From: Chloroflexota bacterium
GTDB lineage: Bacteria > Chloroflexota > Anaerolineae > Aggregatilineales > Phototrophicaceae
Length of the DNA: 64,000 nt
Direction: 5' to 3'
Assembly (NCBI GenBank): GCA_026707665.1
Contig: JAPOWK010000039.1
Location: forward strand, 1-64,000
The notes under the pieces were generated by a model. It made no database searches, was not told the origin of the DNA, and worked only from the letters and a program-made list of their open reading frames with translations. The translations under genes were made by a program, and so were the position numbers. Position 1 is the stretch's first letter, and every line of letters starts with the position of its first letter. This document shows, piece after piece, positions 1 to 64,000 of the stretch.

Positions 1-1
1 G

Positions 2-643
2 CTGGATATCGGCTGTGGCAATGGCGCGCTGGCGCGGCGGCTGGCGGAGCAGGGCACGCGCGTCACCGCAATCGATTTCAGCGAAGAACTGATACGGCTG
101 GCGAAAGCGCGGCGCCGAGCCAATGTGGCGGTCGTCGAATATCTCACGCTTGACGCCACCGACGAAGCGGCGATGCTGGCGCTGGGCGCGGGCCGGTTCG
201 ATGCCATCACCTGTACGATGACCCTGATGGATATCCCAACCATTGATCCACTGTTTCGCGCGGCCGCTTGCCTGCTGCGGAAGGGCGGGCGCTTCGTCTT
301 TGCCACGCAACATCCGGCATTCAACTCCAACAATCCCATTTTCGTGCAGGAAAAGGAAGATCGCGACGGCGTCGTCAGCGATCATTATGCGGTCAAGATA
401 CGCGCCTATCTTGATTTGCCACCGGTGAAGGGTTCCGGCGCGCCCGGAGAACCATCACCGCACTATTATTATCATCGGAGCTTGAGCGAAATGCTCGGCG
501 CCGCCTTCGCCGCCGGATTCATCCTGGATGGTTTGTTGGAGCCGGCCTTCACCAAAGATGACGCTGACACAGCCCAAGGATTGAGCTGGCCGAATTTGAC
601 CCAAATCCCGCCCGTGCTTAGCGGTCGGTTGCGTCTCGCCTAA
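2..643 (+). CDS. class I SAM-dependent methyltransferase (5' truncated by window edge)
   Basis: Frame 2 reads LDIGCGNGALARRLAEQGTRVTAIDFSEELIRLA (SAM motif I) upstream of the listed ORF; open to the window edge. Confidence 0.85.
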   Translation: MDIGCGNGALARRLAEQGTRVTAIDFSEELIRLAKARRRANVAVVEYLTLDATDEAAMLALGAGRFDAITCTMTLMDIPTIDPLFRAAACLLRKGGRFVFATQHPAFNSNNPIFVQEKEDRDGVVSDHYAVKIRAYLDLPPVKGSGAPGEPSPHYYYHRSLSEMLGAAFAAGFILDGLLEPAFTKDDADTAQGLSWPNLTQIPPVLSGRLRLA

Positions 644-1341
644 ATCGCGGGATTGTCGCCATTGAGAATGGCGGCGTCGAAGCTTCCTCCAGCATATTCA
701 GCCAGCAGCTGCTTCAGGTCGGCGAGGGCGCTCTCAATATCGTTCGTTCCCTGCTCGTGATGCGATTCCACCGTGATAACGGCCTCAGTTGTAGATTGGC
801 TGGAGGCGCTGGTCGCGCTTTGGCGCCAGCACCACCTGCGCGCCACCACCATGCGCTTGTTGTCAGAGAAGATTACTTCGCCCGGCTCGGGATGGACGAT
901 CACATCGCTTCCGAGGTCCGTGAAGTGTTCGCCGCCATCGGCATAGCGGACCGTGATCGGCGGCTCGATTTGACGCGTATCAAAGATGGCGACCGGCAGA
1001 CCGTAACGGATGCTGACCAAATTGCCGATATCAACCAGTCTGTTGATGCCGGGGATATCGCCTTTCTTGGTCAAGCGGCGCAACAGCGCTTCGGCCGCGC
1101 TGCGGTACTTGGTTGGGGAGACGCCGAACGCGCTGATCGCCCGCCGCCAGGCGCCAAGAGTCGGCAGTTCGCTCAATGGCGTCGAGCCGATGCGCGCTTT
1201 CACCGCCGCCTGTTCCGCCACATACAGCTCGCGCAGCGCAGCTGGCGACCGGTCATTGGTCATACGGCGCGCGACGATGACGCCGGCTGCCAAATTAGGG
1301 TAGTTCTCGATGATCTCTGCATCGTATTGAAAGCTATTCAT
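640..1341 (-). CDS. free-standing B3/B4 tRNA-binding (PheT editing-like) domain protein
   Basis: RYRSAAEALLRRLTKKGDIPGINRLVDIGNLVSIRYGLPVAIFD-type B3/B4 signature; likely start is the internal Met at 1341 rather than 1413. Confidence 0.7.
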   Translation of the reverse strand: MNSFQYDAEIIENYPNLAAGVIVARRMTNDRSPAALRELYVAEQAAVKARIGSTPLSELPTLGAWRRAISAFGVSPTKYRSAAEALLRRLTKKGDIPGINRLVDIGNLVSIRYGLPVAIFDTRQIEPPITVRYADGGEHFTDLGSDVIVHPEPGEVIFSDNKRMVVARRWCWRQSATSASSQSTTEAVITVESHHEQGTNDIESALADLKQLLAEYAGGSFDAAILNGDNPAI

Positions 1342-1342
1342 A

Positions 1343-2641
1343 TTAACCTCCAACTGCCAGTTCGGGTGAGACGGACAGCGTATGCGACTCCTGTTTTTCC
1401 AGCCATTGCACAATCCGCGCCCAGATTAGCAGTGGCGCCAGTGACGCCAAAGCCGCGCCAAACACGATTGCCTGGATGCCTTGGATTCCAGCCGCGTCGA
1501 TCAAAACGCCGATGACCACAATGCCGATGCTCTGCACCAGTTCAAATCCGGCAAAGTCCAACGAGAACGCGCGCCCCAGATATTCGTCGGGCACAACTTG
1601 CTGAATGATGACCGAGCTGTACGTCCAGTTGATTGAGCCGCCCATGGCGCGCACAACAACGGCAAAAACGAGGAATTCCAATGAAGGCGCCAGCCCCCAA
1701 AGCAGCCAGCCAAGCGCCATCAAGATGAAGCCGACGCTGATCAGCCGGCGCAACTTGCGAACAGAACCATCGCTGAAATGATTGGTAATGAACGGACCAG
1801 TGATGGCGCCAATGCCAAAGGCGGCCCAAAGAATCGCCATTGAGGTGATGCCTTGGTCGCCCAAGACAAATACCTGTGTGCCATAGATAATCAGCACGGT
1901 GTCGGAACTGGTGATGCTCAATCCCATCTTGACAAAGAGTGGCGCGGCCGCTCTCGGATGCTTCAGCAGATAGCGGATGCCGTCCGCAAAGGTCCGCCGC
2001 GACTTTTCTTGGACCTTGCGCAGCTTTTGCCCCAGATCGGAACGGGGCGTCTCCGGTATCACGATCGTGACAACCAGCAAAGCCGAGACCACAAAGGTCA
2101 GGGAGTCTATCAGTAGGGCGGCCTGCGTACCGAGCAGCTCGGCGACGAGACCGCCGGTGATCGCCCCAATCGCCAGCATCGCCGACCAGGTCACGCTGCT
2201 GAGCGTGTTTCCAATGACAAGCTGATGACGATAGAGGATGCTCGGCATGATTGCGTTGCGAGCGGGTTCAAAAATAGACGATACTAGAAACTGAATAACG
2301 ATGAAAACATAGACCAGCGGCAAGTATTCCGGACCTTGCGTGGTGAACAGCAAGCCAAGAACGGCGAGCGCGCGTAAAATATCACTGGCGATCAACAACC
2401 GTTTGCGATCGAAACGATCGGCGAGCACGCCCGCCAGCGGACGCATCAACAGCGGCGGGATCAGGCGGGCGATGAGGAAGGCGCTGACGGCGACACCCTG
2501 GTAACCGGTCTCTTCCGTATAAGATACGATGAGCGCGGATATGACAATAGTACTGAACCAATCGCCGAGAAGGCTGACTAGCTGCGCCCCCCACAATTTG
2601 GCGAAGTCGCGGTTGCTGCTGATGAGCTTGACGTATTCCAT
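1343..2641 (-). CDS. MFS transporter
   Basis: 432 aa, ~12 TM; MRPLAGVLADRFDRKRLLIASD loop motif. Confidence 0.9.
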   Translation of the reverse strand: MEYVKLISSNRDFAKLWGAQLVSLLGDWFSTIVISALIVSYTEETGYQGVAVSAFLIARLIPPLLMRPLAGVLADRFDRKRLLIASDILRALAVLGLLFTTQGPEYLPLVYVFIVIQFLVSSIFEPARNAIMPSILYRHQLVIGNTLSSVTWSAMLAIGAITGGLVAELLGTQAALLIDSLTFVVSALLVVTIVIPETPRSDLGQKLRKVQEKSRRTFADGIRYLLKHPRAAAPLFVKMGLSITSSDTVLIIYGTQVFVLGDQGITSMAILWAAFGIGAITGPFITNHFSDGSVRKLRRLISVGFILMALGWLLWGLAPSLEFLVFAVVVRAMGGSINWTYSSVIIQQVVPDEYLGRAFSLDFAGFELVQSIGIVVIGVLIDAAGIQGIQAIVFGAALASLAPLLIWARIVQWLEKQESHTLSVSPELAVGG

Positions 2642-2861
2642 TGCCTTTTCCTATTGCAAATCGGTAGTTTACTGTAGAACAGAAAACGATGCACGGCAGA
2701 ACTGCTGAACGGCAAACGCCGACGCTCGGCGGCAATGAAATGTATCACTCGCCTTCGCTGCGTACGAATCCCTGCCCTGGCGCGAGCAGGAAGGTCCGTC
2801 AAAAGAGCGAGGCATCCTGAGGCGAACCTAGGAACAAGAGAAATCATTGCGGGAGCCAGCG

Positions 2862-3257
2862 ATGGAGAGTCTGATATATGTCGGCTTGGGCGGGTTTTTT
2901 GGCGCCAACGCGCGTTACGCGCTTTCGCTTTGGGTCAATGACTATTTGGCGCCGCGCTGGGGACCCTTCCCCTATGGGACCTTCCTGGTGAATGTGATTG
3001 GATCGTTTGGCCTCGCCATTTTGGGCGCGTGGGTCGGCGCAAGAACCGGGCTGTCGCCGCCGTTGCGCTTGCTAGTCGGCGCTGGATTCTTCGGCGCTTT
3101 CACAACTTTCTCAACATTCGCTAACGAAAGCATCGGCTTGATGCAAAACGGCGACTGGACGTTGCTCTTCTTGAATCTGCTGTTGAACAATGGAGGCTGT
3201 CTGTTGGGCGTCGTTATTGGTCTCTTCCTCGGTCATCGACTCTTCGCCCTTGCCTAA
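2862..3257 (+). CDS. crcB: CrcB/FluC fluoride channel
   Basis: GGFFGANARYALSLW, GTFLVNVIGSF, GFFGAFTTFSTFANE motifs; start placed at internal Met. Confidence 0.93.
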   Translation: MESLIYVGLGGFFGANARYALSLWVNDYLAPRWGPFPYGTFLVNVIGSFGLAILGAWVGARTGLSPPLRLLVGAGFFGAFTTFSTFANESIGLMQNGDWTLLFLNLLLNNGGCLLGVVIGLFLGHRLFALA

Positions 3258-3301
3258 TCAAATGGGCGATCTATATCGCGGCGTAATCGCATGATAAATG
3301 A

Positions 3302-4126
3302 ATGATGGACGACATTTTCAAAGTTGCTATTCTGTCGCTGATTCAAGGGGTCACTGAGTTTCTGCCCGTTTCATCGACCGGGCACTTAATTGTCGGCGCG
3401 GCTGTGCTCCGGTTTGACGCCTTGCTTCCTCCGATCTTTGAGATCTTTATTCAGATCGGCGCGGTGGTGGCGGTGCTCGTCTACTATAGAAGTCTGTTGG
3501 GCGAGCGGATTCTGCCCTCAAGATCATCCTCGGAAGCGCGTCGATTTTGGCTCACGATCGCGCTTGCCAGCGTACCCGTGGCCGCGCTCGGCATCATATA
3601 TCAGCAGGAAGTGGAGGCTTTGTTTTTCTCGCCGCATGTGGTGGCGGCGTCGTTGATTTTCGGCGGAATTGCAATCCTGTTCGTCGAACGGCTGCCCCGA
3701 TTCCAAGACGGTTTCGCCGATGGACCGATTGACTTTGGCAAAGTGACCATGCGTCAGGCGGCCTTCATCGGCTTCGTGCAAGTGCTCGCCCTTATTCCAG
3801 GGATGTCGCGCTCGGGCAGCTCCATCGTCGCTGGCATGCTGGCCGGCTTTAGCCGCCGGGCCGCTACCGAGTTTTCGTTTTTCCTGGCGATACCGCTCCT
3901 GGGCAGCGCGACATTGTATAAATTTGTCACCACCGTCGATTCGCTGGGTTCTGAACAGATTCAGTTGCTCCTCTTGGGCGCGGCATTATCAGGATTGTTC
4001 AGTTGGCTGGCTATCGACCTGCTGCTGCGGTTTATTTCTCGCCGCAGTTTTGTCGCTTTCGGTTATTACCGAATCGCTGCCGGCGTGCTTATCCTATTGG
4101 GATTATCATCCGGCATGATATCCTGA
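3302..4126 (+). CDS. uppP: undecaprenyl-diphosphatase
   Basis: GVTEFLPVSSTGHLI and GMSRSGSSI motifs, polytopic. Confidence 0.95.
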   Translation: MMDDIFKVAILSLIQGVTEFLPVSSTGHLIVGAAVLRFDALLPPIFEIFIQIGAVVAVLVYYRSLLGERILPSRSSSEARRFWLTIALASVPVAALGIIYQQEVEALFFSPHVVAASLIFGGIAILFVERLPRFQDGFADGPIDFGKVTMRQAAFIGFVQVLALIPGMSRSGSSIVAGMLAGFSRRAATEFSFFLAIPLLGSATLYKFVTTVDSLGSEQIQLLLLGAALSGLFSWLAIDLLLRFISRRSFVAFGYYRIAAGVLILLGLSSGMIS

Positions 4127-4161
4127 CCGACCGCCGCCTCTCAAAGGACCTTCGACTTGCG

Positions 4162-4186
4162 GATTGCGACAAAGCCTGTCGCAATC
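4162..4186 (+). terminator. hairpin terminator candidate after uppP
   Basis: GATTGCGACA-AAGCC-TGTCGCAATC perfect 10-bp stem, followed by TCGTTTGT. Confidence 0.6.
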
Positions 4187-4340
4187 TCGTTTGTCCATTA
4201 TCTCCACTCTACCTATAATGAACATCGAAAGACGTCGTTAGTCGATTCCGCTTCTTGAAAGACTGATGATAGACGGTGAAGCGCCGAAAGAGAAAACACG
4301 ACGTTGCACCGACAACCTTGCGATAGGGAGTTGCCGACCG

Positions 4341-5201
4341 ATGATTGAGCGCCATCGACGCGATCTGCTTATTGCCCTGCTTGCTTTGATGTCGCTGTTG
4401 CTGACAGCATGTTTTCGCGATACATCTGAAGTAATTCAGCAGCAGCCGGTAGCGCGCCAGGTTGCCTCGCCCACGCCGGCCAAGGAAGCGGAGCCAAGCC
4501 CCGCGCCGCCAACAGCCACCGGGGAATCGGCGCCAACAGAACAGGAAGCCGACCAATTCGCGCTGACGGCTACCGCGTTGATTGCATTGCAAACGCAGCC
4601 AGCTGTGGTTGCGGGAACTTCAGCAGGCGTTCAGGATGGCGCGAGCGCAGCGGCACAGGCGACCGCGATTCCGCTTTCGCGAGCCACGATTCCGCCGGGC
4701 GAAGATTGCGTGCATGAGATTCGCGCTGGCGATACCTTGTATCAACTGTCGCTGGCTTATGGCGTGACCGTTGATGATATTGCAAAAGCGAGCGGCATCA
4801 ATAATCCCGATCGGATTGCCGTCGGTCAACACATTACGATTCCAAAATGCGGCACGACCGGCTTCATACCGCCCCCGACCTCCATTCCCGCAGCAACGCA
4901 AGCCCCCGCATTGATTCCGGCAACGGCTGAGTTGGATCTGGCTGAAGCCGACACGCGCGATACCCGCGTCGAGCAGGCGCAGACCACGCTCCTGGATAAC
5001 GCGCAAGCGGATGCGGAAACCGAATTCAGCATTCAGACGGCCCCGTTGTCGGCCCCTGATGGTTCCTATACGGTACAGCAGAACGATACACTCTTTGGAA
5101 TCGCTATCGCGCTCGGTACCACTGTAGAAGTATTGGCCGAACTCAACAATATCGTTGACGTGGACACCTTGGACGCGGGCCAGGTGCTGCAAACCCCTTA
5201 A
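4341..5201 (+). CDS. lipoprotein with two LysM domains
   Basis: Lipobox LLLTAC; HEIRAGDTLYQLSLAYGVTVDDIAKASGI and YTVQQNDTLFGIAIALGTTVEVLAELNNI. Confidence 0.85.
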   Translation: MIERHRRDLLIALLALMSLLLTACFRDTSEVIQQQPVARQVASPTPAKEAEPSPAPPTATGESAPTEQEADQFALTATALIALQTQPAVVAGTSAGVQDGASAAAQATAIPLSRATIPPGEDCVHEIRAGDTLYQLSLAYGVTVDDIAKASGINNPDRIAVGQHITIPKCGTTGFIPPPTSIPAATQAPALIPATAELDLAEADTRDTRVEQAQTTLLDNAQADAETEFSIQTAPLSAPDGSYTVQQNDTLFGIAIALGTTVEVLAELNNIVDVDTLDAGQVLQTP

Positions 5202-5271
5202 AAGCGGCAAGCTGCTTCAAAGTTTCGCCGTCCGGACGCGCTTGCCTAGTGCGAAAGTCGCGCGAATACCC

Positions 5272-5301
5272 TTGTATGCCGCTCTGATACTATGCTAGAA
5301 T
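5272..5301 (+). promoter_or_regulatory. sigma70-like promoter of rplS
   Basis: TTGTAT - 18 bp - TAGAAT upstream of rplS. Confidence 0.55.
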
Positions 5302-5324
5302 GCTCGACATTCAGGAAGACATCC

Positions 5325-5345
5325 TACGCCTTCGGGCGTATTTTT
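5325..5345 (+). promoter_or_regulatory. hairpin with UUCG tetraloop and T5 run in the rplS leader
   Basis: TACGCC-TTCG-GGCGTA-TTTTT, 17 nt before rplS ATG. Confidence 0.65.
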
Positions 5346-5362
5346 GTGGAAGGAATGCAGCC

Positions 5363-5710
5363 ATGAGCCAAGAGTTGATGCGGACGCTCGTCGCCGAAAA
5401 TCACAAGCATCCGGAAATCGAAGCCGGCGACACGGTGAAGGTTCATGTGCGTATCGTGGAAGGAGCGCGCGAACGCGTGCAGGTGTTCCAGGGTGTTGTG
5501 ATTCGGGCGCGCAAGGGCGGGAACGAAGCGAATTTTACCGTTCGCCGGATCGCCAGCCACGGTGTCGGCGTTGAGCGGACCTTCCTCCTGCGCAGTCCGC
5601 GCGTTGAAAGGGTTGAGATTCTGCGGCGAGCGAAAGTGCGGCGCGCCCAACTCTATTATCTCCGCGATCGCCGGGGAAAATCCGCCCGGCTTAAGGAACG
5701 CCGCCGCTAG
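5363..5710 (+). CDS. rplS: 50S ribosomal protein L19
   Basis: [51 protein letters not shown]. Confidence 0.97.
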
Positions 5711-5777
5711 AACGCCACAGTTTCTGCTATGATTTGGCTGGGCGCCGAGTCAGGCGCTCGTTTCTGGCCAAGCGGTC

Positions 5778-7262
5778 TTATTCTCTGAGCACGTAATAGG
5801 TGCCCTTCTTGGCGCCGATACGCGTGAGGATCCCCTTCTCCACCAGGTCGACAAGATCCAGACGCAGGGTCTCGGCCGAGACTGATTGAATCAGGCCGCG
5901 ATATTCGCGGTTTGTGATCGAACCGGATTCCCGGATGTATTGCAGGGCACGCGCCTGCCGGTGATTCGTATCTCGCGACCACTCGGGCAATTCAGGCTGG
6001 CTGCGTTCGTTGTGCAAGGCGACGGCGAAGCTATAGGGGCGGGCGTCGAATTTGGGCGGTGAATGACCGGCTTGCTCCATCACTTCCAGCATGCGGTCAA
6101 TGCCGAGGCCTAGCTCTTCAATGTATCCCCAATGAAATAATCCGCCGACCAATCGCGGATTGCGGGAAAAGTGTTCGTCTTTGATATTCTCTACCGTGAT
6201 AAAGCCGGGCAAACCACCAGGCGATATCACCTCCAGGCGGTCGGAAAACATCCGCACTTCAATGCGGCGCCCGCGCAGTCGATAATCGCGATGGCAGATC
6301 GCGTTTACCAGCGCCTCGCGCACGGCGAATTGCGGATATTCAAAGGTTTCTTCGCGCTCTAGCCCTTTAACCACGGCGCTGATCGCCATTTCGCTCCAAA
6401 CCAGATTCCAGGTGGCTTCGATCAGGCGTGGAACGGGACCAATCAATTCCTCGCGGCGTGAGTAACCGGCCAGCCCGCTTTCTCCCCGCGGCGTCCTGCC
6501 GACGAATTTGGCGAATACGACGCCGCTTTGTGGCAGCCAACGCTGCGGATATTCGCTGAAAAGTAGGAGCCCGCAGACCGTTGGTTTGCCATCCGCGGTG
6601 ATCGCGCCGACCTCGGCCAGCACAGAATTGACCTCGCCGCTGTAGGGACGCTTGGTGCGTTCCGCGCGCTTCTCCAGGTATTCGTCGATCATCGCGCGGC
6701 TGAAGTCGTCTAGGGTCGCCCCAGGGACCGGCTCGCTTTCGAAGTCGCCGGTGTTCTTGGCGCTGGCCAGCCGCTGAATCTCTTGACCGCCCAGCGGACG
6801 ATTGACTTTGCCGCTGCGTATCAGAACGCGACCATCGGCGAGGGCGTGCAGCTCGGTGCTGCGCGGAACGCGAATGGCAAAAGCCGGCGCCTGACCACGG
6901 ACGGCCTCGCCAACGTTGCCGCCGTTGCCACTGGTGGACAACCGGCCCAACGACTGCATTGGCGACTCGAGGTCAATCTCTTCCCAGTTTTCAATGACGA
7001 CCGGCGGATTATAGAGTTCATCGGCGAGACGCAGCAGGCGGTCGATGTCTTGGGATTCAGCGCCGGAGGTTGAGAGGCTGCCGTCAGCTTGATTTCCGAT
7101 GACTATCATCCCGCCTTCGGTATTGGCAAAGGCGACCAAATTCTCGGCGATGAGGTGAGCGTCCGCACTCTTAACAAATGCGAGCCTGGGACCTTCGCCG
7201 GACTCCATGAAAGGGTCTGCGCGCATGATGAAACTGTCTACATCTTTAGCGGCAACATCCAT
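5778..7262 (-). CDS. AlbA_2 (Schlafen-type) ATP-binding transcriptional regulator, COG2865-like
   Basis: AENLVAFANTEGGMIVIG N-terminus; REALVNAICHRDYRLRGRRIEVRMFSDRLEVISPGGLP; C-terminal winged-helix-like region. Confidence 0.8.
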   Translation of the reverse strand: MDVAAKDVDSFIMRADPFMESGEGPRLAFVKSADAHLIAENLVAFANTEGGMIVIGNQADGSLSTSGAESQDIDRLLRLADELYNPPVVIENWEEIDLESPMQSLGRLSTSGNGGNVGEAVRGQAPAFAIRVPRSTELHALADGRVLIRSGKVNRPLGGQEIQRLASAKNTGDFESEPVPGATLDDFSRAMIDEYLEKRAERTKRPYSGEVNSVLAEVGAITADGKPTVCGLLLFSEYPQRWLPQSGVVFAKFVGRTPRGESGLAGYSRREELIGPVPRLIEATWNLVWSEMAISAVVKGLEREETFEYPQFAVREALVNAICHRDYRLRGRRIEVRMFSDRLEVISPGGLPGFITVENIKDEHFSRNPRLVGGLFHWGYIEELGLGIDRMLEVMEQAGHSPPKFDARPYSFAVALHNERSQPELPEWSRDTNHRQARALQYIRESGSITNREYRGLIQSVSAETLRLDLVDLVEKGILTRIGAKKGTYYVLRE

Positions 7263-7323
7263 TGCCGCGCATCAATGTGATAATCGCGTGATGACACTTC
7301 TGTCATTATAATGGAGTTTCTGC

Positions 7324-9132
7324 GTGTCGATGCTGGCTTATTCTGTCAGTTATGCAGGGTGCGTGCAAATGCTGGATCTCGTACCACCAATGGGCGGCGT
7401 TTTGCTAACTTGGCTGCTGCTGTTTCTACTCTTCAGCGGCTTAGGCTTGGCTGTTTTGCAGGTGCTGGGCAAGCCACTGGTCTCCGGCTGGGTTTGGTTG
7501 GACAGCTTTTGGCTGGGTTGGGCTCTTTCCCTGTGCATCATGCAATTCTGGCATTTTGCCTTTCCGGTAAATGATGTGCTCGCGCTGCTTTTTGCCGTTG
7601 TCGCGGCGCTTTTGCTTATCGTGCGGCGCCACTGTATTGCCGACCTGGTTGGCCGTCTATTGCGCAACTGGATGTTTCTGCTTCCATTTGTCATCTCGGC
7701 GCTTTGGATGTCCAATCGAGCGCTCGGCATGCCGATCGCATACGACACCGGTTTTCGCGATATGCAAGCAGTATCTTGGATCGATTCCTTCCCCATCATA
7801 CCTGGCTTGGGAAACTTGTTTTCCTCGCTGGCTTTCAATCACTCGGTCTATTTGTATGACGCCCTGTTGGATACGTCTATCTGGTCCGGTCGATCCGTCT
7901 ACATCGCAACAGGCCTCTTGTTGACGGTCTACCTAGCTTATGCCCTGGGCGCGGCGAGCCAACTGTTGCGGTCGCAGGTGGCGGAGGACGCGCGTTGGTC
8001 AAGCGTGTTTGCGGCGGCGACGATCCCGTTCATCTTGTTTCAGACGGTGCGTTGGGGCGGCATCACGCACTTCTTGACCGATACTGTGGTTGATCTGATC
8101 GGCTTCTTGACCTTGATCTATCTGCTCGATTTTCTACAGTATTGGCGTCCGGGCAGCGGCTCGCGCGATTATCTGGTCTATCGACTGGCGATCATTATCT
8201 TGACCGGCTTCACAGTCAAGCAGAGTTTCATTGTGTACGGAATCGCAACTGCCGCGCTTGCGCTCGCCGTCTGGCTGCGACGCGGTGGAATGCGCACCGG
8301 CGCCCGGCGCATTCAACGCACATTTGTGCTGATATTTGTGGTCGGATTGATGCTCTTGCTCCCTTGGATGGCGCGAGGCGTTGTTACGAGCGGTTATGTC
8401 GCCTACCCCCAATCGATTGGCCGGTTCAATGTCGACTGGGCGATACCGGCGGATCAAGTCGAAGCCCGGCAGCGCACCCTAGCCACCAACACGCGTCTCA
8501 GAGGGGGCGATCCTGCTGACGTGCTGTCATCCTGGGAGTGGCTGGGTCCCTGGCTGCGAGAGTTCGCGGGCAACATTTTCCCAACGTCCATGCCGACGAT
8601 CGTTTCTGTTATTGCGCTCGCCCTTTATTTCTATGGAACTCGGAAGTACCGGCCCGAACGTCAAACGCGATCCTTAAGTTGGTGGGCGCTGCTCCCGCTG
8701 ATGGTCATGCTGGCATTCTGGTTTGTCACGGTGCCGGAGGACAAATACGTGCGCTACGTCCTTTGGAGCTTTGCCGCCCTGTCGATGACGATGGCCTTGC
8801 TGGCATGGCGCTGGATTGACTGGCGTCGACGGGTGCTGGCTGTGATTGCAGTCATTTTGATTGGCCTGGCTTACGTCGTGTTTCTGATTGTAAGGCACGA
8901 AGAAATCCTGGTGCCGGCGGGACCATACGACGGTTTTCACGCTCCCTTCCTGCCAGAATACGAGCGATACGAAACCGAGCGCGGCCTAATTGTCCATGTC
9001 CCTATTGGTATGAATCAGTGCTGGGCCATCCCATTGCCCTGCACGCCATATCCTGATTCTGCCGTTTCGGCGCGCGTCCCGGGCGACCTCAGACATGGAT
9101 TCCACATTGCAACAAATCAGGAGGCGGGCTAG
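7324..9132 (+). CDS. polytopic membrane protein, GT-C glycosyltransferase-like
   Basis: 602 aa, many hydrophobic segments. Confidence 0.55.
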   Translation: MSMLAYSVSYAGCVQMLDLVPPMGGVLLTWLLLFLLFSGLGLAVLQVLGKPLVSGWVWLDSFWLGWALSLCIMQFWHFAFPVNDVLALLFAVVAALLLIVRRHCIADLVGRLLRNWMFLLPFVISALWMSNRALGMPIAYDTGFRDMQAVSWIDSFPIIPGLGNLFSSLAFNHSVYLYDALLDTSIWSGRSVYIATGLLLTVYLAYALGAASQLLRSQVAEDARWSSVFAAATIPFILFQTVRWGGITHFLTDTVVDLIGFLTLIYLLDFLQYWRPGSGSRDYLVYRLAIIILTGFTVKQSFIVYGIATAALALAVWLRRGGMRTGARRIQRTFVLIFVVGLMLLLPWMARGVVTSGYVAYPQSIGRFNVDWAIPADQVEARQRTLATNTRLRGGDPADVLSSWEWLGPWLREFAGNIFPTSMPTIVSVIALALYFYGTRKYRPERQTRSLSWWALLPLMVMLAFWFVTVPEDKYVRYVLWSFAALSMTMALLAWRWIDWRRRVLAVIAVILIGLAYVVFLIVRHEEILVPAGPYDGFHAPFLPEYERYETERGLIVHVPIGMNQCWAIPLPCTPYPDSAVSARVPGDLRHGFHIATNQEAG

Positions 9133-9197
9133 CCCGCTGGAGATGCCTATTTCGATGCTCGCACCACTTCGACTCAGCAAGTCAACGGGATAGGGCG

Positions 9198-9668
9198 ATG
9201 GCTACGGTATTGCCGGTGTTCATGTTTGCTGTCACGGTGTTGTTTTTGCGCGCTTGTCTGGTGACGCTCGGTTATTACAAGGAACCGATCCTTACGGCCT
9301 TTCAGCGCTATGGCGATGAAGTGGGATTTAGTCCGCTATTTGAATCGTTGGCCTGGGGCGGCGTCCTGGCTTATCTGCTGTTCATCGTTTTGGTGCCGTC
9401 CTCCTTCCTCATATTAATAGGCGTCTTCTGTTTTGTCCTTTTCGTGATGCTATATTGGCGCATCAAAGACAGCATTCTGAACCATCCGCATATCTTCTTG
9501 CGTTTTCCCTACTGGTATCGTGAAATTGTCGATCACACGACGCGCGAAGAACGGCGAAAACTCTCTTACATGTGGCTGGCGCTGCCATTGCGCACGCGCT
9601 TGCTCTACAACGCGCAGCATGAGGAGTTTCGCAAGTGGGTCGAGCTTGTGGTTCTGTCCGTGTCGTAA
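9198..9668 (+). CDS. hypothetical membrane protein
   Basis: 156 aa, at least three hydrophobic segments, ORF in a gene gap on the same strand. Confidence 0.5.
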   Translation: MATVLPVFMFAVTVLFLRACLVTLGYYKEPILTAFQRYGDEVGFSPLFESLAWGGVLAYLLFIVLVPSSFLILIGVFCFVLFVMLYWRIKDSILNHPHIFLRFPYWYREIVDHTTREERRKLSYMWLALPLRTRLLYNAQHEEFRKWVELVVLSVS

Positions 9669-9706
9669 GGCGCGGGAATCGATAAATGCGCTGGCATCCG
9701 AATTAG

Positions 9707-9735
9707 AAAGAGCCAGCTAGAACGGCTGGCTCTTT
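9707..9735. terminator. bidirectional hairpin terminator
   Basis: AAAGAGCCAGC-TAGAACG-GCTGGCTCTTT perfect 11-bp stem between convergent 9198-9668(+) and tRNA-Gln(-). Confidence 0.75.
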
Positions 9736-9741
9736 GGTGTG

Positions 9742-9813
9742 CTGGGAGACCTGGACTCGAACCAGGAATGGCGGATCCAGAGTCCGCTGTTTTGCCGATT
9801 AAACTATCTCCCA
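9742..9813 (-). tRNA. tRNA-Gln (anticodon CTG), CCA not encoded
   Basis: 72-nt cloverleaf on minus strand: TGGGAGA/TCTCCCA acceptor, GTTT/AAAC D-stem, GCGGA-CTCTGGA-TCCGC anticodon arm, CCTGG-TTCGAGT-CCAGG T-arm, U1-A72 and G73 as in bacterial tRNA-Gln. Confidence 0.95.
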
Positions 9814-9907
9814 ATCCTAGGTAAATATCCTAGCATGTGGCAAAGCTGATTTCAAGTCTCGCGCGCGGCGCTGGGCCTGCCCGGAAGCGAGCCCGGGGCA
9901 TTTGTCA

Positions 9908-11404
9908 TCATTCCTTGCCATCGCTCAATGACCGCAATGCGAGTTCAATCCGGCGGATGGATTCTACCTTGCCCAGCACCTCCATCGTTTCGAAGGTAGG
10001 CGGGGAGACCTTCTGTCCGGTCACGGCGGCTCTGAGCGAACCAAAAACCTGGCCATTTTTGTAGCCGGTCGCTTTGGCGTATTCGCGCATCGCCGCGTGC
10101 TGAATATCGGCTTCGAAACTTTCGAGCTGCCGCAATAGCGGAATCGAGCCGCGCAAGATGTCCGCAGTGCTCTGTCGGTCCGTCTTCCGTTGGATTAGAA
10201 TCTCGGCCGGCGGCGCTTCGAAGGCGGTCCAGTCGGCGAAGAAGAAACCCGCCATCGGCACCACATCCTGCAAAGACTTCAGGCGGACCTGCAGCAAGGG
10301 GACGACCCGCTTCAAGCGCGCTTCAACAACCTCAAAGCCGGCCTTTTCCAGTATGGGTTTTAGCAGCAGGCCGAGCTCTGCCACATCGGCGCGCTGGATG
10401 TACTGGCTGTTGAGCCAATCCAGTTTGGCGATTGGGTAGGCGCTGTTGGCCGGGTTGACATCCTTGAGATCAAATCGCTCGATCGCTTGGGCGGCCGAAA
10501 AGATCTCCTCGTTGCCGCCATAGTTCCAGCCGATATTGCTTAAGAAATTCATCACCGCCGCCGGCAGATAACCGGCCTCCATGAATTCGTGCACGAGCAC
10601 CGGGACGCTTTTGCCATCGGCATCGGCGAATTGCTGTTTGCGTTTGCTGAGTTTGCCCTTGCCATTTGGATTCAGCAGGACCGGCAAATGGGCGAATTGG
10701 GGCTTCTCCCAACCGAGCGCATTCCAAATTTGAATATGAAGCGGGAAAGAGGGCAGCCATTCGATCGCGCGCGTGATATGCGTAATCCGCATGTGATAGT
10801 CATCAACGATATGCGCGAGATGATAAGTCGGAAAGCCGTCCGATTTCAGCAGGACGGCATCCTGCAATTGCTCGTTGGCGAATTCCACTTCGCCGCGGAT
10901 CATATCATTGCCTACGGTAACCCCGGTCAGCGGCATCTTGAAGCGAATGACATAGGGCAGCCGCTGCGCTTCCAGGTCGGCGGTTTCGGCGGCGGAAATA
11001 TCACGGTATCGTCGATCGTAGCCGCCGCCCGCCCTGCGCATTTCGGCGAGTTCCTCCGCCGTCGCGAAGCATTTGTAAGCGCAGCCATTTTCGACCAGCC
11101 ATTTCGCCCAGGTCTGATACAGTTCAAGCCGCTCCGATTGCACATAGGGTCCAGAAGCGCCGCCCTCGCGCGGACCTTCGTCGATGTCCATTCCTAGCCA
11201 GTCAAATGCGTTGAGGATCATCTCGACTGAGCCGGGAACGGTACGCTTGCGGTCGGTGTCTTCAATGCGCAGGATGAATTGCCCGCCATGGCGACGGGCG
11301 TAAAGCCAGGCGAAAAGCGCCGAGCGGATGCCGCCGATATGCTGAGGTCCCGTCGGGCTGGGGGCGTAACGCGTACGCACTGGTCGGGCGGAAGGCAGAG
11401 TCAA
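9908..11404 (-). CDS. gltX: glutamyl-tRNA synthetase
   Basis: RYAPSPTGPQHIGGIRSALFAWL (HIGH), LSKRKQQ (KMSKS-like). Confidence 0.95.
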   Translation of the reverse strand: MTLPSARPVRTRYAPSPTGPQHIGGIRSALFAWLYARRHGGQFILRIEDTDRKRTVPGSVEMILNAFDWLGMDIDEGPREGGASGPYVQSERLELYQTWAKWLVENGCAYKCFATAEELAEMRRAGGGYDRRYRDISAAETADLEAQRLPYVIRFKMPLTGVTVGNDMIRGEVEFANEQLQDAVLLKSDGFPTYHLAHIVDDYHMRITHITRAIEWLPSFPLHIQIWNALGWEKPQFAHLPVLLNPNGKGKLSKRKQQFADADGKSVPVLVHEFMEAGYLPAAVMNFLSNIGWNYGGNEEIFSAAQAIERFDLKDVNPANSAYPIAKLDWLNSQYIQRADVAELGLLLKPILEKAGFEVVEARLKRVVPLLQVRLKSLQDVVPMAGFFFADWTAFEAPPAEILIQRKTDRQSTADILRGSIPLLRQLESFEADIQHAAMREYAKATGYKNGQVFGSLRAAVTGQKVSPPTFETMEVLGKVESIRRIELALRSLSDGKE

Positions 11405-11463
11405 TTCGCATCCTCCAACGATTGGTCAGGCTGATGAGATCGCCTAGGCTGCATCCAATACGG

Positions 11464-12567
11464 TCAAATGATGATTCGCCGGCGCCGAACGATCACGCTC
11501 TCAACGAGGCCAATGCCCACCATGGTGAACAGCAGCGACGTGCCGCCGGAGCTCACAAAGGGCAGGGTCAAACCGGTGACGGGCATCAAATTCAGATTCA
11601 TGCCGATAGACACAGTCGTCTGGAAGAATATCATGGCGGCAACGCCATAACAGATCATACTGCCGAGGGGATCGCTGGCTTCGCGCGCGCCCTTCAATAT
11701 GCGCGACAAGACCAGGGCGAACATTCCAATAACCGCGATTCCCCCGACCATGCCGAATTCGTGAGCGATGACGCTGAAGATGAAGTCGGTGTGGCGCACG
11801 CGCAAAAAGCGCCCCGTATTCTGAGGACCGACCGCATAGCCTTTGCCCAGGAGGCCGCCCGAACCGATGCTGATGCGCGCCTGATTGATATTGTAGGCGC
11901 CGTCGGGATCCAAATCTGGATTGATAAACGTCTCTATACGCGCGCGCTGGTACGGTTGCATTAGCGGGAAGATGATGGGCAGAGCTACCATCAGCGTGAC
12001 CAGGAATAGGGCAATGTGCCGCAGCCTCAAGCCAGCCGACCAGACGATCACGGCCCAGATGAACAGAAATACGAGGGTGGTGCCCAAGTCCGGCTGGAAT
12101 AAGATCAGCGCAGCCGGAATCGCTACGTGAATTATCGTCCGGAATACGGTGGAGAGTTTGCCCAGCTCGAGATAGCGTTCGGCGATATACTGCGAGAGCG
12201 TGATGATCAGGATGATCTTGCCTATTTCGGAAGGCTGGATTCGGATGCCGATATTCAACCATCGCCTGGCGCCGCCCGCCCCTTCCACGCCAAAGGCGAC
12301 CACCACAATCAGCACCGTCACGATGCCCGCATAAAGCCAGGGGCTCAGGCTTCCCAGCAGGCGATAATCAATGGTCGCCATGATGATCGCGACGATGAAA
12401 CCGATGATCGCGAAGTTGATCTGATCAGGGACGCGGCGGATGATGTCATCGTCGATGGCGTCCTGTGTCGCGCTCGCGATCATTAGAATGCCGAACACGA
12501 CCAGCACCACGGTGGCGGCGAACAAGGTATAGTCAAATCGACGCCAGACGCTGACGCTTTCGATCAT
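11464..12567 (-). CDS. rodA: rod shape-determining SEDS protein RodA
   Basis: SEDS motifs GARRWLNIGIRIQPSEIGKI, FQPDLGTTLVFL, HTDFIFSVIAHEFG, GLTLPFVSSGGTSLL. Confidence 0.95.
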   Translation of the reverse strand: MIESVSVWRRFDYTLFAATVVLVVFGILMIASATQDAIDDDIIRRVPDQINFAIIGFIVAIIMATIDYRLLGSLSPWLYAGIVTVLIVVVAFGVEGAGGARRWLNIGIRIQPSEIGKIILIITLSQYIAERYLELGKLSTVFRTIIHVAIPAALILFQPDLGTTLVFLFIWAVIVWSAGLRLRHIALFLVTLMVALPIIFPLMQPYQRARIETFINPDLDPDGAYNINQARISIGSGGLLGKGYAVGPQNTGRFLRVRHTDFIFSVIAHEFGMVGGIAVIGMFALVLSRILKGAREASDPLGSMICYGVAAMIFFQTTVSIGMNLNLMPVTGLTLPFVSSGGTSLLFTMVGIGLVESVIVRRRRIII

Positions 12568-12599
12568 GCGGATCGCTGCTTACATCCAATCACATGCAC

Positions 12600-12629
12600 A
12601 TTATATTGAGAGGGGAATCACCAAGACAA
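12600..12629 (-). promoter_or_regulatory. sigma70-like promoter upstream of rodA
   Basis: Minus strand TTGTCT - 18 bp - TATAAT. Confidence 0.5.
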
Positions 12630-12742
12630 GTCTAGATGTAGGCCGCGGGCCTCCAACTTGGATAGTCTACATACGCCCACGATAGTGGAATGGCTTGCGG
12701 ACCGCGAGGCCTACGTCCGCTTGCCCGCCTGCTACAATTCAG

Positions 12743-13207
12743 CTACGATTTTCGATCCGCTTCTGATTCGCCATTGCCGCGCTTGTCCGCTTTCGCGTCT
12801 TCCGCTGCGTCCGGCGCTTCCGCCTTGTCCACCTCATCAACTGTGTCGTCTTTCTCCGCGTCGGCGTTGGCGCCGTTGTTCGCGCCGTTTGCGCCCGCGC
12901 TATCGGCCGCCGCCACTGTGCTCTCGACCGCCTTATTCGCTGAGGCCGGCGTATGAATGGCGACGGGAATCTCAGCCGTCAGCTTGCTATGCGTTCGGTC
13001 TCGTTGTTCCAGGTCTATCTCCACCCGGTCCTGGTCGACAACGAGGTACTTGACGATTACGGCCAGGATCTCTCGTTTCATCTCCTCCATGCGTTCCGGC
13101 GGCAGATTGATTCGATCGTGCTGCAGGACGAAGCGCAGCCTGTCCTTCGCGGTGGCGCCGCTGCCTTTTTTCGATCGCCCGAACAGACGGCTCAGTAGAT
13201 TGGTCAT
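12743..13207 (-). CDS. minE: cell division topological specificity factor MinE with long acidic C-terminal tail
   Basis: LLSRLFGR amphipathic N-terminus; AKDRLRFVLQHDRINLPPERMEEMKREILAVIVKYLVVD. Confidence 0.93.
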   Translation of the reverse strand: MTNLLSRLFGRSKKGSGATAKDRLRFVLQHDRINLPPERMEEMKREILAVIVKYLVVDQDRVEIDLEQRDRTHSKLTAEIPVAIHTPASANKAVESTVAAADSAGANGANNGANADAEKDDTVDEVDKAEAPDAAEDAKADKRGNGESEADRKS

Positions 13208-13261
13208 GAGAGATTCCTTTGTTCGTTCACGTTGGTCTTGATTCCGTTCTGGCTGCAGCGC

Positions 13262-14059
13262 CTACCGACCATTGAGCAGACCGACGAGTCTCTGGAAAAT
13301 GCCGAGGTTTTCATCGAGATTCATAAAGGGCACATCTTCACCGATGACGCGCCTGGCGACATTGTTGAAAGCCATACCGGCTTTGGATTGCATGTTGAGC
13401 GTCACCGGGACCCCGCTGTTGGATGCAGACAAGACCAATTCGTCTTCGGGGATGATGCCGATAATCGTCAAGCCGAGGATATCGAAAACGTCTTCCGAGG
13501 AGAGCATTTCGCCCTTCTTGACCATATCGGCTTTCAGGCGGTTGATGATCAGCTTGCCTGGTCCTTTGTCGGCCGCCTCGATCAAGCCAATTATGCGGTC
13601 GGCATCGCGCACGGCGGAGACCTCCGGATTCGTCACGATCAGGACTTCATCGGCTGGCTCCAGCGCGTTGCGAAAGCCGCGCTCAATGCCCGCCGGGGAA
13701 TCTATCAAGACGTAGTCAAAATCTTCGCGAAGTTCGTTAGTCAGTTTCACCATATCATCAGGGCTGACGGCCATCTTGTCTCGCGTCTGCGCGGCCGGGA
13801 TGAGAAAGAGATCATCGAACTTCTTGTGCTTGATCATCGCCTGGCGCAGTTTGCTCCGTCCCTCGACAATATCGACGAGGTCGTAGACGATGCGGTTTTC
13901 CAAGCCCATAATGACATCCAGGTTGCGCAAACCGATATCGGCGTCTATGACGACAACTTTCTTGCCCAGGCTCGCCAGGGAAATCCCAAGGTTGGCGGTG
14001 GCGGTCGTCTTGCCCACGCCGCCTTTCCCCGACGATATCGTTACGACTTTCCCTCCCAT
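13262..14059 (-). CDS. minD: septum site-determining ATPase MinD
   Basis: SGKGGVGKTTATANLG deviant Walker A; C-terminal amphipathic GIFQRLVGLLNGR. Confidence 0.97.
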   Translation of the reverse strand: MGGKVVTISSGKGGVGKTTATANLGISLASLGKKVVVIDADIGLRNLDVIMGLENRIVYDLVDIVEGRSKLRQAMIKHKKFDDLFLIPAAQTRDKMAVSPDDMVKLTNELREDFDYVLIDSPAGIERGFRNALEPADEVLIVTNPEVSAVRDADRIIGLIEAADKGPGKLIINRLKADMVKKGEMLSSEDVFDILGLTIIGIIPEDELVLSASNSGVPVTLNMQSKAGMAFNNVARRVIGEDVPFMNLDENLGIFQRLVGLLNGR

Positions 14060-14077
14060 TCGGCGTCCTTTCTCGGT

Positions 14078-14770
14078 CTACTCTCGAGATTCCACAATGA
14101 TCTGATTGCCGCGCACGAGAGCGACTTCCGGCTTAATCTTCCTGCGCTTGCCCGTTGGAGACGTGACAACGTATTCCGCAATGCGCAGTTGGCTGGGGCT
14201 CATTTCCAAAGCGCAGACGATGGCGGATTCATCGCCGCCTGCGCCTGCATGAACGTAGCCGCGCAGTTTTCCCCAAACGATGATGTCGCCGGCCGCAATC
14301 ACTTTCGCGCCCGGATTCACATCGCCGAAAACGATTACATGGCCCTCGCTGTGGATCGTCCGGCCGGAGCGCAGCGTGCGGCGGAACAGTACGCCCTGCG
14401 TACCCTTTTCTTCGGGATTCACCGGTGCGGTCTCGAGCAGCGCCGGCTCGGGCGCTATGGGGGCCGCGTGGTGGTTATCCGTCGGCACATCAAGCGAAGC
14501 GGCCGACATTTGCGTGGTGTTGCTTTCGCTGCGCACCAGCGACAGCGTCAAGCCGCGGCGCTCAAGCAGAGCTTTCAAGGAACTGAGCTCATACTTGGGT
14601 ACCGGTCGCTCGCCAAGCTCGACGGTGATGTTGGCGCCGGCATAGAATGGCGCCTTTTCGTCTATTCGCGCGGCAAGCTGATCGGTGACGGATTGCCAGC
14701 TTTCGGTTGCGCTGAGCGATATCAACAAGCCGTCATTAACGCCTTTGATGGCAACGAGTTCTTCTTGCAT
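14078..14770 (-). CDS. minC: septum site-determining protein MinC
   Basis: C-terminal HVIVFGDVNPGAKVIAAGDIIVWGKLRGYVHAGAGGDESAIVCALEMSPSQLRIA. Confidence 0.93.
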   Translation of the reverse strand: MQEELVAIKGVNDGLLISLSATESWQSVTDQLAARIDEKAPFYAGANITVELGERPVPKYELSSLKALLERRGLTLSLVRSESNTTQMSAASLDVPTDNHHAAPIAPEPALLETAPVNPEEKGTQGVLFRRTLRSGRTIHSEGHVIVFGDVNPGAKVIAAGDIIVWGKLRGYVHAGAGGDESAIVCALEMSPSQLRIAEYVVTSPTGKRRKIKPEVALVRGNQIIVESRE

Positions 14771-14930
14771 GTTGGGTCGTGTCCGCTTGGGCGAATTGCG
14801 TCGCTAACTGCGCTGACTTTAATATACTCGCTTTTGCAATCCGCGCCTGCGGCTCCGATAAGAAAAACCCACTAATGCCCTACGGAACGGGAATCGCTCT
14901 GCGGGCTCTGCAGCGCCCAGCCAACGCGCA

Positions 14931-16037
14931 TCAGCTGATCGAACTGCGCACAGATTCCAGGAAGAGAAATGCGGGAAGCACAAAGTAGAGCGACGAAACG
15001 ATATGAATCCAGCGGCCCGAATCGTCCCCGAGTGACTTGTTCACCCACTGGCCGATTGTGTTGACGGCGTATGTCATCCACATGACCTGGATGATGAACA
15101 GCGGAATGAGCAGGACTTCACGATGGCTGCCACGGTAAGTCAAGCCGAAGCAAATGTAGGCGGCGTATGCGATCATAGTTACGGTGCCAAGCGGCGGATA
15201 CCAACGTGATAAGCGCGCCAGACCAATGACGCCAAGCACGATGCCAAAGATGCTGAATTGGGCGATCACCAACTGTCCCAATTCAATCCAACTCGCCGCT
15301 TCTCTCCAGCCCCAAATATCAAGCGGAGTCGGCGCCGGAAAGACGTAGGCGCGAATGAGCAAATAGCTTCCAAAGGCGGTGATGGCAAGAATGCCGAGCC
15401 AATAAGGCGCGGAAAGCCGGGCATACGATAGAAACAAGGCGAGCAGCAGCGCCGGCGCGAGCAGGGTAACAAGAGGATCATTAATGGCGCCGACGGCGAA
15501 GAGAAAAAGCAGGCCAGCAGTATGCCAGGTTTTCGGCTTCTGCGCCGGCTGAATACCCGGGCGCGGATTCGTGAGCAATATCATGTCAACCAGCAAATAT
15601 AGCAGCCAGGCGGTTACCAAGCCGGTTAGGCGAAGACTCTGGGCCGTGCCGATCTGGCTCCAGAATATGAGCAGGAAGAGGACGATGCCCAAGCCGATTC
15701 CCAGGTCGCTGCGCTTGAGCAGGCGAGTCGCGGCCAGCATCGCCAATCCAGCGGCGCCGGCGGCGAGAGTGAATGTCGTCGACTGCGACTGATCGCCGCC
15801 CGTCTGTGACCAAAAGACCGGACAGAGCGCCAGCGTCAAGCCACCGGCGATGGAAGCGACGAACCCCATTTGGCGCATTCCAGCCGTCACGCCAAAGATG
15901 GCGAGAGCCAAGCCAGACGCGCGCGCGATCGGCGTTTCGCCAACGATGAGCATCAGCAGCCAGGCGATCGCGGCGGACAAACATGCCGGAAACCACTTTC
16001 GAAGCAGGAGTCGTTGTCCAGTTGAGAGCCGCCGCAC
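14931..16037 (-). CDS. polytopic membrane protein of unknown function (DUF2723/GT-C-like?)
   Basis: 368 aa, ~10 hydrophobic segments, GTG start (CAC at 16035-16037) 1 nt after the mrdA stop; ALCPVFWSQ segment. Confidence 0.7.
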   Translation of the reverse strand: MRRLSTGQRLLLRKWFPACLSAAIAWLLMLIVGETPIARASGLALAIFGVTAGMRQMGFVASIAGGLTLALCPVFWSQTGGDQSQSTTFTLAAGAAGLAMLAATRLLKRSDLGIGLGIVLFLLIFWSQIGTAQSLRLTGLVTAWLLYLLVDMILLTNPRPGIQPAQKPKTWHTAGLLFLFAVGAINDPLVTLLAPALLLALFLSYARLSAPYWLGILAITAFGSYLLIRAYVFPAPTPLDIWGWREAASWIELGQLVIAQFSIFGIVLGVIGLARLSRWYPPLGTVTMIAYAAYICFGLTYRGSHREVLLIPLFIIQVMWMTYAVNTIGQWVNKSLGDDSGRWIHIVSSLYFVLPAFLFLESVRSSIS

Positions 16038-16038
16038 G

Positions 16039-18345
16039 CTAAGCCTCGCCTGCCACGGCCGATGCGCTCAAGGGCAATCCATCGCGCTCAACCTTCAACC
16101 GGTAGTATTCTGCCATGGTGCGGCGCACAATCGGCAGCGCAACCTGCGAGCCTTCGCCACCGTTGTATACAAAGGCAAGAATGATGACCTCCGGTTCATC
16201 GTAGGGCGCGTAACCGGTGTACCAGGCGTGCGCGGGCCATTGACCCGGGACGCACAGATTGAGCGCCCAGGCGTTGTCATCGCAGTATTCGGCTGTACCG
16301 GTCTTGCCGGCAACTTCAACAAATGGCAGCGTCGCCGGCTGCGCCGTTCCGCCTTCGCCGATGACCGCTTCGCGCATGCCTTCTCGCACCAAGTCAAGCG
16401 TGCCCGCGGTGACAAAGGGAGGAATGTAGGGCGTATTTACCGTGCGAAATCTCACTTGCTGGCATACTGAGCCGTTAAAGCTGTAATTCAGTGGGATATG
16501 AATGCGGTAGGTCTGCAAGTCTTCAATGCCCGGGTCAGGATTCAAGTCAACTGTATTGCGATAACCGTCCGGATCGCAGCGAAACGGGTCATACCATGCC
16601 GAATTTGGCTCACAGACGCATGCCAGGCTCGATTCACCCTTCATCAGCATATCCTCAAGAAGCAGCAAGGTCAGCTCCTCGCCGGGATTCATCAAGTCGC
16701 GATTGATCGTACGCAATACTTTCGGCTGGAATCCTTCGATAACCTGGCGTTCTTCATCGAGAAACTCACGGATTACCGTCGGCTGATAAAGAACGCCCCC
16801 GTTGATAGTGGCGGCCACGGACGATATTAGTTGCAGCGGTGTTACGTTGACGTAGCCTTGCCCGAATGCCGCGTTGTAGGTATCGCCCGTCGACCAGCTC
16901 TCGCCCTGATTGCGGCGCTTCCAATCTGGATCGGGCATGCGATTGGGATTCTCAAACGGGAGTTCAATGCCCAATTCGCTTCCAATGCCAAAAGCGGTGC
17001 CATATCGGAAGAGATCGTCAATGCCCAGGCCGCCCGGACGAATGGTCTGCGAAGAAAGATTGGGATTCCCGCCGCCGATCTGGTAAAAGTAAACATCGCA
17101 ACTCCAGGAGATGCCGCGGATCATATCGACGCGCCCGTGTCCGCTGCGAAGCCAGCAGACAAATCTCTGCGCAGCCGCGCGATCGAGAGGGGCATAGCGG
17201 TTCTCCACCAAAAGCTGACCCTCATCCAGCAGCAGCGTATCGGGATCAATCACCTTTTCTTCTAAGACCGCGGCCGCAGTGATCACCTTCCAGACGGAGC
17301 CCGGTGGATATTGTCCCTTGATCGTCTTGTCCAAGAGGGGAAAGAGCGGATCGGCGACGATTTCCAAAAAGTACTCGACATCAATCGCGCGGGCGAAGCG
17401 GGAATTGTCGTAGCTGGGATAGCTGACCAGCGCCAGAACTTCACCAGTGCGCGGATCCATGGCGATGACGACGCCTTGCTGAGATACGGCGCGCCCCGCC
17501 GTCCTGTTGAGTTCCTCCAACTGATCGATTAGCGCCTGGCGGGCAAATGCTTGCAAATCACTATCAATCGTCAGCCGCACATTCTGCCCGGGCGCCGGAT
17601 CGACTTGACCGACGACTTTGACTACTTCTCCCGCGACATCAACCTCGCGGAGGATAGAACCACGCTGGCCCGCCAGACGCGCTTCCAGGTACCGCTCTAT
17701 GCCTTCGTATCCGATACGGTCGAAGGCGGGATTGTATCCCAGCGCTATCAGCTCGTCCGCTTCTTCCGCCGGGATCGGACCCATGTATCCGATAATATGC
17801 GTTGTTAAGGCGCCAGTTGGATATTCCCGAACCGCGATCGGCTCCACATCGACGCCGGGCATATAGATGCGTTCTTCCAGGATTTGCATCGCGGTTAACT
17901 GCGGGACATCAAGAGCGACGATGACCGGTCTAAATGGCTCAATGCCTTCGCCTTCTTCGACCAAGTCTTGAATGCTGCGGACAAATTGACCCGATTGTTC
18001 GGCGATTTCGCGCGTCGGCGGGACGCCAACCAATGCCGACAGGCGGTTGTAAACATCGAGTTCCGCTTCTACGTCGCCGGGCAGTTGAGCCGGAATAATG
18101 GTCACATTGTAGGCTGGCACATTAAAGGCGAGACGTCTGTCGTTGCGGTCAAATATTGCGCCGCGCCTGGCTGGAATGGGCAGACGTTTGAAACGAAGAT
18201 CGTTCGCCTCAATCTCAAATTCGTCATGCCGAATTACCTGCAATTCGTACATGCGGATACCGAATATCAGGAATACGGCAAAGATAACCGCTTGAAAGAA
18301 GGTCAAGCGCCAAGTCTGAAAAGGAACAAGTCGGTTGGATTTCAC
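16039..18345 (-). CDS. mrdA: penicillin-binding protein 2
   Basis: N-terminal TM, PBP dimer domain RRGAIFDRNDRRLAFN, KTGTAEY KTG box. Confidence 0.94.
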   Translation of the reverse strand: MKSNRLVPFQTWRLTFFQAVIFAVFLIFGIRMYELQVIRHDEFEIEANDLRFKRLPIPARRGAIFDRNDRRLAFNVPAYNVTIIPAQLPGDVEAELDVYNRLSALVGVPPTREIAEQSGQFVRSIQDLVEEGEGIEPFRPVIVALDVPQLTAMQILEERIYMPGVDVEPIAVREYPTGALTTHIIGYMGPIPAEEADELIALGYNPAFDRIGYEGIERYLEARLAGQRGSILREVDVAGEVVKVVGQVDPAPGQNVRLTIDSDLQAFARQALIDQLEELNRTAGRAVSQQGVVIAMDPRTGEVLALVSYPSYDNSRFARAIDVEYFLEIVADPLFPLLDKTIKGQYPPGSVWKVITAAAVLEEKVIDPDTLLLDEGQLLVENRYAPLDRAAAQRFVCWLRSGHGRVDMIRGISWSCDVYFYQIGGGNPNLSSQTIRPGGLGIDDLFRYGTAFGIGSELGIELPFENPNRMPDPDWKRRNQGESWSTGDTYNAAFGQGYVNVTPLQLISSVAATINGGVLYQPTVIREFLDEERQVIEGFQPKVLRTINRDLMNPGEELTLLLLEDMLMKGESSLACVCEPNSAWYDPFRCDPDGYRNTVDLNPDPGIEDLQTYRIHIPLNYSFNGSVCQQVRFRTVNTPYIPPFVTAGTLDLVREGMREAVIGEGGTAQPATLPFVEVAGKTGTAEYCDDNAWALNLCVPGQWPAHAWYTGYAPYDEPEVIILAFVYNGGEGSQVALPIVRRTMAEYYRLKVERDGLPLSASAVAGEA

Positions 18346-18929
18346 TCGTGGCCAACCATTTCCGTGCCTAGGGTAAGGCTGTGAGGCGCAATCTGCAAGC
18401 CACCCTCCAGCCGGCGCTGTGCCAAGCGAACGAAGGCGTACAACGGTAATACAGCGATGAGATTGTAAATCAGCGTCGGCAAGAGCATTAATCGGATCAA
18501 CGCGGGGACATCGTAGGAGTGGCCGAGCAGAAACAATGCGACGACAGTGTACGCCGTCATGGAAACGGTTGCGATCGCCGTAATCGCCAGCAAAAAGACA
18601 AAGCGAAGGCGCAGCAGTTGTTGGGCGACGCCATTAACGACGAAGACGATCAGAACCAGCGCGGCCGAAGATGTGCCAATTGGCAAGACTGACTGCAAGT
18701 CAAGCAAGATGCCGCCGACGAGCGCCCAGACGAAGCCGTCCGCCAGGCTGGAGCGCAGGGACCAGCAGATCACCAGCAGCATAACCAGGCTCGGATGACC
18801 GCGCGTATTGTTCAGAATCGGTGTGAAGTTGCTCAGCAAGGCGACGACGAAGGCGATAAATTGCGGAATGAAGCTGGCGGAAAGCGCCGTCGCCAAGCCC
18901 AACACGCCTATGGACAAGTAACGGCCCAT
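18342..18929 (-). CDS. mreD: rod shape-determining protein MreD
   Basis: Small polytopic protein between mreC and mrdA; 4-nt overlap with mrdA. Confidence 0.85.
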   Translation of the reverse strand: MGRYLSIGVLGLATALSASFIPQFIAFVVALLSNFTPILNNTRGHPSLVMLLVICWSLRSSLADGFVWALVGGILLDLQSVLPIGTSSAALVLIVFVVNGVAQQLLRLRFVFLLAITAIATVSMTAYTVVALFLLGHSYDVPALIRLMLLPTLIYNLIAVLPLYAFVRLAQRRLEGGLQIAPHSLTLGTEMVGHE

Positions 18930-18930
18930 A

Positions 18931-19800
18931 TCAGTTCTCGCCCGTATCCTCGAATACCATCAGGTCGATTGGCTCGAAGCTGGTGATGACAAGCACCAGT
19001 TCCAGCGTGTCAAAGTCAAAGAGGCTGCGAACTTCCGCCTCTTGAAAGAGTTCAAACTCAAATTGGCGCACACTCGTCACTTGGCCGACCACGATATCGG
19101 GCGGAAAATTGCCGCCCAGCCCCGAGGTGATGACGAGATCGCCTTGTTCAATCGCCTCGTCCAAGTCGACCATCGTGAGCCGCAGCACTCCGGAGGCTTG
19201 TCCGATGATGCTGCCATGCGCGCGCGTAGTCTGCAAACGGGAGCTGACGGCGCTGTTCTCGTCGTTGATCAACTGCACCTGCGCCGCGTTGGCGCTGACG
19301 CGAATGATTCTGCCCACCAGCCCCAGTTCAGTTGTGACCGGCATGCCGGGGGCAATGCCATCGCGCGTTCCACGATTGATGATAATACTACGCGCGATCC
19401 CCGTCTGTTCGATGGCGATGACGTCTGCGGGCAGGAATTCCTGATTCTCCAGTGGCGCTGTATACGCGAGTAAATCCCGCAGGCGCACGTAGTCGCTGGC
19501 TGCCTCGCGCAATTCGATCAACTCGATCTGGCGGCGGGCGAGTTGCTCTTCCAGCGCGGCGATCCGCTCCCGAAGCTGCCCCAGGCTGTTGAGTTCCTCG
19601 AAGGCCGCATTGATCGAAAGCGAGACGCGATTAAACAGGCCCGAGAGCCCGTTCAATGGAGCGGCTGCCACTGCTTCGGCCGGCGCCAATATGCCAGCAA
19701 GGCTGAGCGTCACCAAGCCACCGCATAAGCTGAGCATCAATATCAGCGCTAGTATTCGGCTGGGTTGGCGAGTAATTCTCAATCTATGGGTCTCCCGCAC
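18931..19800 (-). CDS. mreC: rod shape-determining protein MreC
   Basis: N-terminal TM, coiled coil, VIAIEQTGIARSIIINRGTRDGIAPGMPVTTELGLVGRI. Confidence 0.93.
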   Translation of the reverse strand: MRETHRLRITRQPSRILALILMLSLCGGLVTLSLAGILAPAEAVAAAPLNGLSGLFNRVSLSINAAFEELNSLGQLRERIAALEEQLARRQIELIELREAASDYVRLRDLLAYTAPLENQEFLPADVIAIEQTGIARSIIINRGTRDGIAPGMPVTTELGLVGRIIRVSANAAQVQLINDENSAVSSRLQTTRAHGSIIGQASGVLRLTMVDLDEAIEQGDLVITSGLGGNFPPDIVVGQVTSVRQFEFELFQEAEVRSLFDFDTLELVLVITSFEPIDLMVFEDTGEN

Positions 19801-19985
19801 GCGCAGTTAGCCCTATGTTAGCACAAGCCCTCGCAAGACAGAACTTGGCTCGGGCAGAATCAAGTGTCCATCAATTTGCGCCGGAATCTTTCGACAGGCT
19901 TGCGACAAAGGTTTGGCAGAGCGGGCTGATTCAGACCGGAGGGAGCGACTTACCGTTCGCGTAAAATATACACGCGCATCCAAGG

Positions 19986-21047
19986 CTAATGCCGAGTGCT
20001 GCCGCGTTCGGGTCCCGTAAGCAGACGGCGCAGGTTGTTGTAATCTTCTAGAACGCGGCCCGCGCCGCGGGCGACGCACGTCATCGCGTCATCCGCTAGC
20101 CAGGAACGGATATTGACTTCTTCGCGCAGGCGTTCGTCCAGACCGCGCAATTGACCGCCGCCACCAGCTATCGTGATCCCGCTTTCCATTAAGTCGGCGA
20201 CCAATTCAGGCGGCGTATCGTCAAGCGCGTCCTTCACCGTGTCAATGATGATGCTAACCGAGCCGCCTATCGCTTCGCGGATTTCGATGGAACTGACCTC
20301 GACAGAATCGGGCAAACCGGTGTTCAGGTTTCTGCCCTTGACCATGTAGGTGCGCTCTTGCGGCAGGGGATACGCCGAGCCGATGTCGATCTTCGCCTTT
20401 TCCGCTGTTGGCTCCCCGATGAGCAAATTGTGCTTGTTGCGCAGGTGCTGCACGATATCTTCGTCCATTTCGTCGCCCGCCACCCGAATCGAGCGGCTGA
20501 TGACGATGCCGCCCAGGGAAAACAGCGCGACTTCCGTCGTGCCGCCGCCGATGTCCACCACCATGCTGCCGCGAGTCTCCAGCACCGGCAGATTGGCTCC
20601 GATCGCGGCTGCCACCGGTTCTTCAATGAGGTGGGCTTCGCGGGCGCCAGCGTCCAGCGTCGCCTCGATGACGGCGCGTTTCTCGACCTCGGTGACTCCA
20701 CTCGGTATACCGACCACGACGCGCGGGCGAGGCACAGGCACCCAGCTTTGCTCATGCGCTTTCTTGATTAGATAATCCAACATGCGCGCGGTGATTTCAT
20801 ATTCGCTGATGACGCCATCGCGCAGCGGACGGACGATCAAGATATCTTTCGGATTCTTGCTCCACATTTCTTTGGCGCGCGCGCCAACTTCTATGGGCGC
20901 TCTGGTCTTGCGGTCAATCGCTACGAAAGAGGGCTCGTTGATGACAATGCCTTTACCACGCACATACACCAAGGTATACGCGGTACCCAAGTCAATGCCA
21001 ATGTCGAGCGAAAATAGCCCGAAGAGGAAGTCTAGGGGACTAAGCAC
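19986..21047 (-). CDS. mreB: rod shape-determining actin homolog MreB
   Basis: DIGIDLGTAYTLVYVRGKGIVINEPSFVAI; GSMVVDIGGGTTEVALFSLGGIV; GTG start. Confidence 0.97.
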   Translation of the reverse strand: MLSPLDFLFGLFSLDIGIDLGTAYTLVYVRGKGIVINEPSFVAIDRKTRAPIEVGARAKEMWSKNPKDILIVRPLRDGVISEYEITARMLDYLIKKAHEQSWVPVPRPRVVVGIPSGVTEVEKRAVIEATLDAGAREAHLIEEPVAAAIGANLPVLETRGSMVVDIGGGTTEVALFSLGGIVISRSIRVAGDEMDEDIVQHLRNKHNLLIGEPTAEKAKIDIGSAYPLPQERTYMVKGRNLNTGLPDSVEVSSIEIREAIGGSVSIIIDTVKDALDDTPPELVADLMESGITIAGGGGQLRGLDERLREEVNIRSWLADDAMTCVARGAGRVLEDYNNLRRLLTGPERGSTRH

Positions 21048-21080
21048 TAATGAATCCTCGACGAAACGCGTACGCCGCGC

Positions 21081-21086
21081 ATTATA
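21081..21086 (-). promoter_or_regulatory. -10 box (TATAAT) upstream of mreB
   Basis: Perfect TATAAT ~34 bp upstream of the mreB GTG on minus strand; -35 weak. Confidence 0.4.
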
Positions 21087-21262
21087 TCATAGTTCAACAT
21101 TAACGAATATTTACCACGCCCAACGTTACGCCAACGCTGGCATTTCGTTCCTTCGCTTCAATCAAATATAGCACCGATTCGCGCATCGTTCACAAGATGA
21201 CCGCGCCAGGTTATGATTGGGTTGCATTCGGTGGGCGGCGGTGATTTTCAACCAATTACGCG

Positions 21263-22666
21263 ATGATCCTCGATACGGTTCTGAATACCTTGAGTCAGCA
21301 CGATGCGATTGCCTGCGGAGATTTGGTAATCGTCGCCGTTTCCGGCGGCAGCGACTCGGTGGCTCTGCTCCACCTATTGACGCGCACAAAGGACGCGCTC
21401 GGAATCGACCTGCATGTCGCCTCTCTCAATCACGGTCTTCGAGCCGAAGCCGGGAAACTGGACCTGGACTTGGTCGCTGGTTTGGCGTCACGCTGGCGCC
21501 TCGCGTACACCCTTGGTCATGCGGACGTGCCCCGGCTGTCGGCAATATGGGGAATCGGCATCGAGGCAGCGGCGCGGCGCGCCCGGTACGCCTTTCTTGC
21601 CCGAGTCGCGCGCCAACAGGGGTCGTGCTGCGTCGCCGTCGGTCACCATGCGCTTGACCAGGCCGAGACCATTCTCATGAACATCGCTCGCGGCGCTGGC
21701 GCGCGCGGATTGCGCGGCATGCGAGTCCACTCTGATATGCCTCACCATGCCGGAATTCGCCTGGTCCGGCCTCTGCTAAGCATCGCAAAGGACGAGTTGG
21801 AGGCGTATTGCCACGAGCATGAGTTGCCGTTTCGAGTTGACGAGAGCAATGCCGATATCGGTTACCGCCGCAATTTCCTGCGCCACGAAGTGCTCAGCCG
21901 ATTGACGCGTCTGAATCCTGATGTGTTGGCTGCCTTTGAGCGCTTGGCCGATTCCGCCAGCGTCGATGAGCGCTATATTGCCGAGCGAGTTGAACGGACT
22001 GTGATGCCGTTGGTAACAGTAAAGCCGGACCGCTGGCAAATTCAGAAGGCCGACTTCGCCGCCCTGCATCCGGCGCTGCAGCGGCGGTTCATCCAAAGAG
22101 CCGTTCGCCAATTGTCCGGCGGCTGCGCTTCTCTCTCACACGCGCTAACCCTTGATTTGATCGCTTGGTCGCGCGAAGCAGCTACCAGCTCTCGCCGTGA
22201 CATCACGCGCGCTCTTCAGATGCGCATCGGTTACGACATACTTTTTATCGAAGGGAAAGACGCAGTTGATGAGCGCGAACAATATCGCTTGGTCCCGATC
22301 GAAACCGACGAACCGCTAAGGCTCGGGGCCCCGCTCTTGTTTCGGGGATTGACGATCGGTCTGTCTCTCGATGATCAAGCGGTTGACGAAGGCGTCAGGC
22401 TGCGGCTGCCGGCAAGTCTCAAGCTTCGCCTTCGCACTCGGCGTCCCGGCGACCGCTTCAAGCCAAAAGGGATGGGCGGCCGATCGCGCAAAATCAAACA
22501 TTGGATGATTGACCGAAAGATCCCGCGCGAGATCCGCGGTCGCATTCCTTTGATCTGTGCAGGCGGCGCAATCATCGCGATCTGCTTGGGCGATACCTGG
22601 CATCTGGCAGAGACCGCTTACGATGGTTTGCGCGATGCCGACGCCATGACGCTTACACTCGCCTGA
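21263..22666 (+). CDS. tilS: tRNA(Ile)-lysidine synthase
   Basis: VAVSGGSDSVALLHLL PP-loop; RRARYAFLARVARQ; C-terminal TilS domain. Confidence 0.94.
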   Translation: MILDTVLNTLSQHDAIACGDLVIVAVSGGSDSVALLHLLTRTKDALGIDLHVASLNHGLRAEAGKLDLDLVAGLASRWRLAYTLGHADVPRLSAIWGIGIEAAARRARYAFLARVARQQGSCCVAVGHHALDQAETILMNIARGAGARGLRGMRVHSDMPHHAGIRLVRPLLSIAKDELEAYCHEHELPFRVDESNADIGYRRNFLRHEVLSRLTRLNPDVLAAFERLADSASVDERYIAERVERTVMPLVTVKPDRWQIQKADFAALHPALQRRFIQRAVRQLSGGCASLSHALTLDLIAWSREAATSSRRDITRALQMRIGYDILFIEGKDAVDEREQYRLVPIETDEPLRLGAPLLFRGLTIGLSLDDQAVDEGVRLRLPASLKLRLRTRRPGDRFKPKGMGGRSRKIKHWMIDRKIPREIRGRIPLICAGGAIIAICLGDTWHLAETAYDGLRDADAMTLTLA

Positions 22667-22702
22667 ACAGCGAGTTCGGCATTGGAAATAACGGTCAATA
22701 CG

Positions 22703-22732
22703 TTTTCACGCTCTGCCGACATCCGATATAAT
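22703..22732 (+). promoter_or_regulatory. sigma70-like promoter of the response regulator
   Basis: TTTTCA - 18 bp - TATAAT. Confidence 0.45.
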
Positions 22733-22786
22733 CTGAAGTAACCTTCCGTATCGGGCCTGGTGGCCATAATGGCTGAGAGACAGCTC

Positions 22787-23608
22787 ATGCGACTTCTGCT
22801 CGTTGACGACGACGGCGTCAACCGCTACACCGTGAGCAAAGCGTTGCAGCGCGTTGGCTACCTGGTTTCTGAAGTGAGCAGCGGAGAAGCAGCGCTGGAA
22901 CGTTATGACAAGTCTGACTTCGACCTTGTCCTCTGTGAAGTCGACCTGCCGGGAATGGACGGCGTCAGAGTGCTGCAAGGCATCAAGAAGGTGTCGCCTG
23001 ATGCTATGGTCGTGCTGATGACCGAGCAGGCGAATGTTGAATCGGCGGTTCAGGCTCTGCGACACGGCGCGCATGATTACTTGATCAAGCCGTGCTCAAG
23101 CGAAGATATCCGCGAGAGTGTTGAACGCGGAATCGAGACCGCGCGCAGGCTGATGCGCCGCCGCCGCCTGCTGGATACCATTGAACAAACGGTCTCGGAA
23201 TTGGCGCGGGAAGTCTCTGAGGCTGCCCCTGCCGAGCACGATTTGGAGTCTGGCGTTGCTAAGGATCGTGAACGCTTGCCCCCGCGCGGCAACGCCATCA
23301 GCCTCGGTTCGCTATCGGTCTTGCCCGGCAAGTATCAGATCGAGTCCGATGCCGGGTCGGTCGGCTTGACACCGACGGAATTCGACCTGCTGCTCTTTCT
23401 AGCGGCGCACCGCAGCCGCGTCGTCTCATGCCATGAATTGGTGCGCGAAGTGCGTGGTTATCATGCGGAAGAAGCGGAAGCGCGCGAAGTGATCCGTCCA
23501 CACGTCAGCAACTTGCGGCGTAAGCTGAAGCGCCTCGGGGACATTGACTTGATCGTCAATGTGCGAGGGATCGGCTATCGACTCGGCGAAATCTCGGAAG
23601 AGGGCTGA
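22787..23608 (+). CDS. OmpR-type response regulator with non-canonical receiver (Glu at phospho-acceptor site)
   Basis: MRLLLVDDDG...DLVLCEVDLPGMDG...VVLMTEQ...YLIKP; C-terminal winged helix LTPTEFDLLLFLAAHRSRVVSCHELV. Start chosen for the GAGAGA RBS; ORF can extend to 22760. Confidence 0.88.
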   Translation: MRLLLVDDDGVNRYTVSKALQRVGYLVSEVSSGEAALERYDKSDFDLVLCEVDLPGMDGVRVLQGIKKVSPDAMVVLMTEQANVESAVQALRHGAHDYLIKPCSSEDIRESVERGIETARRLMRRRRLLDTIEQTVSELAREVSEAAPAEHDLESGVAKDRERLPPRGNAISLGSLSVLPGKYQIESDAGSVGLTPTEFDLLLFLAAHRSRVVSCHELVREVRGYHAEEAEAREVIRPHVSNLRRKLKRLGDIDLIVNVRGIGYRLGEISEEG

Positions 23609-23686
23609 TTCGCCTCTGCCATTCCCGGCGCCATTTGCTATTATTGCCCATATCATTCGTACGTCATTTCATTTAACGGAGTCATC

Positions 23687-25825
23687 TTGTATCGGTCAAT
23701 CATTGCAACTGTCATCGTTGCGATTGCTTGTCTTGCGCTCTCGCCAGGACACCATGCGCAAAACAAGGATTGTACCGAAGCCGGCACAATCTCGCGCGAG
23801 ACATACTTCAGCGCAATCTCCGACCATGAGCGGAAATACACCATTTATCTGCCGCCCTGTTATCCGGCGACGGATGAGTCTTATCCACTGCTTTTGCTCT
23901 TGCACGGCTCGGACGCTGACGACAGTCAATGGACGCGCTTGGGTTTTTTGAACGAGCTGGAAATAGCCATCCAGCAAGACAGCGCTCCGCCCATGATCGT
24001 TCTGATGCCTTATGGTGGATCGATCGCGAACAAAAATCGCTTCAACGGCATCAGCTACGACAGGATCTTGCTCGACCTGGTGAATCAGGCGGAGGAGCGT
24101 TATCGCATCAACGGAACGCGCGCGGTCGGCGGCATCTCGCGCGGCGGCTTCTGGGCTTACCATCTTGGCTTGCGCTTTGCTGACGAGTTCGTCGCCATCG
24201 GCGGTCACAGTCCCTATTTTGACCGCGAGCACGCCGAGCCGGCCGACAACCCGCTTGATCTGGCGCAGAGCCTGCGTCGTGATACGCATTTGCAGCTATG
24301 GATGGACCGAGGCACGAACGATCATGCCGCGGACGGGATCGATCGTATGCACGTGATCTTGCGCAAGGGCGGCGTCTCGCACCAGTATGTCGTCCAGCCC
24401 GGCGGTGACCACAGCGAAGCGACCTGGCGGCGATACATCGAGGATTATCTCAATTTTTATACGAGGGCGATTGATGGTAGCGCTTCCACTGCCGCAGCGG
24501 CGGCGCAAGAGGCGAAAGGCGGCGTTGAATTGTGGCTGCCGGCGGCCGGTTTCGGCGCCTTGCGCACGTCGATTGACTCGGCTGATCTTGTAGATCTGCT
24601 GGGCGGCCAGCTCGACGAGCGCCTTGTCCTCAGCGAATCCAACGCGGAGGGATTGCTTCGGCGCGGCTTTGTTATGCATTCCCATACTCAGATCGTGCCC
24701 GATTCTAGATTGTTTCCGGCGCTCTGGCGCAATAAACGAAGCTTCACGCTCGTGCCCTTTGACCAGCTTCACTTGCGGCTTCGTCCATTGTGGCTGGATG
24801 ACATCCCCGTCGTCGATCAGTTGTCGCGTTATCCTTTGGTCTTTCGCAGCGATAATCCCAATTACAGAAGCGAAAGCCTGACGCGGATCACGCTATCGGG
24901 CACGACAGCTATCGCGCGTCACACGCTGCCGGCGGTCGAAACGATCGGTGTCGAGCGGGCGGCCAGCGGCATTGGCGATTACGCGCGCCGTTCGGATTAT
25001 TTTCATATCACGCACGAAGCCTCGATCGCGCCGACTTGCCCGCGGCATACCGGCGCCGAGTTGGGCGGGGTCAACAGCATGTGTATGCTGCGCGAACACG
25101 CGCGGCTTTTCGATATCCTGGATGTGGACGTGGTGGATCTCACCGGCAACCACATCAACGACTTTGGTTACCAGACCTTTGAGGATACCCTGGATTACTT
25201 CGAGGCACAGGGATACGCCTTGGTCGGTGGCGGACGGAACCTTGAACAGGCGCGAGAACCGCTGATCCTGGAGCGCAACGGCTCGCGAATCGGCTGGCTG
25301 GCATGCAACAATATTGGTCCTTACTACGCCTTCGCCAATGACGACCCGGACGCGCTCGGCGGGCGGCGGCCCGGGAATGCCTATTGTCGCGGCGGCTGGC
25401 TGCGCGAAACCTTGCCACAATTGGCGGCTGAAGTTGATCTTGTGCTCATGAGCGTTCACTATCGCGAGTTTGAAGCCTTCCAGCCAATGCATCAGCAGCG
25501 CCTTGACTATCAGACTTATGCCGAATGGGGCGCCGATATCGTGATCGGCACGGCCGAACACAAACCGATGACCGTCGAGTTTTATCAGACGCGACGCGGC
25601 GAGACCGCCTTCATCCATTACGGTTTAGGCAATCTGTTTTTCGATCAGCTGCCGTGGGGCAATCGCCGCTTTTTCCTCGATACGCTGTACATTTATGAAG
25701 GCAAGCTGCTCACCGTCGAGCTATTCCCCGGCATCATCGACGAGCGCGCGCGGCCGCGGCTGCTCGCCGGTGAGGATTTGTACAACTTTCTACACTTTAT
25801 GTTCGTACAGAAAAACGAGCTCTAA
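23687..25825 (+). CDS. secreted alpha/beta-hydrolase esterase fused to CapA (PGA_cap)-like metallophosphatase
   Basis: TTG start after ACGGAG RBS; signal peptide; GGISRGGFW nucleophile elbow and GGDHSEATW; C-terminal LTGNHINDFGYQT, LMSVHYREFE, VIGTAEHKP, FIHYGLGNLFFDQ. Confidence 0.82.
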   Translation: MYRSIIATVIVAIACLALSPGHHAQNKDCTEAGTISRETYFSAISDHERKYTIYLPPCYPATDESYPLLLLLHGSDADDSQWTRLGFLNELEIAIQQDSAPPMIVLMPYGGSIANKNRFNGISYDRILLDLVNQAEERYRINGTRAVGGISRGGFWAYHLGLRFADEFVAIGGHSPYFDREHAEPADNPLDLAQSLRRDTHLQLWMDRGTNDHAADGIDRMHVILRKGGVSHQYVVQPGGDHSEATWRRYIEDYLNFYTRAIDGSASTAAAAAQEAKGGVELWLPAAGFGALRTSIDSADLVDLLGGQLDERLVLSESNAEGLLRRGFVMHSHTQIVPDSRLFPALWRNKRSFTLVPFDQLHLRLRPLWLDDIPVVDQLSRYPLVFRSDNPNYRSESLTRITLSGTTAIARHTLPAVETIGVERAASGIGDYARRSDYFHITHEASIAPTCPRHTGAELGGVNSMCMLREHARLFDILDVDVVDLTGNHINDFGYQTFEDTLDYFEAQGYALVGGGRNLEQAREPLILERNGSRIGWLACNNIGPYYAFANDDPDALGGRRPGNAYCRGGWLRETLPQLAAEVDLVLMSVHYREFEAFQPMHQQRLDYQTYAEWGADIVIGTAEHKPMTVEFYQTRRGETAFIHYGLGNLFFDQLPWGNRRFFLDTLYIYEGKLLTVELFPGIIDERARPRLLAGEDLYNFLHFMFVQKNEL

Positions 25826-25952
25826 GTTCAAATTGGCGCGGGCGGGCTTGTCTCACTGATCTTGGCGGCGACCGCGCAGCACGAACACATGCGGACACAC
25901 GTGCGACAAAGCCGCCGCCCACAAAAGATGCGTTGTATCCCGCCGTGTTTAG

Positions 25953-26021
25953 CTCCCCCTCCCTGACTCGTCGGGGAGGGGGCCGGGTCACGTAGACATT
26001 GACCTTCGGGGGTGGGGTTGG
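25953..26021 (+). repeat. intergenic hairpin repeat, copy 1
   Basis: CTCCCCCTCCC-TGACTCGTC-GGGGAGGGGGCCGGG...GGGGGTGGGGTTGG; related to 46635-46680. Confidence 0.55.
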
Positions 26022-26166
26022 CTGCCGGCTGTCGCCGCCCAATTTCTGACGATATTCATACGAGGGGCACGAGATAATCTAGTCGCGGCGCGGCGCGCTA
26101 AGCTATAATGATACTGCGCTCTGGCCGAGCTTCGGTGAAGAAAAAGGCAGAGGATTCCGCCGGCTG

Positions 26167-28416
26167 ATGTCTACGCTTAATCCCGATCTGATTTCTAAGG
26201 ATATGGACGCCGTGCTGAACGACGCGGTGCCGATGTTGAAGGACTTCCGCAAGTCGTCGATCATGCCGGAGATGGTATTGTTGGCGCTGCTTCGACGAGA
26301 AAACACAGCAGCCTGGCGCATGCTGAAGATGTTCGAGACGTCGCGCGGCGTCGATCTCGAGCGCCTTGAGCGGCAAGTCAAGGTAGCGACGCAATCGCGG
26401 CGGGATCCGGATGGCAGCCTTGATTTCGTCGCCATCGGCAACCGCAAGGTTTCGCTCAGCCGCCAGGCCATCGTCTTGTTGGATGACGGGCTTACGATCG
26501 CTAACTCGATGAATGAGCAGAAAATCGACACCGACCACGCTTTGGCTGTCTTGGCGGAATCATCGGTGAGCACCGGCGGCATCTTGCGCCAATTCAGCAT
26601 CACGCCAAAGGCGATACAGGACGCCTACAGCGACGCCAGCAAAATCATCCCGGCGCGCGAAGACAGCACGACCGTGGACTTCGTCAAGCGGGCGAAACGC
26701 GGTCTGTTGCGCGCGGTCCATTTTCGCGAAGATCTGCTGCGCAACGTCATCAACGTTTTGACGCAATCGGTCAATCGCCATATCGTGCTGGTCGGTCCCG
26801 ATGGCGTTGGCAAACGCACGCTGGCTTATAGCCTGGCTCTGCTAATGGCAGAGGAAAAGGGCCCGGCCGGGCTTTCGAATCTCGTGCAGATCAGCGAGAC
26901 GGCGCTGCTTGATGGCGACCAGGAGGCTTTTCGCGCGGGCATGAGCGCGGCGCGACGCGGTATCCTCTTCCTGCCGCTGATTCATCGTTTCTTTGGCGGT
27001 CCGATCAAAGCCGACTTCAACAAAGCGACTTCGCTGGTGCAAAAGGCTTTCCTGAGTGATGACCCGGTCATCATCTGCACCACAAGCGTGCAGGAGTTTG
27101 AAGAGCGGATTCAGGGCGTCAGCGCCATCATGGAAAACAGCCAGGTCATCCGCGTGGACGAACCGTCGCTCGACGAAACCGTGTGCATTCTGGAAACGAT
27201 CGCGCCCCACCTGGAATCGGATTATGAAATCGCTGTGGATCACGATGCGCTGAAGATGGCGGCGCGCATGGCTCAGCGTTTTCTCACCATCCGCCCGCTG
27301 CCGCTGAGCGCGGAACAGTTGCTGCATCGCACCGCCGCGATGGTCAACATGGGTAAACAGGATGACTTGGCTTTCAAGCCGGAAAACAATGACGCCTCGC
27401 TAGATGTCGAAGATGTGGCCGTAGTGACGAGCCAAATGACCGGCATCCCGGTCGCCAAGCTGGGCGCCGATGAGCGGCTGCGCTACGCCAATATGGAAGA
27501 TCATCTGCGGCTGCGCTTGATCGGGCAGGAGGAGGCGGTGCAGTCCGTCAGCCGCGCAATCAAAACCGCTCGCGTCGGGCTCAAGGATCCGCGGCGTCCC
27601 ATCGGCGCCTTTCTCTTTCTGGGGCCGACTGGCATCGGCAAAACGGAGCTGGCGCGCGTGTTAGCCGACTTCATGTTCGGCAGCGAAGAGAACCTCTTCC
27701 CGCTCGACATGAGTGAATACAAAGACGAAAGCAGCATCAACCGCTTGATCGGCTCGGCTGTCGGCTATGTCGGCAGCGACGAAGGCGGGCAACTCACCGA
27801 GCGAATACGACAGCAGCCCTATACAATTGTCCTGCTGGATGAGATCGAAAAGGCGCACCCGCGCATCATGGACGTGCTTCTGCAAGTGATGGAAGAGGGC
27901 CGCCTTACCGATGGGCGCGGCAATATCGCGCGTTTCAGCGAGGCGGTGGTGATTTTGACCAGCAATATCGGTTCCGAGCATCTGATGGTGCGTCATATCA
28001 CCGAAGACTTGCGCGAGATGATCATGGAGGAAGTGCTGGAATTTCTGCGGCCCGAGTTCATCAACCGGCTTGATGAAGTGATTCTATTCAATGCGCTGAG
28101 CGACGACGACTTCGTGCTCATACTGGACCTGTTGATCGAGAAGGAAAACAAACTGGCGATCGAGCGTGGACTGACTTTGACCTTTACGCAAGGCGCCAAA
28201 AACTGGCTGCTCGCGCAGAATGACGAACCGGAATTCGGCGCGCGTCCACTCCGTCGGATCTTGCGGCGCAATCTGCGAGAGCCTTTGGCCGATTTTCTGC
28301 TGCGCGCCAATCCGCCGGAAGGCACAGAAGTGCGGATCAGTTCCAGCCGAAAGCGTGGCGGTGGCTTGAAATTTTCCGCCGAAGTCGAAGGCGAAGAATT
28401 CGTGCTTGATTCCTGA
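26167..28416 (+). CDS. ClpB-like double-AAA+ ATPase with degenerate D1
   Basis: Clp-N repeats; D1 GPDGVGKRT; D2 GPTGIGKTELA and IVLLDEIEKAHP, GYVGSDEGG pore loop; FGARPLRRILRR C-terminus. Confidence 0.9.
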   Translation: MSTLNPDLISKDMDAVLNDAVPMLKDFRKSSIMPEMVLLALLRRENTAAWRMLKMFETSRGVDLERLERQVKVATQSRRDPDGSLDFVAIGNRKVSLSRQAIVLLDDGLTIANSMNEQKIDTDHALAVLAESSVSTGGILRQFSITPKAIQDAYSDASKIIPAREDSTTVDFVKRAKRGLLRAVHFREDLLRNVINVLTQSVNRHIVLVGPDGVGKRTLAYSLALLMAEEKGPAGLSNLVQISETALLDGDQEAFRAGMSAARRGILFLPLIHRFFGGPIKADFNKATSLVQKAFLSDDPVIICTTSVQEFEERIQGVSAIMENSQVIRVDEPSLDETVCILETIAPHLESDYEIAVDHDALKMAARMAQRFLTIRPLPLSAEQLLHRTAAMVNMGKQDDLAFKPENNDASLDVEDVAVVTSQMTGIPVAKLGADERLRYANMEDHLRLRLIGQEEAVQSVSRAIKTARVGLKDPRRPIGAFLFLGPTGIGKTELARVLADFMFGSEENLFPLDMSEYKDESSINRLIGSAVGYVGSDEGGQLTERIRQQPYTIVLLDEIEKAHPRIMDVLLQVMEEGRLTDGRGNIARFSEAVVILTSNIGSEHLMVRHITEDLREMIMEEVLEFLRPEFINRLDEVILFNALSDDDFVLILDLLIEKENKLAIERGLTLTFTQGAKNWLLAQNDEPEFGARPLRRILRRNLREPLADFLLRANPPEGTEVRISSSRKRGGGLKFSAEVEGEEFVLDS

Positions 28417-28564
28417 ATTTTCCTGAATGGCGCTCATGGATTAAGGGGGCAGAGCCGATACTAGGCCTGCCTTGTTTTTTGAGAATGGGCGCGCGCGAGC
28501 GTTTTGTAAACAGTTTTGACGGGCGCGCGTTCGGTAAATCCAATTTGAGGAGCAAGAAAGACAA

Positions 28565-29983
28565 ATGACAGCGATCGATACCTCGATTTTTCGCAAGTAC
28601 GATATCCGCGGAATCGCGGCTGGAGACGCGCCGCAACTGACGCCGGCCGTCGCCCTGCTGGTTGGCAAGGCGCTTGGAACATATTTGCCTCGTCATTTTC
28701 AGTCGCAGCGCGTATTTGTCGGCTCGGACAATCGCGTCACCTCGGGCCCGCTCAAAGCGGCGGTCATCAAAGGCTTGGCGTCCACCGGCTTGCCGGTCAC
28801 CGATATCGGCGAGGTGCTCACGCCGACTGTATACTTCGCCTCGTCATCCTATGACGGCATCGGCGCCGGCGTCATGATCACCGGCAGTCATCTCGACACG
28901 CGCTACAACGGTATCAAGATGGCGTACGGCCGGCTGGCGCTCGCGGGCGAGCAAATACAGGACCTGCTTGGCATCATCCGTGACGAAGCCTTTGCGCAGG
29001 GTCAGCCGGATATCGCCGAGGATTTCGACATGATCCAGCGGCACATGGCGGCGATTCAGAGCAAGGTGACGATGACAAAGCGAATGAAGGTCGTTTTGGA
29101 CGCCGGCAATGGCTTGTCCGGCGCTTATTTGCCGCCGGTGCTGACCGCGCTGGGCTTGGATGTGGAATGTCTCTATTGCGAGCCGGACGGCAGCTTTCCC
29201 AATCATCTTCCCAATCCGGAAGATCCCGAGATGACGCGCGATTTGGAAGCCAAAGTCGTCGAGCTGGGCGCTGATCTGGGGCTGGCTTTCGATGGCGACA
29301 GCGACCGCTGCGGCTTTATCGACAATCACGGGCATCATATCGCGGCCGATCGTCTGCTGGCGCTGCTGGCGCGCGACTTGCTGAGCCGACACCCCAATAC
29401 GCCGGTCGTTTTCGATGTCAAGGCGTCGCAGGCTTTGCCCGATGAGATCAGAAAATACGGCGGCGAGCCAGTTATGTGGAAATCGGGCCACAGCCTGATG
29501 AAGCAGAAGATGAATGAAATCGGCTCTTTGCTGGGCGGCGAAGTCAGCGGACATCTCTTCATCGGCGAAGACTATTACGGCTTTGACGACGCGCCGCTCG
29601 TTGCGCTGAAGACGCTGGAAATTATCAGCAAGTCCGATTTGACGATCGCCGAGATATTTGAGGAGATTCCCAAACTGGTGGCGACGCCGGAGATTGTGCT
29701 GTCCGCGCCGGACGATCTGAAATTCAAGATGATCGACGAGATGACGGCAAGCTTGCAGAACGACTTTGAAGTCGTGACGGTCGACGGCGCGCGCGTGAAC
29801 TTTGATCAGGGCTGGGGGCTGGTGCGGGCGAGCAATACACAGCCAGCCGTCACGCTAAGATTCGAGGCCTATACCCGCCCGCAGATCGCCCGCTACATGC
29901 GTGTCTTCAGGGCGCAACTGGTCAAATATCCTCAAATCAACCGGGAGCGATTTGAGGAACTGCTGATCGAGTTCAGCGCCTGA
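28565..29983 (+). CDS. phosphomannomutase/phosphoglucomutase
   Basis: FRKYDIRGIA, GVMITGSHLDTRYNGIK, LAFDGDSDRCGF, GEVSGHLF. Confidence 0.93.
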   Translation: MTAIDTSIFRKYDIRGIAAGDAPQLTPAVALLVGKALGTYLPRHFQSQRVFVGSDNRVTSGPLKAAVIKGLASTGLPVTDIGEVLTPTVYFASSSYDGIGAGVMITGSHLDTRYNGIKMAYGRLALAGEQIQDLLGIIRDEAFAQGQPDIAEDFDMIQRHMAAIQSKVTMTKRMKVVLDAGNGLSGAYLPPVLTALGLDVECLYCEPDGSFPNHLPNPEDPEMTRDLEAKVVELGADLGLAFDGDSDRCGFIDNHGHHIAADRLLALLARDLLSRHPNTPVVFDVKASQALPDEIRKYGGEPVMWKSGHSLMKQKMNEIGSLLGGEVSGHLFIGEDYYGFDDAPLVALKTLEIISKSDLTIAEIFEEIPKLVATPEIVLSAPDDLKFKMIDEMTASLQNDFEVVTVDGARVNFDQGWGLVRASNTQPAVTLRFEAYTRPQIARYMRVFRAQLVKYPQINRERFEELLIEFSA

Positions 29984-30010
29984 GCGAATCAAAAATTCAC
30001 GAGTCCAACA

Positions 30011-30730
30011 GTGTCTGCGCGGCGAGATTTCTTTCAGGACATCTACCGTTATCGATCTCATCAGTTCGATCGTTTGGTGGCGCGTGAAGATGTGCATGGC
30101 AACCTATTTGCCGCGCTGCATGATATCCGTCCCCTGGCGGGCTTGCGAGTGGTTGAATTTGGCGCGGGCACTGGTCGAATCACTAGGCTCCTCTCTGTTC
30201 TCGTTGATCGCGTCTACGCTTTTGACATCGAGCCGTCAATGCTAAGACAGGCGGACTGGAGCATGCGCGCAAGCGGCATGACCAATTGGCGCCTTGCGAT
30301 CGGCGACAACGGGCGCATGCCAGTCGCTTCGCGCTGCGCTGATCTGGTCGTTGAAGGCTGGAGCTTTGCTCACGTCGTCGGCTGGTATCCACAGGATTGG
30401 CTTGCGCAAACTGACATGATGCTCGCCGAGATGGAGCGCATCCTGAAACCGGGCGGCGTCGCCATTCTCATCGAGACGATGGGTACTGGCAGGCGACACC
30501 CTCTGGCGCCTTCGCCAAAGCTGGCGAAATTGTATGATTACTGGGAGCGCGAACATGGCTTCTCCTATCGCTGGATCCGCACTGATTTTCACTTCGGCTC
30601 CCCGCAAGAAGCCGACGAGCTTATGCGCTTCTTCTTCGGTGATGAGATGGCGGACGAGTGTCTGGATGGTGACACGGTGATCGTGCCGGAGTGCACCGGC
30701 ATCTGGTGGAAGCAGTTCGCCGGCCGATAG
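30011..30730 (+). CDS. class I SAM-dependent methyltransferase
   Basis: LAGLRVVEFGAGTGRITRLLSVLVDRVYAFDIEPSML. Confidence 0.9.
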   Translation: MSARRDFFQDIYRYRSHQFDRLVAREDVHGNLFAALHDIRPLAGLRVVEFGAGTGRITRLLSVLVDRVYAFDIEPSMLRQADWSMRASGMTNWRLAIGDNGRMPVASRCADLVVEGWSFAHVVGWYPQDWLAQTDMMLAEMERILKPGGVAILIETMGTGRRHPLAPSPKLAKLYDYWEREHGFSYRWIRTDFHFGSPQEADELMRFFFGDEMADECLDGDTVIVPECTGIWWKQFAGR

Positions 30731-30742
30731 CTCGCCCGAGTC

Positions 30743-31006
30743 TCAGAAGGGCGCCGGCGGCGATATCGCCTGCGCCAGATAATTGAAGATGCTGAAGAGC
30801 AAGAGGACGGTCGCGCCGAAAACCACGAGAAGCGATCCATAGATGATTTGACGCTGGTCCCAGGCGCGCGTCCGCCGTGGCGGCGACTCGTCACGACTGC
30901 GCTGCAGTTTTCGCCGCCAGGTTCGGTCGCGGTCGACGATCAAAATGACACCCCAGGCGATGAAGGGCAAACCAAAAATCGAGCCGAAGCAAAGTGCCGC
31001 TAACAT
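30743..31006 (-). CDS. small hypothetical membrane protein (87 aa)
   Basis: Two hydrophobic segments; the listed upstream extension to 31306 overlaps the 31182 gene and looks non-coding. Confidence 0.5.
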   Translation of the reverse strand: MLAALCFGSIFGLPFIAWGVILIVDRDRTWRRKLQRSRDESPPRRTRAWDQRQIIYGSLLVVFGATVLLLFSIFNYLAQAISPPAPF

Positions 31007-31181
31007 AAAACAAACGCCTGCCGCCAACTTGCACGGGACAATTGCATAACATGGTTGCGCTGCGATGTCGCGTTCATCGCCTACGTTCCGCTGGCATTTT
31101 AGCGCATGGGCTGGGTGCGGCACTATTGCATCATCAATGAATTGCGTTATGATGTTCGCATAACATCCTCCGTTTCCCCTT

Positions 31182-31886
31182 GTGGATACGCACGTAAAGA
31201 GAAGCAGACTGCCCATGCTAAACGCGCCAGACCTAGCCCCCAATATCGAGTTTGAGGTGGACCGGGAGCACTCGGGCGTCCGCATGGTCGGTTGTGTCAC
31301 CTTCATTGTCGGCGCGCTCGTCAGCTACCTGCTTATCGGCAGTATCATCCCCCAGGGCGGCTTGATCACGATTGGCGCGGCGCTCTTCGTGGCAGTGCTC
31401 TTGACTTACGGCGCCGATTATCTGACCAAGACCTACTGGCCAAGCAATCGCGCCATCCAATTCGCGGGCGACATGATCAAGCTGGTCAGCGGCAGCAAGA
31501 TACAGGGCTCCATCGACGCGGCGCAAAACGTCAATCTGCTCATGTGGCATTTCGAGGCGAAGCGACATCCACGCGTGCCCAAGGGCTGGTATGTTGTGGC
31601 GAACGCGCTGGAGCAGGACGGCGAGTACATCGTTACCTATAGCATCGTCTCGCCAGCGGACTTTGAGGCGCTGCCGCTCTCGCGTCTTTCGCTCCAGTAT
31701 CAGCGCAAGAAAAAGCGCAAGAATGAAGACGGGCGCGACCTGCGCGAAGCCGGCAACTACCGCCGCATCGCCCAGGCGGAGTTTCATCGGGGCGAGCTCG
31801 GCGCGGAGATGTCGCAAGAAGATTACTACGCGTATCTGGATTATCTGGCCGATACCTATACCTCCTGGATGCCGAAAGACAAATGA
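31182..31886 (+). CDS. hypothetical membrane-anchored protein
   Basis: Two TM segments then soluble domain; start may be 31215; ATGA overlap with next gene. Confidence 0.65.
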   Translation: MDTHVKRSRLPMLNAPDLAPNIEFEVDREHSGVRMVGCVTFIVGALVSYLLIGSIIPQGGLITIGAALFVAVLLTYGADYLTKTYWPSNRAIQFAGDMIKLVSGSKIQGSIDAAQNVNLLMWHFEAKRHPRVPKGWYVVANALEQDGEYIVTYSIVSPADFEALPLSRLSLQYQRKKKRKNEDGRDLREAGNYRRIAQAEFHRGELGAEMSQEDYYAYLDYLADTYTSWMPKDK

Positions 31887-33406
31887 CCGCACCGGGCAGA
31901 ATCCTGTTCTGCATCGCCTGCCTGCTGGGGTGCGTCTCCACAATAGTCGCGCAAGATACCGTGTTGCGGGTCGGCAGCACGGTCGAAGGCGCGTTAGCCG
32001 CCGGCGAAACTCATCGCTATTCTCTGACGGCGCTTGAACTGTCGCTGCTTTCCTTCCGCGTCGAATCGCTGAGCGACGGTCTCGACCCGCTGCTGGAGAT
32101 CTACGATCACGCGGGACGGCTGGTGGTAAGCAACGATGATTACGATCATCCCGCCGAGCGAGACGCGGCGATTCAAGCCTTTGTCATGCCGAGGACTTCG
32201 ACCTTTGCCATCGTGGTGCGCGCCTTTGACGACAGCGCCGGCGCTTATCGGCTTCATGTGCTGCCCGGTTACGATCGCCTGATATTGCGCGAGGCGCCGG
32301 TCGATAGCGCGAATTGGGAAATTGTTTACAGTGATACGGCGGTCAACGTTTCCGAATCCAGCGCCTTCGCCTTGGATATGCGGGGGCTGGCGCAGTCGGC
32401 GGGCTTGGTCGGCTTGCATCTCCCGATCGAAAATGAGTTGTACTTCGAAATCGCGTTTGGCCAAGTGAGTTCGCCCGCTGTTTGGCAAGTCGGTCTACTT
32501 TTCCGTTATCTGTCGCCGAGCAAATACCATCGCCTGCTGCTGAGCAAACGTGGCTTCTGGCGCGTGGATCGTGTAGACGGCGAAGAAATTACGCCATTGC
32601 GCAAGTGGACTGCCCATCCGGCGATCCGTCCGGGGGAAGGGGAATTCCGGCTGGGCGTATTGGTCAGCGGCGGGCACTTTGACGTTGTATACAATGGCCA
32701 GGTCGTGGGCTCGGCTTGGGATCGGGCGCCGCTGAAGCCCGGCAGCTTGGGCGTCGCGCTGATGACGGACGAGCGCATCGGCGGCGCCGTGTCATTGGTC
32801 TTGGCGGAGACCTTGGTGACAGCGCCGACCCGCATCGGCGAGCGCCTGATCTTCCCCCCGCGTTTAGTGGCCCGGGGCTACTACGCGATGGCGAGTACGC
32901 TGGCTCGTCAGCAACTCGTTCCGGTCGGCGGCGAAATCAAGCTTGCTGTGCCGGAAAGTTCGGTCAGGCGCGCGCGCGCTGGCATATCGCGATTGCCAAT
33001 CGCTTCCAATTTCAGCTTCGCTCAGTTTGCCATCGGCGCGTCGCTGACACTTGATGTGCGCTCGGCACAGAACGGCGGCTGCGGACTGTATTTCCATTAC
33101 AACGATGACGACAATTACACCCTGGCTTATGTCACCAGCCATGGTGATTATGGGGTCTCTCGCCGCACGGTCGCTGGATTCGAGCCCGGCATATACGGGA
33201 ATCAGGGCGTGGCGGACGGGGAGGATCATGAGTTGCTGGTCATCGTCGGCGACGAGACCATTCGCTACTATCTCGACGAGCGATATGTCGGCACACTCGA
33301 CAGCATTCCACGGATCGGAGGCGTCGGCATTGCGGCGGTAAATTACGATGAGGTGAGAACCGGCTGCCTGTTCGACGATCTCTGGCTGCTGAGCCTGGAC
33401 GACTGA
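31883..33406 (+). CDS. secreted protein with N-terminal PPC-like domain and two beta-sandwich (LamG/DUF1080-like) modules
   Basis: Signal peptide; GSTVEGALAAGETHRYSLTAL...DPLLEIYDHAGRLVVSNDDY. Confidence 0.65.
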   Translation: MTAPGRILFCIACLLGCVSTIVAQDTVLRVGSTVEGALAAGETHRYSLTALELSLLSFRVESLSDGLDPLLEIYDHAGRLVVSNDDYDHPAERDAAIQAFVMPRTSTFAIVVRAFDDSAGAYRLHVLPGYDRLILREAPVDSANWEIVYSDTAVNVSESSAFALDMRGLAQSAGLVGLHLPIENELYFEIAFGQVSSPAVWQVGLLFRYLSPSKYHRLLLSKRGFWRVDRVDGEEITPLRKWTAHPAIRPGEGEFRLGVLVSGGHFDVVYNGQVVGSAWDRAPLKPGSLGVALMTDERIGGAVSLVLAETLVTAPTRIGERLIFPPRLVARGYYAMASTLARQQLVPVGGEIKLAVPESSVRRARAGISRLPIASNFSFAQFAIGASLTLDVRSAQNGGCGLYFHYNDDDNYTLAYVTSHGDYGVSRRTVAGFEPGIYGNQGVADGEDHELLVIVGDETIRYYLDERYVGTLDSIPRIGGVGIAAVNYDEVRTGCLFDDLWLLSLDD

Positions 33407-33527
33407 CCAAAGGCGTGCCCCGTTCCGCGCGTTGTCCGGGCGATTGTTGAATCCCCCGCCTCTCAGCGATCTGCAGACTCACGCGCGAAAATGCCGCCGC
33501 CCTCGCCCAAGAAACTAGGAAATCAAC

Positions 33528-33548
33528 GGGCGACCCAATGAGTCGCCC
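33528..33548. terminator. bidirectional hairpin terminator candidate
   Basis: GGGCGAC-CCAATGA-GTCGCCC between convergent genes. Confidence 0.5.
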
Positions 33549-33575
33549 TTATAGATCTTGATTGGTTGTAAGCCG

Positions 33576-35036
33576 CTAGCCGCCCATTGCCGCTCGCAGC
33601 GCGCCGCAAGCGGGGCAAGCGCCGCCGGGACGAATGATCGCGTAGCCGGCTTGTGGGTCGCCCCCCCATGCGGTAAAGTTCACATTCCAGACGATCAGCA
33701 TGTTCACATAACCCGAGCCGCGCGCTACATTGACTGCGTCCGCTAACCAAGCGGCTTGTTCCGCCAGTGTATTGCCCGAAGCCCATGCGAATCTGCTTGG
33801 AAGTCCGCCAAGACCATCGCCGGTAAGATAACCCAGTTCAGTGAAGCAGAGCGGCTTCGAGGGGAAGGCGCTGCGGTACACCTGCATCATACTCGGCAAG
33901 TACCAGGAATAATGCCCTGAACTGCCCACTGGCGCCCCGCTGGTGGCATTCGGTGGTACGGCGCCAGCATTGTAGTGGACGCCGACGCAATCCATATAGT
34001 TGGCAGCTCCTGCTTGCGCCATTTGCGCGACGAACACGTTGTCGTTACAGCCTCCTGCCTCGCAACCAGTTCCGGAGAATCCTGTCGGCGCGGGCGCCCC
34101 GCTAACGACAATTGTTGCTGGATTGGCTGCTTTTATGGCCTGGTAGGCTGCTTGCAGAAGTCGCGTATAGCTTGCGCCATTTATCTGACCGCTGGGCCAC
34201 TCGTGCTGGATGTTTGGTTCGTTCCAAACCTCGATAGCATCAGCGCCTTGGCCCGCCAAGTGAGCAACATACTGAGCAAATTCAGCAACGTAGCCTTCAA
34301 AGTTGTCGCGCAACCGGTCTTTGCTGCCGAGTGCGCCCAGCAAGACCTTGAATCCCTGACCGTGGGCTGCTGGTATAATGCCGGCGCCGTCGGAAATTCC
34401 ATGCGTCACTTGCTTCTTGACCCAGGTCATGCCCGCTTGTCTCATAGCATTGATCGCCCCGCCGTCGAAACCGGCAACATGGCCGCCAAGAGCAAAGCCG
34501 CCGACATTGGCTGTGCTGGCGATCGGCGCGACGGCGACCGTCTGGCTCTCAGCCGGCTGCGCCGCTGTTTCCGCAGCCGCTTCAGGCGCGGGCGCCGGCG
34601 GAGGCACCGGTGTCGGTTCCGGCGCATACTGAGGCGGGATGCGGACTTCGTCGCAAATCACCGATTGCGCCAGGTCATAGCTGACGCGAGCTTGATACTC
34701 CTTGCCGGAGGCATCTAGCAAGCTATAGGTCCAGCCAAAGAGAATGGTTGCGCGTTTGCGCGCAAAAGGTATCCCGGAGGCGCAGCTGTCGATGCCGAAA
34801 GCGCCATACAGCCGCACGCTCGCCTCGCTGCTCCAATTGTCTTCGTAAAAGCGCCAGCGAACGAGCCGCAGCGGCTCGCCACGCTCTTCTTCTACGATTT
34901 CTCTGGCAACTGCCAAACCCTGCATGACCGGGCTGTCTTGTGTCAACGCCGACGACGCGACCAGCAGCACTGCCATTGAAAGCAAGAGAAATGTCAATAT
35001 CCGACGGGCATCTACCCCAGCATCTTGCAGCCGCAT
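33576..35036 (-). CDS. secreted clan GH-A-like glycoside hydrolase with N-terminal domain and Pro-rich linker
   Basis: Signal peptide; EVWNEPNIQHEWP (acid/base NEP) and KPLCFTELGYL (nucleophile E). Confidence 0.7.
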   Translation of the reverse strand: MRLQDAGVDARRILTFLLLSMAVLLVASSALTQDSPVMQGLAVAREIVEEERGEPLRLVRWRFYEDNWSSEASVRLYGAFGIDSCASGIPFARKRATILFGWTYSLLDASGKEYQARVSYDLAQSVICDEVRIPPQYAPEPTPVPPPAPAPEAAAETAAQPAESQTVAVAPIASTANVGGFALGGHVAGFDGGAINAMRQAGMTWVKKQVTHGISDGAGIIPAAHGQGFKVLLGALGSKDRLRDNFEGYVAEFAQYVAHLAGQGADAIEVWNEPNIQHEWPSGQINGASYTRLLQAAYQAIKAANPATIVVSGAPAPTGFSGTGCEAGGCNDNVFVAQMAQAGAANYMDCVGVHYNAGAVPPNATSGAPVGSSGHYSWYLPSMMQVYRSAFPSKPLCFTELGYLTGDGLGGLPSRFAWASGNTLAEQAAWLADAVNVARGSGYVNMLIVWNVNFTAWGGDPQAGYAIIRPGGACPACGALRAAMGG

Positions 35037-35130
35037 AGGTTTCCTCTTCTATCTAAGCACGAACATTTGCTGAAAGCATAGCGAACTTAATCAAGTTTAC
35101 CATAGCTCGCTTCCCAGCGTCGGTATTTCG

Positions 35131-36750
35131 TCAGCCAACAATGTTGCGAAATAATTGTGCTGATGCGGACGCCTCATCACGCGGCAGCGTGAAGAAAAAT
35201 GTCGAGCCGCTGCCGACCTGGCTTTTCACCGAGATATTGCCGCCATGCGCTTCGACAATCGCTTTGACCAGGTAGAGGCCGAGGCCCGTGCCGTAGGTTC
35301 GGCTCGTCAGCTTGTCGTCGACTCGATAGAAGCGCTCGAAGACTTTATCGATCTGGTCTTTCGCGATGCCGGCGCCTTCATCGCGCACAAAGACGGTCAC
35401 GCTCTTTTCGGTGAAGCGCCCGCCAACGGTTATGGTCGAATCTTCGGGCGAGTACTTGATGGCGTTGGTCAAAAGATTCTCAATAACCTGACGCAAGCGC
35501 ATTTCGTCACCCGGAATCAGGGGGAAGTTGTCTGAGAAGCTGAGTACGATTCGGTGATTGGTTTGGCTCTGCAGCCGGGCGACGGAACGCGCGGCGACGG
35601 ACCGGAGATCAGTGTCGGCAAGGTGCAGCCGCAGCTCGCGCGCTGCTTGGATTTTGCTAGCGGTCAGCAAATCTTCGACCAGATCGGTCAGTCGGTCAGC
35701 TTCGTCTTCGATGATCGCCATGTTCTCACGGATGACGCTGCTATCCCATTCCACATCGTCGCGGCCAAGTGTGCTGGCGTAGCCTTTGATGATTGCGATC
35801 GGCGTGCGCAACTCGTGGTGCACGGTGGAGACGAAAACGGACTGCATCTCCTGCGCCTTGCGGAAGTTGGTTATATCGCGGACGTTGGCGATAATGCTTT
35901 CGAGGCGCCCGTCGGCGGTCAGAAGCGGGGCATAGGTAATACCGATGCTGATCTTCATACCATCGCGCCGCAGCAGGTCGCCTTCGACGGTGATTGAATC
36001 GGGGCGCCCGTCGGCTGAGTATGCCTGCGCCCAACCGGCGTCCAGCGCGTCTTCAATATCGGGACCCTCCAAACTGTCCCAAACGATGACATCGCCTTTG
36101 GGACGGTCAATGGCGTCCACGGGGCGCCAACCCGTCATTCGCTCAAAGGCGAGGTTCACTTGCTGGATCGTGAGATCGGGATTCAGAATGAAGACGCCGT
36201 CGCCGCTGTTGTTCAGGATCGCTTCCAACCGCTGATGTTCCTGGTTGATTTCGCCATAAAGTTGCGCGTTGTTGACGGCGATGGCGGCTTGATCGGCGAA
36301 GCTCTGCAGCGTATTCAGATCCTCGGGCGTGATGCCGGTCTGATACGAGCGAAAGACGATGAGCAGTCCTAGAGGATTCTGGGCGAAGACAAGCGGCATA
36401 GCGATCGACTGCGCCAGGCGAGGATCAATGACATCGGCCATTTCACGCAGTTTGCTATTCAGAAATTCGCGGCTGAAACCGCCGGCCTCTTGCGGGTTCA
36501 TCAGTTCTTGCAGCTTGTCATTGAGCTTTGGCACATCGCCAGCCGCGATGCCACTGTAGGCGCGCACCGAGAATAAGCCGTCATGCTTGTCGCTTAAGGC
36601 AACCACGCCGACGCGACCGGCCAGCATGACCAGCGAGGCATGCAATACGCGCCGCAGCACCTCGCCAAGGTCGAGCTGAGCGGTGATGGCGCGGGTAATC
36701 TCCAGCAGAAAGTCGCGCTGCTGCGTTCGAAGGTCAGGTCGCATCAACAT
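35131..36750 (-). CDS. GAF-PAS sensor histidine kinase
   Basis: GAF, PAS, STVHHELRTPIAIIKGYASTL H-box, NLLTNAIKYSPE, VRDEGAGIAKDQ, GTGLGLYLVKAIVEAHGG. Confidence 0.94.
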   Translation of the reverse strand: MLMRPDLRTQQRDFLLEITRAITAQLDLGEVLRRVLHASLVMLAGRVGVVALSDKHDGLFSVRAYSGIAAGDVPKLNDKLQELMNPQEAGGFSREFLNSKLREMADVIDPRLAQSIAMPLVFAQNPLGLLIVFRSYQTGITPEDLNTLQSFADQAAIAVNNAQLYGEINQEHQRLEAILNNSGDGVFILNPDLTIQQVNLAFERMTGWRPVDAIDRPKGDVIVWDSLEGPDIEDALDAGWAQAYSADGRPDSITVEGDLLRRDGMKISIGITYAPLLTADGRLESIIANVRDITNFRKAQEMQSVFVSTVHHELRTPIAIIKGYASTLGRDDVEWDSSVIRENMAIIEDEADRLTDLVEDLLTASKIQAARELRLHLADTDLRSVAARSVARLQSQTNHRIVLSFSDNFPLIPGDEMRLRQVIENLLTNAIKYSPEDSTITVGGRFTEKSVTVFVRDEGAGIAKDQIDKVFERFYRVDDKLTSRTYGTGLGLYLVKAIVEAHGGNISVKSQVGSGSTFFFTLPRDEASASAQLFRNIVG

Positions 36751-36817
36751 AGTTCGATTGTATCACGCCAGAGAATGGTCATGATTGTTGCGGGACGGAC
36801 CTGTGCCCACAATCAGC

Positions 36818-37795
36818 TCAGAAACGCTGGTCCAGCTCGCTGATGTCCAGGTTGCCGCCGTCAGTCGCCACCAGCGCGGCCGCCCCGACAAGAGCCACGT
36901 CATCGCCCAAAGCCGATTGCTCAATCCTCAGGTGTTCGATGTAGGCTTCATCCATCACGTGCGCGCGCGCTGTCTCCCGCATCGGCGCGAACAGTAGGTC
37001 GCCGGTTTTGCTGACGCCGCCGCCTATGACAACGACCTCGGGATTGAACAGGTGCAAGATGGAAACGATGCCCAAGCCGATGATGCGGCCCGCATAAGCC
37101 AGTTGCGCGATCGCTAATTGGTCGCCGGCCGCGGCTGCTATCCCAACCGCTTTGGCGTCAATGCGGTTCAGATCGCCATTGACAATGTCCAAAACCTTGG
37201 ACTTGGCGCCTTCCTGAATCGCGCGCTTGGCGCGGCGCGCAATCTCGGGTCCCGCCGCTTCCAGCTCGACCGAGGACACCGTGCCGTTTTCAAGGACGAT
37301 GGGAATATGACCGAATTCAGCCGCCAGACCTTCGCGCCCCAACAGCAGCTTGCCATCACAGATGATGCCGGCGCCAATGCCGGTGCTGACGGTGATATAG
37401 ACCACATGACGGCAGCCTTGAGCGGCGCCCTTGAAGGCTTCCGCGAGGGCGGCCACGTTGGCGTCATTGCCGATAAACACGGGCACGTGAAACTCCGTCT
37501 CCATGATGTCGCGCAGCGGCACATCAAGCCAGCCGTGCAGATTCGGCGGCGCGACAATGACGCCCGTGAAGGGATTCAGCGGACCTGGCGACGAGATCCC
37601 AATGCCTAGGATTTCATCGCGGCGGGCTGGCCTAACTTTGCGTACAAAGGTTTTCATGCGCTCAATTGTAGGCTGCACGCCTAAGTGAGCTAGAGTCAGC
37701 GTGTTCTCGCGCTGCAGCAAATTAAGATCGAGGTCATAGCGGGCGGTACGAATTTGTGTCCCGCCCAAATCGACGGCGATAATCTGGTTTGGCAC
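36818..37795 (-). CDS. ROK family sugar kinase (glucokinase-like)
   Basis: IAVDLGGTQIRTARYD; FIGNDANVAALAEA; VSTGIGAGIICDG; ROK zinc-binding cysteines not evident, so it may be a Zn-less variant. Confidence 0.88.
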   Translation of the reverse strand: MPNQIIAVDLGGTQIRTARYDLDLNLLQRENTLTLAHLGVQPTIERMKTFVRKVRPARRDEILGIGISSPGPLNPFTGVIVAPPNLHGWLDVPLRDIMETEFHVPVFIGNDANVAALAEAFKGAAQGCRHVVYITVSTGIGAGIICDGKLLLGREGLAAEFGHIPIVLENGTVSSVELEAAGPEIARRAKRAIQEGAKSKVLDIVNGDLNRIDAKAVGIAAAAGDQLAIAQLAYAGRIIGLGIVSILHLFNPEVVVIGGGVSKTGDLLFAPMRETARAHVMDEAYIEHLRIEQSALGDDVALVGAAALVATDGGNLDISELDQRF

Positions 37796-37899
37796 GATGC
37801 ATGTTCCTCGTTTACACGCATTCCAAGTTGGCTGTTATCGCGCGGTCTTGTTGCGAAACGTTACGCAAGATGCCCGAACGCCAAGCTCAACCAGGCAGC

Positions 37900-37928
37900 T
37901 TGTAGGTGATAATTGACGCTGCTACAAT
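37900..37928 (+). promoter_or_regulatory. sigma70-like promoter of mutS
   Basis: TTGTAG - 17 bp - TACAAT. Confidence 0.55.
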
Positions 37929-37982
37929 AACATAGATTGAGTTGATAGATAAGCTCGTTGACTGCGCTGGCAGGGTCTCGTG

Positions 37983-40586
37983 ATGGCTCGTGTAACGCCC
38001 ATGCGGCGGCAATATCTGGAAATCAAGAGTGAATATCCCGATTGCATCCTGATGTTCCGCATGGGGGATTTCTACGAGATGTTCGACGAGGATGCCGAAG
38101 TGGCCGCGCGCGAGTTGGACATTACGCTGACGTCGCGCGCGCATCGCAAGGGTGGCGAGAAGATCCCGATGGCGGGCGTACCTTATCATTCTGTGGATGG
38201 CTATATCGCCAAATTGATCGAGAAGGGCTTTCATGTCGCCGTTTGCGATCAAGTGACGGAGCCAACGGGCCGGGGCATCGTCGAGCGCGAGGTGACGCGC
38301 GTCATGACGCCGGGCACTGTCGTTGAACCGGCATTGCTGGAGGAGGGCCGTGCCAATTATCTGATGGGTATCTTGCCGGTCGGCGATGTTGAATCGGGCG
38401 AGTGGAATCGGGCCGGCATCGCCTTCGCCGACATTTCCACCGGGGAATTCAGCGCGACCCAGATCAGCGGCGCCGATGTCGGAATGCGAGTGTTTGAAGA
38501 GCTTTCAAGGCTGGAACCGCGCGAAGTCATCATGCCGGAGAGTTGGGTAGAGCGAGGAGTGACCTTGCCCGACGGCATCCATCTGAGCGCAGCCCAGGAT
38601 TGGACCTTCGAATTCGCGGGCGCTGAGCAACTCCTCTGTGATCACTTTCGCGTGGCGACGCTTGATGGCTTCGGCTTGAAAGACAGCCAGGACGCGGTGT
38701 CAGCCGCCGGAGGCATCCTTCAGTATATGCGGACGTCCCAAAAGCAATCGCTTGAGCAGTTGACGACGATTCGTTCCTACTCAACGGACGCCTTCATGGT
38801 CTTGGATCCATTCACGCGGCGCAATCTCGAGCTGGTATCGACGATCCGCCAGGGCAAGACCAAGGGCAGCTTGCTCGGTATTCTCGACCGGACGGTGACC
38901 GCGATGGGCGCGCGGCTGCTGCGCGATTGGCTAAGCCAACCGCTGCTTGAGATTAGCCGCTTGAACGCGCGGCTGAACGCGGTCGAAGCATTGGCGGCGG
39001 GCGATATCCTCCGTGAGGAGCTGACGGCAGAGCTCAAGCGAGTCGGTGATATTGAACGGCTCACACAGCGCATTGTCTTGGGTAAAGCGGGACCGCGCGA
39101 TCTGATCGGCTTGAAGCAGGCCCTGGCGGCCGTGCCGCGACTGCGCGAATTGATCAGCGAGCAGGGCAGCCTGAGCGCGATTGTGGAACGTCTCGATCCC
39201 TGCGAGGATGTCTACAGTCTCATATTGACTGGGGTCAATGATGATCCGCCGGCGACTTTGAATACAATCGGTTCAATTCGCCCTGGATACTCGACGGAAT
39301 TGGATGACATTATGTCGTCGTCACAAGACGCCCGCGATTGGATCGCCAACCTCGAGTCCCATGAAAGGCGCCGCACCGGGATCGCCAGCATCAAAGTGAG
39401 TTATAACAAGGTCTTTGGCTATTATATTGAAGTGACAAATGCGCATGCCGACAAAGTGCCCGATGATTATGTGCGCAAGCAGACCTTGGTGAATGCCGAG
39501 CGATATATCACGCCAGAACTGAAAGAATACGAATCGCGCGTGCTCAACGCTGAGGAAGAGATCCTGGCAGCCGAGCGTGAACTTTTCGCGGATATCTGTC
39601 GGCAGATTGGCGCGGATCAATTGAGCTTGCGGCGGACGGCGCGCGCCGTCGCTCATTTGGACGCGTTTCTGTCACTGGCGACCGTGGCGGTCCGAGAAGG
39701 CTACACGCGCCCGCAACTGACCGAGGATACCATTCTCGATATTCAGGCGGGCCGTCATCCGGTGGTTGAGAAGCTCTTGGAGAGCTCGACGCGATATGTG
39801 CCGAATGACAGCCATCTTGATCTGGCATCGAGGATTCATATCATCACCGGCCCAAACATGTCGGGCAAATCCACCTATATTCGGCAGGTTGCAATCATCA
39901 CTCTGATGGCGCAGATTGGCAGCTTTGTACCGGCGGACTCGGCGACAATTGGCCTGGTTGATCGCATATTTGCTCGTATAGGCGCCCAGGACGAAATCCA
40001 CGCCGGGCAGAGCACCTTCATGGTCGAAATGGTCGAAACCGCGCGCTTGCTCTCCGGCAGTAGTCCGCGCAGTCTGCTCATCCTGGATGAGATCGGCCGA
40101 GGCACTTCCACCTACGACGGCCTGGCGATTGCGCGCGCCGTCATTGAATTTATCCACAACAATCCGCGGCTCAATTGCCGAACGCTGTTTGCGACGCATT
40201 ATCATGAGCTGACAGAACTGCCCAATATCCTTCCTCGCAGCGCCAACTTTAATGTGGCAGTGGCGGAGCACGGGGACGAAGTCGTCTTTCTGCATCGCGT
40301 ATTGCCGGGCGGCGCCGACCAAAGTTATGGCGTACACGTGGCGCAGCTGGCCGGTATGCCGCGCTCGGTGGTGGAGCGGGCGAGGGAATTGCTCTCCCAG
40401 CTGGAGGAGGGTGGCAGCGATTTCTCGCTCCTCAAACCAGCGCCACAGCATCAGCAGCTCAGTTTCTTTGATACGCCCGAAAACCCGGCGCTCGGCGCTT
40501 TGCGTTCCATGGAAGTGGATGGACTTAGTCCGCTGGAAGCATTGACCAAACTATACGAACTCAAACGGATGGTGGTGGAGGCCTAG
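37983..40586 (+). CDS. mutS: DNA mismatch repair protein MutS
   Basis: FRMGDFYEMFDEDA; ITGPNMSGKSTYIRQVAIITLMAQIGSFVPA; LILDEIGRGTSTYDGLAIA. Confidence 0.97.
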   Translation: MARVTPMRRQYLEIKSEYPDCILMFRMGDFYEMFDEDAEVAARELDITLTSRAHRKGGEKIPMAGVPYHSVDGYIAKLIEKGFHVAVCDQVTEPTGRGIVEREVTRVMTPGTVVEPALLEEGRANYLMGILPVGDVESGEWNRAGIAFADISTGEFSATQISGADVGMRVFEELSRLEPREVIMPESWVERGVTLPDGIHLSAAQDWTFEFAGAEQLLCDHFRVATLDGFGLKDSQDAVSAAGGILQYMRTSQKQSLEQLTTIRSYSTDAFMVLDPFTRRNLELVSTIRQGKTKGSLLGILDRTVTAMGARLLRDWLSQPLLEISRLNARLNAVEALAAGDILREELTAELKRVGDIERLTQRIVLGKAGPRDLIGLKQALAAVPRLRELISEQGSLSAIVERLDPCEDVYSLILTGVNDDPPATLNTIGSIRPGYSTELDDIMSSSQDARDWIANLESHERRRTGIASIKVSYNKVFGYYIEVTNAHADKVPDDYVRKQTLVNAERYITPELKEYESRVLNAEEEILAAERELFADICRQIGADQLSLRRTARAVAHLDAFLSLATVAVREGYTRPQLTEDTILDIQAGRHPVVEKLLESSTRYVPNDSHLDLASRIHIITGPNMSGKSTYIRQVAIITLMAQIGSFVPADSATIGLVDRIFARIGAQDEIHAGQSTFMVEMVETARLLSGSSPRSLLILDEIGRGTSTYDGLAIARAVIEFIHNNPRLNCRTLFATHYHELTELPNILPRSANFNVAVAEHGDEVVFLHRVLPGGADQSYGVHVAQLAGMPRSVVERARELLSQLEEGGSDFSLLKPAPQHQQLSFFDTPENPALGALRSMEVDGLSPLEALTKLYELKRMVVEA

Positions 40587-41378
40587 GTGTTTTTCGCCAA
40601 TACCATCGTGATCGCCAGCCACCGTCGTTCCGGTATGCAGTGGACGATTGACGCGCTGAGGAACAATAGCCCGGACATCAACGACTCGTATATGTCGCTG
40701 GAGCAAATGGAAGCGGACCACGACGCCGCCGTTCCTTTGTCCAAGTTTCGCCGGCAGCTGCTCAATATGGATGGGCGTGTCTTGATCAGCGTGCACGATC
40801 TGCCGGCCGCCGATTCCTGGCAAGGCTTGGACCAGCGCCTGTTCGTGCGCGCCGTCTTGCAGCATTCGCCGACGATTTACGTGCATCGGGACGGTCGTGA
40901 TGTGATGGTTTCACTCTACTATTATATGCAGTCGTTCAGCGAGACGGTGCGTTATCAGACTTTCGCACAGTTTCTGCGCAGTGAAGTGGCGTTGAACGGC
41001 GAAGAATCGGCCTTGAGCCGCCCCGGTTATTGGGCGCATCATGTTCTTTCCTGGCTGCAAAAGGATAGCCTGCTGGCCCTATCCTATAGCGAGCTCGAGA
41101 CCGACTTTGAATCGACGTTGCGGAAGCTGGCCGCATTCCTCCAAGTCAGCCTCAACGATGGTTTGCGACCGCTCACCACCCCGGGTCCAAAGAATAGCGA
41201 GCCCATCCTTGACAATGTCTTGGGCAGACTAGGAGTCACGCGCCGGCGGGGCGCGGCGCCCGATCAAGCGCGCCTGGGCAAAAGTGGAGACTGGCGGAAG
41301 CTGTTCGACAAACGCGACCGCGACTTCTTCGCGCGAGAAGCGGGAGAAGCGATGCAGCAATTGGGTTACGCGAACTGA
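40587..41378 (+). CDS. sulfotransferase-domain protein
   Basis: IVIASHRRSGMQWTIDAL (PAPS 5'-PSB-like loop), IYVHRDGRDVMVSLYYYMQ (3'-PB motif); GTG start directly abuts the mutS TAG. Confidence 0.75.
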   Translation: MFFANTIVIASHRRSGMQWTIDALRNNSPDINDSYMSLEQMEADHDAAVPLSKFRRQLLNMDGRVLISVHDLPAADSWQGLDQRLFVRAVLQHSPTIYVHRDGRDVMVSLYYYMQSFSETVRYQTFAQFLRSEVALNGEESALSRPGYWAHHVLSWLQKDSLLALSYSELETDFESTLRKLAAFLQVSLNDGLRPLTTPGPKNSEPILDNVLGRLGVTRRRGAAPDQARLGKSGDWRKLFDKRDRDFFAREAGEAMQQLGYAN

Positions 41379-41384
41379 TTTCAG

Positions 41385-42740
41385 CTAAAAGCCGCCATAG
41401 AGCTGAGGCGCGCGCTCCACAACGAGTTGGTAAAGCTGGGAAAGCAGAATGGCTATCATCACAGCGATGATTGCCCGGTAGTGGCTTGCCTTTAGGCCGC
41501 TACTGCTGGAATCGGGCGCCGCCTCCAGCGCCAATCCAAGCGACCAAAACAATGGAATCAATAGCATCAGCATAAATCGTGGTCCAGAGCTTATCGAGGC
41601 AAACCACATAAACGAAAAGCTGTACGCCGCAAAGAGCGATGCGACGAATACGAATATCTGCACGTCATGCAAAGCCGGTCGGAAGCGGGCATCCGCTAAA
41701 TTGGCGTAGACACAAGCCAAGATGATCAAAGCCCCAATCCCGACATGCACACAGAGACCGAATTGGCTCGGACCGTCCGCGCTGCCGCAGGCGTTATTGT
41801 ACATTCGGTCCGCGCCCTTGATAAATCGTTGCACAATCTGCGCCAACGTATGTTCTTCAAGGTATTTCGTTAAGCTCGGTATATCTTCGTCAGGCATATC
41901 GGGCCAGCCGTCGCGATCGCCGGCCGCCTTTGTACCCTCCTTGGCTTCAGCCCAATAGTCGTACCACATATAAAACGTTGTGCTGACATTGTAGAGATAA
42001 TGCCCGTAACGGTCTTTGCTTTCGTTGAAGTAGGGAAAAAGCGCCGCGACGAAGATGATCAGCGGCGCTGTGGCGAGCAAGATGATTTGGGTTAGTCCCT
42101 GCCAGTTCGGGCGGCGCCTGTAGATCTCCGCCAAGAGGGCAACGGAGAAACTGCCGGCGTACATCGCAATTCCCAGCAGTCCGCTGGCTTTGGTGAAATG
42201 CGCCAGCGCAAATAGTAAGCCGACGCCGACAGATTTGTACCACTTGGGGCGGCGGATGGATTCGACGGCGAGCATGAATGCAAAGGCGAACAGAGTATAG
42301 AAGAGGATCTCCGCTTGAAACCACGGCGCCTTGAGAGCGAAGCAGAGGAAGGCGATTACCGCGATGGAATAGAAGGCATACAATTTGGAAAACTTCAATA
42401 GGAAGGCGGCGCCAATTGCAGCGATGCCAGCGATTGAAATCAGAACGCTGATCTGTTTTCCCTGTTCGAAGAAGGCTTCGTCGCTCATTTCCGGCGAATA
42501 GAACAGAGCCTGAACCCAGGGGAACAGAGGCATGCGGGCACGATTACCCGTAAATGTGTAACCTGACTCGTAGGCTCGCTTGGCGAAAGCCATATATGCG
42601 AATTGATCCATCGATCCCATGTTGACGTTTACGTCACGTTGTATTTCGGTGATGTGCCGGTATAACGCAAGCGAGAAGCCAAGGCTTGCCAAGATCAAAA
42701 GCAGTTTGGTCGCTCTACCGGCAGCGGGCAGATTACGCAT
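41385..42740 (-). CDS. polytopic membrane protein, GT-C-like
   Basis: 451 aa, ~10 hydrophobic segments. Confidence 0.55.
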   Translation of the reverse strand: MRNLPAAGRATKLLLILASLGFSLALYRHITEIQRDVNVNMGSMDQFAYMAFAKRAYESGYTFTGNRARMPLFPWVQALFYSPEMSDEAFFEQGKQISVLISIAGIAAIGAAFLLKFSKLYAFYSIAVIAFLCFALKAPWFQAEILFYTLFAFAFMLAVESIRRPKWYKSVGVGLLFALAHFTKASGLLGIAMYAGSFSVALLAEIYRRRPNWQGLTQIILLATAPLIIFVAALFPYFNESKDRYGHYLYNVSTTFYMWYDYWAEAKEGTKAAGDRDGWPDMPDEDIPSLTKYLEEHTLAQIVQRFIKGADRMYNNACGSADGPSQFGLCVHVGIGALIILACVYANLADARFRPALHDVQIFVFVASLFAAYSFSFMWFASISSGPRFMLMLLIPLFWSLGLALEAAPDSSSSGLKASHYRAIIAVMIAILLSQLYQLVVERAPQLYGGF

Positions 42741-43812
42741 TTTCTTGGGAAGCAGCGGCGTCCGATCGCGGCTCGGCTATGTCAGCAAACTCCGCTTGTT
42801 CGATCCCCTCGGAAAGCAGAACGCGCTTGAAAGAAACGATCGCAACTTCGATCATGTCGAGGCTGGGCTCGTTGGTTGTCAGGTGCTGCAAAGCCAGATT
42901 CGGCTGGATCATGAAGCGAATCCAGGCTTTGTCGAGATTGGATGCGGTGTATTTCAGAAACTCGTAGGCGACCCCGGCGATAACGGGGATGAAGAGCACG
43001 CGTGAAAGAATAAGAAGCGCGAAGGGCGGGCGCCCAATCAGCGAGAAGAGCATCACACTGACGAATACGACTGTCAGCAGGAAGGCGGTGCCACAGCGCG
43101 GATGCTCAATGGGGTGGCGGCTGACGACTTCCGGCAGCAGTTCGTCGCCGGCTTCGTAAGCGTTGATCGTCTTGTGCTCGGCGCCGTGATAAGCGAATAT
43201 GCGCCGGCCATCATTGGTTCGACCGACGAACCAGATATAGACCACAAGAATCGACAGCTGCACGACGCCTTCAATCAAGTTGATGAGAAAGGCGTCCAGA
43301 CCGATTGGCAGCGCCTCGTAAGCGAGGAAGTTGCTAACTTGGGGTTCGACGGCGACTTCGTTGCCTTCGGCGTCAACGACGATTTCATGCGCCACCGTGC
43401 TTAAACCGAGCAAGTTGCCGATCCCGGTCGCGGCGGCCGTTGGCAGCAGGAAGAATATGCCGACGCCGATCAACAGAGAGACGGCGATCGTCGCCCAGCC
43501 GATCGGGCCGTTGAAGCTGATGTCCTCTTCTTCATCCAGGGCGACATCAGCCGACCACATCAAGGCGCGGATGCCGAGCCCCAGCGCGTCCCACAAGCCG
43601 ATGAGACCGCGGAGAAACGGGGTCCTGGCGATGCGCCCCCGGTACAGGCGCGCGCTAAGGGGCTGCTCATGGATGACGATTTCGCCTTTGGGATCGCGTA
43701 CAGCCACCGCCATAGAATGCGCCCCGCGCATCATCACACCCTCAATGACGGCTTGGCCACCGTAAGAGAATTTCAGTTCGCCCGCTTCTCGCTTTTTTGT
43801 ACTCGGCAACAT
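42733..43812 (-). CDS. DUF1385 (YqhQ-like) membrane protein
   Basis: FSYGGQAVIEGVMMRGAHSMAVAVRDPKG; YHGAEHKTINAYEAGDEL; start at 43812 because the longer ORF overlaps recJ. Confidence 0.9.
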   Translation of the reverse strand: MLPSTKKREAGELKFSYGGQAVIEGVMMRGAHSMAVAVRDPKGEIVIHEQPLSARLYRGRIARTPFLRGLIGLWDALGLGIRALMWSADVALDEEEDISFNGPIGWATIAVSLLIGVGIFFLLPTAAATGIGNLLGLSTVAHEIVVDAEGNEVAVEPQVSNFLAYEALPIGLDAFLINLIEGVVQLSILVVYIWFVGRTNDGRRIFAYHGAEHKTINAYEAGDELLPEVVSRHPIEHPRCGTAFLLTVVFVSVMLFSLIGRPPFALLILSRVLFIPVIAGVAYEFLKYTASNLDKAWIRFMIQPNLALQHLTTNEPSLDMIEVAIVSFKRVLLSEGIEQAEFADIAEPRSDAAASQENA

Positions 43813-43864
43813 TTCCCCCTGTGGCGATAAAACTCGCCCAATATACGCCTCTGGCGCGCGGCGG

Positions 43865-45595
43865 TCAAGCTGAAACACGGTCGCGCTTGTTTGCTGCGGG
43901 GCGAATATCCAGCAGTTGCAGCTGCAGATTGCGCCGTCCACCCCATTCGTTGATTTCGGCATGATATACGGCATCGATTCGGCGGGGCATTTGTCTCGCC
44001 CATTCGCCGAGTCCGAATCCAATCGCATCGGCTTGCCCGCCGCTGCTATTTGCGACGCGAAGCTTGAGATGCCGCCCATCCTCGCCAACGCGGCGACAGT
44101 GAAGCAGACCCAGGTCGCGAGTCAGGAAGATTGCCTTCCCGTTTTCGTGCCCGGTCGGCTCAAGCAGGTCGAGCTCCCGCAGGAGGTTCTCATTCAATTC
44201 GTCGAGCTGAACTTCCCCGTCGATTTGCAGTTTTGGCGCCAGCGCTCGCCCGCGCAAAGCGGCTTCCGCCTTCTGCTCCAGCGCCTGCCTAAATGTCTCA
44301 ATATTGCTGTTCCGCACGGTGAAGCCAGCCGCCATGGCGTGCCCGCCGTGCCGCACGAGCAGGTCGGCGCATTCGTCCAAGGCGCTTGTGATGTTGAACT
44401 CCGGTATGCTGCGGCAGGAGGCGCGGCTCTCATCGTCGCCAATCTCGAGGATTACCGCCGGTCGATAGAAGGCTTCGGCGAGCCTTCCAGCGACCAGCCC
44501 GATGATCCCCGGCTGGATGTCTTCATCGCCGGCGAAGATCAGCGTCCGGCCAGGGTCCTCGCCGATCTGCTCGCTGATGGCCGCTTGTGCGCGGCGTGTC
44601 AATTGCTGTCGCCGCGCATTCAGCGAGTGCAATTCTTGGGCGCGCGGCATCGCTTCTTCGACTGATGCCGAGCAGAGCAATTCGAAGGCCGCCATCGCGG
44701 TGTGCAGGCGGCCCGCCGCGTTTATACGCGGGCCCAGTCCAAAGCCGATATCGCTGGCTCTGATGCTGCCGGGCTTCAATCCCGCCACCTGCGCCAGCGC
44801 GGCGAGTCCCGGCCGCCGCATTTCATTGATCGTGACCAATCCGTGTTTCACCAGGCGCCGATTCAAGCCGACATTCAACGGTACCACATCGGCGACTGTG
44901 CCGAGAGCGACCAGATCCAGCAGGTCCGATATTCGAAAACCGGCGGGGTAACTGTCCCTCTTAGTCTCCCAGCGGTGGAGCAGCAGCGCTTTCGCCAGCA
45001 TGAAGGCGACGCCTACACCGGCCAGGCGCTCTTCGCCGGCGCAATCTTCTTGCCGCGGGTTAATCACCGCCAGCGCCGCGGGCAATTCTGGACCGATAGA
45101 GTGGTGATCGGTGACGATCATATCCAAGCCCGCGAGCATGCCAGCGGCGACTTCGGCGACAGACCGTATACCGCAGTCGACGGTGACAACCAGCTTTACG
45201 CCTTGCCGCGCCAGCTTCTCCAGCGCGGGCGCATTCAGCCCGTAGCCTTCTCCGGCGCGGCTAGGAATGTAGGGCCTGACATCGCCGCCCAGCGCCAGCA
45301 GCGTCTGCGACAATAACGCGGTCGCGCAGACACCGTCGGCATCGAAATCGCCGTAGACGGCGATCGGCTCTCGCTTGGCAATGGCGTCGTTTATCCGGGC
45401 TACCGCGCTATCCACATCTTTCAGCGCAAAGGGGTCTTCGCTCAGGTCTTGTCCGCTTACAAATTCCTGAGCGGATTGCGGGTCTTCAAAGCCACGGTTG
45501 AATAGCAACTGCGCGAGGATAGGGCTCAATCCATGATAGCGCGCCAGGTGATTCGTGGGCGCCTGCTGCGCCTGCACCCATTCCTTTTGCATCAT
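43865..45595 (-). CDS. recJ: single-stranded-DNA exonuclease RecJ
   Basis: VYGDFDADGVCATALL; VTVDCGIRS; VTDHHSIG; GGHAMAAGF. Confidence 0.95.
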   Translation of the reverse strand: MMQKEWVQAQQAPTNHLARYHGLSPILAQLLFNRGFEDPQSAQEFVSGQDLSEDPFALKDVDSAVARINDAIAKREPIAVYGDFDADGVCATALLSQTLLALGGDVRPYIPSRAGEGYGLNAPALEKLARQGVKLVVTVDCGIRSVAEVAAGMLAGLDMIVTDHHSIGPELPAALAVINPRQEDCAGEERLAGVGVAFMLAKALLLHRWETKRDSYPAGFRISDLLDLVALGTVADVVPLNVGLNRRLVKHGLVTINEMRRPGLAALAQVAGLKPGSIRASDIGFGLGPRINAAGRLHTAMAAFELLCSASVEEAMPRAQELHSLNARRQQLTRRAQAAISEQIGEDPGRTLIFAGDEDIQPGIIGLVAGRLAEAFYRPAVILEIGDDESRASCRSIPEFNITSALDECADLLVRHGGHAMAAGFTVRNSNIETFRQALEQKAEAALRGRALAPKLQIDGEVQLDELNENLLRELDLLEPTGHENGKAIFLTRDLGLLHCRRVGEDGRHLKLRVANSSGGQADAIGFGLGEWARQMPRRIDAVYHAEINEWGGRRNLQLQLLDIRPAANKRDRVSA

Positions 45596-45660
45596 AGACT
45601 GCGACCGTTTTGTCCCATAGAATAACGTTTCGATACTACCATTTCGCCATGAGAGGCGCT

Positions 45661-46584
45661 ATGGCAAAGATAGTCTTTATGGGCACGCCGGCCTTCGCTC
45701 TTCCGAGCCTGACCGCCCTGGTGGGATCGCATCAGGTGGCTGGCGTGGTCACCCAGCCCGACCGCCGCGCGGGCCGCAGCAGGCGCCTGCGAGAGTCGCC
45801 CGTGAAGGCGCTCGCGCGCGAAGCTGGCCTCCCGCTGATTCAGCCAGAACGCATCCGTGAGGACGCGGCAATCAGGGCGCTGCGATCCTGGGCGGCGGAC
45901 CTGCATGTGGTTGTCGCCTACGGGCAGATTCTTCCGCAGTCGCTCTTGGATCTGCCCCGCTACGGCACGGTCAATGTACATGCGTCGCTGCTGCCGCGCT
46001 GGCGGGGGGCGGCGCCGATTCAAGCGGCCATCAGGGCGGGCGATTGCGAGAGCGGCGCCACCATCATGCTCTTGGACGCCGGGCTGGACACCGGTCCGCT
46101 GCTGGCGAAGCGCGCGCTGCCACTTGCGCCAGACGAAACCGGTCAAAGCTTGCACGACAAATTGTCCCGGCTGGGCGCCGATCTGCTGGTCGAGACACTG
46201 CCGCGCTATTTGAGCGGCGAAATTGAACCGCAGGAACAGGATGATTCGCAAGCGACATACGCGCCGCGGATCAAGAAAGAAGAAGGCAGAATCGACTGGA
46301 CGTGCTCGGCCCAGTCGATCGAGTGTATGGTACGCGCTTTCACCCCCTGGCCCGGCGCCTACACCTGTTGGTCCGGCGCGCAGCTCCGGATTCTGGCGGG
46401 GTATCAGGGCGCTGGCCGCGCCGAAGCCGGGCAAGTGATTGAAATGGATGGAAACATCGCGATTGGTACCGGAGACGGACTCTATTTTCCGACTGCACTG
46501 CAATTGCCTGGCAAGAGACGATTGCGCGTTGCCGAATTCGTCAATGGCTATCATGATTTCGCCAGCGCGCTGCTGGACCGTTGA
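45661..46584 (+). CDS. fmt: methionyl-tRNA formyltransferase
   Basis: KIVFMGTPAFALPSL; VNVHASLLPRWRGAAPIQAAI. Confidence 0.96.
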   Translation: MAKIVFMGTPAFALPSLTALVGSHQVAGVVTQPDRRAGRSRRLRESPVKALAREAGLPLIQPERIREDAAIRALRSWAADLHVVVAYGQILPQSLLDLPRYGTVNVHASLLPRWRGAAPIQAAIRAGDCESGATIMLLDAGLDTGPLLAKRALPLAPDETGQSLHDKLSRLGADLLVETLPRYLSGEIEPQEQDDSQATYAPRIKKEEGRIDWTCSAQSIECMVRAFTPWPGAYTCWSGAQLRILAGYQGAGRAEAGQVIEMDGNIAIGTGDGLYFPTALQLPGKRRLRVAEFVNGYHDFASALLDR

Positions 46585-46634
46585 ATATCTCAGTAGTTCC
46601 AAGCAAGCAATGAGAACGCTGATTCGCCGATCTT

Positions 46635-46680
46635 CCACCCCATCCCCCGGCCCCTTCCCCAGCAAGCTAAGGAAGGGGAG
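46635..46680 (-). repeat. intergenic hairpin repeat, copy 2 (inverted relative to copy 1)
   Basis: Minus strand CTCCCCTTCCTTAGCTTGCTGGGGAAGGGGCCGGGGGATGGGGTGG, matching the copy 1 layout. Confidence 0.55.
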
Positions 46681-46806
46681 TTTTCCCAGCGAGGTTGTTT
46701 TTCGCATGTCTAACTTTGAGCTACTTCTGCTGGGCAAACAAGAGAATCCTTCGCCTTGTCGGCTCATGGTGGATGCCGGCCCGCAACACGGTTTCGAATG
46801 TCATCG

Positions 46807-48177
46807 ATGAACGAAGCGAAACTTAAGTCTGAACGGCATCCCTTCTTGCTTCGTCCCTATCGAACGATCGTTTACCTTTCGCTGCCAATTCTTCTATCGC
46901 TGATAGCCGAGCCGTTAACCGGGCTGGTCGATACCGGCTTGGTTGCGCGTCTTGGCGCGGCGCCGCTGGCGGCCCTCGGCGTCGGCGCGGGCGCCTTGTC
47001 GTCCGTGATTTGGGTCTTCAACTTTCTCGCTATTGCGACGCAGACCGAAGTGGCGCAGACTTTCGGCCGCGGTGATATGGAGGGCGCCAAAAACGCAGTC
47101 AGCCTGGCGCTGTTGATCGGCGTCGCCATCAGCCTGCTGCTCAGCGGCTTGCTCTTTGCGGGCGCAACAGTCATGGCCAATGCCTTGGGGGCGGAAGGCG
47201 CTATTCATGATATGGCGACCGAGTATATCCGGCTGCGGGTGCCGGGCGCCCCGGCCGTCATCATCGTCATTGTTGGCTTCGGAGCGCTGCGCGGCGTGCA
47301 AGATATGAAGACGCCGCTATGGATCGCGCTGGGCATCAACCTGGCGAACATCGTTCTGGATTATCTCTTCATCTTTGGCTGGGGCGCGTTTCCGGCGCTG
47401 GGCGTCGCCGGCGCGGGATTGGCGAGTTCAGCCAGTCAATGGCTTGGCGCACTATGGATGTTGCGGGAATTGGGCCGGCGAATCGGTTTGAGCCGTCATG
47501 TCAGTTGGCGCGATGGATTCAAGCTGCTTCGCGTTGGACGAGACCTCTTCATTCGGTCGGCTTCGCTGACGATCTTTGTTCTCTTCGCCACGCGAGTCGC
47601 GACGCAGATGGGCGCCGAAGCGGGCGCGGCTCATCAGGTGATCCGTCAGGTCTGGTTCTTCACAGCATTGGTCACGGAGGCGCTCGCCACAACGGCTCAG
47701 AGTCTGGTCGGTTATTTCATCGGTTCCGGCCGGCGAGAATACGCCAGACGCGTGGCAATATCGACGACGGTCTGGAGCCTGGCGACCGGATTCGCCATGC
47801 TGGTCCTGATGCTGGCGGCGACGCCGCTCGTTCTTGCCGCCTTCGTGCCGGCCGGCGCAGCAGCCGTCTTTTACACCGCATGGGTCATCGCCGCGCTCTC
47901 GCAGCCCCTGAATGCACTGGCTTTCATCACAGACGGCATTCACTGGGGCGCCAGCGACTATCGCTTTCTGCGCAACGCCATGATGATGGCGACCGCTTGC
48001 GGCTTGCTGGGCTTGCAGTTGATCGCGAGCGACCGCGCGCAATCATTCAGCGGCGTCTGGCTGATGACGACGCTGTGGATCAGCGTCCGCGCTTTCTGGG
48101 GCGTGGCGCGGCTTTATCCAGGCATTGGAGACAGCCCTTTTCGCCTGGGGATTCCGCGCGATGGCGCCACGCGCTAA
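46807..48177 (+). CDS. MATE family efflux transporter
   Basis: Polytopic; EPLTGLVDTGLVARLGAAPLAALGVGA. Confidence 0.92.
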   Translation: MNEAKLKSERHPFLLRPYRTIVYLSLPILLSLIAEPLTGLVDTGLVARLGAAPLAALGVGAGALSSVIWVFNFLAIATQTEVAQTFGRGDMEGAKNAVSLALLIGVAISLLLSGLLFAGATVMANALGAEGAIHDMATEYIRLRVPGAPAVIIVIVGFGALRGVQDMKTPLWIALGINLANIVLDYLFIFGWGAFPALGVAGAGLASSASQWLGALWMLRELGRRIGLSRHVSWRDGFKLLRVGRDLFIRSASLTIFVLFATRVATQMGAEAGAAHQVIRQVWFFTALVTEALATTAQSLVGYFIGSGRREYARRVAISTTVWSLATGFAMLVLMLAATPLVLAAFVPAGAAAVFYTAWVIAALSQPLNALAFITDGIHWGASDYRFLRNAMMMATACGLLGLQLIASDRAQSFSGVWLMTTLWISVRAFWGVARLYPGIGDSPFRLGIPRDGATR

Positions 48178-48323
48178 AGCGCATGCAGCCGCAACCAGCG
48201 AACCGACCGCGCGTATATTCATTGAAGGAGCATTGATCAGCCGGATGTTGGCCGGCGCCATTCGGATTATTTGGAGAGCGGGCAAAGGACCGGCGCCGCC
48301 AGTCGGGAGGAGAAAGAATCGCG

Positions 48324-48569
48324 ATGAACATCAAGGTCAGCAAGCGACTTTACCGCTCGCGAAAGGAGCGGCAACTTGCAGGCGTATGCGGCGGCGTCGC
48401 CGATTATCTTGGCGTGGATCCGACGCTCGTACGCCTGCTCTGGGTGATCTTCGCCATCGCTGGCGGTCCTGGTGTGCTGCTCTACCTGATCATGGCGGCC
48501 GTCGTGCCGGAGGAACCGGAATTCGTGCGAGCCAGCGCCGAGAAAGGCAAGAACGAAGACGTCGTTTAG
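48324..48569 (+). CDS. PspC domain protein
   Basis: KRLYRSRKERQLAGVCGGVADYLGVDPTLVRLLWVI. Confidence 0.95.
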   Translation: MNIKVSKRLYRSRKERQLAGVCGGVADYLGVDPTLVRLLWVIFAIAGGPGVLLYLIMAAVVPEEPEFVRASAEKGKNEDVV

Positions 48570-48659
48570 TGCCGAATCGCTGGCATATGACGTGCCGCTA
48601 CAGCACCAGGATAGCGCTTGTCGGGCTAACCAATTTGACCACGCCTCATCCGCAATTTC

Positions 48660-49646
48660 TCAAAGCAGGTTTTGAATCGCCTCGCGCTCGGATAGAAGTT
48701 CGGCTTCGGAGTTCTTGATCTTGCCAAGCGCGTAATTGCTGAGGTCGAGTCCGGCGACAGTTGAGACGGTCCCATCATTGGTTGTTCGCAAGGGGAATGA
48801 GTAGATCAGCCCGTCGGCGACGCGATATGGATTGCCATCGCTGGGAATGGCGGCGCTGAACCAGTCATCTTGCGGCGTCGCTTTTATCAGGCTGCGAATG
48901 GTATCGAGAGCGGCGTTGGCGGCGCTGGCGGCCGAGCTTTTGCCGCGCGCGCTGATGACGGCGGCGCCACGCTCTTGAACCGTTTCCATAAAGTCTCCTT
49001 CTAGCCAGCCCCGATCGCCAATGACCGCTTCAGCCGACTGCCCACGAATCAGCGCGTGCTCGAAGTTCGGGAACTGAGTGCTGCTGTGGTTGCCCCAAAT
49101 CGCAAGTTTGCTCACCTTGCTGACTTGCGCGCCGGCCTTTTGCGCAAGTTGGGCTTTGGCTCGGTTCTCGTCCAGGCGCGTCATGGCGAAAAAGCGTTCG
49201 GCGGGGATGTCGGGCGCATTGGCTTTTGCGACCAGGCAATTGGAATTGCAGGGATTGGCGACGGTCAACACGCGAATATCGCCCGCGGCATGTTCGTTGA
49301 GGGCACGGCCTTGCTCGACGAAAATTGGTCCGTTCGCTGCGATGAGGTCGCTGCGATCCATGCCGGGTCCGCGCGGCCTGCCACCCACCAGGATCGCCCA
49401 GTTGGCGTCTCTGAAGGCGATCTTGGGATCGTCAGAAATGATCACATCCTGAAGCAACGGTTGGGCGCTGTCCTCCAATTCCATCACCACGCCGCGCAGG
49501 GCATCCATCGCCGGCGGAATTTCCAGAATCTGCAGCACAACAGACTGACCTGCGCCGAAGACTTCGCCGTTGCCAATGCGAAAAAGCAGACTGTAGGCGA
49601 TCTGGCCCGCTCCACCGGTGACCGCTACTCGAATAGGTTGCGTCAT
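48660..49646 (-). CDS. mdh: malate dehydrogenase
   Basis: VAVTGGAGQIAYSLLFRIGNGEVFG; VANPCNSNC; IWGNHSSTQFP. Confidence 0.95.
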   Translation of the reverse strand: MTQPIRVAVTGGAGQIAYSLLFRIGNGEVFGAGQSVVLQILEIPPAMDALRGVVMELEDSAQPLLQDVIISDDPKIAFRDANWAILVGGRPRGPGMDRSDLIAANGPIFVEQGRALNEHAAGDIRVLTVANPCNSNCLVAKANAPDIPAERFFAMTRLDENRAKAQLAQKAGAQVSKVSKLAIWGNHSSTQFPNFEHALIRGQSAEAVIGDRGWLEGDFMETVQERGAAVISARGKSSAASAANAALDTIRSLIKATPQDDWFSAAIPSDGNPYRVADGLIYSFPLRTTNDGTVSTVAGLDLSNYALGKIKNSEAELLSEREAIQNLL

Positions 49647-49731
49647 TCCGTCGTTTCCTCTCCTGTACCCTTTGGGATTTGCGAGCGGGATTATACTGGA
49701 AAAGCGAAAGCTTGTTCAGTGACGATTCAGC

Positions 49732-50334
49732 CTAGCCCGCCAGGTGTGGCAGCTCGGCAAAGGCGCTAATCCGCCAGGTATCCTCAAAGCGTTCCAGCGT
49801 CGTTATCGAGGTATTCTTCATCGCTTTGTCGGGCAAGCGGACGAACATCGAGGCGAAGAGAATCATCATGGCGGAGCTGTGCCCGACTATTGCCACCGTC
49901 TCCCCGTTTGTTGCGCCGGTGATGTCATCCCAAGCCGCCTGCATCCGCCGCTGCACATCAAGCCGGGACTCGCCGCCGGGCACGCGATACGGGCGATATC
50001 CCGACTCCCACTTGCGGTATGCCAGCGGGAATAGCGATTCGACCTCGGCAAAGGTATGACCCTCGAAATCGCCGAATGCAATCTCAGCGAGGCGCTCGTC
50101 TTCACAGACCTCTTGCCCTAGGACCGCGGCTATGATCTGCGCCGTCTCCAGCGCGCGCGACCGCGGACTGGTATAAAGGACCTCAATTGAATCCGTTTTG
50201 AGATGATATGCCAGCGCCCTGGACTGCGATCGCCCGCATTCATTTAAGGGAACGGGCAGCGCCCCTTGCAAGCGATGTTCGAGATTGAAATCGGTCTGTC
50301 CGTGTCGGATGAAGAGGACCTTTTTTGCGCTCAT
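49732..50334 (-). CDS. histidine phosphatase family protein
   Basis: LFIRHGQTDFNLEHRLQG; VAIVGHSSAM. Confidence 0.93.
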   Translation of the reverse strand: MSAKKVLFIRHGQTDFNLEHRLQGALPVPLNECGRSQSRALAYHLKTDSIEVLYTSPRSRALETAQIIAAVLGQEVCEDERLAEIAFGDFEGHTFAEVESLFPLAYRKWESGYRPYRVPGGESRLDVQRRMQAAWDDITGATNGETVAIVGHSSAMMILFASMFVRLPDKAMKNTSITTLERFEDTWRISAFAELPHLAG

Positions 50335-50381
50335 CTATTCCTCTCAATCGGCAGATTTCTGGTTAGCATAAAGTTTCAACA

Positions 50382-50456
50382 TTGTCCGCTATTGTCCATT
50401 TCGGACAAAGAAATATATTTTTCGGACAATACAGCCGATTTTGGACAAAAAATCGG
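50382..50456. promoter_or_regulatory. phased TTGTCC/GGACAA operator-like array
   Basis: TTGTCC at 50382 and 50392; GGACAA at 50403, 50423, 50443; CCGATTTT-GGACAA-AAAATCGG inverted repeat 50435-50456. Confidence 0.6.
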
Positions 50457-50722
50457 TTTGAGGTGAGTTTGAGACGTCGGCGATGGATGACAGCTAAGAC
50501 CTTTTCGCTGCATCCCCCCAGAAATCGGTTTTGAATTGGCACAGTGTATAGACAGGGCATGGATAGATGAAAGGGGTACCCCCTCTTCGGCAGCGTGCGG
50601 GAAGGGCAATATGCAGGAGGTCCTCAGAAGCCTCGGGTTGGGCGAGAAGTGTATGGCAGCCATAGGGCAGAGCATGACATCGACATTATTGGAAAGGGCG
50701 ACCAAATGGTCGCACAAGTCTT

Positions 50723-50749
50723 GTAGGTTGGGTAGGTCGCGTAGGTCGC
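50723..50749 (+). repeat. 3 x 9-bp tandem repeat (GTAGGTYGS)
   Basis: GTAGGTTGG GTAGGTCGC GTAGGTCGC followed by CTCAACCCGACC. Confidence 0.8.
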
Positions 50750-50924
50750 CTCAACCCGACCGCCGACAGTGGATGTCAGTCGTCTCTGGATACACGGTGT
50801 CCCGAGACCAGATTATTGATTGCCATGTCCTCAATTTCCACCGCGTCTCAACCTTGACGGAATACGCAGCCAAGTGCAAAATCTAGGAATTGGAAGTGCG
50901 TACCACATAGGAAGCAATTGCAAA

Positions 50925-51206
50925 GTGGCAGACGAACAGAGCGGTGGACCCACGCAGCCGAGCAGGTTAACGCGATACGGATTGGCGATGGTGGGCGGCG
51001 CCGGCATGACGCTGCTGATCCTCGGCGCCAGCATCGGCGTCATTTACGGCGCCGGCTTGGGCGCGGAATCAACACATTCGCTTGGCTTGGCGCTCATCGT
51101 TGGATTGCTCTTGCTGATCCTCGCCATTGGTTTCTGGCTGGGTTGGGTGCGCCCCTTTGAACGATTTGATGATATCAACGTTCCGGCGGAACCCGAGCAT
51201 CACTAA
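50925..51206 (+). CDS. hypothetical two-TM membrane protein
   Basis: GTG start VADEQSGG...; two hydrophobic segments; upstream part of the listed ORF looks non-coding. Confidence 0.55.
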   Translation: MADEQSGGPTQPSRLTRYGLAMVGGAGMTLLILGASIGVIYGAGLGAESTHSLGLALIVGLLLLILAIGFWLGWVRPFERFDDINVPAEPEHH

Positions 51207-51215
51207 GCCCCCAAC

Positions 51216-51719
51216 ATGAAAAGAAAATCTGAGGTTCAGCGTCAGCCCATCGCCGAGCGGGTTTCTGGAATTGTCACTGAACTCGATGGTCATGCGTTGC
51301 TGTCGCCAGCGCAACTGTCAGCGGGCAATGTGATCGCACGCGGCGAACTGATCCTCCGATACGGCATCACCTTCATGGGCAAGCCGCATCTATCTATCGT
51401 GCCGTATTTGGTGGTCGCCGACTATGGCGAACTGCTGCATGGCGAAGAGGCCTGGGACTTCCTGATGACCAGCGCGCATCTCTATCCGCGCGCCGATGTC
51501 TGCGGTTTCTTGAACGATGGACGTGACGAAATGGTTGCGCTTAAACAACTGGACTTCGACTACCCCTTTGACGTCTTCGTCTACCGAGAAATCCAGGATG
51601 ATCGCCCTTTGACGGCGCTGTCCGCGCTGATTGCCGACGCCGCGCCGTCTTATCCTGATCGTCTGCTGCAGCGCCTTCCACGCTTCGACAGCCTGAGCGC
51701 TTGGCGTATGAATGAGTGA
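51216..51719 (+). CDS. conserved-looking hypothetical protein, overlaps era
   Basis: 167 aa, 8-nt overlap with era start. Confidence 0.65.
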   Translation: MKRKSEVQRQPIAERVSGIVTELDGHALLSPAQLSAGNVIARGELILRYGITFMGKPHLSIVPYLVVADYGELLHGEEAWDFLMTSAHLYPRADVCGFLNDGRDEMVALKQLDFDYPFDVFVYREIQDDRPLTALSALIADAAPSYPDRLLQRLPRFDSLSAWRMNE

Positions 51720-52650
51720 GTTGGATTCGGTCTTCAGCGACGACTGGGGAGAAGATCATCGCTCAGGTCTTGTTGCGGTTGTCGGGCGTCCCAATGTCGG
51801 CAAATCCACTTTGATCAACGCGATCCTGGGACAGAAGATCGCAATCGTGACTGCCAAGCCACAAACGACGCGTCGGCGTCAATTGGGCATCTACACCAAT
51901 GAGGAAGCGCAAGTCCTTTTCATTGATACTCCGGGCATTCATAAGCCACGATCAGTACTGGGCAAATATATGGTCGGGGTCGCGCATGATGCCTTGAAAG
52001 ACGCCGATGTCATTCTTTGGATCCTCGACGCGTCGGCGCCCCCGACAGCCGGCGATCAAAACATCGCGGCGCTTTTGGGGCGGATCGTGCCGGCGACGCC
52101 CAGAGTGCTCGCTTTGAACAAGATTGACTTGGCTGGCGACAGCGCTGAGTTCGCCGCGCATGCTTCCTTGTGCGAGCATCAGAGCGCGCTGCCGGTCAGC
52201 GCCAAGGAAGCGCGCGGCATCTCCGATTTGATTGCGAGTCTGATTCCGCTGCTGCCGCGAGGTCCACGCTATTATCCCGCCGGCCAGGCGAGCGAAGCCA
52301 ATCTAAGATTCTTGGCGGCGGAGATCATCCGCGAGCGCATCATCGAACTCACCAGCGATGAATTACCGCACGCGGTTGCCGTGGAGATCACTCGCTTTCG
52401 CGAAAAACGCTATGGCGCCCAAATAGAGGCGTCAATCTTTGTCGAGCGGGGCTCGCAGAAGGGCATCGTCATTGGCAAGCGCGGAGACTTGATCAAGCGG
52501 ATCGGCGTCGAATCGCGCGTGGCATTGGAAGCATTGCTTGAATCACGCGTGAATTTGGAGACGCGCGTCAAGGTGCAAAAGAATTGGCGCAGCAACGCCG
52601 AGTTTTTGCGGCGGATCGGCTATCCATTGCCTAAGCGCGGGCGAAATTAA
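51712..52650 (+). CDS. era: GTPase Era
   Basis: GRPNVGKSTLINAILGQKIAIVTAKPQTTRRRQLGI; FIDTPGIH; C-terminal KH domain. Confidence 0.97.
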   Translation: MSELDSVFSDDWGEDHRSGLVAVVGRPNVGKSTLINAILGQKIAIVTAKPQTTRRRQLGIYTNEEAQVLFIDTPGIHKPRSVLGKYMVGVAHDALKDADVILWILDASAPPTAGDQNIAALLGRIVPATPRVLALNKIDLAGDSAEFAAHASLCEHQSALPVSAKEARGISDLIASLIPLLPRGPRYYPAGQASEANLRFLAAEIIRERIIELTSDELPHAVAVEITRFREKRYGAQIEASIFVERGSQKGIVIGKRGDLIKRIGVESRVALEALLESRVNLETRVKVQKNWRSNAEFLRRIGYPLPKRGRN

Positions 52651-53585
52651 GTCGACTCTTCGGGCTGCAGAATGCTTCTGACAGCGGCGATGTCAGCTTG
52701 AATCTGCCCTACCAATGCGTCCAGGCCGCTGAATTTCTGCTCCCGACGCAGTCGTTTCTTGAAGGTGAGCTCCAGGCGCCCGCCGTAGATATCACGGTCG
52801 AAATCCAGCAAGTGCGCCTCGACAGTCACGGCATCGCCAGCAAAGGTGGGCCGCAGCCCGATATTCGTCGCGGCCGGAAAGGTCTCGCCGCCGAGCCGCG
52901 CCCAGGTGGCGTAAACACCATTTGCCGGGATGAGTTGCTCGGGCCAGACATCGAGATTCGCCGTTGGCACGCCGATGGTGCGTCCCCGGCGCTCGCCGGC
53001 GACAACGACGCCTTCCAAGGTATAGGCTCGCCCCAGCATTGCGGCGGCGGCCGTCATGTTTCCCTTGCGGACGTGGTCACGCACGGTCGAACTGCGAATG
53101 AGCTGTCGGCTGGCTTGCGTGGTGATCAGCTCCATCGCCCTTACGTGGAAGCCGCGTTTTTTGCCTTGCGCCTGTAGAAAGCGGACATCTCCTTCGCGCT
53201 GAAATCCGAGCGCGAAATCAGCACCCACCCATAATTCCTTAAGCCGAAGGTATCTGGCCAGCAACTCGATAAAGTCAGCCGCGGGCAGATGACGGGTCTC
53301 GTCGTCAAAGGGATGGGTGATGACCAGGTCCACACCGAGATTGAGCAGCAGCTCGGCCCGCTTTTCCGGTGTCGTCAGATAATAGCGCGTCTTCACCTTA
53401 TCCAGAACTTTATCGGGATGCGGATAAAAGGTGAGGACAATCGCTTTGCGTCCCGAGCCGCGCGCGCTATCGACCAGGCGCTGAATCAGCTGTTGATGAC
53501 CGAGGTGCACGCCGTCAAATACGCCGATTGTCACGAGAGAATCGGAATCAAGATTGGCGTGCTTCAAGTCTCGCAGGTGTTTCAT
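52647..53585 (-). CDS. ribF: bifunctional riboflavin kinase/FAD synthetase
   Basis: IGVFDGVHLGHQQLIQRLVD; GRTIGVPTANLD. Confidence 0.95.
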   Translation of the reverse strand: MKHLRDLKHANLDSDSLVTIGVFDGVHLGHQQLIQRLVDSARGSGRKAIVLTFYPHPDKVLDKVKTRYYLTTPEKRAELLLNLGVDLVITHPFDDETRHLPAADFIELLARYLRLKELWVGADFALGFQREGDVRFLQAQGKKRGFHVRAMELITTQASRQLIRSSTVRDHVRKGNMTAAAAMLGRAYTLEGVVVAGERRGRTIGVPTANLDVWPEQLIPANGVYATWARLGGETFPAATNIGLRPTFAGDAVTVEAHLLDFDRDIYGGRLELTFKKRLRREQKFSGLDALVGQIQADIAAVRSILQPEEST

Positions 53586-53618
53586 CGCTCCTGCTCGTTG
53601 CTTTGGCTCGCCATCATT

Positions 53619-54518
53619 TTAACAGGAGTGGCTTCCAAATACCTTGCGCGGTTTCCACCGCCCGGCGCGGGGCTCCAATATAGCGACGAGCTGATAAGCC
53701 GCATCAAAGGCAAATACCGTGCGGTCGGCGATACTTGGCAGGCGACGAATGAAACGTCCGTGACGCAGGCTTCGAATGTCTTCGGCATCCAATTTCACGC
53801 GAGTGTATTGCGTCAGCGCGTCATAGGGCGATGTGATGTGTCGCAGCCATTCAGCGGAGTTAGTAATCGCTTCCAGGGGGAGACTGTCGCTGAGCACGAA
53901 GGCGCCGCTGGCGGTACGTGTCAAGCCGGCGAGATATCCGCCGACCCCTAACTCAGCGCCCAGGTCATGAGCCAGGCTGCGAATATAAGTCCCGGCGCCG
54001 CATTCAATCTCGAGCTCCAGGACGGGATTGCGCCAAGCCAAAATCTTAAGCGAATGAATGGTGATCGGTCGCGGTTCGCGCTCTATCGTCTGCCCCTGCC
54101 GCGCCAGATCGTAGAGCTTCTTGCCGCGGACCTTGATCGCGCTGTACATTGGCGGCACTTGTTCGATATCGCCGATGAAAAGCGGCAATGCGCGTTCGAT
54201 GTCGGCACGATGAATATGGTCGGCGCGTCTGCGATCCAGGAACTCGCCGGCGGCATCGTAGGTCGTCGTGGTCGCGCCAAAACGTATCTGCGCGTGATAG
54301 ACCTTGCGCCCGCGCATGATGTAGTCGCTTAGCCGTGTAGCCGTTCCCAGACAAATGACCAGAACACCATCAGCCAACGGATCCAAGGTGCCGGCGTGAC
54401 CCACTTTTTTTGAGCCGGTGAGCGACCGGTAATGGCGGCGCAGCTGCGCAACGATATCATGGCTTGTCGGGCCGAGGGGTTTGTTGAGGTTGAGAAAGCC
54501 GGCGGCGCTATCACTCAC
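53619..54518 (-). CDS. truB: tRNA pseudouridine(55) synthase
   Basis: LNLNKPLGPTSHDIVAQLRR; GHAGTLDPLADGVL; GTG start overlapping the nrnA stop. Confidence 0.95.
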   Translation of the reverse strand: MSDSAAGFLNLNKPLGPTSHDIVAQLRRHYRSLTGSKKVGHAGTLDPLADGVLVICLGTATRLSDYIMRGRKVYHAQIRFGATTTTYDAAGEFLDRRRADHIHRADIERALPLFIGDIEQVPPMYSAIKVRGKKLYDLARQGQTIEREPRPITIHSLKILAWRNPVLELEIECGAGTYIRSLAHDLGAELGVGGYLAGLTRTASGAFVLSDSLPLEAITNSAEWLRHITSPYDALTQYTRVKLDAEDIRSLRHGRFIRRLPSIADRTVFAFDAAYQLVAILEPRAGRWKPRKVFGSHSC

Positions 54519-55518
54519 ACTTGCCTGACCCTTCCGCGAGCGCCTGATGCGCCAGGGGCAGCACAATTCTATGCGCCTGCTGCAAACTGCCTTCGATGGT
54601 GCAGCCGGAAGCAAGCGTGTGGCCCCCGCCTCCGAGCTGAAGCGCAAGGCTGGCGACATCGTAACCGGGTTTGGCGCGGAAGCCGATTTCCACTTTTTCC
54701 TCGGGCAATTCCTTGAACACAATCGAGACCGAGGCCTGATCCACGGTCAAGAGATAACTCACCAAGCCACCATCGCCGGCTTTTTCCAGACCAACCTGGC
54801 GCAATTCACATTGCCGTATGGTGGCGTAGATCAAGCCGTCTTGCAGCCGGACCGATGGCAGGGCCAACTTCCACAATTCAACTTCTTCGTAGGACCGTCG
54901 ATTGAGCGTCTGCGCCATAATTTGCGGTAGGGGCGCGCCCTTGCTCATCAGGTCTTGCGCGATTGATAGCGTGCGGCTGTTGGTAGCGCTGATGCGAAAG
55001 CCCTGCGTATCGGTGACCAGCCCCGTCAAGAGCGCGTAGGCGGTTGAAGGCGAAATATCTTCACCGAGGAAGGCGAGAAAGTCATAAACAATTTCAACGG
55101 CGGCGACGGCCTGCGGCGCGATCAAGTGGATATCGCCGAAACGCGTGTTGGTCGGGTGATGGTCGAGATTTATGACCTGCCTGCTATGCTCCATGCCATA
55201 GGCGCCGGCGCGGCCGATACGCTCAAGGTCGCTGGAATCGAGCGTTATCAGCAGATCGAAGTCTCCCTTGTTTACACGGGGCGCCACCGCGTCACTGCCG
55301 GGAATAAAGCGCAAATCCGCCGGCACGCCATCATCAATGGCCGCCGTGATGTTCTTGCCCAGGCTGCGCAGCGGACCGGCCAGACCCAATAGCGAGCCGA
55401 CAGCATCGCCATCGGGCGCGATATGCGAGACAAGCAGAATCGAATTTGCGCGGGCGATGGCTTCAGCCGCAGCCTGCCACTGGGGCTCAGCGTGCCGGGT
55501 CGTCTGCATAACGCTCAT
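54511..55518 (-). CDS. nrnA: DHH/DHHA1 phosphoesterase (NrnA-like oligoribonuclease)
   Basis: ILLVSHIAPDGDAVGSLLGL; NLDHHPTN; GGGGHTLASGCTI. Confidence 0.92.
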   Translation of the reverse strand: MSVMQTTRHAEPQWQAAAEAIARANSILLVSHIAPDGDAVGSLLGLAGPLRSLGKNITAAIDDGVPADLRFIPGSDAVAPRVNKGDFDLLITLDSSDLERIGRAGAYGMEHSRQVINLDHHPTNTRFGDIHLIAPQAVAAVEIVYDFLAFLGEDISPSTAYALLTGLVTDTQGFRISATNSRTLSIAQDLMSKGAPLPQIMAQTLNRRSYEEVELWKLALPSVRLQDGLIYATIRQCELRQVGLEKAGDGGLVSYLLTVDQASVSIVFKELPEEKVEIGFRAKPGYDVASLALQLGGGGHTLASGCTIEGSLQQAHRIVLPLAHQALAEGSGKCE

Positions 55519-55873
55519 CGTCAGGGGCTTCGGCTGGGATTTCAAGGCTGGAAATGATGGCGTTGATGCGATCGGCTTGCGCCAGGGTGCTATCCCATTT
55601 GAAATGGAGCTCCGGCGTATGGCGCAGCCGAACTCGCTGGCCAACTTCGCGGCGCAAATAGCCACCCGCTCGCCGCAAGCCCGCCATCACTTCGCCTTCC
55701 CGGTTCTCGTCGCCCATGGCGCTGACGTAGACTTTCGCCACCATCAGTTCCGGATCGAGTGTGACTTCGGTCACGGTGATCTCTTGTAAACGCGGATCGG
55801 CTATCTCCGTCAGCAGCAGTTGGCTGAGAATCTGATGAATGCGTTCGCTCATTCGTTCCCGCTTCACGGACAT
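55487..55873 (-). CDS. rbfA: ribosome-binding factor A
   Basis: RMSERIHQILSQLLLTEIADPRLQEITVTEVTLDPELMVAKVYVS. Confidence 0.95.
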   Translation of the reverse strand: MSVKRERMSERIHQILSQLLLTEIADPRLQEITVTEVTLDPELMVAKVYVSAMGDENREGEVMAGLRRAGGYLRREVGQRVRLRHTPELHFKWDSTLAQADRINAIISSLEIPAEAPDDERYADDPAR

Positions 55874-55882
55874 GCCACCACC

Positions 55883-57694
55883 TCAGCTGACGCGCTCGCG
55901 CACATAGAATTCGATGATATCGCCTTCTTCAAAGTCGTTGACGCCGTCCAGCCCGATGCCGCATTCGAATCCCGCGCGCACCTCGCGAACGTCATCCTGG
56001 AAGCGCCTCAGGGAAGAGACGCTGACATTGTCATGAACGACAGCGTTGCCTCGCCTCACGCGCGCTTTGGCGTTGCGGCGCGCCTCGCCCTTGCGAATGA
56101 TGCTGCCCGCGATGAGCCCGCTGCGCGGTATCCTGAAGGTTTGCAGCACTTCGGATTCGCCGATGACCCGATTGACGAATTTCGGCTCAAGCATGCCGTG
56201 CAGCGCGAGCTCAATGTCTTCGAAGAGCTTGTAGATGATGTTGTAGCGCCGGATCTCCACTCCCTGCACATCGGCCGACGCCTGTGCCGCATTATCCGCG
56301 CTGACATTGAAGCCAAAGATGATCGCATTGGATGCGCTGGCCAGCATCACATCGGATTCGGTAATTCGTCCGACCTCCTGGCGCAAAACGCGTACGGCGA
56401 TGCCTTCTTCATTGCGTTCCGAAATATTGATCAACTCGTCGGTGATCGGCTGGATCGAGCCTTGTACATCCGCCTTGAGAATGATCGAGAGTTCTTTGGC
56501 GGCGCCGGTCTGGAATTGCTGCAAGAAATCTTCCAGAGTCATTGATGGCGGCTCTTGTTCGCCAACCTCGCGCGCGCGCTGAACATCGCGGCGGCTTTCG
56601 GCGATGCCGCGCGCGGTTTTGTCGTCGGCGGTCTCTTCAAACATGACGCCCGGCGCCGGTGGAGAACCCAAGCCCAGCACTGCCACCGGCATTGATGGAG
56701 TGGCGCGCTTTACTGGCTTGCCGGCGGGGTCGAACATGGCTTTGATCCTGCCGTAGGAGGTGCCGGCAACGATGCTGTCGCCCCGTTTCATCGTGCCATT
56801 CATAACCAGCAGGGTCGCCATCGTGCCTCTGTTTTTGTCTACTTCGGCTTCGATCACGGAGCCGCGCAGAACGCCTTTGGGATTGGCGAGAATCGAATTC
56901 TCATCGGCCACAAGGACCAGCGCCTCGAGCAAATCTTCGACGCCTTCGCCCGACAAGGAATTAACTGGCACCATGATCGTCGAGCCGTCCCAGTCATCGG
57001 GCACCAAGTCTAGTTCCGCCAGTTGCTGCTTGACCAAGTCCGGGTTGGCATTGCTTCGGTCCACTTTGGTAATGGCCACGACCAGGGGCACATTGGCGGC
57101 GCGCGCATGGTCGAGGGCTTCGCGCGTCGTTGGCATTACGCCGTCATCCGCGGCCACCACCAGAATGGCGATATCAGCGCCATGGGCGCCACGGGCGCGC
57201 ATCGCCGTAAAAGCCTCATGGCCCGGTGTATCCAGGAACGTTAAGATATGCCCGCCATGCTGCGCTTGATAGGCGCCGATGTGCTGCGTGATCCCGCCCG
57301 CTTCGCCCTCGGCGACGGCGGTCTTGCGAATCGTATCGAGCAGAGTTGTCTTGCCATGGTCGACATGACCAAGAATCGTAATAATGGGCGGCCGGCGGGA
57401 CATGTCGTCGGCGGATTCGCCCTCATACATCGCGCTCCATTTTTCTTCTTGCAGCTCGGCGCGCTCTTCTTCTTCGCGGGCGGCGGCAACCGCGCTGGCG
57501 GATTGGGCGGTGAATCCCAACTCCTCAACGACAATCGCGGCGGTATCGAAGTCGATCTGCTGGTTGATCGAAGCCATGATGCCATTGGAGATCAAGGTCT
57601 TCATGACATCAATGGGGCTGCTGTCAATCAGTTCGGCCAATTCACGAACTGTCAAATAATCCGGTACGAGGATATCTTTTGCTATTTCTGCCAT
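55883..57694 (-). CDS. infB: translation initiation factor IF-2 (short N-terminus)
   Basis: [38 protein letters not shown]. Confidence 0.97.
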
Positions 57695-57765
57695 ACCTGC
57701 CTCCTTCAGTTTTGGCGACCGTATGAGGCAGGACTGGCTTTCCCGCCTCGACTAGCTGACTCGCA

Positions 57766-58044
57766 TCATGATGGTGTCATCTGCCGCAGGTAATCACGGT
57801 CATCTTGGCTCAAGTCTCGTCGAAGCGCATTGTTCAGATAGGGACGCGCGGCTGCCTGGCGCCAGCAATTGGCATCGCCGCACAAATAGGCGCCGCGGCC
57901 GTTCATCTTGCCCGATTCGTCGACCCGCAGTTTTCCCTGCGCGAATACCAGCCGGGTCAAGATCCGTTTGTCCCGCTTGGCGCGACAGACTACACAACTC
58001 CGTTGCGGGCGATGCTTGCTTGCCATTCCGCGCCTATACGACAT
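57766..58044 (-). CDS. ylxR: YlxR family RNA-binding protein (DUF448)
   Basis: RSCVVCRAKRDKRILTRLVF; KMNGRGAYLCGDANCW. Confidence 0.93.
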   Translation of the reverse strand: MSYRRGMASKHRPQRSCVVCRAKRDKRILTRLVFAQGKLRVDESGKMNGRGAYLCGDANCWRQAAARPYLNNALRRDLSQDDRDYLRQMTPS

Positions 58045-58046
58045 CG

Positions 58047-60059
58047 CTAGTAGTCGTAATCTTCCCAGGTTTCTTCGTCCCAGCTGCCGCGTCTGCCCTT
58101 GCGGCGGCGCTTTGCGATGACTTCGCCGCTTTCTTCGTCCAGGACGAGCTGTCGACGCCTTTGACGGTCCGTACGCCGCTGCTGCTTGCCCTTCTGACGA
58201 TCGCGCTCAAACTCGCGTTCGCCTTCATCTTCCACGAATCCGACATCGTCCGGCCGCGCCTCGCGCTGCCTTTCCACTTCAACGACGGTCGCTTCCAGCG
58301 GGGCAGGCGGCTCAACTGCCACGGTTTCAGTTTCGTCACTCGCCGCCGTCTCATCTTGTGCTCGATCACTTACCATTGGCTGGCCAAAGGCATCAAGCAT
58401 GACTTCAGGCTGGCTCGCGTCGGTTCCGTCTTCGGATGGCGCATCCGCCTCCGGTTCTCCTTCAGCCGCTTCTTCCGCCTGCGCCTCGACAGCCTCTTCA
58501 GCGTCCGCTGCGTCCTCTTCGTCTTCTTCAATTGAGAATGCTTCGGCCAGCAGTTGATCCAGGTCGGCCGCATTGATGATATCCAGCGCCGTCCGCAATT
58601 CGTCCAAGGGCTCGCCTTCCAAGTCGACGAATCGGCGGCTCATCAACTCTTCATCGACGGCACAGATCAACATGACTTCACCGATATTCTCGAATGGCTC
58701 CAGGATGTCGAGCACTTCTTGCGAAACCGCCAGCACATCCAGGGGCAATTCGAAGAGCTGCGGCGCGAGCGATTCCCGCGCCAGCTCTCGCTGCTGCAGA
58801 TAGAACTGGTGCGCCTCATCGCGCTGCTCTTGTAGCAACTGCTCGACAATATCGGCCAAGCGGGCGAGCGATTTATACTCTTCTGGCATGACGGCGAGCT
58901 CAAGGCGCTTTTTCTCCATGATGCGCAGGGACTCGGCGATGAGATCGGCGTGGCGCTCGACCAGGCTATCCAGCGGGGGAATCTCGAGGTTGTCCAAGGC
59001 GCCTTGCACAGTTTCGGCAACACTCTTGATGTCAATGCGCCAGCCGGTGAGTTTGGCCGCCAGGCGCGCGTTTTGTCCCTCTCGTCCGATGGCCAGCGAC
59101 AACTGATCATCGGGCACGAGCACGACTGCCGTCTTCCCGTCGATTGGATCATCATCCAGGTAGACGCCGGTGACGCGCGCCGGGCTCAACGCTTTGGAAA
59201 TGAAGGCGACCGCGTCGTTATTCCACTCGATGACGTCAATCTTTTCGTTGTGAAGCTCCTTGACGATATTCTGGATGCGAATGCCGCGCATGCCGACGCA
59301 GGCGCCGACCGGGTCAATCCCGTCTTGCAGCGCCGCCACAGCGACCTTGGAGCGATGTCCGGCTTCGCGCGCGATATTCTTGATTTCTACCTGCCCGTTA
59401 TATATCTCCGGCACTTCGTATTCCAGCAAACGACGGAGCATGCTGCGGTGCGCTCGACTGACCAGGATCTGAGGTCCGCGATTGCTCTTGGTCACTTCGA
59501 CAACGAAGACACGAATCTTCTCGTGCGTGCGGTAGCGCTCTCCCGGAATCTGATGCTGCCGCGGCAGATCGGCTTCCGCCCGGCCCAGGCTCAGGGTAAC
59601 TTTTCTGGCGTTGGTGCTTTGCACGGTGCCGGTAATCAAGTCGCCTTCACGGTTGATGAATTCGTCGTAGAGCGAGTTGCGTTCCGCTTCGCGGATCTTC
59701 TGCAAGATGACTTGTTTCGCAGTCTGCGCGGCGATGCGCCCGAAGCTCCTGGTGGTATGCTCCACCTGAACCATCACGACATCATGGAGTTGCGCCTCCG
59801 GATCAAAGAATCGCGCTCGCTCCAAGGTAACTTCAGTCGCATCGTTAAAGACGTCGTCGACGACTTCTTTCTCAACGAAGACCATCTGCCGGCCCGTTTT
59901 GAGGTCGATCCTTGCTTCAATCTCCTGGGCGGCGCTGGCGCCGGTATCTTTGCGATAAGCCGAGACCAAGGCACTCTGAAGCGCATCCAAAATGATGTCT
60001 TCCGGCAAGGCGCGAATATCCTCAATTTCTCTGAATGCGGTTCCCAATTCGTTCGACAT
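58047..60059 (-). CDS. nusA: transcription termination/antitermination protein NusA with long charged C-terminal extension
   Basis: NusA N-term, S1, KH motifs ([54 protein letters not shown]). Confidence 0.96.
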
Positions 60060-60126
60060 GCTGCTTCACTCCAAATGTCGAGATTCTTGACGATGCTATG
60101 TTCGCGACATCCCCATATAAAACGAA

Positions 60127-60145
60127 AAGTGGGGGGCTCCCACTT
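60127..60145 (-). promoter_or_regulatory. attenuator-like hairpin in nusA leader
   Basis: Minus strand AAGTGGG-AGCCC-CCCACTT then TTCGTTTT. Confidence 0.6.
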
Positions 60146-60167
60146 CTGCGAACGTTAGATTACGCTC

Positions 60168-60197
60168 AGAATAGCACGCAACTTGACGCGCGTCAAG
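60168..60197 (-). promoter_or_regulatory. nusA operon promoter overlapped by a perfect 16-bp palindrome
   Basis: Minus strand TTGACG - 17 bp - TATTCT; CTTGACGCGCGTCAAG at 60182-60197. Confidence 0.7.
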
Positions 60198-60239
60198 GCG
60201 CGACCACTACAAGCGGATTCGCGCCTGCGAGCGCAAAGA

Positions 60240-63200
60240 CTAGCCTCGCGGGAAGGGCGGAAACTTGCGAATCGCTCCGGCGGTGGAATCGCTGACGTAC
60301 ACGAATCCGTCTTCGTCGACGGCAATGCCACCGATGTCGCTAAATTGCCCCAGCTCGCCGTTTTCTCCGATTTCGGCGAATGAGCCGATGCAATCGCCAG
60401 CGGTTGAATAAACCAGAATCCGTTTGCCATCGGGGTCAGTGACGTACAGGTGGTCTCGCTCCTCATCCAAAGCCAGGTAGGGGCGATTGAATGTTGTGTT
60501 GTACCAACCGCGCACGCGGAAATTCATCAAGTGCGTGCCGTTGACGTCAAAAACGGCGATGCGGCGGTTCCAGGTATCGGCAATGAAGAGGCGCCCGTCG
60601 CTGTGGATAGCCAGCCCACTTGGCTCGTCCAACTCGCCGGGGCCGCTGCCGCCGCTGCCAATATCGTACTGATGCACGGTTTGCAAGCCATCGAGATAAT
60701 ACACTCGAATGCGCTTGTTGCCGGTGTCGGCAATGAAAATGCGCCTGTCGCCAAAAAGCGCCACATCGCGAGGTCCCCAGAAGCCATCGGTCGGGTCAAG
60801 GGGCGCGTCAAAGCCGAATTCACCAGCGCTGCCCCAGGAACTGACCGCGTTGCCCGCCAGGTCAATTCGGTGAATGCGGTAATGCCAGGTATCGACCACC
60901 AGCAGGTCGCCGTTGGGCAGCGCCAGGGCGCTGTTCGGGCGATTGAACGCGACCAATCCAGCATTGCCGATCGTGCGGACATGCGCGCCATCGACCGTGA
61001 AAATGTGAACGAGATTGGCCTGCTCATCGGCAATGTAGACCAAGCCTGCGCTGGCCGACATCCCGAGCGGATTCTTCACTAATTGCGCCGTCGTATCGAA
61101 TTCGAGGATGGGATTGATTGCCTGCCAGTTTGCTGCACATTGATTGATCTCGGCCGGGATATTGCTTGGCACTTCGCCATCGCCCAGGCCGTACTCCCAG
61201 ATCTTGGAGGCGAAGTCCTTGCGGATGTAGACGTGCATGCGATCGGAGACGGGCCAGTTGGTCAAGGAGAAGTCCTTGCCGGTCGCCTCCCCATAGCGGT
61301 CATAATCGCGCGACCACCAGATATCGAAGATACCGCGGCGCAGCGCCGAGGCGTTCGTGTTTTCTGGCGAGAAGTCCAGCGCGTTGAGGATACGCTCTGG
61401 CGTCAGGTTAAAGTATTCTTGCATGGGCCACCACATGCGAACGTGATCGCGCCGCAGATAATGATCTTCTAGGATCGGTTCCACTTCGCCGCGATGACCC
61501 GCGCCGACAACGACAAACACCGCATCTTGCGTATTCTGCACGGTCGGATTGCCACCGACGAATACGGCGTCCGTATAATCGCGGAAGTACCAGCTGTATG
61601 GCCAGGAGACTTCATCATCGTAGGCGAACTTCATGTCCTTGCCGTCAGTCAGGCGCAGGCTCATCTCCTCAATGTCGTCCAGCACCCATTTGACGCCCGG
61701 CGCCGCATGCGCATAAACGAGCAACTCGGTCGCCAGATCGTAGTTGATGAAAGACGACATCCAAGCTGCCCGAATGGTGATTAAGCTGAGGATGCCGACA
61801 ACAGCCGCCGCGCCGATGCGCCGAATGTGCATCCAACTCGTCAAGCGGGCCAAACGTATGAGCAGATAGCCCAAGCCGATCGCGAGGATTAGCGATGCCA
61901 GCCAGGCATAAGTGCGCCCCAATTGCGCCTGCTGCAATCCGGCAAATGGCGGATCGCCGGCGATGTAGGCGCCAAGCGCCTGCCCAACGCAAATGAGAAA
62001 GACCGGCATCAGCAGCAGCGCCAGCCAGCCGCGCGACAAGAACTGCGACTTATCTATCCGCGAGAAAACGCCGCCGAAGTACCAAGCCGCAATCAAGATC
62101 ATCGGCGTGGTGAGATGTGTGCCCAGCCAAGGCATCTTCTCCCCAGCCAGCGAATAGCCGACCAGGTTTAGCACCGCCCACCAGGCCAGCAACAAGAGGA
62201 ACGGAATCCGGCAGAGCTGGTCTGATACTGCGATGCCTGCATTGGCGTCGCCGCTTGGTGCGGCAGCGCCTTCTTCCGATGCGAGCGCTTGGTTTCGCCC
62301 CGGCTCATTGGCGACTTCATCGTCCGGGCCGGGCGCGGACTCGTCCTCGACGACTGGAACCGAATCCTTCAGCAGAGCCGCATTTGTACTCGCGTGGTCA
62401 GGCGCTGCTGCCGCGTCGACATGAGTCCCTTCGCCGCGAATTCGCTCGCCCGCAATGATGCGCTCTCGGCGCGATTTCCAAAAGCTGGTCACGCCGGCGA
62501 ACATCGCGCTGACGCTGCCGACGATGGGCAGGAATTCGTAGGTCGGCAGGATAATGAGCAGATAGTAGTACTGCGGTTGGCTGCCGCGCCGGACGCCTTG
62601 CTGCTCCAGCCAGTAGCCCAGGCTGTAAATCATGCCGGTGCCCAAGCCGGCGATATTGGTGAATACGCTGGTGAAGAAAAACGCGAAAATGATGTGAAAG
62701 ATGGCGGCCGCTATCAGCCAGCGCTTCCAGTTCCAGGTGAGACCAATGACCAGGGAGAGCATGACGAGCGGCGCAAAGGCGAAGGCGCCAACCAGAAACT
62801 GCCCCACGTGAGCAGCGGATCCCATGTTGGGCAAATTGGCAAACAAGCTGTAAAGGAAATCGGGCGAAGACTCGGCGAGGTTCGCGAATGCTACGCTAGA
62901 ACCAGCCATCAGGCGGACGAAGAGCGCTGTCGTCCAGGGCAAGATGAGCGTGCCAATCAAGACGATGAAATCAACTTCGGGAAACGGATGAAGTGATGCC
63001 CACAGACCCGCATGTTCCGATTTGTCCAGCGATGGTTTGTCCTTGCTTGCCACAGCGCGTCGCGCATCGCGGATCAGGAAAGCCGCGACCGCGATCGCGA
63101 TCAGCCATAGAGCAAGACCGGGCGCCCAGCGAATCGCCGCCCCCTGGTTGGATTCGCCGCCATCATCCATTGCCGTGTCGGGCACCGTTGGTTCAGCCGT

Positions 63201-64000
63201 TTCCGTCGGCTGGGGAACGTGGGACAGCTCTTCTATGAATAGCAGGCTCCCCGCGGTGAGCAAGGCGATGAGCAGAATAGCGGTGGCTTCGCGCCAGGGT
63301 ATGCGGCTCCAGCGATCGCGAAAGGCGTATATCGCCGTCGAAACCAGCACGAATACCGCGCTAAGCACCGATAGCGCCATCCAATTGATCCAACTGCTTC
63401 GCTCAAGATCGCTGAGATCAGCCCAGCTCGTGCCGCGCCCCGGCACGATCTCGGCCGGTATCACATCGACAACGATATACATGCCCAGCGTCATGACGCC
63501 GCCCAGCAAGATTCCAAGAATCAGCGCATAGAAGATCGGCTTGCCCTGCAGGTGGAAGCGCCGCTGACAAAGTCGAATAAGAAAGTAGATGAGCAGGAAG
63601 CTGCCGAAGATCGCGATATAGATGAAGGCTGTTTCCTTCGAGCCCAGGTTCAGTATCATGGCGGCGGCGAAGAGATAGAGCCAGACAGCGCGGCGGCGAA
63701 AGCGCGGTGAGCCGTCGAGATACATCAAAATGCAATAGGCCATGATCATGCCGAAGAGAATGGATGGCGTGTCATGGCGGATGTAGCGATTGTAATAAAG
63801 CAGAAGTGGCGAAATCAGCAGCATGAACGAAGCGAGCGCGGCGCCCCAGCGCCCCAGCCATTTGCGCAACAGCAGCGGAAACATCACCATGACAACCCCG
63901 AGGAGCGCGGTGTAGATGCGGCCCGAAAAGTCGCTGTCGCCGAAGAGATAGAAAGACAGGGCGGTGGCATGAAATAGCACCGGACCGTGCATCAAAGGCG
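60240..64000 (-). CDS. GT-C glycosyltransferase-like (TIGR03663/Agl23-type) membrane protein fused to C-terminal NHL-repeat propeller; N-terminus beyond window
   Basis: HGPVLFHATALSFYLFGDSDFSGR...YYNRYIRHD; C-terminal NHL repeats (NRPNSALALPNGDLLVVDTWHYRIHRID; EPSGLAIHSDGRLFIADTWNRRIAVFD). Confidence 0.8.
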   Translation of the reverse strand, partial: PLMHGPVLFHATALSFYLFGDSDFSGRIYTALLGVVMVMFPLLLRKWLGRWGAALASFMLLISPLLLYYNRYIRHDTPSILFGMIMAYCILMYLDGSPRFRRRAVWLYLFAAAMILNLGSKETAFIYIAIFGSFLLIYFLIRLCQRRFHLQGKPIFYALILGILLGGVMTLGMYIVVDVIPAEIVPGRGTSWADLSDLERSSWINWMALSVLSAVFVLVSTAIYAFRDRWSRIPWREATAILLIALLTAGSLLFIEELSHVPQPTETAEPTVPDTAMDDGGESNQGAAIRWAPGLALWLIAIAVAAFLIRDARRAVASKDKPSLDKSEHAGLWASLHPFPEVDFIVLIGTLILPWTTALFVRLMAGSSVAFANLAESSPDFLYSLFANLPNMGSAAHVGQFLVGAFAFAPLVMLSLVIGLTWNWKRWLIAAAIFHIIFAFFFTSVFTNIAGLGTGMIYSLGYWLEQQGVRRGSQPQYYYLLIILPTYEFLPIVGSVSAMFAGVTSFWKSRRERIIAGERIRGEGTHVDAAAAPDHASTNAALLKDSVPVVEDESAPGPDDEVANEPGRNQALASEEGAAAPSGDANAGIAVSDQLCRIPFLLLLAWWAVLNLVGYSLAGEKMPWLGTHLTTPMILIAAWYFGGVFSRIDKSQFLSRGWLALLLMPVFLICVGQALGAYIAGDPPFAGLQQAQLGRTYAWLASLILAIGLGYLLIRLARLTSWMHIRRIGAAAVVGILSLITIRAAWMSSFINYDLATELLVYAHAAPGVKWVLDDIEEMSLRLTDGKDMKFAYDDEVSWPYSWYFRDYTDAVFVGGNPTVQNTQDAVFVVVGAGHRGEVEPILEDHYLRRDHVRMWWPMQEYFNLTPERILNALDFSPENTNASALRRGIFDIWWSRDYDRYGEATGKDFSLTNWPVSDRMHVYIRKDFASKIWEYGLGDGEVPSNIPAEINQCAANWQAINPILEFDTTAQLVKNPLGMSASAGLVYIADEQANLVHIFTVDGAHVRTIGNAGLVAFNRPNSALALPNGDLLVVDTWHYRIHRIDLAGNAVSSWGSAGEFGFDAPLDPTDGFWGPRDVALFGDRRIFIADTGNKRIRVYYLDGLQTVHQYDIGSGGSGPGELDEPSGLAIHSDGRLFIADTWNRRIAVFDVNGTHLMNFRVRGWYNTTFNRPYLALDEERDHLYVTDPDGKRILVYSTAGDCIGSFAEIGENGELGQFSDIGGIAVDEDGFVYVSDSTAGAIRKFPPFPRG

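Follow-up and report, generated by a model that had tools for sequence, protein, structure and literature searches.

A phased TTGTCC/GGACAA array in a dispersed, putatively transposon-derived element of Anaerolineae, and a candidate HTH protein that may bind it

The DNA analyzed here, which we call the window, is a 64,000-nucleotide stretch of a Chloroflexota genome. In it, a histidine phosphatase gene and a divergent right-hand gene are separated by an AT-rich island (36% GC versus 58% for the window) holding five hexamers in the order TTGTCC -10- TTGTCC -11- GGACAA -21- GGACAA -19- GGACAA (Table 1). A first-pass annotation had described this array as an AT-rich island with five hexamers, two TTGTCC units 10 bp apart (50382 and 50392), a central TTGTCC-ATTTC-GGACAA (50392-50408) and a last GGACAA forming the loop of a perfect 8-bp inverted repeat (50435-50456), all of which agrees with the sequence. 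Its GGACAA spacing of "exactly 20 bp" was a counting error, the real steps being 21 and 19 bp with the second GGACAA at 50424. TTGTCC/GGACAA occurs 37 times in the 64 kb. Five of these occurrences fall inside 67 bp, a cluster for which a rough Poisson estimate gives a chance of 3e-10 per 67-bp interval. More decisive than this figure is the homology of the array to further copies elsewhere in its own genome. The 8-bp stem around the last GGACAA is absent from two such copies, C46 and C52, when compared by eye.

Table 1. Features of the insert, its array and its surroundings (window coordinates).
Feature	Position	Strand	Basis or remark
Left-hand gene, histidine phosphatase (PF00300), 200 aa	49732..50334	-	Pfam family
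TCTCAA, left copy of probable target-site duplication	50342..50347		Identical to 50846-50851; single in L201, L205
Alignment to C52 copy, same genome	50345..50445		82% over 100 bp
Insert, 498 bp, between histidine phosphatase gene and next gene	50348..50845		Missing from 29 syntenic relatives; in L201 and L205 the two flanks abut
Half-site TTGTCC 1	50382..50387	+	Sequence
Half-site TTGTCC 2	50392..50397	+	10 bp from TTGTCC 1
Alignment to C46 copy, same genome	50393-50486		82% over 94 bp
Half-site GGACAA 1, inverted	50403..50408	+	11 bp from TTGTCC 2
Half-site GGACAA 2	50424..50429	+	21 bp from GGACAA 1; 50423 in first-pass annotation
Inverted repeat CCGATTTT-GGACAA-AAAATCGG, perfect 8-bp arms	50435..50456		Stem lost in C46 and C52
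Half-site GGACAA 3	50443..50448	+	19 bp from GGACAA 2; loop of 8-bp inverted repeat
TCTCAA, right copy of probable target-site duplication	50846..50851		Single in L201, L205
Probable native promoter of right-hand gene, TTGACG-17-CAAAAT	50854..50882	+	Sequence, kept in relatives; inferred

The phosphatase and its divergent neighbor are adjacent in 29/29 relatives, usually with some 65-120 bp between the aligned flanks. Conservation in syntenic relatives, on which the first-pass annotation had staked its reading, fails, as the array is absent at the syntenic site in 29/29. Judged by this comparison, the window array is part of an inserted element and not a local operator. The duplication flanking the insert is 6 bp long (TCTCAA), as against 9-10 bp in the ISAs1-ended elements described below and the ~8-10 bp expected of ISAs1-type MITEs, and the right end of the insert lies 8 bp short of the TTGACG-17-CAAAAT promoter. 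Because 498 bp of inserted DNA intervene, the phosphatase is separated from its original upstream DNA and would then need either a promoter within the inserted sequence or a long leader. Other features were noted at this site. The insert contains, at 50729-50760, a GTCGCGTAGGTCGCG-type repeat that recurs, dispersed or in tandem, at dozens of loci across several of the genus's genomes. At the same intergenic site L202 (genome G011) has a different, shorter insert of ~60 bp flanked by CCTCTC; this position may be a hot spot, or an older insertion there may be shared. In L270 (G125:C8) and at G124:C6:109116-109289, a gene of the HTH family discussed below directly adjoins the orthologue of the phosphatase.

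BLAST within the source genome found five further copies of the array, and a pattern search one more. The C52 copy (~560 bp, G000) is also an insertion and is absent in G002 and G119. Across the genus, the array pattern GGACAAWRAAANNNNNTTTYYGGACA is present in 13 of 34 genomes at 1 to ~25 copies each, with 0 for a reversed control, and it was found in 0/120 other genomes of the order. In public genomes the pattern is nearly confined to Anaerolineae/Chloroflexi MAGs, part of which, to judge by their isolate names, probably come from sponge symbionts. The frequency of the motif, which the first-pass annotation had proposed to check by a genome-wide scan, is far from random, with 22 copies in G009 versus 1 for the reversed pattern. 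Spacings are quantised among the ~100 copies: the two TTGTCC units are 10 bp apart in 48 of the 54 copies that have two, the TTGTCC-GGACAA step is 13, 11, 21 or 12 bp, and the step from the second to the third GGACAA is 30 or 19 bp. The 21-bp step of the family was set by the search pattern itself. The third GGACAA stands at +19, as in the window, in 18 of the ~52 copies having a third. The core of the array is retained across sub-families that are otherwise diverged in sequence. At orthologous filled sites it is usually more conserved than its flanks; in the orthologous pair L136/L169 it is conserved no better than they are.

Inverted repeats of 18 bp, CAGGGCAATCGC[AT]TCAAA, bound the element in G009, G122 and some further sub-families and are accompanied by 10-bp target duplications, such as AATAAATGGT in L177 and CTAGCTAGCG in L262 (also 10 bp in L258). 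A search with PF01609 found transposases in L317 and L325 whose ends match these, and others in L318 and L326 with weaker ends. The ISAs1 transposase of L317 (NF033564, 1.8e-111) is intact and lies between near-identical, CAGAGCAATCGCA-type ends with a 9-bp duplication, AATTAGATG, and in L325 a transposase fragment adjoins an exact ISAs1-type end. At ~30 loci with such terminal repeats there is no transposase-like ORF between the ends, as judged by ORF position only. By these sequence features the array copies in relatives are MITE-like, many lying between ISAs1-type 18-bp terminal inverted repeats with ~10-bp duplications. They share with ISAs1-family MITEs the 18-bp ends beginning CAGGG, the 9-10 bp duplications, the lack of an internal transposase and the presence of an ISAs1 transposase in the genus, but differ in having a conserved half-site array, in carrying an HTH gene in their long forms and in that recognisable ends are missing from the window copy. 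At the window insert, the best match to the ISAs1 terminal inverted repeats was 11/18, no better than in random pieces (null mean 11.7), and its homology to the elements with terminal repeats barely extends past the array. The window copy, lacking recognisable ISAs1-type ends, may have been moved by ISAs1 or have inserted by another route. A broader MITE family was also seen, comprising short intergenic elements (L287-L316) with ISAs1-type ends and mostly without the array.

An HTH gene of ~220 aa contains the array, in frame and on the minus strand, in sub-families D and E; in L257 this gene is intact (219 aa, array in frame). The AlphaFold2 model of the protein (pTM 0.31) has a confident HTH at residues 9-57, a disordered linker at ~59-100 and a helical hairpin at 102-163, and the linker is the stretch coded by the array. 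A constraint on protein coding was considered as a reason for the array and rejected, as TTG TCC is invariant in the HTH genes of array families, with no drift to synonyms; in many families the reading frame through the array is open only by chance. HTH homologues occur in 55/98 family genomes as lone genes in varied places, and the gene co-occurs with arrays (12/13 genomes versus 8/21, p 0.003). G127 has an array, and the HTH search there gave no match. The source genome's own copy (G000:C59:28278-28850; L261, L342) has one in-frame TAA just past the HTH.

The HTH protein resembles two known groups in part. Like the small terminases of SPP1 and P22, whose genes hold the pac site, it has an HTH layout of similar kind and a gene that holds a site possibly bound; unlike those genes, it has a small palindrome in place of pac. 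Its match to a small-terminase PHROG is weak (0.025), Foldseek of the model (pTM 0.31) returned nothing significant, with no match below E 0.5, and no large-terminase or phage genes were seen beside the HTH gene in the ORF lists of its neighbors. A phage origin was rejected, as the gene has no relatives in viral contigs. With OrfA-type transposase proteins (HTH_Tnp_1, PF01527) it shares an N-terminal HTH and a sub-threshold match (5e-4 to 0.03), but no OrfB or DDE partner was seen adjacent and it has a C-terminal helical hairpin of its own.

Diverged HTH homologues have an inverted repeat at the position of the array, with arms that vary by gene and stay complementary: CTGTCCGA/TCGGACAG, ATGTCCGA/TCGGACAT, TATGGCCGA/TCGGCCATA, CCGCCGA/TCGGCGG, TTGGCAC/GTGCCAA and TTTCGGCGA/TCGCCGAAA. 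A synonymous-shuffle test on 22 genes gave a Fisher p of 1.4e-11, a value that takes related genes as independent and an interval picked after the palindromes had been seen. Covariation across seven aligned sites was 0.333 versus 0.092 (sd 0.045) in shuffles, a level reached in 0/500 of them. In the interval tested, some HTH genes (L334, L260, L276 and L343) show no clear palindrome. In several genes a third half-site, 10 bp further on, changes together with the arms, reading CGGACA, CGGCCA in L263 and GGCGGCA in L269, and it is likewise altered along with the arms in the TGTCCGA genes. The window array has a pair with this same 10-bp spacing. An array bound by protein would need such a co-changing third half-site and a hairpin would not, which counts against a hairpin reading.

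Reading the array from TTGTCC to GGACAA, the nearest gene on the left points away from it at 68 of 83 sites (68:15, p 3e-9), and the nearest gene on the right at 45 of 76; the two sides differ with p 0.003, all of these counts resting on simple ORF calls. The 68 left-hand neighbors carry 99 Pfam families, no single one of which is found in more than 5 neighbors, and no recurrent gene family was found beside the copies. A metabolic regulon was rejected, as the genes next to the arrays are functionally unrelated. Since the functions of the neighbors disagree, any effect of the array would be either local and incidental or general, for example silencing or insulation.

Insertion, dispersal, ISAs1-type ends in relatives, a conserved layout, palindrome co-variation in the HTH genes and an orientation bias are thus shown, and we think it somewhat probable that the array is the conserved half-site core of a dispersed, transposon-derived element and is bound by an HTH protein of the element's own family. 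Binding of the half-sites by this protein is, on the patterns described, most likely. The first-pass suggestion of a phased half-site array for a DNA-binding protein fits well, given spacings that recur in ~100 copies, the 68:15 bias at the left-hand gene and the candidate HTH protein. We hypothesize that the protein binds half-sites as an oligomer, first in its own gene, and that copies spread by transposition, in several families via ISAs1-type ends acted on in trans. The insert that separates the phosphatase from the gene diverging from it would in this way be a non-coding, transposon-derived element, and each insertion would supply one more binding array, in most cases upstream of the gene to its left, where it may affect transcription.

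The same compensatory changes in the palindrome would be expected if the array worked mainly as an RNA or single-stranded DNA hairpin, in mRNA attenuation or in transposition of the REP/IS200 kind, and several arms are long enough (9-13 bp) to be in keeping with this. We consider such a role unlikely: the third half-site that changes along with the arms lies outside the stem, the spacings of 10, 21 (set by the search pattern) and 30 bp are near helical repeats, and both the ends and the duplications are of the DDE-transposon kind. An Rfam search of the elements found no ncRNA family, and RNAalifold gave no convincing structure outside the array on either strand of the G009 element. It is quite improbable that the array is passenger sequence of a MITE, kept through recent copying and binding nothing. 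Non-coding copies dispersed beside unrelated genes, and the many ISAs1-ended MITEs without an array, would suit that explanation; a core that is kept across sub-families diverged elsewhere and usually beats its flanks at orthologous sites, the orientation bias of 68:15 and the synonymous-shuffle result in the HTH gene all speak against it.

In some families of transposons the transposase binds subterminal repeats, and the half-sites might be transposase-binding sites of this sort within the element. We regard this as highly unlikely, as the array has an internal, one-sided position, there are ISAs1-ended elements that lack it, and homologous palindromes occur in HTH genes in whose flanks no transposase was seen. 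Most doubtful of all is the view of the first-pass annotation, that the array is a cooperative operator through which an ordinary metabolic regulator controls the phosphatase. Phased half-sites upstream of a gene, together with the orientation bias, would be in line with it, and a dedicated operator of this kind is hard to reconcile with the same phosphatase lacking the insert, and with it the array, upstream in 29 relatives, or with left-hand neighbors elsewhere that share no function.

Returning to the reading in which a family HTH protein binds the array, we speculate, as a tentative extension that we would not yet expect to hold, that a DNA-binding gene contains its own co-evolving palindromic target, that MITE-like copies scatter this target into a spreading network of sites for one HTH protein, and that gene and site re-tune between lineages. 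If true, a single mobile family would naturally tie together a DNA-binding protein, the site it targets and the spreading of that site. One could then trace from genome to genome how transposition enlarges a regulatory network, and a specificity code could be read from the way in which arm and recognition helix co-vary.

IHF sites are carried by Correia elements and by further small mobile repeats of bacteria (PMC2229807, PMC10969869). These repeats share with the present family the form of small, dispersed intergenic elements with a protein-binding site, which is predicted here; they differ in that our array is, by inspection, unrelated to the IHF site and in that the candidate binding protein is encoded by the element's own long relatives. 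Intergenic arrays of GGACAATAAAA-like units at ~20-bp spacing are present in two Firmicutes, L121 (Mesobacillus campisalis) and L151 (Fictibacillus gelatini); their layout and context differ and we treated these look-alikes as unrelated. L250 (G006) and L251 (G133) carry other palindromic repeats (GTAGGGGCGACTCTGTGAGTCGCCC) in their orthologues of the intergenic region that holds the C52 insertion.
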